Shown: piece by piece, positions 1-33,698 of the stretch
Layout of the letters: every line of letters starts with the position of its first letter
Numbering within the stretch: the first letter of the stretch is position 1
Source: Romeriopsis navalis LEGE 11480
GTDB lineage: Bacteria; Cyanobacteriota; Cyanobacteriia; Leptolyngbyales; Leptolyngbyaceae
Assembly (NCBI RefSeq): GCF_015207035.1
Contig: NZ_JADEXQ010000068.1
Location: 1 to 33,698, forward strand
Length of the DNA: 33,698 bases
Direction of reading: 5' to 3'
Position numbers and translations under genes: made by a program
The notes under the pieces: model-generated
Told to the model about the DNA's origin: nothing
The model's database searches: none
The model's input: the letters and a program-made list of their open reading frames with translations, nothing else

Positions 1-1
1 T

Positions 2-1258
2 CCTTGGACCGCCGATGAATCGGCTTTCTTTCGCGCCTGCGATCGACGCATTCGGCAGACTCAGCAGGCGGAACTGGGAATTATTGAACCGCAACTCCGT
101 GCGAATGGTGAACAGTTTTGGTTAGAAACCAATAAAGTGCCATTACATGATTCCAACGGTGAAGTGATTGGGATCCTCGCCACTTACCAAGATATTACGC
201 AGCGGCAACAGTCCGAACTCGCACTCAAAGCCCTGAATCAGCAACTCGCCCAGCAAGCCACCGAACTCGCGAGCCTGCACCATAATCTCGAACAAAAAGT
301 CTACGAGCGCACCACTGAGCTGCACGCAACTAACCATAAATTGAAAATTGAGATCGCCGAACGACTCGCTTCCGAAGCCCAACTGCAGCAAGCCCTGCAC
401 GCACTTCAAGCGACCCAAGTCAAACTGATCCAACAGGAAAAAATGTCGAGCCTCGGCCAGTTAGTTGCGGGCGTCACCCATGAAATCAATAATCCCGTCA
501 ATTTTATCTATGGCAATCTCAAACCCATTCAAGGGGCGACTGATCAACTCTTGCGACTGATCAACCTGTATCAAAAATATTACCCACAGCCAGAACGTGA
601 GATCGCCCATGCGATCGCCAACATCGATTTACCCTTTCTCCAGAGCGACATCTATAAAATCCTGCGCTCCATGGAAACTGGCACCGAACGCATCCAAAGC
701 ATCATTGCCTCCCTCAACAACTTTTCCCGCCTGAATGAAGCCGATCTTAAACTGGTCAGTATTCATGAAGGAATCGATAGCGCTCTCACCCTGTTACACA
801 ATCGCTTAAGAGATGATCATCCCCACTGCCAAATTCGCATCATCAAAAATTACGCGAATATCCCTGATGTTGAATGCTATGCCGGACAACTCAATCAGGT
901 ATTTATGGATATTTTGGGTAATGCGATCGATGCTTTGGTTAAGCAACCGCGACCCATCAGCGAGGATCAAGTCAACTATCCCAGCATCACGATCAGCACA
1001 GAACAGGCCACCCCCAAGTTCGTGCGCGTCATCATTCACGATAATGGGGTTGGCATTAGTGCGGCGACCCAAGCCCGGATGTTTGACCCATTTTTCACGA
1101 CGAAACCGATCGGCAAAGGCACGGGGTTAGGCCTATCGATTAGCTACACCATCATTGCGGAACAACATCAAGGCAGAATGTGGTGCGACTCCACCCTCGG
1201 CCACGGCACAAGCCTCTTGATCGAAATTCCCCTCCGTCAATCAGGCTTGAAATTCTAA
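2..1258 (+). CDS. PAS-containing sensor histidine kinase, 5'-truncated by the window edge
   Basis: The frame is open from base 2, so the N-terminus lies outside the window; the GTG at 137 is an internal codon, not a start. The first ~60 visible residues form the end of a PAS domain, closing with the usual LATYQDIT motif. A coiled coil follows, then a phosphoacceptor motif GVTHEINNP (His codon at 479-481), an N-box (GNAIDAL), and G-boxes DNGVGIS and GKGTGLGLSIS with an FDPFFTTK F-box. All catalytic elements are intact, so it should autophosphorylate on His and pass phosphate to a response regulator. The coiled coil joined to this HisKA type resembles soluble or PAS/GAF-sensing cyanobacterial kinases. 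No regulator is fused to the visible end. The stop lies only 4 nt from the stop of the convergent DUF445 gene. The signal sensed is unknown. Confidence 0.93.
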   Translation, partial: PWTADESAFFRACDRRIRQTQQAELGIIEPQLRANGEQFWLETNKVPLHDSNGEVIGILATYQDITQRQQSELALKALNQQLAQQATELASLHHNLEQKVYERTTELHATNHKLKIEIAERLASEAQLQQALHALQATQVKLIQQEKMSSLGQLVAGVTHEINNPVNFIYGNLKPIQGATDQLLRLINLYQKYYPQPEREIAHAIANIDLPFLQSDIYKILRSMETGTERIQSIIASLNNFSRLNEADLKLVSIHEGIDSALTLLHNRLRDDHPHCQIRIIKNYANIPDVECYAGQLNQVFMDILGNAIDALVKQPRPISEDQVNYPSITISTEQATPKFVRVIIHDNGVGISAATQARMFDPFFTTKPIGKGTGLGLSISYTIIAEQHQGRMWCDSTLGHGTSLLIEIPLRQSGLKF

Positions 1259-1262
1259 TATT

Positions 1263-2492
1263 TCAGCGCAACCATAAAATCACGGACTGCAAGGCCCCTA
1301 CAATTAGCCCTAAAATTCCACCTAAATTGACGATCGCCTGCAATTCCGTGCGGACTAAATCATTAATCGCCAACTCCATCTCGGCCGGCGACGTAGCCAT
1401 GACCCGATCGTAAATCACCTGATCGATCTGCAAAATTGGCAACGCCTGTGCCACGATGGCTTCGAGATCTTTCTCCAAATAACGCTCCAAAATCCGCGCC
1501 AGCTCATAGCTCACAGATTGCAAAGACTCGGCCATCACGGGCGATCGCTGTAACCGGCCCATAATTACTAACGCCACTTCTTCCCAATCGACCGAGGCGC
1601 TTAATCCTTGCAAAACCCCTGCCCCTTCTTGCTGAAAATACCGTCGCACCGTTTCCCGCAGATTTTTCCGCAAGGGTCGCACCGTCGCGATCGGCAAATT
1701 TTGCAGTGAAAAATCATGGGCTAACTGTTGTATCCGCTTGGAAATCCCCAACGCCTGGATCAAATCCTGAATGATGGCATCGCTTGCCTGTGGTTCATCC
1801 AAGCAAAATGAGCGGAGCCGCAGCAAAGAATTGCGCAACCCAAACAGATTCGCCACGACCCAGTAAGTCCCGCTACTTCTGGCCCGAAACCGCTCATCGA
1901 TCGTCGCAATATTGCGATCGGTGAGAAAATCCACTAACCATAGCCGCAGGATATCAGGCGTCATCACACCTGCCAGCAGCCAATCCGCGAGCTTCTCTGA
2001 CTGCACCGCATCCAGCCGAAACTCCAACAGCACTTGATCAAAAATTTGATTTAGCTGTGCTTCTAAGAAATCTTCCTGCTCCGCTAAATTCTTCAGCAGT
2101 TTTGGTAAAGATTCACCAAATAGATCCCCGAGAATATTCCCCAGAATTTTGGCCGTATTCTGTTGGCGATTCTCCTTCATTTGATCCAGAGCCAGCTCCA
2201 AGAGCCACAAAATTACACTCTGGACACGCTCCACCTGCAATAGCCGCCGCGCAATATGCTCAATCTCCTCCGGCGTCAGCAGCGATCCGGTAATCGAATC
2301 CGCCACCCGTTTCGCTAACCGTGACTGATTTCGCGGAATCACCCCCGGTGTTAGCGGCAACCGCCAAGTGCCAATGTACTTGGCTTTATAGGGCCGGAAT
2401 AACATCCGAATGGCAATGTCATTCGTAAAGTATCCGATCGCCGCCCCCACGACTGGAGGCACCAGATAAAGCCAGAAATTCGGAATATTCAA
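1263..2492 (-). CDS. DUF445 family membrane protein
   Basis: 409 residues. The N-terminus has a hydrophobic segment followed by the hallmark DUF445 region ([16 protein letters not shown], then [10 protein letters not shown] and the SLLTPEEI stretch). The middle is amphipathic and helical, and the C-terminus is a second hydrophobic segment ([17 protein letters not shown]), giving the two-ended membrane topology usual for the family. The family is widespread, and its biochemical function is not established. The start is a TTG at 2490-2492; no ATG or GTG exists in frame between it and the upstream stop at 2547-2549, and no clear Shine-Dalgarno sequence precedes it, so the start is uncertain by a few codons. 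It lies 79 nt downstream of menG on the same strand, with no terminator seen between, so co-transcription is likely. Confidence 0.88.
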
Positions 2493-2571
2493 AGCCGTAC
2501 TTACTCGAAGCGCTAATGATCGTAATGCTGCTACTGAACTCGATGTTTAAAAATTGGATTGACTGAATTGC

Positions 2572-3282
2572 CTATTTTGTCATGACTAATACACCCATTG
2601 TGCCTTCCGCAATCGGGTAATGTACAGCCGTGGAAAATTCTGCCGCCAAGGCTAAACGCTCTTGCGCTTCTCCCGTGGGAAAGCGATCAAGACTTGGGGC
2701 AATGTATTCATATTCGCTGGTTACCCCTTTACGCTTTGCCGCAGGCACCACCACATTATCCAAATACCACTGCTGAAATCCCCTCACCCAAGGATTCTTC
2801 GGGCGGTGCATATCTAAAATTGCCGCCTTTGCCTCCGGTTTCAAGACCCGCCGAATTTCCTGTAGCGCCTGCGGAATATCCATCACATTCCGCAGACCAT
2901 AGCTCATCGTCACCCCATCAAACTGATTGTCGCTAACGGGTAATGCCAGGGCATCTCCCTGCATCCAATCGATCGGTGCGGTGGTCTCTGGGTTCAGTTC
3001 ATAAACTTGCCGGGCGGCGGCAACTTCTAATTGCTGCGCTGCAAAATCAACCCCACACACACGACCCTGCGCGCCCACTTTCTGGGCCAGCAGCATCGCC
3101 ACATCACCGCTACCACAACAAATATCTAAAGCCTGATCACCGGGTTTGAGGCCGACCCACTTCACCGCCATCTGTTTCCAAATTTTATGTTGCCCCAAAC
3201 TCAGGGTTTGGTTCAATTCATCATAAACCGGTGCAATCCGATCGAACAGTGCTTGGACCGACTCAGCGGAGGTTTGGCTCAT
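2572..3282 (-). CDS. menG: Demethylphylloquinone (UbiE/MenG-type) C-methyltransferase
   Basis: 236 residues from the ATG at 3280-3282. The frame can be extended five codons to a TTG at 3297, but homologues typically begin just before the FDRIAPVYDELN motif, so the ATG is preferred. The SAM-binding motif I is LDICCGSGD at about residues 52-60. Other family signatures are the GQHKIWKQMAVKW segment, YGLRNV and the RVLKPE loop. In cyanobacteria this enzyme performs the last step of phylloquinone (vitamin K1) synthesis: SAM-dependent ring methylation of demethylphylloquinone, the photosystem I A1 cofactor. Its assignment to phylloquinone rather than ubiquinone follows from the cyanobacterial context, since these organisms lack ubiquinone. 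It is the first gene of a probable two-gene unit with the DUF445 gene. Confidence 0.93.
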   Translation of the reverse strand: MSQTSAESVQALFDRIAPVYDELNQTLSLGQHKIWKQMAVKWVGLKPGDQALDICCGSGDVAMLLAQKVGAQGRVCGVDFAAQQLEVAAARQVYELNPETTAPIDWMQGDALALPVSDNQFDGVTMSYGLRNVMDIPQALQEIRRVLKPEAKAAILDMHRPKNPWVRGFQQWYLDNVVVPAAKRKGVTSEYEYIAPSLDRFPTGEAQERLALAAEFSTAVHYPIAEGTMGVLVMTK

Positions 3283-3342
3283 AACGCGTATTGTCAAAAC
3301 AACGACTTAAAGCCCAATTGTCCCATGAACTTATATCACCGC

Positions 3343-3384
3343 AAACTAAAGCGCCAGGATGCGGTGATCCCGGCGCTTTAGTTT
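3343..3384 (-). terminator. Hairpin terminator of the response-regulator gene
   Basis: The arms AAACTAAAGCGCC (3343-3355) and GGCGCTTTAGTTT (3372-3384) pair perfectly over 13 bp. A further GGAT/ATCC helix sits inside after one mismatch, leaving a 6-nt loop. It lies 24 nt beyond the stop of the minus-strand response-regulator gene and upstream of menG. The 3' arm on the minus strand ends in TTTAGTTT, a modest U-rich tail. Confidence 0.75.
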
Positions 3385-3408
3385 GGCTGATCGGCATTAC
3401 TTAATCGC

Positions 3409-4353
3409 TTAGACGCTGCCTGCTAGCGCATAACTGCGACTACTCATAATGGCTAAACCAACTTGCTGCGCCGCTAAGTGGAGCAAGACCATTTCGTCTT
3501 CACGTAACTGGTACGGCGACTCCCACTGCAACGACAACATCGCAACATCGGCGGTGCGCATGACGATCGGCACAACAATATGCGCTTTCAAGGACCCATA
3601 CTGCGGCAGGCTGACCAACGTCTCATCCACCGAAACATCAAAACAACCTTGCATTTGACTCGTTTCTATCGTGGCCAAAATCAATGGATCCTGCTCTAGC
3701 CAATCCTGGCTGAACTCATCACTGGCGATTGTTTGGACTTGTCCCGCATCCAATAAGCGAAACGCGCCATGATCGGCATTAAATGTCTCAGCAAACGCCT
3801 GAACCATCGATTCAAGACTGCCCTCAAACGTCGTGGCCGCTTGGGCAATCTGCAACAGTTTCGCGAGCAACGCCGTCTGTGCCTGGGAACGACGGAGTTC
3901 TTCGGTACGTTGCTTCAACACTTCATAGGTTTCCGCCGCGCGATGGACCACCACCTTTAGTTCATCCGGATCCCAAGGCTTTGTAATGTACTTGTAAACC
4001 TGTCCTGCATTGATTGCTTCGACCAGATCCTCAACATCCGTAAAGCCCGTGAGAATAATTCGGACCGTATCCGGAAACTCCGGGACAGTGCGGCTGAGGA
4101 ATTCGGTCCCCTTCATCTCAGGCATCCGCTGGTCGGAAATAATCACCGCCACTTCGCCTTCGGCTTCAAGAATTTCTAATGCCTGCACACCACTTTCGGC
4201 CTTCAAGACATTAAATTCACGCCGAAAAGTCCGATAGAGCAAATCCAGATTATCCGGTTCATCATCGACGACCAGCATCTTGGCTTTTTTGGGACGCGAC
4301 AGATTGCGTACCTTTTGATTAATGTTATTGAGTCCAGGAACTGTGTATTCCAT
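3409..4353 (-). CDS. Response regulator: receiver (REC) plus GAF domain, no DNA-binding output
   Basis: 314 residues from the ATG at 4351-4353, which has AAGGAG about 12 nt upstream. The frame extends upstream to 4455, but that extension is not protein-like. The receiver spans about residues 24-145, with acidic pocket DD (30-31), phosphoacceptor D74 in the motif SDQRMPEMKG, the T of ILTGF and the K of TKPW. A coiled-coil linker (about 145-160) leads into a GAF domain (about 165-305). There is no HTH, HD-GYP, GGDEF or kinase domain, so it is probably a signalling adaptor or a GAF-sensing regulator acting through protein contacts. The DQRMPEM-type receiver is usually found next to HD-GYP or kinase outputs. 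Its partner kinase is unknown; the kinase at the left edge is a candidate only because it is close. It ends in its own hairpin terminator. Confidence 0.9.
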   Translation of the reverse strand: MEYTVPGLNNINQKVRNLSRPKKAKMLVVDDEPDNLDLLYRTFRREFNVLKAESGVQALEILEAEGEVAVIISDQRMPEMKGTEFLSRTVPEFPDTVRIILTGFTDVEDLVEAINAGQVYKYITKPWDPDELKVVVHRAAETYEVLKQRTEELRRSQAQTALLAKLLQIAQAATTFEGSLESMVQAFAETFNADHGAFRLLDAGQVQTIASDEFSQDWLEQDPLILATIETSQMQGCFDVSVDETLVSLPQYGSLKAHIVVPIVMRTADVAMLSLQWESPYQLREDEMVLLHLAAQQVGLAIMSSRSYALAGSV

Positions 4354-4665
4354 CGTCCCTTGTATCTCCTTACTGCAATGCTGGAAGTGGAATGAACAAA
4401 ACCGATCTGACCTGACTGAAACCAAACCAACCCGCGAAAATCTGACTGGCTGCAAATGCGTCGATCGGCCGCTGTCAAAAACGATTTACGGTTGATTGAA
4501 CTTAGTTATTTGTTCCCTAAATTGACGGTGAAATAACAGAGAGGAATCGTTATGGCTATCAATTGTCAAGATATGCCCAAATTAGCGTTTGGTAAATTCA
4601 CCTGACCACGCTATGATATTAGACCGTATTTCCGACAAGGCTTGGGATGACTCTGGAGGCGTAGA
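4354..4665. other. Divergent intergenic region between response regulator and ycf65
   Basis: 312 bp separating the two divergent genes. It holds the Shine-Dalgarno of the minus-strand regulator next to 4353, a candidate sigma-70 promoter for ycf65 (4589-4617), the strong GGAGG of ycf65 (4655-4659), and a 17-codon ORF at 4552-4605 described under findings. I see no other structure. Confidence 0.6.
4589..4617 (+). promoter_or_regulatory. Candidate sigma-70 type promoter of ycf65
   Basis: TTGGTA (4589-4594), a 17-bp spacer and TATGAT (4612-4617). The -10 matches consensus at 5 of 6 positions, the -35 at 4 of 6. Transcription would start near 4624, about 42 nt before the TTG start of ycf65. This is a sequence match only. 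Confidence 0.45.
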
Positions 4666-4965
4666 TTGTCAAAGTTTATACTCAAAGTTCTTTGGTTAGA
4701 GGAGAACGTTGCACTTGCTGTTGACCAAGTGGTTGGCAAGGGCACTAGTCCTTTGACTCATTACTTTTTCTGGCCCCGCAACGATGCGTGGGAGCAGCTG
4801 CGTGCTGAGCTTGAAGCGAAGCACTGGATTTCCGAGACCGATCGCGTTGAGTTGCTCAACAAAGCAACTGAAGTAATCAACTACTGGCAAGAAGAAGGCA
4901 AAACCCTTCCGATGGCCGATGCGCAGACCAAGTTTCCGGAAGTTTTATTTACCGGAAGCAACTAG
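4666..4965 (+). CDS. ycf65: Ribosomal protein PSRP-3 / Ycf65 (cS23)
   Basis: 99 residues, the whole protein. The conserved core runs from [19 protein letters not shown] through [18 protein letters not shown] and [23 protein letters not shown], which is the Ycf65/PSRP-3 pattern found in cyanobacteria and plastids. The protein is a component of the small ribosomal subunit specific to this lineage (cS23). The start is a TTG at 4666; a perfect GGAGG at 4655-4659 with a 6-nt spacer supports it, and no ATG lies nearby in frame. The gene is monocistronic, with a candidate promoter just upstream and terminator hairpins after the stop. The rare TTG combined with a strong ribosome-binding site may set its translation level. 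Confidence 0.95.
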
Positions 4966-4971
4966 ATATTT

Positions 4972-5036
4972 AACCACCCCCTTGGTGGTTCACCGAGTCT
5001 CAACTTCGCACTTCGCGCGGTTGGGGCTTTTGTTTT
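4972..5036 (+). terminator. Terminator region of ycf65 (two adjacent hairpins)
   Basis: The first hairpin is AACCACC (4972-4978) with GGTGGTT (4984-4990) and a 5-nt loop, with no U-tract. The second pairs AGTCTCAAC (4996-5004) with GTTGGGGCT (5020-5028), including two G-U pairs, and is followed by TTTGTTTT. The second has the form of an intrinsic terminator. Confidence 0.6.
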
Positions 5037-5348
5037 GGGCAATTTTGCCCCGTGACACCGTGGATCAGCAATATCGCTAATCGTTCTCGACAAACCATAA
5101 AAGCCGCAAAATCCTGCAATAATTCAGTGCCATTTTGATTATGTCGATGTGGCGAGTCAATCCAATTCCCAAATCTCCCGCTGGGAAAGGGACATTTCAC
5201 ACTACAGTATTTGTTAAGTTGGATTACGGGCTTTGGCTCTTAAGACGATGTAACCCCTAGACAGAAATGGTTTAGGTGGCTAGCAGCTTGATAAATCATT
5301 GCTTGAATTTCCGTTAGATAAGAGCCACTTAGGTTGAGGTGAGAATCC
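5037..5348. other. Intergenic region upstream of glgB
   Basis: 312 bp between the ycf65 terminator and glgB. Just before the ATG is a good ribosome-binding site, GAGGTGAG, 6 nt from the start. Upstream I see no convincing promoter pair, riboswitch or conserved repeat. A 66-residue minus-strand frame here has no protein-like features. Confidence 0.5.
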
Positions 5349-7664
5349 ATGGGCGCGACTATCCAGACCGATCAAATCGATCGCATTATTTGGAATCATC
5401 ACCACGATCCGTTTGAAGTGCTGGGCCCGCACCAGATTGACCAAGATGGCAAGTCTGTCTGGGTCGTGCGGACCTATCAGCCCCACGCAAGTGCGGTGAC
5501 GCTGGTGATTCCCGAAGAGCGAGTCGAAGTGGCGATGCAGTCCGTGCATCACCCCAACTTCTTTGAATGCGTTCTCGATCGCCCCGAATTGGCTCTCTAC
5601 CAACTTAAAGTCCAGCAAGGCGAACATACGAAAGTCACCTACGATCCCTATGCGTTTCGAACACCCGTACTGACAGACTACGACGAGCATCTGTTTGCGG
5701 AAGGCAATCACCATCGGATCTACGAAAAGATGGGGGCCCATGTCACTGAAATCAAGGGGGTCAAAGGGGTTTACTTCGCCGTTTGGGCACCGACGGCCCG
5801 CAATGTCTCCCTACTCGGTGATTTTAATAGCTGGGATGGCCGTCAGCATCAAATGCGCAAAGGTGGCACGGGCATTTGGGACCTCTTCATCCCAGAACTC
5901 GACTTTGGCGATAGCTATAAATTTGAAGTCAAGAACCACGCTGGCGATATCTACGAAAAGTCTGATCCCTACGGTTTTCAGCAAGAGGTCCGACCAAAGA
6001 CAGCCTCGATCGTCACCGACCTCGAAAGCTATAGCTGGAACGATAGCAATTGGATGGAGCAACGCCGCAATGGCGATCCGTTGACGCAGCCAGTATCGGT
6101 TTATGAGCTGCATATGGGTTCATGGATGCATGCCAGTGCGGATGAACCGGCGCTGCTACCCGATGGCACCCCAGAACCGGTCGTCGAGGTCTCAGAATAC
6201 AAGCCAGGCGCACGCTTCCTGACTTACCGGGAACTGGCCGATAAGCTGATTCCCTACGTTAAGGAACTCGGCTACACCCATATCGAGATGCTCCCCGTGG
6301 CGGAGCACCCGTTTGATGGCTCCTGGGGCTATCAGGTGATTGGTCACTATGCCTGCACCTCCCGCTATGGATCGCCCGAAGACTTTATGTACTTCGTCGA
6401 TCGTTGCCACCAGTCCGGCATTGGGGTGCTGGTCGATTGGGTCCCGGGTCACTTCCCGAAAGATGGTCATGGCCTGGCCTTCTTTGATGGCTCACACCTC
6501 TATGAGCACTCTGACCCGCGCCAAGGCGAACACAAAGAATGGGGCACCCTGGTGTTCAACTATGGCCGCCCTGAAGTACGCAACTACCTCGTGTCCAACG
6601 CACTGTTTTGGTTCGATAAGTATCACATCGACGGCATCCGGGTTGATGCGGTCGCTTCCATGCTCTACCTCGACTACTGCCGCGAACCCGGTGAATGGGT
6701 TGCCAACCAGTATGGTGGGCGTGAAAACATCGAGGCAGCGGACTTCCTGCGCCAGATGAATCACGTGATCTTCAGCTACTTCCCAGGGATTTTGTCGATC
6801 GCCGAAGAATCCACGTCTTGGCCGATGGTGTCTTGGCCCACCTATATGGGTGGCCTCGGCTTCAACCTCAAGTGGAACATGGGTTGGATGCATGACAACC
6901 TGGATTACTTCAGCATGGATCCCTGGTTCCGCCAGTTCCATCAGAACAATCTCACCTTCAGCATCTGGTACCACCACAGCGAGAACTTTATGCTCGCTCT
7001 TTCCCACGATGAGGTGGTGCATGGTAAGAGCAACATGATCGGCAAGATGCCGGGCGACGAATGGCAGAAGTTCGCCAATATGCGAGCGCTCTATGCCTAT
7101 ATGTTTGCGCACCCTGGCAAGAAGACCCTGTTTATGAGCATGGAATTCGGCCAGTGGAACGAGTGGAACGTCTGGAACGACCTGGACTGGGGGCTGTTGC
7201 AGCACAAGCCACACCAAAACCTGAAGAAGTTTATGAGTCGGTTGAACGAGATGTATAAGTCGCAACCGGCCCTCTACAGCCAAGACTTTGAAGAACCCGG
7301 CTTTGACTGGATCGACTGCAATGACAACCGCCATAGCGTCATTTCCTTTATCCGGCGGGCCAAAGACTCGGATGAGTTCATCATTGTTGTCTGTAACTTT
7401 ACGCCGCAACCCCATAGCCACTACCGTGTCGGCGTTCCGGAGAAAGGTTTCTACGATGAAATCTTTAACAGCGATGCCGGTGAATTCGGTGGGAGCAATA
7501 TGGGTAACTTGGGCGGTAAGTGGACCGACGATTGGGCCTACCACGATCAAGGCTATTCCCTCGACCTTTGCCTGCCGCCATTAGGTGTGGTGCTATTCAA
7601 GATGGATCGAGCCAAGACGGAAGCGGCCTTAAACCCGCAGCCACAACTTAAACCACAGCCGTAA
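5349..7664 (+). CDS. glgB: 1,4-alpha-glucan branching enzyme GlgB (GH13)
   Basis: 771 residues, the usual length in cyanobacteria. The order is an N-terminal branching-enzyme module (about 1-110), a CBM48 carbohydrate-binding module (about 115-215), the GH13 catalytic barrel (about 240-640) and a C-terminal beta domain. The catalytic triad is visible: nucleophile D433 in GIRVDAV, acid/base glutamate at about E486 in SIAEEST, and D554 in [10 protein letters not shown]. The enzyme cuts alpha-1,4 chains of glycogen and re-attaches them as alpha-1,6 branches, controlling granule structure and soluble carbon storage. ATG start with GAGGTGAG 6 nt upstream. It stands alone, with no other glycogen gene nearby, and ends before a strong terminator. 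The C-terminal tail carries a short run of PQPQLKPQP repeats. Confidence 0.98.
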
Positions 7665-7712
7665 TTTTTAGCCCATAGCCATCAACTGGCGCGGCTGCAA
7701 TAAGATGATCCG

Positions 7713-7748
7713 GCGGGGATATGGCATCACCATATCCCCGCTTTTACT
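7713..7748 (+). terminator. Intrinsic terminator of glgB
   Basis: A perfect 12-bp stem, GCGGGGATATGG (7713-7724) with CCATATCCCCGC (7730-7741), with a 5-nt loop CATCA and a following TTTTACTT. It lies 49 nt after the glgB stop. Confidence 0.9.
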
Positions 7749-7954
7749 TACTGCCGTCAATTGCCTACTGGCATCGATCCGACCCAACACCAAATCGCAA
7801 ATCGCCATCAGCCGATATCTGTTAACTGAGACCTATCAACTAGATCGGCATCAACAACCTGAGCACCGACAAAACTCCGCCATCTCACCGAAAAAATCCA
7901 AATCGCGCATCCAAATCACCATTTCTCTGTAGAATTGCGACAACCCACACAAAC

Positions 7955-7983
7955 TTGATCTCAAATAGTTCGTGTGTTCTAAT
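7955..7983 (+). promoter_or_regulatory. Candidate sigma-70 type promoter of smc
   Basis: TTGATC (7955-7960), a 17-bp spacer and TCTAAT (7978-7983). This is the best-spaced pair upstream of smc. Sequence match only. Confidence 0.35.
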
Positions 7984-8099
7984 TGAAGAAAGTTGCGTTG
8001 ATCCAACCGATCGACGCTAAACTAAGGCGCAAGTTGGGATTTTAGCCTTACTTTCTTGCCGAGAATTTCTACCTAGTTGGTGCTTACCGGGAATCGCCA

Positions 8100-11000
8100 G
8101 TGTACGTCAAGCGGATTCAGTTGACTAATTTCAAATCCTTCGGTGGAACGACTGCCGTTCCAATTTTGCCGGGGTTTACGGTGATTTCTGGGCCGAATGG
8201 TTCCGGGAAATCGAATCTGCTGGACGCGATCCTGTTTTGTCTCGGACTGGCTGGCTCACGCGGTATGCGGGCCGAACGTTTGCCGGATCTGGTCAACCAA
8301 GGTCAGGCCAGCCGTCACCGTACCGTTGAAGCCGCCGTCACCGTCACCCTCGATTTGAGTGATGATCCGGACCTCTGGGAAATCGTTAAATCCGATGCGA
8401 ATCCGGATGTCGCCTCAGTCGAGGTGGAAATTGCCGGAGCCGATAGCGAAGCTACCCGGACGATCGAGCTATCGGAGCCAGAAGCGCCACAAACCAATGG
8501 CCGTCTGCCCGATTTTGTCGAAGGTCAACCCACAGAGCCAGCCCGTGAATGGTCAGTCACACGCAAGCTGCGCGTCACCAAGCAGGGCACCTATACGTCC
8601 AACTACTACATCAACGGTCAACCCACGACCTTGACCGACCTGCACGATAAGTTGAATCAGCTAAGGGTCTATCCCGAAGGCTACAACGTGGTGCTGCAGG
8701 GTGACGTCACCCGGATCATCTCGATGAATGCCCGTGAACGCCGCGAGATTATTGATGAGCTGGCCGGGGTCTCTTCCTTCGATCGTCGGATCAATCAAGC
8801 CAAAGGCAAACTCGACGCTGTCAAGGACTGCGAAGAACGCGAACGAATTGTCGAGCGGGAACTGATTGAACAGCGCGATCGGCTCTCCCAGGACAAAATC
8901 AAAGCCGAGAAATACAAAAAATTACGCGCCCAACTGCAAACTAAAGAGCAGTGGGAAGGCATTATTCGCTATCGCCAAGCGGTACAAGCGCTAGAAAAGC
9001 TGCAAGCGAAGATCATCTCTGGCGAAGCCGAAAGTGTAAAGCTCGGCGAAAAAATGGCTGCGCTGGATGAGCAAATCAAAACGGCCAGTACCGAGCTAGA
9101 AGCACTCAACGCCAAAGTCCGGGCGCTAGGTGAAGCGGAGCAGATCGCCCTGCAATCGCAACTGGCCACCCGCGAAGCCGAACTGCGGCAGCTCCAACGT
9201 CAAGAGCAAGACTTTCAAAATAGTAAAAAGGCACTGGAAGCGACCCTGGCCAAGACTCAAACCGAGATTCAAGCCAATACGCAGCTACTCGAACAGCTGA
9301 CTACCGAGCAAACCCGCCTGGAAACCGAAGAACTCACGGCCCGCACCGCGGCCCGCCAGGAAGCCCAGAATATTCTCGAATCATCCCGGCAAGCCGCCAG
9401 CGAATCCGCCGCCAATGCTGAAGCTTGGGTGCAAGAGCAAACCCAACTGCGCCGCCAAGTTGACGAAATTCTCCAAACCCTTGACCCCCAACGGACAGAA
9501 CAGGCCCAATTGCGGGAACGCACGGCCCAGCTCGATCGCCAACTCGAAGAGCAAACCAAAACCCGTACCACGCTGACGCAACAGCTCGAATCGAAAAAGG
9601 CCGAGCACGCCACCTTAGCCGAACAGCTCGAAGATGCCACCACAACGGTACAGGCATCGGCTCAAGGTCTATCCGGCTTCGACTCCGAAATCCAAATCCA
9701 GAAGGACACTCAGACCCGGCTGCTGCACGAGCAGCGCGAAAAGCAACGCAAGCTTGACAAGCTTGAAGCCCAGACCCAGGCAGTCCGCGAAGCCCAGGGC
9801 ACCCACGCCACCCAAGTCATCATGAAAATGGGCATGGATGGGGTGCATGGTCTAGTAGCCGATTTAGGCCAAGTAGAGCCACGATTCCAGCAAGCGCTCT
9901 CCGTGGCGGCGGGGGGGCGTCTAGGGCAGCTTGTGGTTGAAGATGACACGATCGCTTCTGCCGCCATCCAAATCTTGAAACAGCAACGGGCAGGACGGGC
10001 AACGTTCTTACCACTGAATAAAATTCGTCCGCCCCGGATCATGGACGACAACGCCACCCGAGGATTATCAGGTTGCGTCGACCTCGCGATTAACCTGGTG
10101 GACTTTGATGATGACTATTGGGACGTGTTTGCCTATGTCCTGGGTTCAACCTTAGTGTTTGAACAACTTAACGATGCGCGCCGCTACCTGGGTGACTACC
10201 GCATGGTCACCCTGGATGGGGAATTGCTGGAACCCAGTGGGGCAATGACCGGTGGTAACGTGGGCCGTGCCGCTCTGAGGTTTGGCAAGACGACACCATC
10301 CGAGTCATCGGAAGTGCGCGAACTGCGTGAACGACTCGCACAAATTGACACGATTTTGCTGCGTTGCGAAGATACGCTGGCGAAGGCGACGATCGAGCAC
10401 CAAAACAAAACCAAGCAAATGATCGAGTCGCGGCAAAATCACCGCGAAATGCAGATCAAGCTCGACCAACTGGCCAAAGAAATCAAACAGTTGGAAGCTC
10501 AACTGGCCAGCGTCACCACCAACTTCGAGCAACAAACCCAGGAACTCAACACGTCCCGGGCCCGCTTAGAACTGCTCGAAACCGATCTGCCGCGCCTCGA
10601 AACCCAGTTAACCAGTCTACGCGCGACGCTGTCGCAGCTCGAAGAATCCCAAACCCACAGCGAATGGCAAACCATCCAAGCGAATCTGCGGCGGCTCGAA
10701 GCCGATGTGGCGGAGCGGGAGAAAGCCCTGCGCGCTGTTGAGCAAAAAGTGCTGGAGCTGACCAACCAACGCCAACGCCTCGAAGAAAAAATTACCGAAG
10801 GGCATAACCACCTAACGGATGTACGGGCCCAACAAACCGCACTACTCCAGCAGCAAAATACCTTTGGCGAACAGCAAGCCGAGATTCAAACCAAAATCAC
10901 CGAGTTGAAGACAGCCCTCGTCGAACTCGATAAGACCTTGGGCGAAGAGCGGACCAAACGCGATACCCTCGATCGGCAAGTGCGCGAACTGCAAACCAGC

Positions 11001-11825
11001 CGCCAACAGTTGGAATGGCAGCAGCAAAAACTGGCGGAAACCCAAGCGACCCGCCGCCAAGAAGTACAGACCCAGCAGGAAGCAATTCAGACCCAACGGG
11101 AAGACCTCCCCGAGGAAATTCCCGAGGAAATCCCCGAAGATATCACCCAAGATGTCAGCCAATTGCAGCATGAGATTCGATCGCTCCAGCGTCGTCTCCA
11201 GGCCATGGAACCCGTCAATATGCTGGCCCTTGAAGAACACGATAAAGTGCAAGAGCGGCTGCAAGAACTCACTGAGAAACTCCAAACCCTGGAAGAAGAA
11301 CGGACCGAACTATTGCTGCGGATCGAAAACTTCGCCACTCTGCGCGTTCGAGCATTCAAGGAAGCCTACGATGCGGTGGATAAGAATTTCCAAGAAATCT
11401 TTGCGACCCTCTCTCAAGGCGACGGTCGCCTACAGCTAGAAGATCAACAGGATCCGTTCAATGGTGGCCTGACTCTGATTGCGCACCCGAAAGGTAAGCA
11501 AGTTCAACGTTTGGCCTCGATGTCGGGGGGTGAAAAATCCCTCACGGCGCTGAGCTTCATTTTTGCACTCCAGCGTTACCGCCCCTCGCCGTTCTACGCC
11601 TTTGATGAGGTCGATATGTTCCTCGATGGCGCCAACGTGGAACGCCTCTCCCGCATGATTAAGCACCAAGCAACCCTTGCCCAGTTCATTGTTGTGAGTC
11701 TCCGGCGTCCCATGATCGAATCAGCCCAGCGAACAATCGGTGTGACTCAAGCGCGTGGGGCTTATACACAAGTTCTGGGCATTAAACTTGATGGTCAACA
11801 AGAGGCACAAGCACCAGCGTCGTAA
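8100..11825 (+). CDS. smc: Chromosome segregation protein SMC
   Basis: 1241 residues, full length. The N-terminal ATPase half has Walker A GPNGSGKS at 31-38. Two very long coiled coils (about 170-560 and 725-1085) flank a hinge domain at about 575-720. The C-terminal half has the ABC signature SMSGGEKS around 1140-1147 and Walker B YAFDEVD with D1169/E1170. SMC dimers with ScpA/ScpB form the condensin that loads near the origin and extrudes and organises DNA for segregation. No scpA or scpB lies in this window. The start is GTG at 8100, directly before the conserved YVKRIQLTNFKSFGG. A loop of about 60 residues inserted in the N-terminal ATPase half (about 90-155) is also usual in cyanobacterial SMCs. 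The distal coil carries a PEEIPEEIPED micro-repeat. Confidence 0.98.
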   Translation: MYVKRIQLTNFKSFGGTTAVPILPGFTVISGPNGSGKSNLLDAILFCLGLAGSRGMRAERLPDLVNQGQASRHRTVEAAVTVTLDLSDDPDLWEIVKSDANPDVASVEVEIAGADSEATRTIELSEPEAPQTNGRLPDFVEGQPTEPAREWSVTRKLRVTKQGTYTSNYYINGQPTTLTDLHDKLNQLRVYPEGYNVVLQGDVTRIISMNARERREIIDELAGVSSFDRRINQAKGKLDAVKDCEERERIVERELIEQRDRLSQDKIKAEKYKKLRAQLQTKEQWEGIIRYRQAVQALEKLQAKIISGEAESVKLGEKMAALDEQIKTASTELEALNAKVRALGEAEQIALQSQLATREAELRQLQRQEQDFQNSKKALEATLAKTQTEIQANTQLLEQLTTEQTRLETEELTARTAARQEAQNILESSRQAASESAANAEAWVQEQTQLRRQVDEILQTLDPQRTEQAQLRERTAQLDRQLEEQTKTRTTLTQQLESKKAEHATLAEQLEDATTTVQASAQGLSGFDSEIQIQKDTQTRLLHEQREKQRKLDKLEAQTQAVREAQGTHATQVIMKMGMDGVHGLVADLGQVEPRFQQALSVAAGGRLGQLVVEDDTIASAAIQILKQQRAGRATFLPLNKIRPPRIMDDNATRGLSGCVDLAINLVDFDDDYWDVFAYVLGSTLVFEQLNDARRYLGDYRMVTLDGELLEPSGAMTGGNVGRAALRFGKTTPSESSEVRELRERLAQIDTILLRCEDTLAKATIEHQNKTKQMIESRQNHREMQIKLDQLAKEIKQLEAQLASVTTNFEQQTQELNTSRARLELLETDLPRLETQLTSLRATLSQLEESQTHSEWQTIQANLRRLEADVAEREKALRAVEQKVLELTNQRQRLEEKITEGHNHLTDVRAQQTALLQQQNTFGEQQAEIQTKITELKTALVELDKTLGEERTKRDTLDRQVRELQTSRQQLEWQQQKLAETQATRRQEVQTQQEAIQTQREDLPEEIPEEIPEDITQDVSQLQHEIRSLQRRLQAMEPVNMLALEEHDKVQERLQELTEKLQTLEEERTELLLRIENFATLRVRAFKEAYDAVDKNFQEIFATLSQGDGRLQLEDQQDPFNGGLTLIAHPKGKQVQRLASMSGGEKSLTALSFIFALQRYRPSPFYAFDEVDMFLDGANVERLSRMIKHQATLAQFIVVSLRRPMIESAQRTIGVTQARGAYTQVLGIKLDGQQEAQAPAS

Positions 11826-12078
11826 GCCCCAAACCGATCGACTTATTGACAATATGCCGCCCACGCCGGATTCTTGCGGTGGTGGACTGGTTAAGCGCTG
11901 CAACATACATTTTCCTAATGATACGTTTGTATACAAAGAATTTGCAGTAGGATAAAGGCGTAAATTTTGCTTGTGCTCAAAATAGGCGTAAATATTCACC
12001 TAATTTCATTCAATTATCCGGGCAGTCTAGAACTAACGGATAGTTGAGTCCGTTATACGTCGAATTTAGAAAATTCTT

Positions 12079-15000
12079 GTGGCATTAGCAGATTACAAAA
12101 TTACCGAGAAAATTTGTGAACATCGGGATTCCATTTTTTTCCGGGCTCGCAAGCGGCGTGATGGTGCAGCAGTTCTCCTCAAAATTCTGCGCGGCACCGA
12201 GTATCATCCCGAGAAAACTGCCTGGTTTTGCCAAGAATACGCGCGGCTCCAACAGCTAAAAATTCCCGGCGTCATTACCACTGATTCGCTCACTTGGAAT
12301 GCGCATCAGCCTGTCATGGTTTTGCATGATATCGGCGGGCACTCACTAGCCAGTTTGGGCTATGCGGGTAAATTAACTGCATCAAAATTTCTGCGACTTG
12401 CATTATCTTTGGCCCATGTAATTGAGCAAATACATCAGGCGAAAATTTTTCACAAAGATATTACACCGTCAACCATTCTGCTCAATCCGGCAACCCATAA
12501 CGTTCAGATAATTGATTTAGCCATCGCAGCCCAAATTTCCCCCAGCAACAGCACAACGACTTTTCCCGCCACCTTTGCAAGAAATCTTGCATACATTTCT
12601 CCGGAACAAACCGGCCGCACCAATCATAACGTTGACTACCGCACCGACTTTTATTCACTCGGGATTATCCTTTACGAATTACTTGCGGGTGAACCCCCAT
12701 TCCAAGGCGCTGATGCACTTGAGCTAATTCATTACCATATTGCCAGACCAGCTCCTGATCCGGGTGAAGTCGCACAGTTCGCTAATGGCGAACCGATTCC
12801 GAGCCAGCTCTGTGCGATCGTCATGAAGCTAATCGAGAAAGATCCAAACGCACGTTACCAATCAGCCTATGGTCTGATTGCGGATCTAGAACGATGCGAT
12901 CGAGAATTACAAACCCATAAACATATCTCCGAATTTGCCCTAGCCGCATCTGATTACAAACCAGAACTCCATCTGCCAAGTACCCTATTTGGCCGCCAAC
13001 AACAAACGCAACAACTCATTGCAGCGCTTGATTATGCCCACCTTGGCCAATCCGAGTTACTCCTCGTATCCGGAGAAGCGGGAATTGGTAAAACGGCTTT
13101 AATTCATGCTTTAAAGCCCGTGGTCCTCACCCAGCAAGGACTATTCCTCAGTGGTAAATACGATCAATATCAGCGCAACGTTCCCTACAGCGCGATTATC
13201 CAAGCATTAAATCAGTTTTGTGCCCAAGTTCTGTCGGCCGATAAAACGGAATTAGCAGAATGGAAAGATCGCCTCGTTAGAGCCTTAGGTAGTAACTATC
13301 AGTTGATTAGTGCGATTGTGCCACAACTATCGTTGATCATTGGCCCACATACACCCGTTAATATCAAACAGCAGTCACAACAAGATAATTCCAATCGCCT
13401 GCATTTATTATTTGAAAAATTGCTCAGCGCGATCGTTGAAGTTTATCATCCACTCGTCATCGTCTTGGATGATTTACAATGGGCCGATGCGGCATCGATT
13501 AAGCTGCTTTATCATTTAATTCATCACAGCGAATTTAAGCACCTGCTACTGATTGGCGCATATCGTCCCCAGGAAGTTTCAACGATCGATCCGCTGTCCG
13601 ACATGCTCAAGGAGCTGCGTGCCCACGATCAAACCTGCGAGATTGAACTCAAGCCATTAAACACCGCTGATCTGAATCATCTACTCTCAGAGACGCTCAC
13701 CTGTAGTGTGATTCGCAGTGAGCCACTGGCCGAATTAATCCATCGCAAAACCAACGGCAACCCCTTCTTTGTCCTGGAATTTCTCAAGTCACTCTATGCT
13801 GAAAAGCTATTAACTTATCGCCAACCAGCACCGCACTTACCCCCGAAAATCGCCTCTAGCGCTCAATGGGAATGGGATATACCAGGTATTCTCGCGAAAG
13901 ACACAACCCAGAATGTTGTGGACTTAATGGTGAACAAAATCCACCAGCTCCCAGCGGCTACACGGACTGCTCTCCAATTTGCAGCTTGTCTCGGGAGTCA
14001 ATTTAATCTTGAGGATTTAGCGACAGTCCATAATAGTTCTCCTTCAAACGTGCTGGAAGCGATGTGGGCAGCGATCGAAGCCGGTCTCATTACACCACTG
14101 AATGAGCAATATCGTCTCTACCGGAGTTCATCGCTATACGCCAAAGTCAGTCAGACCATAAGTCGCGATCAACAACTCGCCAACCGACTGGCCGAACAAC
14201 AATCGTTTCTGCGTGAAACGGCCAAATTTGCGACATTTAAATTTCAGCACGATCGAGTTCAAGAAGCGACCTATGCAGAAATTTCACTGACTGAACGACA
14301 GGCACTGCACTATAAAATTGGTCAGCTGTTCAATCAAAAATATATAACCGATGAACGAGAAACACATATTCTCGAAATTGTTAATCATTTAAATCAAGGT
14401 GAACGCTTTTATACCACCCAAACGGCAAAGTACGAATTAGCAAAATTGAACCTTGAAGCCGGTCAAAAAGCCGCCCATAGTGCCGCCCATAAAATCGCCA
14501 GTCTTTACTTCAAACAAGGAATTGCCCTATGTTGTGAAGCATCCTGGGAGACGCAATACAATTTAATGATGGCATTACATAATGCGGCCAATATATCCGC
14601 TTGTTTAACCGGTGAATTTACATATCAGCAACAGCTCAGCCAGCACATTCTTAAATACACTCGGAATTGGCAAGATAGCCTCCCAGTTACAGAAATGAAA
14701 ATGCAGGCTTGTATTGCGCAACGTCAGTTTGAGCAAGCCGTCAATGTCGCCTTAGAGTTTGTTCAACAACTTGATATTAATTTTCCAGAAACGCCCCAGC
14801 CGCAAGATTTTCAAGCCGAACTCGGTAAAACTTTACTAGCGCTCCAAGATCAGTCGCCCCTGACACTCATTAACCGCCCCAAAATGGAATCCGTGCAAGC
14901 GATTGCTGTCTTGCGATTACTCCATCAGATTCATACAGCATTATATATGTCATCACCAACCCTATTTCCGTTGGTGATTTTCAAAGAAGTACAGCTTTCT

Positions 15001-17304
15001 TTACAGCATGGCAATGGACCTTTATCGGCGCCCGCATACGTCTATTTCGGTCTAATCTTATGTGGCATCATCGGTGATATTGATAACGGCTATGAGTTTG
15101 GCCAATTAGCAAAGCAGTTAGTTGATCACCCCAATAATAAAGCAACGCGATCGGCGACCATGCTGACGATCGCCGGTGCAACGGTACATTGGCGTGAACA
15201 TGTCTGCAGTACGTTGCCGATTTTCCAGGATGGCTATCAAAGTGGTGTTGAAACGGGCGATTTTCAGAGTGCGGCTTTTTGTCTTGAGCTATACTGTTCC
15301 CACTCCTTTTTAATGGGTTCACCACTGTCGGGTTTGGTGCAAACGGCCGACCATGCGGTACAAGTCATTACCCAGTTACACCAAGCTAGCCCACTGCTGT
15401 TCACTCAGATTTATCAACAAATTATTGTGAATCTGGTTGATCCCAATCACCCAACTCCCTGGCAAATTACGGGTGAAATCGTTCAAGAAACGGTGTTAAT
15501 TCATCAGCTAGAGCAGATTAAGAATTTCAGCACCCTGGGACATATCTATGTCAACAAACTTATGCTGTGCTACTGGTTTGGTCAGTATGAGCAAGCGGAA
15601 GGATTAATCGAAAGTACGGCCCCCTTTTTACAGGCGTTAACTGGGACCATCATGATCCCGCTTTATCATTTTTATGCGGCATTAACCTTACTGGCGCAGT
15701 ATCCTCATAAGTCAGCCACGACGCAGACCTTAATTCTCGATCAACAACTTCCCACGCATCAAGACAAGCTCCAAACTTGGTCCCAGTTTGCACCCATGAA
15801 CTACCAGCATAAGTGGGCCTTGATTGAAGCAGAACGCCAACGCATCCTTGGTCAATCCTGGGAAGCCATGCGATTTTACGAACAAGCCATTCAAGGTGCC
15901 AGCGATCATGGATTTTTATCAGAAGCTGTGATCGCCTGTGAACAAGTCGCGCTATTCTATCGTGACAATCAATATCCTGAGCAATCAAGTTACTATATTC
16001 AGAAAGCTCATAATATCTGCGATCGCTGGCAGGCAACCGCCAAAATCAAGCAGCTTGAGCAAAAATATATTGATGATTTATCGATTGCTATCGCGCCGCA
16101 TAACTCTGCCATATCAGGTAGTGAGTCAGTTAAATTAACGGCTAGTCAAACACTTGATAACGCCAGTATCCTCAAAGCCTCACAAGCGCTATCGAGTGAA
16201 ATCGAATTAAAGCAACTACTATCACAGTTAATGACCATTGTGCTTGAGAATGCTGGTGCCGCCAGGGGAGTGCTCGTGATGATGCATGAAGGCGAGCTCG
16301 CCATCTTTGCCCAAGGTAATGTGAGTCAGGGAGTCAAGGTGCTCACTGCCGCACCGCAACCGATCAAGGCTGAGCATCTGCCAATCCAAGTGATTAACTA
16401 TGTCATGCGGCTACGTCAGAGTGTTGTGTTAAACAATGCTTATCAGGAAGGTAACTTCACCCGCGACGTTTATATTAGCCAGCAACAAATACAATCAATT
16501 CTTTGTACACCGCTGCTCAATCAGACTAAAGTGATTGGCATACTCTACGCCGAAAATAATCTCACTGCCGCCGCCTTTACCAATGAGCGTCTCGACGTAC
16601 TGAATATTCTTTGTGCGCAGGCAGCGATCTCGATCGAGAATGCGCAGCTTTATGAACAGCTCAAACGTCATTCTTTTGATCTAGAGCGGAAAGTTGCTGA
16701 GCGCACCTATGAGCTGCGAACGGTTAATCACGAACTTCAACGGCTTGCAATGTTAGATGGTCTAACCAAGATTGCAAACCGCCGTCGCTTTGATGAATAT
16801 TTGCATCAGGAATATTGGCGATCGCAGCGGGATAAAACTTTGATGTCTGTGATTCTCTGCGATGTGGACCATTTCAAGTTGTTTAATGATCACTATGGAC
16901 ATCAAGCTGGTGATGAATGCCTGAAGGAAATTGCCCTGATCCTCAGTCAATCAGTACAACGATCGGTGGATTTAGTTGCACGCTACGGTGGTGAAGAGTT
17001 TGCGCTAGTTTTACCAAGTACTTCAATTATGGGGGCGATCGCGGTTGCCGATAATATCAAATCGAATCTCGAAGCCCTAAAGCTGCTCCATGAAACCTCC
17101 CCCACCCACACCTATGTCACAGTTAGCCTTGGGATTAGTGCCAACCATCAAAACCTTGACGTGACTCAACCAGAACAATTGGTGGAATATGCTGATCAAG
17201 CGCTCTATATGACTAAGGCCAATGGCCGTAATGGTTACACCATAATGGCGGGAATACCCACTAATGAGATCGCAGAAATCTCGACATCTTCTGAAGTAAC
17301 GTAG
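12079..17304 (+). CDS. Multidomain signalling protein: (pseudo)kinase - AAA ATPase - helical region - GAF - GGDEF
   Basis: 1741 residues from a GTG start. Domains: protein-kinase fold (about 5-275); AAA/NACHT-like ATPase (about 300-560) with Walker A GEAGIGKT at 332-339 and Walker B VIVLDDLQWAD near 460; a long TPR-like helical region (about 570-1340); GAF (about 1370-1530); a short coiled coil; and a GGDEF domain (about 1555-1715). The kinase keeps the VAIK-type lysine (K35) and the catalytic loop D127 (HKD). It lacks a recognisable glycine loop, has Thr in place of the catalytic-loop Asn (T132), and reads DLA (146-148) instead of DFG, so activity is doubtful. The GGDEF domain has intact GGEEF (1637-1641) and an RxxD inhibitory site (R1628-D1631), so it should make cyclic di-GMP with product feedback. 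Cyanobacterial relatives with kinase-AAA-GAF usually end in a histidine kinase. A palindromic terminator follows directly. Confidence 0.93.
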   Translation: MALADYKITEKICEHRDSIFFRARKRRDGAAVLLKILRGTEYHPEKTAWFCQEYARLQQLKIPGVITTDSLTWNAHQPVMVLHDIGGHSLASLGYAGKLTASKFLRLALSLAHVIEQIHQAKIFHKDITPSTILLNPATHNVQIIDLAIAAQISPSNSTTTFPATFARNLAYISPEQTGRTNHNVDYRTDFYSLGIILYELLAGEPPFQGADALELIHYHIARPAPDPGEVAQFANGEPIPSQLCAIVMKLIEKDPNARYQSAYGLIADLERCDRELQTHKHISEFALAASDYKPELHLPSTLFGRQQQTQQLIAALDYAHLGQSELLLVSGEAGIGKTALIHALKPVVLTQQGLFLSGKYDQYQRNVPYSAIIQALNQFCAQVLSADKTELAEWKDRLVRALGSNYQLISAIVPQLSLIIGPHTPVNIKQQSQQDNSNRLHLLFEKLLSAIVEVYHPLVIVLDDLQWADAASIKLLYHLIHHSEFKHLLLIGAYRPQEVSTIDPLSDMLKELRAHDQTCEIELKPLNTADLNHLLSETLTCSVIRSEPLAELIHRKTNGNPFFVLEFLKSLYAEKLLTYRQPAPHLPPKIASSAQWEWDIPGILAKDTTQNVVDLMVNKIHQLPAATRTALQFAACLGSQFNLEDLATVHNSSPSNVLEAMWAAIEAGLITPLNEQYRLYRSSSLYAKVSQTISRDQQLANRLAEQQSFLRETAKFATFKFQHDRVQEATYAEISLTERQALHYKIGQLFNQKYITDERETHILEIVNHLNQGERFYTTQTAKYELAKLNLEAGQKAAHSAAHKIASLYFKQGIALCCEASWETQYNLMMALHNAANISACLTGEFTYQQQLSQHILKYTRNWQDSLPVTEMKMQACIAQRQFEQAVNVALEFVQQLDINFPETPQPQDFQAELGKTLLALQDQSPLTLINRPKMESVQAIAVLRLLHQIHTALYMSSPTLFPLVIFKEVQLSLQHGNGPLSAPAYVYFGLILCGIIGDIDNGYEFGQLAKQLVDHPNNKATRSATMLTIAGATVHWREHVCSTLPIFQDGYQSGVETGDFQSAAFCLELYCSHSFLMGSPLSGLVQTADHAVQVITQLHQASPLLFTQIYQQIIVNLVDPNHPTPWQITGEIVQETVLIHQLEQIKNFSTLGHIYVNKLMLCYWFGQYEQAEGLIESTAPFLQALTGTIMIPLYHFYAALTLLAQYPHKSATTQTLILDQQLPTHQDKLQTWSQFAPMNYQHKWALIEAERQRILGQSWEAMRFYEQAIQGASDHGFLSEAVIACEQVALFYRDNQYPEQSSYYIQKAHNICDRWQATAKIKQLEQKYIDDLSIAIAPHNSAISGSESVKLTASQTLDNASILKASQALSSEIELKQLLSQLMTIVLENAGAARGVLVMMHEGELAIFAQGNVSQGVKVLTAAPQPIKAEHLPIQVINYVMRLRQSVVLNNAYQEGNFTRDVYISQQQIQSILCTPLLNQTKVIGILYAENNLTAAAFTNERLDVLNILCAQAAISIENAQLYEQLKRHSFDLERKVAERTYELRTVNHELQRLAMLDGLTKIANRRRFDEYLHQEYWRSQRDKTLMSVILCDVDHFKLFNDHYGHQAGDECLKEIALILSQSVQRSVDLVARYGGEEFALVLPSTSIMGAIAVADNIKSNLEALKLLHETSPTHTYVTVSLGISANHQNLDVTQPEQLVEYADQALYMTKANGRNGYTIMAGIPTNEIAEISTSSEVT

Positions 17305-17335
17305 TTGAGTTGGGCGATATCGCCCAACTCAACTA
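17302..17335. terminator. Bidirectional palindromic terminator between convergent genes
   Basis: A perfect 34-bp palindrome centred between 17318 and 17319 (arm TAGTTGAGTTGGGCGAT). It begins inside the stop codon of the kinase-GGDEF gene and lies 33 nt beyond the stop of the convergent carotenoid oxygenase gene. The flanks are A/T-rich (ATTTCAAATTAA on the plus side). It can serve both directions. Confidence 0.8.
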
Positions 17336-17367
17336 TTTCAAATTAACCAATTCCAAATCACATCAGA

Positions 17368-19443
17368 CTATTCAAAATGGGGATAAACTTGCTCCTCAAA
17401 TAGCTGCTGGACTTTCTGACCTTGATGACCGACTAAAGATTGATAATCTGACCTCACATCAATTTTATAGTCTTGCGCTGTGCGCTCTAAGGTCGGCAAC
17501 CAAGTTGAATGTAACGTAAAGCCGAAGTTTAAAGCTGCATGGCCTAACTTACATATGGGACCTTGGGATAAACACTGTCCATCAAAAATCCAAATTTGCG
17601 ACTGCTCTCCCACAAATACAGTGCAGATAATATAGCCGTCTTGGTCCAACTCGGCAGCTTGACTACGACTCGCTCTTGGCACAAATTGGGGTGAATTAAC
17701 TAAAGCACCATACTCCGCATCGCTCGATAGCTGATATTTATCCTCAATTGACTGCGTTTCCGTATTCAGCCGAAACAGTGCGGCAGGCTTCCCTTGTCCT
17801 TGTGCCGCCCAGTCTAGCAGCGTATCAGTTGGCACCGTCCGGTATTTATAATTCTTCAGCAAATCATAGCTAAACTTCGTCAATAGTTCAGGCCAACAGC
17901 CAAAGGAAGTCCAATAAATATGTTTCACCTGACCAACAGGCTGACCAAGATTTGGATAATTCGCATAGGTATAAAACTCCACCCCCCATGTTAAATCAAT
18001 ATCTGAAATAATCTTGGCGGCGACGATCGAACCAGTTTTCGGATTAACTTCATACCGTCCCAAACGACTCACATCCATGACTTCCGTCTGCATTCCGGCT
18101 AATCGCCCCGGAACGGATTCATGGTTAATCTCCGCATTCACATCAAATTCTCTAATCCAAGCGGCGGCATCATCTGCACAAATGTGACCGAGGTGCAGCG
18201 TAATCATATCTTCCGTATCTTCGTAATCCACGGCAAAATGCAACACTTCCATCGGCAAATTTAAGGGCTGCACCGTCACCGTAACTTCTTGGTCGCTTTG
18301 GGTCGTCAGCTGCCCCTGCTGGAGATCTTCACGGCGGACAATATAAATTTTTGAATCTGGATTGGCTGGACTTGATAGCAATTGGCGGAACAAGCCTTCT
18401 AGCTTCGGTACATGGGGCAACGGATTATTAAACACCTGCGCTAAACCAATACTGAATGAGGTATCAACTAAAATGACATATCGCTGCGTTAGGCCAATTT
18501 GATGCAGGCTTTGCCTGATTTTAACCGGCGTACCATCAGGCAATACTAAGCGCCATCGTTCCAGCTCACCACTGCCATCCCACCGCATTAAATAAGTGAA
18601 ATTGGCAATATTGAGATTCGTAATTTTCTCCAGCTGCTGCACAACAGAAAGCAATAACTTGGTTGAAAAAATTGCCAGATTACCGAATGTGAGTTTAAGT
18701 ATCCATTCAACTTTGAATAACCGCGCGATCGCTTCTAGCAACTTCAGGATTTCACCTGGAAACTTCTCAGCTGCTTCCACCCAAGGAATTGCACTCATAA
18801 AGCTACTCATCGATCGGCCATAATTCACCGTCAACAATTCGCCAGTCGCCCCATCATAGACTGGATGCGCCGTACTCAAAACCGGCTGAAACGGCGATAA
18901 AAAAGTCGTTTCCGGTCGCCATTCTTGATTACTTCCGATCGGCGTCATAACTTCTAATGACTTAGGGTTAATCTCATAGTGCCGACCGGCATCAAAGGTC
19001 ACAAGGAGCCGTGAAGTATCATCACCTTGTCGCTGCATCGGTACAAATGCCGTGTTTAATTGATTCCGCATCCCTAAGCCAAAAGAGAAACGGGACACAC
19101 CGTGATTTTTAAATGCTAGCGATCGAAACTGCTCGATCTTCTGAGTCGCTTCATCTGCATAGAAATCCGGCGTTTTCATGATGCTAGAACTAATCTTGGG
19201 TGCACGCCCCTCAAAGTCCAACCGAAACACCATGCCATCACCATTAAAAATCGGATCACCTTTGGCATAGGGTAGTCCACCCGACTCCACGGAACCCACA
19301 GGCCCAATAAAGAATAGATGGCCCTGCAAATCATCCGGTAGCTGACCCTCAAGTATATCCAGTGGCTGATTGCTTAATTCAATCCGACTAGCAGACATAA
19401 CCGCCGGTGGTAACTTCTGTGCGCAAGTTTTTTGGGAAGACAT
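17368..19443 (-). CDS. Carotenoid oxygenase (RPE65/CCD family), paralogue 1
   Basis: 691 residues from an ATG. The family's seven-blade propeller pattern is present, including GHLFFIGPVGS, NGDGMVFRLDF and RWRLVLPDG. The four Fe(II)-binding histidines can be placed: H193 (STAHPVYD), H314 (LHQIGLTQRYV), H402 (EVLHFAVDYED) and H645 (FTLHSTWLP). The enzyme should cleave a double bond in a carotenoid, apocarotenoid or stilbene-like substrate with O2; the substrate cannot be read from sequence. It is about 200 residues longer than typical cyanobacterial apocarotenoid oxygenases. Part of the excess is a helix-rich insert at about 212-285, where family members have their membrane-entry helices. It lies 334 bp downstream of paralogue 2 on the same strand, but a terminator sits between them. 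Confidence 0.92.
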   Translation of the reverse strand: MSSQKTCAQKLPPAVMSASRIELSNQPLDILEGQLPDDLQGHLFFIGPVGSVESGGLPYAKGDPIFNGDGMVFRLDFEGRAPKISSSIMKTPDFYADEATQKIEQFRSLAFKNHGVSRFSFGLGMRNQLNTAFVPMQRQGDDTSRLLVTFDAGRHYEINPKSLEVMTPIGSNQEWRPETTFLSPFQPVLSTAHPVYDGATGELLTVNYGRSMSSFMSAIPWVEAAEKFPGEILKLLEAIARLFKVEWILKLTFGNLAIFSTKLLLSVVQQLEKITNLNIANFTYLMRWDGSGELERWRLVLPDGTPVKIRQSLHQIGLTQRYVILVDTSFSIGLAQVFNNPLPHVPKLEGLFRQLLSSPANPDSKIYIVRREDLQQGQLTTQSDQEVTVTVQPLNLPMEVLHFAVDYEDTEDMITLHLGHICADDAAAWIREFDVNAEINHESVPGRLAGMQTEVMDVSRLGRYEVNPKTGSIVAAKIISDIDLTWGVEFYTYANYPNLGQPVGQVKHIYWTSFGCWPELLTKFSYDLLKNYKYRTVPTDTLLDWAAQGQGKPAALFRLNTETQSIEDKYQLSSDAEYGALVNSPQFVPRASRSQAAELDQDGYIICTVFVGEQSQIWIFDGQCLSQGPICKLGHAALNFGFTLHSTWLPTLERTAQDYKIDVRSDYQSLVGHQGQKVQQLFEEQVYPHFE

Positions 19444-19777
19444 GACTATAAAAAATCGATAGAACAGAACCGAGATCCTAGAGAACTAAGACATTGGAGA
19501 ACCGTCTCCAATCGAGCAAGCAAAAGCAGGCAATTCCAGATTTTCCACCAACCATCTTGGTTGCGGAAAATCCCAACTCATCTCAAATCGATGGTTGATG
19601 ACGATAGATGAACAGCCCCTAAATTCCCCTTCAGAAAGCAGAATTTGAACCAGTCTTTTTTGTCGGTGCAGCCTTAGCAGAAGCAATAAGGGGCTAGAGA
19701 CATCGCATTTGTTAGGTTATTTATGGGATTTGAATAAGATAGAACGCGTGGATTATTCGAATCCACGCGTTGCGGAT
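19444..19777. other. Intergenic region between the two carotenoid oxygenase genes
   Basis: 334 bp forming the 3' end of paralogue 2 and the leader of paralogue 1. It contains the paralogue 2 terminator (19743-19771), a compound hairpin at 19539-19572 (outer GATTTTCC/GGAAAATC, inner AACCA/TGGTT), and a hairpin ATTGGAGA/TCTCCAAT at 19493-19512. A 66-codon minus-strand frame (19486-19686) shows no protein features. No clear promoter is seen. Confidence 0.5.
19743..19771 (-). terminator. Terminator of carotenoid oxygenase paralogue 2
   Basis: A perfect 12-bp stem, AACGCGTGGATT (19743-19754) with AATCCACGCGTT (19760-19771), with a 5-nt loop. It begins 6 nt beyond the minus-strand stop, and the minus-strand continuation is CTATCTTATTC, a partly U-rich tail. 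Confidence 0.8.
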
Positions 19778-21994
19778 CTATTGATTAAAGGTTTGGTAAA
19801 TTTGCTCAAATAGTGACCGCATCTCTTTGGCAATTCGCCGATCGTAAGGAAAGATCGACCAATCACGCAGCTTAATCATCTTCGAGACGACTGGCTCAAA
19901 GTCCTTCCGAATATCGTAATCAATCCCCTCCGGCGAGACGATTTCCGGCAGCCAAGTCGTATGAATCGTAAAGCCAATATCAATTGAATCACTACACAGC
20001 CGGTAAACCGGTCCCTGACTCAAATTTTCAGCATCAAAGATCCAAATCTCACTATTGGGTGAGCCATCCGCTTGATCAGATAGCACCACACAAGTCAGAT
20101 AGCCTTCGGTTGAGCCTTCAGTACCAGCTTTCGGGATAAATTGTGGCGAGTTCGCAAAATGACCCGCTGGAAATTGGTAAACATCCGGGGTCGTCAGCTG
20201 TAACGCCGCTGACACATCAGTTCTTAATTTATCAATCTTGACGCGACATAAGGTCGTCGGCTGACCGGCTTTATTTGCCTCAATTGCATCGGTCAGATCA
20301 ACGGTACGATACTTATAATCAGCATATTGCTGTGCAACATACTCAGAAGATAAATCTTCCCATCCGCCAAAAAACAACCAATACATATTGTCCAGCCGAT
20401 CCGGCTGCTGCAAGGTCATATCACGGTAAGCATAGACCGGATCACCCCAACAATAGTCCTGCTGGATTAAGTAGGATTTGACGGGTTTCTCTGCCCCAGG
20501 ATTCAGAATGTAACTGCCAATCCAATCCCGATCCATTCCATTCGAGAGCATACCGGATAACTCACGCATTGATCGTGTATCATTAGCATCTCCCGAAACA
20601 GACGTATCAAATCGCCGAATTGTCTCAGCGGCGTCGGTAGCGCAACTATGAACCGTATGCAAGACGATTCCATCACTGTCATCATAATCCACGACATAGT
20701 GCGCAATTTCGCGGGGAATTGTCAGCTGCTGCGCCGTGACTTTTGGCTGGCCCTCAACGAGATCTTTACGCTTAATGATATAGACCGGCGTATCAGTTAA
20801 TTGGGGGATATCCGTTAGGTTACGGAATAGCCGCTCCGCATCTTCAACAATTTCGCCCCGTTCATAGGGCATTAGTTCTTCGAGGGAAATCTTGAACGCC
20901 GTATCGAGTAGTACGATGTGGTGCTTGGTTGCCCACATCTGATGCAGCGTCTGGTGGATTTTAATATCATGACCATTCTCTAAGACAACCCGCCAGCGAT
21001 CGAGCGCTTCACCATCCCGCCACCGAATCAAATCCACAAAATCATCGTGAACTAAATCCTGAACGATCTGGCGCATAAACCCTAAAACTTTCTCTAAGAT
21101 GTGGAAATGACGGTGACTAAACCGAATCACACTTTCCAGCATTTCGCTCAGGCGATGCGACAACTGATGCATCAGTTGCCCCAACCAATTCGGCTTTTCA
21201 TCCTGCTGATCCGGTTTTTGAATGATCTGATTCAGGATTGGGAATTTGCTAAAGATCTGTTTGGCTGTTGGTAGAAACGTCGAAATTGATTTGCCTAAGT
21301 TAACTGTAAACAGTTCCTTAGTCTCAAAATCAAAGCTCGGATGGCCAGCACTCATCATGAGCTTGAATGGCAAATTCGGGAATAACGGATTAACGCCTTT
21401 CCATTCTTGGTTAAAGCCAATCGGCTGTAAGATTTTCAGCGTGACGGGGTCGATTTCGTAGGGACGCCCCATATCAACGGATAGCAACAAGCGATAGGGA
21501 TTATCATCGGCAAATCGAAACGGTGTCAATGTAACGCTTAGTTGAGTTGCAACACCCAGATTGAGACAACCGCGTGTAATTCCATAATTTTGAAAATCGA
21601 GATTTTTATATTCCGGATTATCGTGGGTTAAGCGATCGGCTAAACAACTCACAGATTCCGCAATTTTTGTTTTTAGCGTTGCCTTACCCTGCTCAAAACT
21701 GACTCGATAAACTTTTCCGTCACCATTATAGAGTGGCGTTAATCCGTCCGCTGCGGGTAATATGCTATGAGGTAAATTGGGCGAATGGGCTGAATCGAGC
21801 GTACCGGCAGGCCCTACCACAAAAAGATGTCCAACTAAATCCGGACTCAGTTCGGTTATTTCATCGGTGAGACCGGCTTTGATCGTTAACGGCAAACATT
21901 CATGCTCTTGTCGCCGAACTGAAAGGATCGATCGTGGAAACTGCGACTTCTTAGAAACCGGGTCAACCAGACGTGGAGAAACAGCTTGAGTCAT
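19778..21994 (-). CDS. Carotenoid oxygenase (RPE65/CCD family), paralogue 2
   Basis: 738 residues from an ATG. It is clearly homologous to its neighbour (shared GHLFVVGPAG, YNGDGKVYRV, IGFNQEWKG and RWRDGE..DRWRVVLENG). Putative iron ligands are H218 (SAGHPSFD), H351 (LHQMWATKHH), H432 (EIAHYVVDYDD) and H678 (FTIHTTWLPE). Its helix-rich insert (about 236-320) is longer than in paralogue 1 and rich in His and hydrophobic residues (SHRHFHILEKVLGFMRQIV), which suggests a membrane-contacting substrate tunnel. Identity between the two copies looks moderate, so the duplication is probably old and the substrates may differ. It lies downstream of a membrane-anchored protein gene on the same strand (206-bp gap) and ends in a strong hairpin. 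Confidence 0.92.
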   Translation of the reverse strand: MTQAVSPRLVDPVSKKSQFPRSILSVRRQEHECLPLTIKAGLTDEITELSPDLVGHLFVVGPAGTLDSAHSPNLPHSILPAADGLTPLYNGDGKVYRVSFEQGKATLKTKIAESVSCLADRLTHDNPEYKNLDFQNYGITRGCLNLGVATQLSVTLTPFRFADDNPYRLLLSVDMGRPYEIDPVTLKILQPIGFNQEWKGVNPLFPNLPFKLMMSAGHPSFDFETKELFTVNLGKSISTFLPTAKQIFSKFPILNQIIQKPDQQDEKPNWLGQLMHQLSHRLSEMLESVIRFSHRHFHILEKVLGFMRQIVQDLVHDDFVDLIRWRDGEALDRWRVVLENGHDIKIHQTLHQMWATKHHIVLLDTAFKISLEELMPYERGEIVEDAERLFRNLTDIPQLTDTPVYIIKRKDLVEGQPKVTAQQLTIPREIAHYVVDYDDSDGIVLHTVHSCATDAAETIRRFDTSVSGDANDTRSMRELSGMLSNGMDRDWIGSYILNPGAEKPVKSYLIQQDYCWGDPVYAYRDMTLQQPDRLDNMYWLFFGGWEDLSSEYVAQQYADYKYRTVDLTDAIEANKAGQPTTLCRVKIDKLRTDVSAALQLTTPDVYQFPAGHFANSPQFIPKAGTEGSTEGYLTCVVLSDQADGSPNSEIWIFDAENLSQGPVYRLCSDSIDIGFTIHTTWLPEIVSPEGIDYDIRKDFEPVVSKMIKLRDWSIFPYDRRIAKEMRSLFEQIYQTFNQ

Positions 21995-22200
21995 AAATTT
22001 TTATTAGGTAGAGTGCTGAATTCGACTTGCACGTTGGAAAGTCGAGATCCGATGGGCATAACACATTGCCATTGTTCCCGATTCTTTTACGCGGATGTCA
22101 GTAAGAGCACTCACCTCAAATTTATCAGTCCAATAGTCCAAGATATCAATCTAACAAACAAGCAAACTGACAGTTTCAATCAGTTTAGTTCAGCCAGATC

Positions 22201-23397
22201 TTAACGCTTCATTATACTAATCATGCCGATCGCCGCATGGTCATGGTAGCGATTGGTTTTCTGGTAAGAGCGTTTACGGGTACTTTCTGGGTATATACCG
22301 GCAAAGGTTGTGAGCGTGCCTTGGTTGGTACGCATGACTAAATCTTGCCCACGTTCGAACTGGACGTACTCACGACCTTCATTTTCATAGTTATAGGCGA
22401 ATGAGGCTGTTCCATATTGGGCGATCGCATCTTTAATCAATGTCCCCGGTCCGACACCAGCTTGAGTTCGATAATTCGGGTTCCGCACGAAGATTAAGTC
22501 GATGATTGATTGATCGGTGATTTTGACGGTGTCGGGATTTTGCTGGGCGATTGGACGATCGTCCGCGAAGCGCACGTCAAATTGCACCTCACCGTATTGT
22601 TTAACAGTCAAGCCTCGGCCGAGATCAACACCCAGTGCAGTCGGCTCAAAACTCGCCTCTTTGCCTAAGGCTTGCTTTAATGCGCCAAAAGTCATACCGA
22701 TTTTGGCTTTGCCGACGCTGTTTTTGGTAATTAAGAAACTGGGCAAGGGGATCTTAACGCCAAATTTCTCGCAGCCATTGGCGATGCCATCTTCGAGTGT
22801 TGAGTTCACTAAGCGCAGTGAATAACCATTCCAGTGATACTGGGTATTCTGACGACAGACGCCAGGACCATTGAATTTATAGCTGTTCGATACGATTTTT
22901 GTGCTGGGATCGAAGCTCGGAAACCCAGCAAATTCTCGGTTTAGCGATGTAATTTTCAAGTCAGCTTGGGAGGCATCGACGCGAACCATTGTGCTGACAC
23001 CTTGATAAGCGGCCATGCGACAGAGGAGTTTCACGAGATAAACATTATCGTTTTTAGCAAAGACTTCGGAACCGCGCATTGCGGCCTCGCGATCGAAGTC
23101 GAAATTACACACTTTAAGCTTTTTCTGCTGATCAACTACAGCCTGAATGAGCGCTGCATCACTCATTTCCTGGCTCGGTGGTACAGGGCTAGGTTTAATC
23201 ACCGGCTTCGGACTCGGTGTTACAACTGGGGTAGGACTCGAAGAGGCAGCCGGCTCGGTAACTGCAACAACTGGATTCGGTTCCACTGTCATTGCAACAT
23301 TCTCAGAGCCTGACATTTTAGCCACCACAAATCCCACACTACTACCAACACCCAGCGCGCTCAAAATGCCAAGTGAAATAATTTGTAACTGATTCAT
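22201..23397 (-). CDS. Membrane-anchored protein of unknown function (possible DUF1176-like N-domain)
   Basis: 398 residues from the ATG at 23395-23397, which has AGGAAAG 5 nt upstream; an in-frame TTG at 23418 is less likely. An N-terminal signal anchor (about 3-28) is followed by a Pro/Ser/Thr-rich linker (about 45-75). The first soluble part has paired cysteines and CNFDFDREAA plus LLCRMAAYQG, reminiscent of DUF1176 proteins. The second has VGKAKIGMTFGALKQALG, a motif seen in the small repeat domains of many secreted cyanobacterial proteins. It is probably located on the periplasmic face. I do not recognise a definite function. A weak hairpin (AAACTGA/TCAGTTT, 22164-22186) lies downstream, before carotenoid oxygenase paralogue 2. 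It is divergent from the cupin/sigma block. Confidence 0.8.
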   Translation of the reverse strand: MNQLQIISLGILSALGVGSSVGFVVAKMSGSENVAMTVEPNPVVAVTEPAASSSPTPVVTPSPKPVIKPSPVPPSQEMSDAALIQAVVDQQKKLKVCNFDFDREAAMRGSEVFAKNDNVYLVKLLCRMAAYQGVSTMVRVDASQADLKITSLNREFAGFPSFDPSTKIVSNSYKFNGPGVCRQNTQYHWNGYSLRLVNSTLEDGIANGCEKFGVKIPLPSFLITKNSVGKAKIGMTFGALKQALGKEASFEPTALGVDLGRGLTVKQYGEVQFDVRFADDRPIAQQNPDTVKITDQSIIDLIFVRNPNYRTQAGVGPGTLIKDAIAQYGTASFAYNYENEGREYVQFERGQDLVMRTNQGTLTTFAGIYPESTRKRSYQKTNRYHDHAAIGMISIMKR

Positions 23398-23666
23398 GGG
23401 AACTTTCCTGGCTGACAACTGATAGCAAAATATGCGGGATGGCCTGCATAAGTTAATACGACTTGGTTTGGGATGATTCCTGAAAACGTCCAGACTTTAC
23501 ATCGCCGTCTTGGTAGCTGTATTTTTGCCAAGCCGCTAGTATGTTCAGTCAAGCCGGCTCCGAGGGCTATATAAACCTCAAAAAACTATCCTGCTTGACT
23601 TTCCAAGAAAATTGACACTTCATTTCATCGATCACACGGCACTAGTTGTAAAACATGGGTGCTGAG

Positions 23667-23695
23667 TGGCCGAAATTTCCACGACGGCCATTTTT
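23667..23695 (+). terminator. Isolated intrinsic terminator with no gene in front of it
   Basis: Stem TGGCCG (23667-23672) with CGGCCA (23685-23690), a 12-nt loop and TTTTT (23691-23695). The T-run is on the plus strand only. No plus-strand gene ends upstream, so it either ends a small RNA or blocks read-through into the cupin promoter. Confidence 0.5.
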
Positions 23696-23712
23696 CTCAA
23701 ATGCCCGATCGC

Positions 23713-23742
23713 CACAGATCCAAATCAACTAATCCAACGTAT
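23713..23742 (+). promoter_or_regulatory. Predicted ECF sigma promoter 1 (cupin/ECF unit)
   Basis: CACAGATCCAA (23713-23723), 14 nt, CGTAT (23738-23742). The same 11-mer and 5-mer with the same spacing occur at 25916-25945 before the DUF4331 gene. GATCC to CGTAT is 16 nt, normal for ECF promoters, and a GATCC-type -35 recalls the R. sphaeroides SigE-ChrR regulon. Transcription would start near 23750, about 44 nt before the ATG. Confidence 0.7.
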
Positions 23743-23793
23743 GACTAGGAAAGACTGAAACTTTCCCCGGTCTAGTCAATTGGATAAGCCACT

Positions 23794-24387
23794 ATGACAA
23801 CATCGCCCCCTGACCCAACGCATCTACGGGATCTACTACCGGCTCAAGCCTTCCAAACCCTTAAAGGTGAAACACTCGAGCAGCTCAACCAGGAACTCTC
23901 ACGCTCTCCGACCCTTCGGGCCGAACTGGCCCAGCTCGAACAAGCCGTCGCTGCCCTTGCCTACAGTGCCCCCTTAGTCCCAGTACCACCCGAACTACGC
24001 AATGCACTTCTAGAACAATTTCTCCCACCAGGAGATGTTTCTCTTGCCCTCTCCGACTTTTGGCAACAGCTCATGCAAGAATCCCACCCCCTCCCTTGGC
24101 AACCCTACCCTGGCGTCCCAGGAATTGAGTTGATTTTGATTAATGCGGATTATACCCAGCGACGGGTGCAATGCTTGATCCGAGCTGAGGGCGCGATCGA
24201 TTTTCCCCGACACCGTCATGCCGGACAAGAAGAAATGATTATCCTCGATGGTGATGTGGTGATCGAAACACAGGTTTATGGCCGCGGTGATCGGGTACTC
24301 GCCGCACCCAATTCCGAACATGCTTTAAGTACTATCAATGGCTGCTTAGTCTTCATGGACACATCTTTGGATAACGAAATTTTGTAG
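23794..24387 (+). CDS. ChrR-like cupin anti-sigma factor, paralogue 1
   Basis: 197 residues. The N-terminal half (about 8-80) is helical, like an anti-sigma domain (EQLNQELSRSPTLRAELAQLEQAV). The C-terminal half is a cupin with metal ligands H140, H142, E146 or E147, and H176 (motif FPRHRHAGQEE... SEHAL). ChrR proteins bind and silence an ECF sigma factor through the N-domain and release it when the cupin senses singlet oxygen or organic peroxides. This protein lacks the zinc ligands (HxxxCxxC) of the classic ChrR anti-sigma domain. C127 and C184 are its only cysteines. It is the first gene of the block, 154 bp before the sigma gene, with the predicted ECF promoter in front, consistent with autoregulation. 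It shares its C-terminal pattern (GCLVF...D..IL) with paralogue 2. Confidence 0.85.
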   Translation: MTTSPPDPTHLRDLLPAQAFQTLKGETLEQLNQELSRSPTLRAELAQLEQAVAALAYSAPLVPVPPELRNALLEQFLPPGDVSLALSDFWQQLMQESHPLPWQPYPGVPGIELILINADYTQRRVQCLIRAEGAIDFPRHRHAGQEEMIILDGDVVIETQVYGRGDRVLAAPNSEHALSTINGCLVFMDTSLDNEIL

Positions 24388-24541
24388 TTGACAACTTTGG
24401 CGTTTTTGGAACTCCGAGAACCTTGCCCCCCTAAACATTTACCAGCAATTGTTTGCAATTCGCTACATTTAGAGCTGCTAGTCTCGACTTTATCGCCGCT
24501 CATTCTTATCATTAAGTTCACCTGCTCTATCTACTGGAAGC

Positions 24542-25135
24542 ATGATTCCTGCATCCACTACACCCGACAATCGCTGTGATGAGATCCACTTAATGAAGCG
24601 GATTGCACAGCAGGATCAGTCTGCACTATCGCAGCTGTATGATCGGTATGCCCGTGTAATCTATTCCGTCGCCCACAAGAGCCTCGGCTCCGTTGAAGAA
24701 TGCGAGGAAGTGGTCCTCGATGTCTTTGCCCAGGTTTGGCGGACTGCCAGTCGCTATGATCCAGCCCGCTCACGGGTTGATACCTGGCTCTTTATGATTG
24801 CGCGCAGCCGGGTGCTCGATCGCCTTCGCGGCGTCCAACGCCGTGGCAAAGTTACAGAGGCCGTTATGGCACCTGACTTTAGCCACACACAAGCCCCCCC
24901 TAGCCCGAGCGAACATGCAGAAATTGCTGAACGACGCACCCAAGTGCTGAACGCCCTCCAACAGCTGCCCCCGGAGCAACAGCAAGTTTTAGAAATGAGC
25001 TATTATCAGGGACTGACCCAACGGGAAATCGCCGCTCAAACGGGTATGGCATTAGGAACGGTCAAGACTCGCATTCGTCTTGGATTAGAGAAACTTCGAT
25101 CCGCATTACATGCAGAGTCATGGGACTCGGTTTAG
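24542..25135 (+). CDS. ECF-type RNA polymerase sigma factor
   Basis: 197 residues. Region 2 spans about 18-90 (SALSQLYDRYARVIYSVAHKSL... EEVVLDVFAQVWR... DTWLFMIARSRVLDRLR), with the DVFAQVW motif that binds core polymerase. Region 4 spans about 130-190 (ALQQLPPEQQQVLEMSYYQGLTQREIAAQTGMALGTVKTRIRLGLEKLR), an HTH that reads the -35 element. A Pro-rich linker lies between them. No C-terminal extension is present. It is flanked on both sides by ChrR-like cupin genes and is most likely bound by one or both. The ATG is at 24542 with a weak GGAAG just upstream; no ECF-type element is seen in the 154 bp before it, so it is probably co-transcribed with paralogue 1. The gap to the second cupin gene is 25 nt. 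Confidence 0.95.
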   Translation: MIPASTTPDNRCDEIHLMKRIAQQDQSALSQLYDRYARVIYSVAHKSLGSVEECEEVVLDVFAQVWRTASRYDPARSRVDTWLFMIARSRVLDRLRGVQRRGKVTEAVMAPDFSHTQAPPSPSEHAEIAERRTQVLNALQQLPPEQQQVLEMSYYQGLTQREIAAQTGMALGTVKTRIRLGLEKLRSALHAESWDSV

Positions 25136-25160
25136 AATAGGGGTAAGTAGTAGAACACAC

Positions 25161-25796
25161 ATGGATAAATCAACCCAACAAGAACTCATTACCCGCTACG
25201 CACTGAATCGTGACGAACTCAACGACGCAGAAGATACTGCTGCATGGGCAGAATTTGCGGCCGACTTGGCTGATTCGCCTGAGCTCCAAGCAGAGCTAGC
25301 GGCATTCCAAACAGCGGCTCAGTCCATCGCCTATAGTGTAGAGCCAGCCACAATGTCCGCTGATTTGCACGATCGCTTGATGGCCAAAATTAGCCAATCG
25401 CGTCAGATAGAGGTAGTAGGCAATGTATCTGCGTCTTTGACCCAATTATTAGATATACCGCTCACTCAACTGCAGCAAGTTGCAGATAGTTTAGAAAATT
25501 GGGAGGCATTTCCCGCACCCGCGATCGGGGAGATGGCCATTTGGCAGTTAGATGAAGCGACCAATCAAGTTGCCTTCTTTGTCCGATCGGCGGTCAGCGG
25601 ACCATTTCCCAACCACTATCATGCAGCGGGGGAAACAGTATTAGTCGTCGATGGTGACTTTGGGGGCGATGAGCACACCTATCGATCCGGTGATATCGTC
25701 TATGCCGCAGCCGAAACATCACATCAGCCATATACAAAAGCTGGCTGCTTGGTCTTTTGTATTTCGTCGATGGACGACAAGATTCTCGAACCATAA
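25161..25796 (+). CDS. ChrR-like cupin anti-sigma factor, paralogue 2
   Basis: 211 residues from the ATG at 25161; the frame is open further upstream, but that part overlaps the sigma gene and is not conserved-looking. The N-terminal helical half (about 5-80: DKSTQQELITRYALNRDELND... LQAELAAFQTAAQSIAYSV) resembles an anti-sigma domain. The cupin half has ligands H152, H154, E158 and H188 (PNHYHAAGETVLVVDG... TSHQP). The HxxxCxxC zinc motif is absent; its only cysteines are C196 and C200 near the end. It is translated 25 nt after the sigma factor, the usual sigma/anti-sigma arrangement, so it is the more likely direct partner. It ends in a very strong terminator. Sequence similarity to paralogue 1 is modest but spans both halves and the end motif. 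Confidence 0.85.
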   Translation: MDKSTQQELITRYALNRDELNDAEDTAAWAEFAADLADSPELQAELAAFQTAAQSIAYSVEPATMSADLHDRLMAKISQSRQIEVVGNVSASLTQLLDIPLTQLQQVADSLENWEAFPAPAIGEMAIWQLDEATNQVAFFVRSAVSGPFPNHYHAAGETVLVVDGDFGGDEHTYRSGDIVYAAAETSHQPYTKAGCLVFCISSMDDKILEP

Positions 25797-25833
25797 TTGC
25801 GACCACTGATTGGCACAATTAAATTGACTTTGC

Positions 25834-25874
25834 AATACCGAAGTTCCTTCCATTCAGGAACTTCGGTATTTTCT
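25834..25874 (+). terminator. Intrinsic terminator of the sigma/cupin unit
   Basis: A perfect 15-bp stem, AATACCGAAGTTCCT (25834-25848) with AGGAACTTCGGTATT (25856-25870), with a 7-nt loop, running into TTTTCTTGG. It lies 38 nt beyond the paralogue 2 stop and separates this unit from the DUF4331 promoter. Confidence 0.92.
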
Positions 25875-25915
25875 TGGAAATATTCTCGGCAAAAATTTCG
25901 AAAAATCTGAGTTTT

Positions 25916-25945
25916 CACAGATCCAACTTCGACTCACCACCGTAT
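25916..25945 (+). promoter_or_regulatory. Predicted ECF sigma promoter 2 (DUF4331 unit)
   Basis: CACAGATCCAA (25916-25926), 14 nt, CGTAT (25941-25945), identical in both boxes and spacing to the element at 23713-23742. Inside the spacer only CCA just before CGTAT and one T are shared. The predicted transcription start is near 25953, leaving a leader of about 96 nt to the ATG at 26049. Confidence 0.7.
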
Positions 25946-26048
25946 ACCTCTTCAAATACGGTTGAACAGTAGCGCTACAAATCATTCCAGTATTTAACTT
26001 TCAGGCTGAATGCTATTTCCAAGATCAATCTAAAAAGGAACTCGATTC

Positions 26049-27308
26049 ATGTTGACTAAACTCACTCGTCGGATGGCTCAGACTTTGAATTTTCGGAGAT
26101 TACCAATTAAGTCACTGTTAGTTCTAACATTGCTATTTGCTGGAACTGGTACGGTATTAACTGCCACAAATTTTGTGAATGCCTCAGACCATGATGATGG
26201 CGAAGTCGATACAAAAGGCCGCAACCTCAACCTGACCGACCTTTACGTATTCCGCGAGAAAGACCAAAATCCCCAGGCATCAGCGGATGATCTAGTCTTT
26301 GTCATGAATACCAACCCGCGATCGGTCGCTCGGCAGCAGTATTTCTTTAGCACCCGTGCCCGTTATCAGTTCCATGTAACACGGGTAAATAATAAAGATG
26401 CAATGGCAACGGGCCGATCCCATATGATTATCCGGATGAAATTTGGTAAACCGGATAAAAATCAATCCCAACCCGTGACGGTGACGGTGCTGGGCAATGG
26501 CAAACCACGCTCTTTTAGAGCTCAAACCACACCGCTGAATCAGCCAGCCCAAAGCTATCAGGGACGCGTCGGCCAGCACCATATTGCCATGTTCGCCGGG
26601 TTACGGGAAGACCCCTTCTTCTTCGATGTTGAGCAATTTTTCCGCGTCCGCGCCGGTGCACGCAAGACTGGCCCAGCCGTCGGTTTTCGCGATCCGAGCA
26701 AAGCACTTGATTTTGCCAAAGGTTATAACGTGAATACCGTCGCTTTGCGGGTGCCGATCAAACTCCTACAAGCTGGCACTGACGCCAAAGTGTTTGATGT
26801 GTGGCAAACGATCTCACTACCTGGTCGGGGTGGACGGTATCGCCAGGTCGAGCGTTTAGGACGTCCAGGCATTAACGAAGGACTGATTGTCCAAAATAAC
26901 CTCCTGAATACCTTGAATAAAGTGAGTCCTAGCTTTGAGGCAGCGGCCCTAGCGGGTAAACAGCCCCAAGCCAAACTCGCAGCCCCGGTAATTGCCGATG
27001 CTTCCCGCACGCTCAAAGCACTAGGGAATAACGACCAACGGACCCAAGCCCTTCTGCAAGCCTTCTTACCAGATGTAATGCGGATTGACACAACCGGTAA
27101 GAGTGGTTATGGTGCGGCGTTGAATGCCTTAGGTAGCCCAATCCGCGGTCGCTTACTAAAGGATGATGTCATTGATACAACGCTGAGCGTTCTAACTAAC
27201 GGTGCAGTTCCATCCGATAACGTTTCTTATGAAGGCACCCCTGGTAATACGGCCCAAGGACATCAGCCCCTAGAGCGTCGCTTCCCGTATCTGGCAAAAC
27301 CGAACTAG
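26049..27308 (+). CDS. Secreted DUF4331 family protein
   Basis: 419 residues from an ATG with AAGGAA 9 nt upstream. The N-terminus is a signal peptide: basic residues (LTRRM... FRRLPIK), a hydrophobic core (22-40), and a probable cut after VNA at 45. The mature start NASDHDDGEVDTKGRNLNLTDLYVF corresponds to the family's usual opening (SSHREAP... DTYVF), with an acidic SDHDD in place of SHREAP, a possible metal-binding patch. The rest follows the DUF4331 beta-rich pattern, including FVMNTNP, REDPFFFDVEQFF, VALRVPI, FDVWQTIS and RLGRPGINEGL. The family's function is unknown. It is the first gene after a predicted ECF promoter and precedes the TPR and HupE/UreJ genes, so it is probably the main envelope output of the sigma factor. 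Confidence 0.9.
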   Translation: MLTKLTRRMAQTLNFRRLPIKSLLVLTLLFAGTGTVLTATNFVNASDHDDGEVDTKGRNLNLTDLYVFREKDQNPQASADDLVFVMNTNPRSVARQQYFFSTRARYQFHVTRVNNKDAMATGRSHMIIRMKFGKPDKNQSQPVTVTVLGNGKPRSFRAQTTPLNQPAQSYQGRVGQHHIAMFAGLREDPFFFDVEQFFRVRAGARKTGPAVGFRDPSKALDFAKGYNVNTVALRVPIKLLQAGTDAKVFDVWQTISLPGRGGRYRQVERLGRPGINEGLIVQNNLLNTLNKVSPSFEAAALAGKQPQAKLAAPVIADASRTLKALGNNDQRTQALLQAFLPDVMRIDTTGKSGYGAALNALGSPIRGRLLKDDVIDTTLSVLTNGAVPSDNVSYEGTPGNTAQGHQPLERRFPYLAKPN

Positions 27309-27314
27309 CAGCGG

Positions 27315-27352
27315 AGTTTGGCCTAGCTATCTCAATCGAGCTAGGCCAAACT
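27315..27352 (+). terminator. Strong hairpin between the DUF4331 and TPR genes (terminator or attenuator)
   Basis: A perfect 14-bp stem, AGTTTGGCCTAGCT (27315-27328) with AGCTAGGCCAAACT (27339-27352), with a 10-nt loop and a short, broken T-tract (TACTTGTTTT). It lies 6 nt after the DUF4331 stop. Partial read-through would make the downstream genes less abundant than DUF4331. Confidence 0.7.
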
Positions 27353-27424
27353 TACTTGTTTTGGTTGAGATTTAGGCTTTTACTCGATACTGCAGCTACA
27401 GGTTCAGACTTAACCTGCAAAATC

Positions 27425-28807
27425 ATGAAAACTCATTCGATGCCCCGATTCCACAAACCGGCTTGGTTGATCGTACCGGCAGTGATCACGATCGTCATGC
27501 TCACCATCATGGCTCGATCCTTGAATTCACCCACAACTCAAGCGAATGCCTTTAGCTACCCATTTCGCCTCGATCTGCCAGGAAATCGCGATCGGCTAAA
27601 GCAGATTCAAGCGGAATTGAGCTTTTACAAGGATCGTGTACAACAAGCCCCCACAAGTGGTTTGAATTTATCTGCCTTAGCTGGAACATATTGGAAAATG
27701 GGTAAGGCAACCGGCGAAGTCAGTTGGTATTTATTGGCCGAAAAAACCGCACAACGCTCACTCTCCAGTTTGCCATTTGATAATGCTGGAGCGAAATTGA
27801 CCCTCGCTAAAATCGCCCAGGCACAGCACAACTTCAAGCAAACCAATAAAATCACGCAACAAATACTCACAGAACAACCGGGCAATGAAGAAGCACAGGC
27901 CATTTTAGTCACGAGCCATTTGGCGACTGGTAATTTGATCGAAGCCGATCGATTAGTCACACAGTTGGTTAAATCGACACCAACCCTGCCAACTTTGACG
28001 TTGCAAGCCTTAGTCCAAGATGCACGGGGTGAAGCCTCTACCAGCCAGACCTTTGAGGCGGCGATCGCGGCTGAAGAACCGGGAGAAATTGGCAGCTCCG
28101 CTTTTGCCCGAGTCATGTATGGCAGACATTATGCGCGGCAGGGCAAACTCCAAAAAGCCGAAAGTCTGTACCAAGCCGCCCTGGAGATCTTGCCGAACTA
28201 TCCACTCGCCTTAGTGCAATTAGCTTCACTCAAAATTCGTCAAGGCAAGTACGAAGCAGCGGAGCAAGCCTACAATCAGATTGTGGCCTATTCACGCCAG
28301 GAAGCAACCGTATTTGATCATGTGATTCTGCGGGGTAAGGCGCGGATTAAACAGCTCCAAGGGCAAGCGTTTACCCCACTACTCCAAAAAGCCGAGACGC
28401 TGTTACGGCAGGAAACAAATACGGGCCATGATGCCACAAGTCTAGAGCAAGGTAGCTTTGGCCATCGGCGAGAATTAGCGTTGTTATTGCTCGATCGCAA
28501 TCAGCCTCAGACCAATGCTGAAGCCTTGAAATTGATGCAGGCGGAAGTCAAGGTCAGACAAGACGCTCAAACCTTAAGTGCATTAGCACAGGCTCAATTC
28601 CGAGCCGATCGTCACCAAGCAGCACACCTCAGCATTCAGAAAGCGATCGCGACGGGAATTGCTGACCCAGCGCTATTTATGCAAGCGGCTCAGATTGCTC
28701 GCAGGCTTGACAAACCACAACAGGCCCAACGCTACGCCAATCGTGCGACCCAAATTGATCCTAGCTTTGACCAGCAAGCCCAACGCGCGATCGGGCTAGA
28801 AATTTAG
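27425..28807 (+). CDS. Membrane-anchored TPR repeat protein
   Basis: 460 residues from the ATG at 27425; the frame is open upstream to a TTG at 27356, but that overlaps the hairpin region and lacks a ribosome-binding site, so the internal ATG is chosen. One N-terminal membrane segment (PAWLIVPAVITIVMLTIMA, about 13-31) anchors the protein. The rest is a series of helical TPR-type repeats, for example GRHYARQGKLQKAESLYQAA and ASLKIRQGKYEAAEQAYNQI. TPRs act as protein-binding scaffolds, and here they would sit on the outer face of the membrane, where the DUF4331 protein is exported. Genes for DUF4331, TPR and HupE-like proteins in this order suggest a functional complex. No catalytic motif is seen. 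Confidence 0.85.
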   Translation: MKTHSMPRFHKPAWLIVPAVITIVMLTIMARSLNSPTTQANAFSYPFRLDLPGNRDRLKQIQAELSFYKDRVQQAPTSGLNLSALAGTYWKMGKATGEVSWYLLAEKTAQRSLSSLPFDNAGAKLTLAKIAQAQHNFKQTNKITQQILTEQPGNEEAQAILVTSHLATGNLIEADRLVTQLVKSTPTLPTLTLQALVQDARGEASTSQTFEAAIAAEEPGEIGSSAFARVMYGRHYARQGKLQKAESLYQAALEILPNYPLALVQLASLKIRQGKYEAAEQAYNQIVAYSRQEATVFDHVILRGKARIKQLQGQAFTPLLQKAETLLRQETNTGHDATSLEQGSFGHRRELALLLLDRNQPQTNAEALKLMQAEVKVRQDAQTLSALAQAQFRADRHQAAHLSIQKAIATGIADPALFMQAAQIARRLDKPQQAQRYANRATQIDPSFDQQAQRAIGLEI

Positions 28808-28843
28808 TTAGTACATCCTCTTGAAGCAACGGCAGCTTTAGCC

Positions 28844-29923
28844 ATGAAACACCTCAAATATCTCATCACCGCCTGTTGTCTGACACTTTTGCTCATCGTT
28901 TATTCTGGTGCTGGCGCGGACGCCCATTGGGCTGATTCGGCGGTCGGGGAGATCACAATCACTCAGAAATCCGCTGAATTTGTTTTGACATTACCCTCAG
29001 CATTATTAGATGTTGCGGATGACAATCGAGATGGGCAAATCACTGCCGATGAAATTCAGCAAAACCAAGCTGTTCTGACAAATTTACTCAACGATCGAGT
29101 ACAGCTTACTGACCAGACAGAATTAGGACAACTTGAGCAAATAGCCCTCAGGCAATCAGCCCCAGCTAATCCAACCCATACGACGATCGCGTTAACTTAC
29201 CGCTGGAAAACACCGATTGAGGCACTGCAAGCAACCTATAAATTATTCTTACCTGATGCGCCCAATGCTCGCTGTGTTGTGACGATAAGCCATCAGGGAA
29301 ATACCCAAAGTGTAATTTTCAGTCCGCTCAGTCCAACTGCAAGCCTCATCAAATCACCAATATTGCAGCAGGCAAAGAGCTTTATGCTGTTAGGGATTGA
29401 GCATATTTTGACTGGCTACGATCACATTCTCTTCATCGTCAGTTTGCTACTAATGGCTGGGAGCTTATCGCAAATTTCCGTGCTGATTATGGCGTTTACA
29501 ATTGGCCATTCAATAACGCTGGCTTTAGCTGTATTAAATGTTGTTTCCCTGCCATCACAGTTAGTGGAAAGTCTCATTGCTTTGTCGATCGTTTATGTCG
29601 CGGTTGAGGCAATGAGACGTAAATCAATGCGCTACCGTTGGCTGACGATTTTTGGGCTTGGCATGATTCATGGGCTAGGGTTTGCAGGGATTTTGCAGGA
29701 TTTAGCGATTATAGGACAACGTCTTGGTATCACACTGTTCAGTTTCAACTTGGGCTTAGAAGTTGGGCAGATATTGATTATTATTATCGGTTTAACGGTA
29801 ATTTCAGCTTGCCAGCGAATCCGATGTAATCAAGGATGGCGACTTAATTTATTGCGAACGATTGCGGCTGGCATTGCGATTACGGGGAGCACCTGGTTCA
29901 TGCAACGCGCATTTCTGGGTTAG
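28844..29923 (+). CDS. HupE/UreJ-type membrane protein with an extracytoplasmic EF-hand loop
   Basis: 359 residues. The signal peptide (1-27) has a mature start near AHWADSAVGEI. A beta-rich extracytoplasmic domain (28-170) contains a canonical EF-hand loop at 59-70 (DDNRDGQITADE, with D59, N61, D63 and E70 as ligands), which would bind Ca2+. The C-terminal half (about 175-355) has roughly six to seven membrane helices with HupE/UreJ signature motifs GIEHILTGYDHILF (184 on), GHSITLALA and HGLGFAG (from about 276). HupE/UreJ proteins are linked to nickel or cobalt uptake for hydrogenase and urease, but this variant with a large outer domain (HupE/UreJ_2-like) has no defined substrate, and no hydrogenase or urease gene is in the window. 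It lies 36 nt after the TPR gene, so it is probably co-transcribed. Confidence 0.88.
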   Translation: MKHLKYLITACCLTLLLIVYSGAGADAHWADSAVGEITITQKSAEFVLTLPSALLDVADDNRDGQITADEIQQNQAVLTNLLNDRVQLTDQTELGQLEQIALRQSAPANPTHTTIALTYRWKTPIEALQATYKLFLPDAPNARCVVTISHQGNTQSVIFSPLSPTASLIKSPILQQAKSFMLLGIEHILTGYDHILFIVSLLLMAGSLSQISVLIMAFTIGHSITLALAVLNVVSLPSQLVESLIALSIVYVAVEAMRRKSMRYRWLTIFGLGMIHGLGFAGILQDLAIIGQRLGITLFSFNLGLEVGQILIIIIGLTVISACQRIRCNQGWRLNLLRTIAAGIAITGSTWFMQRAFLG

Positions 29924-30067
29924 TCTAAGCGATCAATTCTATCTAAAGCCGCAATTCACGCTTAATTCATTGTTACCCAGACTTATCCAATTTGGATAAA
30001 ACCCGCTTTAGAATGGTGGTAGAACCGATTGGCCAGACCCTGAGTTCTCGATGATAGTGAGAGATTA

Positions 30068-33000
30068 ATGCGACTTAATTTAAGCATTGCTACGCTGCTA
30101 GGAATTCTATTGTTAGGTGGAATGGGATTGGCACAATCGACCTTTGCTGTGTCCATTGTGCAGTTATCACCAACCCGCCGAACTGAACTCCAACAGCTAT
30201 ATCACCAGGGCCAAAAAGCATACCGCGATCGCCAATATCAATCGGCTGAAGCAACTTGGAAGCAAGGATTGCAAATAACGCGTGAAGCACAGGATAAAAA
30301 AGGATCAGCGGTTTTCTTAAATAGTTTGGCAAATCTCTATAAACGTCGTGGTCAAGTAAAGCTGGCGATCGAGTATTACACCAGAACGCTAAAAGTTGTG
30401 ACTCAACTGCCAAACCGCCGCTATGAGGCAGAGACCTTAATGAATCTGGCAGGGCTATACGATCAAAAAAATGCCCATCAAACAGCAATTGACTATTACC
30501 AAAGTGCTTTGCCAATTCATCGATCGCGCCAGGATCAAACCAGCGAACTAAACGCTTTGATTGGCATCGGAGCAAATCATTATTTGCTGAAGCAATATCG
30601 TGGCGCTATTCACTATGGAAAATTAGCCCTGCCCATCTATCGACAACAGCAAGATGCCCTAGGTGAAGCGAGAACCCTGGCAATTATCGGTTCAGCCTAT
30701 CGCCAACTGCGACAATATGGTCAGTCAATTCACTATCTGGAAACATCAATCCCGCTATATCAACGCGTCCAGAATCAACTCGGTGAAGCCCGTGCAATGT
30801 ATCAGCTTGGCCAAGTCCATCTTCAGCGTCGTGAGTCCTACCAGGCGATTAAGCGATTTGAGCAAGCCGCCAAACGATATCACGCACTGAGTAATCCGCG
30901 TCATCACGCCAAAACCCTAACGCAGATTGCCGATATCTATCACCAGCTAGAGCGCCATCAAGTCGCAATCCGCTACCAAAGGCAGGCGCTATTGCTATAT
31001 CAGGGAATTAATGACTCCGCCGGGATGACGATCGTGCTCAATGATTTAGGACTGAGCTATCAAGCACATGCACAGTATGCAAAAGCGATCACCTATTATC
31101 AGCAATCACGAAAGTTAGCAAAAACAACCAGTGATCAAAATTCCGAAGCAAATGCCTTAATGAACATTGGGAATTCCGCTTATTTCCTGGCTCGCTATCA
31201 ACAGGCAACCGATTCGCATCAGCAGGCACTCAAGCTATTTCGCCAAGTTGGCAATCAACGCGGCACAGCTAATGCCTTAATGAATCTTGGCAATACAGCC
31301 TACTTTCTAGCCCAGAAGCCAAAGGCAATCAAATATTATCAGCAAGCACTCCCCATTTTTCGGACGCTTCAAGATCAAACCGGGGAAGCAAATTTATTAA
31401 ATAATCTCAGCTTGCTGGATCAAGCTGAGAACGCCAAAAAACATGCTCAGCAAGCATTGAAGCTATATCGGACAACTCAAAATCAAGCCGGTGAAGCCAC
31501 AGCGCTGATGAACCTAGGGATTATCGATCGCCGACAAGGTCGCTATGCCCCGGCGATTGATCATTACCAACAAGCACTCAGCATTGCGCGTCGGATTAAC
31601 GATCGGCATCGTGAAGCCCAAGTTTTGAATAATCTCGGTGTAGCTTATCGGAATTTGGGCCAACCCGAATTGGCGATCGTCACCTATCAAAATGCTTTAA
31701 GTCTTTTTCAATCGATTAACGTTCGACGTGGGGAAGGTGGGCTTCTGCATAATATTGGATTACTGCTAGAGCAACAGCAGCAGCCCGCTTTAGCGATTAT
31801 TTTCTATAAGCAGTCGGTGAATGTCCGGGAAGACATTCGAGCCGATATTCCAGCCCTCGATCACGATACCCAGACATCCTATATCCAGTCAGTCGCCGAT
31901 ACCTACCGGAGGTTAGCAAATTTATTGATTGAGCAGGGACGGATTGGAGAAGCGCAGCAAGTATTAGAGCGACTCAAGATTCAGGAATTAAATGATTTTA
32001 CACAAACGGTACGATCAGCGGAAACCATTAAGCCCGTTGAGCTTAATCAGCAGGAAATTACGATTCAAAATAAATATAACAAGTTGATTAGTTTTGGCAA
32101 TCGCTTCTACACCTGTGAGCAACAGCGGTGTGCTGACTTTCAACAGCTCAAAACTGACTACCAGTCCCTCTCAAAAGAATTTTATGCATTTGTCGAAACC
32201 GCCAAGCAGCAGCTCAAGGCCGATCGCCTTCAGCAAGTGAATCAGGCAACTGCAGATTTTCGGCAAAGTGCACAGCGGATTGTCGAAGATCATCCCAATT
32301 CCATTTTGATATATCCCTTAGTGCTGCCTAACCAAACGCGAATTCTGTGGTCGACCAAGGGTGGCGTATTTAGCAAAGCCGCAACTTGCGCGATCGGGCA
32401 AAAAGCATTGAGTCAGAAAATCAGCCAATTTAGAATTTTTCTGAGTCGCGTCACAGATGAAGCCCGCCTCAAAGCAATCGGCAAAGAACTTTATGATTGT
32501 TTGATCAAACCCTTAGAACCCGAACTCACAGCGAGCCAAATTCAGCATTTAATTTTTGTGCCAGATCGCATGACCAACTATATGCCGATGGCAGCTGTAT
32601 ATGACGGCAATCAATATTTGATTGAACGATTTGCCACATCGAATATTCTGTCAGCGAGCAAAACCGATACGCGTGATCAGCTCCCACGCCAGTCTCAGTC
32701 CATCAAAATTTTGGGCCTCGGCTTATCGGAACAGCGGCCAGGCTACGATGCTTTGCCGTACGTCGAAAAAGAACTCGATCAGATTGTCAAAACTAACGCC
32801 GAGGATCAGCAGGGTATCTTTGGCGGCTTACAGTTTCTAAATCAGGCATTTGATCGGCGAGCGCTAGAAGATAATTTGCGTGATCGCCAGATTTTACACA
32901 TTGCCACTCACGGTGAATTTAACCCGACGAACCCACGATCATCATTCCTGCTACTTGGCAATGGTCAACCCTATGCAATTCCCGATATTCAGACAATTCG

Positions 33001-33352
33001 GGAGTTGCGGAATGTCCATTTAGTTGTGCTATCGGCCTGTGATACAGGTCTGGGTGGTCGTGATAATTTGGGCTTAGAAGTTAGCGGCATGAGTTCGTTC
33101 TTCCTGGGTGATGCCAATAAGGCAAAAGCGGTTTTAGCCTCCCTATGGAAGGTCAATGATGAGAGCACCAGCATCCTCATGCAGCAGTTTTATCAAGGTT
33201 TAGCACAAGGGCAGCGTAAAACTGCAGCACTACGCCAAGCACAATTATTTATGCTGAAGCAAACACCCAATAATCCAGTGGATGCGCCGGAGCCGAATCT
33301 CACGCATCCCTACTATTGGGCCCCATTTATTTTGATGGGAAATGGCCTGTAG
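30068..33352 (+). CDS. Exported TPR-CHAT protein (caspase-like peptidase fold)
   Basis: 1094 residues from an ATG. The N-terminus is a signal peptide (LSIATLLGILLLGGMGLAQSTFA, about 4-27). About 13 TPR repeats with a 40-residue period (kinesin-light-chain type, e.g. NALMNLGNTAYFLAQKPKAI) fill residues 35-600; one repeat near 455 is short by about four residues. After a coiled-coil stretch (about 640-740), the C-terminal CHAT domain (about 790-1090) has the putative catalytic dyad H948 (IATHGEF) and C991 (LSACDTG), as in caspases and separase. It should be a Cys peptidase or a protein-interaction module on the outer side of the membrane. Such genes are common and multicopy in filamentous cyanobacteria, but targets are mostly unknown. 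It is separate from the HupE gene (144-bp gap). Confidence 0.93.
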   Translation: MRLNLSIATLLGILLLGGMGLAQSTFAVSIVQLSPTRRTELQQLYHQGQKAYRDRQYQSAEATWKQGLQITREAQDKKGSAVFLNSLANLYKRRGQVKLAIEYYTRTLKVVTQLPNRRYEAETLMNLAGLYDQKNAHQTAIDYYQSALPIHRSRQDQTSELNALIGIGANHYLLKQYRGAIHYGKLALPIYRQQQDALGEARTLAIIGSAYRQLRQYGQSIHYLETSIPLYQRVQNQLGEARAMYQLGQVHLQRRESYQAIKRFEQAAKRYHALSNPRHHAKTLTQIADIYHQLERHQVAIRYQRQALLLYQGINDSAGMTIVLNDLGLSYQAHAQYAKAITYYQQSRKLAKTTSDQNSEANALMNIGNSAYFLARYQQATDSHQQALKLFRQVGNQRGTANALMNLGNTAYFLAQKPKAIKYYQQALPIFRTLQDQTGEANLLNNLSLLDQAENAKKHAQQALKLYRTTQNQAGEATALMNLGIIDRRQGRYAPAIDHYQQALSIARRINDRHREAQVLNNLGVAYRNLGQPELAIVTYQNALSLFQSINVRRGEGGLLHNIGLLLEQQQQPALAIIFYKQSVNVREDIRADIPALDHDTQTSYIQSVADTYRRLANLLIEQGRIGEAQQVLERLKIQELNDFTQTVRSAETIKPVELNQQEITIQNKYNKLISFGNRFYTCEQQRCADFQQLKTDYQSLSKEFYAFVETAKQQLKADRLQQVNQATADFRQSAQRIVEDHPNSILIYPLVLPNQTRILWSTKGGVFSKAATCAIGQKALSQKISQFRIFLSRVTDEARLKAIGKELYDCLIKPLEPELTASQIQHLIFVPDRMTNYMPMAAVYDGNQYLIERFATSNILSASKTDTRDQLPRQSQSIKILGLGLSEQRPGYDALPYVEKELDQIVKTNAEDQQGIFGGLQFLNQAFDRRALEDNLRDRQILHIATHGEFNPTNPRSSFLLLGNGQPYAIPDIQTIRELRNVHLVVLSACDTGLGGRDNLGLEVSGMSSFFLGDANKAKAVLASLWKVNDESTSILMQQFYQGLAQGQRKTAALRQAQLFMLKQTPNNPVDAPEPNLTHPYYWAPFILMGNGL

Positions 33353-33374
33353 CGTTGGCATTTATGACAAGAAA

Positions 33375-33402
33375 CCCCGATCGCCACAACGGACGATCGG
33401 GG
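33375..33402 (-). terminator. Terminator for the minus-strand gene at the right edge
   Basis: Stem CCCCGATCG (33375-33383) with CGATCGGGG (33394-33402), loop of 10 nt. On the minus strand the stem is followed by TTTCTTGTC. It lies 29 nt beyond that gene's stop and can also stop the convergent CHAT transcript. Confidence 0.7.
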
Positions 33403-33431
33403 ACAGTGCTACGAGACATGACGTTGAAGAT

Positions 33432-33698
33432 TTATCGCACTTTAATATCGGTATAGCGCTTGATACGGCGAACAGTGAGGCGGTAGCAACGATCGACACG
33501 ACGACGACGAATCTCGCGTCTGCGCGCATTAATCGGACAAGCTAAAGCAGGGCCAGAAATACCAGCAGCGGTGCAGCGATCCTTGCCGCCAGTACCAGGC
33601 GCTTCATCACCAGGGCGGTAGACGCCAGGGCGAACGCAAGGCTTATAGCGAGCATACGTCTTGACACGACGCTTACTAGTCTTGGAGCAAGTTGCCCG
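33432..33698 (-). CDS. C-terminal 88 residues of an Arg/Cys-rich protein, function unknown (5' end outside window)
   Basis: The frame is open from 33698 down to the stop at 33432-33434. The visible part is strongly basic, with runs such as ARRREIRRRRVDRCYRLTVRRIKRY and five cysteines (visible positions 4, 21, 42, 54, 70) at fairly even spacing, around a Gly/Pro-rich centre (RPGVYRPGDEAPGTGGKD). Codon choice is narrow (Arg mostly CGT/CGC, Lys mostly AAG, many GCT and GGT), as in highly expressed genes. A clear terminator follows. No in-frame stop occurs in 88 codons. I do not recognise the family. It could be a nucleic-acid-binding or a disulfide-rich exported protein; the N-terminus is needed to decide. 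Confidence 0.7.
   Translation of the reverse strand, partial: RATCSKTSKRRVKTYARYKPCVRPGVYRPGDEAPGTGGKDRCTAAGISGPALACPINARRREIRRRRVDRCYRLTVRRIKRYTDIKVR

Follow-up and report, generated by a model that had tools for sequence, protein, structure and literature searches.

In the cyanobacterium Romeriopsis navalis LEGE 11480, six plus-strand genes in a 33,698-nt stretch of DNA (the window) form two linked units, the first a switch comprising an ECF sigma factor and two ChrR-like cupin anti-sigma candidates, and the second encoding DUF4331, TPR and HupE/UreJ_2 proteins. The reading favoured here, at a probability of roughly 0.6, is that the RpoE/ChrR-like ECF switch drives a three-component metal-handling module in which DUF4331 would capture the metal, the TPR protein would provide docking and an anglerase-permease would carry out the transfer. 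Conservation of the module and its regulation are well supported by genome comparison, while the identity of the metal, import rather than export as its direction, the order of hand-over and the inducing signal are what we infer from its components.

The sigma switch and its two promoters

The gene order and common strand described in an earlier note on this DNA, made from the letters alone, are confirmed by gene calls and Pfam profile matches, and the features of the locus are as follows.

23716..23742, plus strand: P1, ECF promoter 5′ of cupA (AGATCCA-N15-CGTAT, one of exactly two genomic matches)
23794..24387, plus strand: cupA, candidate anti-sigma factor (Pfam Cupin_7, E 3e-14)
24542..25135, plus strand: ECF sigma factor, RpoE/ChrR-like (Sigma70_r2 1.6e-16, r4_2 9e-18)
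25161..25796, plus strand: cupB, second candidate anti-sigma cupin (Pfam Cupin_7, 4e-10)
25834..25870, plus strand: intrinsic-terminator-like hairpin at the end of unit 1 (15-bp stem, then a T-rich tail)
25919..25945, plus strand: P2, ECF promoter 5′ of DUF4331 (the other of the two genomic sites)
26049..27308, plus strand: DUF4331, predicted secreted protein (PF14224, 1.8e-63)
27314..27353, plus strand: hairpin directly 3′ of DUF4331, which may terminate transcription in part or stabilise the mRNA (15-bp stem)
about 27425..28807, plus strand: TPR protein, membrane-anchored, candidate docking scaffold (TPR Pfam matches)
28844..29923, plus strand: anglerase-HupE_UreJ_2 permease (PF13795, 3.5e-42)

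The sigma factor has R. sphaeroides RpoE as its best PDB match (2q1z, E 1e-29), followed by SigK at 1.7e-22. The cupA protein combines a zinc-free anti-sigma-like N-terminus (NCBIfam anti-sigma N-terminal match, 6.6e-11) with a cupin carrying HxHxxxE, and matches the ChrR structure 3o14 at E 5.7e-11; cupB matches the ChrR family TIGR02451 at 4.4e-15, and the two share 31% identity (blastp 3e-24). The HxHxxxE metal-ligand pattern is present in all 46 cupins compared, including both of the window, while the HxxxCxxC zinc ligands of the ChrR anti-sigma domain occur in none of the 46, so that the cupins are classed only as ChrR-like in their working and not as members of ChrR. The resemblance to an ECF-ChrR pair proposed in the earlier note holds for the sigma-cupin pair as a whole, but not for the zinc site. 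The system resembles the RpoE-ChrR (ECF11) systems of R. sphaeroides, P. syringae (PSPTO_1043) and Shewanella (RpoE2) in its sigma factor, to which 2q1z is the closest solved one, in the HxHxxxE cupin and in a GATCC-N16-CGTA promoter, and differs from them in its lack of HxxxCxxC, its two cupins and a two-promoter regulon without phr/cfa-type core genes. Modules in Armatimonadota and Pseudoalteromonas adjoin a SigK-like ECF with an RskA_C anti-sigma factor, as in SigK-RskA, whereas the window encodes cytosolic cupins in which Pfam finds no RskA_C domain. An apparent stop codon within Calothrix ECF genes was discounted; the TAA sits 5′ of the start codon and the genes are intact.

The pattern AGATCCA-N15-CGTAT has exactly two matches in the 6.47-Mb genome (CACAGATCCAA..CGTAT), which start at 23716, 5′ of cupA, and at 25919, 5′ of DUF4331; there is no third site genome-wide, and the reversed pattern used as a control has no match. 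The shared promoter elements suggested earlier are thereby confirmed. Written as AGATCC-N16-CGTAT, the motif has the core and spacing of the RpoE/ChrR (ECF11) consensus TGATCC-N16-CGTA (PMC5507510), with A instead of T as its first base. Among related loci, it is present 5′ of DUF4331 in 35 of 41 that carry an ECF gene vs. five of 39 without an adjacent sigma factor, and its enrichment upstream of DUF4331 is 108-fold. Where the motif is present without an adjacent ECF gene, in five genomes, the ECF orthologue is encoded elsewhere; in a further seven genomes with an orthologue, the motif is absent at DUF4331. No member of the ECF11 core regulon (phr, cfa and others) lies under the motif in an exact-motif scan of the Romeriopsis genome, both sites being at the present locus. 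In one genome, a ferritin-like gene lies behind a further copy.

The earlier proposal that the DUF4331 unit answers to the sigma factor is supported by the dedicated two-site motif, which occurs together with the ECF gene across relatives, and direct control through the common promoter motif is, as a prediction from genome sequence, well supported. The motif further shows that ECF11-type promoter specificity is apparently kept in cyanobacteria, where the two-promoter circuit would constitute a very small, clean sigma regulon. Strong hairpins 3′ of cupB and of DUF4331 agree with the terminators that had been proposed, but generic scans of the window for terminators, as for sigma-70 promoters, perform no better than on shuffled sequence. 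In 38 of 78 relatives, the 60 nt 3′ of DUF4331 fold with an energy below −15 kcal/mol, vs. 18 of 75 for the stretch 3′ of the TPR gene.

A conserved module with predicted metal-binding termini

The TPR gene directly follows DUF4331 in 78/78 testable related loci, usually with a permease gene third, and always lies between the two where all three occur. The module is spread over at least five phyla (Cyanobacteria, Deinococcota, Armatimonadota, Actinomycetota, and Pseudomonadota), and the same order is found in Deinococcota, Armatimonadota, Streptomyces, Lichenicola, Pseudoalteromonas, Marinobacter and Comamonadaceae. Chance adjacency of DUF4331 and TPR is rejected by these counts; a neighbourhood survey in which a lack of co-occurrence had been named beforehand as refuting the set thus left DUF4331, TPR and HupE standing as one. 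The third slot is filled by HupE_UreJ_2 or, in many orthologous operons, by NicO, with an ecto-domain common to both. DUF4331 is also encoded without an adjacent permease gene, as in Sulfitobacter, Paracoccus and Methylocystis, and the Streptomyces copies adjoin a sortase.

The DUF4331 protein matches PF14224 over the entire profile (positions 1–421 of 421; 215.7 bits, above cut-off). Across its relatives, secreted and cytosolic forms alike, S-x-H is invariant at the predicted mature N-terminus, which in the window reads S-D-H (codons 26184–26192). This is an ATCUN-type Cu/Ni-binding pattern, the binding itself being predicted. In some loci (L063, L064) Thr precedes S-x-H, which makes signal cleavage yielding His3 doubtful there. 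The AF2 model of DUF4331 (pLDDT 86.8) matches no known fold, the best Foldseek E of 0.02 and the best VIA Z of 6.4 (antibody domains) lying in the noise range; an hmmsearch match to designed helical repeats (3e-5) was dismissed as a repeat artefact, and a full-text literature search returned no paper that names the family. The TPR protein has a hydrophobic segment at the N-terminus of its translation.

The permease has a predicted mature His1 (codon 28925–28927) and an HX5DH motif (29402–29425), and its residues H28, D59, H187-D193-H194, H222 and H276 are invariant among relatives. Essentially every N-complete permease, of either type, has its cleavage site predicted at A|H or S|H, by the −3/−1 rule only. 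The sequence profile of the permease matches no PDB sequence, and the anglerase structure 9GCE was found by fold comparison only: the ecto-domain model (AF2, pLDDT 85.5) matches it with a Foldseek E of 1.8e-5 and a VIA Z of 10.8 over 130 residues (rmsd 3.4, 18% identity). Copper-bound 9GCE, zinc-binding ZrgA and PA4063 all score Z of about 10–11, vs. 7.7 for the next unrelated entries. By modelled structure, then, the ecto-domain is an anglerase. Pfam gives it a weak EF-hand or MAP match and nothing else; the EF-hand that the earlier note placed in the HupE protein lies in this extracytoplasmic domain at 18.9 bits, below the cut-off of 25.9, and this sub-threshold match was rejected as a functional calcium site.

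Anglerases (Ang-1/Ang-2 with HupE/UreJ-2) are reported to bind metal with a Kd of 74 nM for Cu2+ and 220 nM for Ni2+ (Franco Cairo et al., 2025; PMC12537917), and their second ligand is Asn41 in Ang-1 and a predicted Asp33 in Ang-2 (PMC12537917). The invariant D59 (mature residue 32) is a candidate for the corresponding role. The present permease resembles anglerases in the predicted His after the signal peptide, the β-sandwich ecto-domain and a C-terminal PF13795 permease with conserved histidines. It differs in that an operon with an ECF switch ties it to DUF4331 and TPR, that its ecto-domain occurs also on NicO, and that it extends to Cyanobacteria, Deinococcota and Armatimonadota; DUF4331, TPR, NicO and sigma factors are all unmentioned in the main text of the anglerase paper (PMC12537917). 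The ecto-domain also shares its fold (Z about 10) with ZrgA of V. cholerae and PA4063 of P. aeruginosa, periplasmic metal binders tied to metal import, which differ as stand-alone proteins of about 10–18% identity without DUF4331. ZevAB of H. influenzae is grouped with metal binders of this type that are linked to metal import. A metal role for HupE, as proposed earlier, is the best-supported reading, given the modelled match to 9GCE and the replacement by NicO.

Proposed metal capture and competing explanations

In the proposed mechanism, the ECF sigma factor, held by the two cupin anti-sigma candidates, would switch on DUF4331-TPR-hupE when singlet oxygen, an organic peroxide or the metal itself is sensed through the cupins. 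The free N-terminal S-x-H of secreted DUF4331 would bind an ion of the Cu2+/Ni2+ class, and the membrane-anchored TPR protein would dock DUF4331; the anglerase N-terminal histidine of HupE_UreJ_2 would receive the ion, and the HX5DH permease would carry it across the membrane. More tentatively, and with the odds somewhat against it, DUF4331 may be the first of a novel class of metallophores that are secreted proteins, acting as a Cu/Ni carrier of ATCUN type whose ion passes via a dedicated TPR dock to an anglerase permease. The three components would then form a widespread bacterial system for metal acquisition, in which HupE_UreJ_2 and NicO are interchangeable as permease, and cupin-type and RskA-type pairs as the controlling ECF/anti-sigma part.

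Against metal capture stand the lack of Ni-SOD in the Romeriopsis genome, the permease-less DUF4331 genes, the Thr before S-x-H in some loci and the seven ECF genomes without the motif, and among the relatives of NicO there are exporters besides importers. No riboswitch that would reveal the metal, Ni/Co ones included, is detected in the window or in 40 related loci at the gathering threshold. Oxidative or metal stress could instead free the ECF factor, whereupon surplus Cu/Ni would be exported by the permease and sequestered outside the cell by DUF4331, an explanation that fits the stress-type control through ChrR-like cupins, the ferritin-like gene behind another motif copy in one genome and the His-rich loops of NicO-type partners, which the exporter RcnA also has. 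HX5DH, conversely, is the uptake signature of HupE. Capture and import is the role proposed for the closest solved relative, and R. leguminosarum HupE is a nickel importer as cited in the same paper (PMC12537917). Efflux or detoxification is rather unlikely, and the export role suggested in the earlier note is not borne out, known relatives pointing at least as much to capture and uptake.

Promoters of this class serve the regulons for singlet oxygen and peroxides (PMC5507510, PMC4336711, PMC6852236) and would also suit photo-oxidative protection of the envelope without transport, with DUF4331 as a structural or redox-active protein and TPR-HupE serving its assembly or anchoring; the sortase beside Streptomyces DUF4331 and the genes without a permease neighbour point the same way. 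That two metal-permease families with the same metal-binding-type ecto-domain occupy the third slot, and that S-x-H is invariant in DUF4331, makes this improbable. A Ni/Co-type permease under an oxidative-stress-type sigma factor might also feed nickel to a Ni-superoxide dismutase in the oxidative-stress response, but Sod_Ni is absent from the Romeriopsis genome, and of 62 cyanobacterial genomes with Sod_Ni only two (G215 and, weakly, G123) also have DUF4331, a distribution that refutes such supply as a general role and leaves it barely credible here.

Metal capture by the DUF4331 module would set the anglerases, described in 2025 as single proteins, within a regulated system of several genes, and DUF4331, uncharacterised and present in many phyla, gains a first testable role. 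The fixed operon, the invariant N-terminal metal-binding pattern and the solved copper-binding permease domain together make its function directly testable. As judged from its genes, the module most likely serves to capture copper- or nickel-like ions extracellularly and to deliver them to a transporter in the membrane.

A conserved DUF4331-TPR-permease module

The earlier note described six plus-strand genes in a row, encoding a first cupin (cupA), an ECF sigma factor, a second cupin (cupB), DUF4331, a TPR protein, and a HupE/UreJ_2 membrane protein, and all were found at the place and in the order described within the window, which is contig C68 of the 6.47-Mb genome. The closest relatives identify the genome as cyanobacterial. 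The TPR and HupE genes are separated by 36 bp, and two hairpins were located:

25834-25870, perfect terminator-like hairpin between cupB and DUF4331
27314-27353, second strong hairpin, 3' of DUF4331

Approximately 85,000 species genomes were scanned with the DUF4331 protein and 80 loci were kept. A same-family, same-strand TPR gene directly follows DUF4331 in all 78 loci with enough downstream sequence, and where the sequence extends far enough, the third gene in nearly all loci encodes a membrane protein resembling HupE or NicO. This order recurs in Deinococcota and Armatimonadota, on Streptomyces plasmids (DUF4331, TPR, "nickel transporter", and sometimes sortase), and in alpha-, beta-, and gamma-proteobacteria (Lichenicola, Comamonadaceae, Pseudoalteromonas, and Marinobacter), where the middle gene annotated as "hypothetical protein" encodes a TPR protein, weakly so in Lichenicola. 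The co-occurrence of the three genes in other genomes, named in the earlier note as a point on which the module could fall, is therefore upheld. Plasmids of Sulfitobacter and Paracoccus (L149, L150) carry DUF4331 without TPR or permease genes, in both cases with a gene for an A24 prepilin peptidase on one side and a cluster of type II secretion genes on the other. The large TPR-CHAT protein encoded directly downstream on the same strand (30068-33352) was rejected as a member because it lies near DUF4331 in only 4 of the 80 related loci.

A promoter motif linking the sigma factor to DUF4331

The motif AGATCCA-N15-CGTAT(ACC) occurs with fixed spacing upstream of DUF4331 in ECF-carrying cyanobacterial loci, where it is 108-fold enriched relative to the rest of the loci. 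It is present in 35 of 41 loci with a nearby ECF gene vs. 5 of 39 without (Fisher p 5e-11, uncorrected for relatedness). Exceptions are mostly explained by an over-extended ORF call (L057), a site preceding the first DUF4331 copy (L088) or lying further upstream (L120), a partial ECF (L105), or another ECF in Armatimonadota (L121/L131). All five genomes with a motif lacking an adjacent ECF gene encode an orthologue elsewhere (200-290 bits). Seven genomes have the orthologue and a motif-free DUF4331, indicating that the link can be lost. The R. navalis genome contains the motif exactly twice, at cupA and DUF4331 (control, 0 matches), and 26 relatives contain one to five sites each, mostly at DUF4331 or ecf-cupin genes. 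In several loci a second site precedes the cupin, a negative-feedback layout.

In two Microcoleus genomes the motif lies upstream of a gene for a large secreted DUF4394 and RTX-repeat protein (L256:4943-7493, L257:2309-4823), likely a second target of the sigma factor. One further genome has it ∼85 bp upstream of a ferritin-like (Ferritin_2) gene near ecf-cupin genes (L244:8254-8974).

Among solved structures, R. sphaeroides RpoE is the top match for the sigma factor (1e-29), and the cupins match ChrR. Except at the first base, the promoter equals the ECF11-type consensus, given as TGATCC-N16-CGTA for P. syringae (PMC5507510) and as TGATCC/CGTAAT for Shewanella (PMC4336711). The cupins retain HxHxxxE (46/46), whereas none of the 46 has HxxxCxxC, the zinc site that the anti-sigma domain of ChrR carries; by analogy, the switch would work like RpoE-ChrR despite lacking a defining ChrR feature. 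A SigK-like ECF with an RskA-type anti-sigma factor adjoins the same module in Armatimonadota and Pseudoalteromonas, which argues that the sensor is the exchangeable part and the module the constant one. Close to this singlet-oxygen-type sigma system, the minus strand of the window carries a side-by-side pair of carotenoid-oxygenase-like genes of the RPE65 type (17368-19443 and 19778-21994).

Candidate metal sites in DUF4331 and the permease

NH2-x-x-His is the ATCUN motif for Cu(II) and Ni(II). The DUF4331 signal peptide is predicted to be cleaved (in the window protein at V-N-A|S-D-H), leaving a mature S-x-H start that is of ATCUN type and a candidate Cu/Ni binder. Ala (mostly) or Ser precedes S-x-H in ∼124 secreted members, counted after four spurious regex matches were removed by eye. 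Apparently cytosolic members without signal peptides begin M-S-N-H, M-S-D-H, or M-S-H-H (L140, L141, L142, L144, L202), and Met removal would yield the same start. S-x-H is missing in only 2 of 137 sequences, both N-terminally cut fragments; this set was cut at the motif, and S and H are likewise invariant in the uncut alignment. Structure comparison of the confident AF2 model (86.8) found no known fold.

The permease is HupE_UreJ_2 (PF13795) in one set of loci and NicO (PF03824), with His-rich loops, in another. Both types carry a common extracytoplasmic domain (AHWADLAVAEI...) right behind the signal peptide, so the permease has been exchanged beneath a constant ecto-domain. The predicted mature N-terminal His is kept in both; HX5DH, H222, and H276 are invariant in the HupE type. 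In the AF2 model (pLDDT 85.5), the ecto-domain matches 9GCE, the Ang-1 domain with bound Cu, at Foldseek E 1.8e-5 and VIA Z 10.8 (rmsd 3.4 over 130 residues). It also matches two zinc-binding proteins, ZrgA and PA4063 (Z ∼10), and all three stand clear of the next rows (7.7). Proteins of the 9GCE type were named anglerases, with measured Kd values of 73.6 nM (Cu2+) and 220 nM (Ni2+) and a proposed role in metal capture; the main text of that paper names neither DUF4331, TPR, NicO, nor sigma factors (PMC12537917).

R. navalis also encodes a stand-alone anglerase-HupE_UreJ_2 protein without DUF4331, downstream of a purB-like gene (contig C8, L264:3610-4836). Anglerase domains occur alone at L090:10791-11363 and L096:7792-8331, where the downstream permease part is lost or degenerate; these may represent a soluble metal binder or decay.

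A proposed route for metal capture

The components have known relatives; neither the assembled, regulated three-gene system nor the proposed DUF4331 role was found in the literature searched, which covers only a minority of subscription journals. Nickel supply to Ni-SOD was excluded as the general purpose, and no riboswitch naming the metal was found in the window or in 40 related loci at the gathering threshold. The circuit and its conserved motifs are evident at the sequence level, and we infer the ion, the direction of transport, and the hand-over. Most likely, the cupins would sense an inducing signal, by analogy singlet oxygen or an organic peroxide, or else a metal, and free the sigma factor, which would transcribe cupA as feedback together with DUF4331-TPR-hupE. 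DUF4331 would then bind Cu/Ni-like ions outside the cell and be docked by the TPR protein, and the anglerase domain would take the ion by His1 for transport through the permease.
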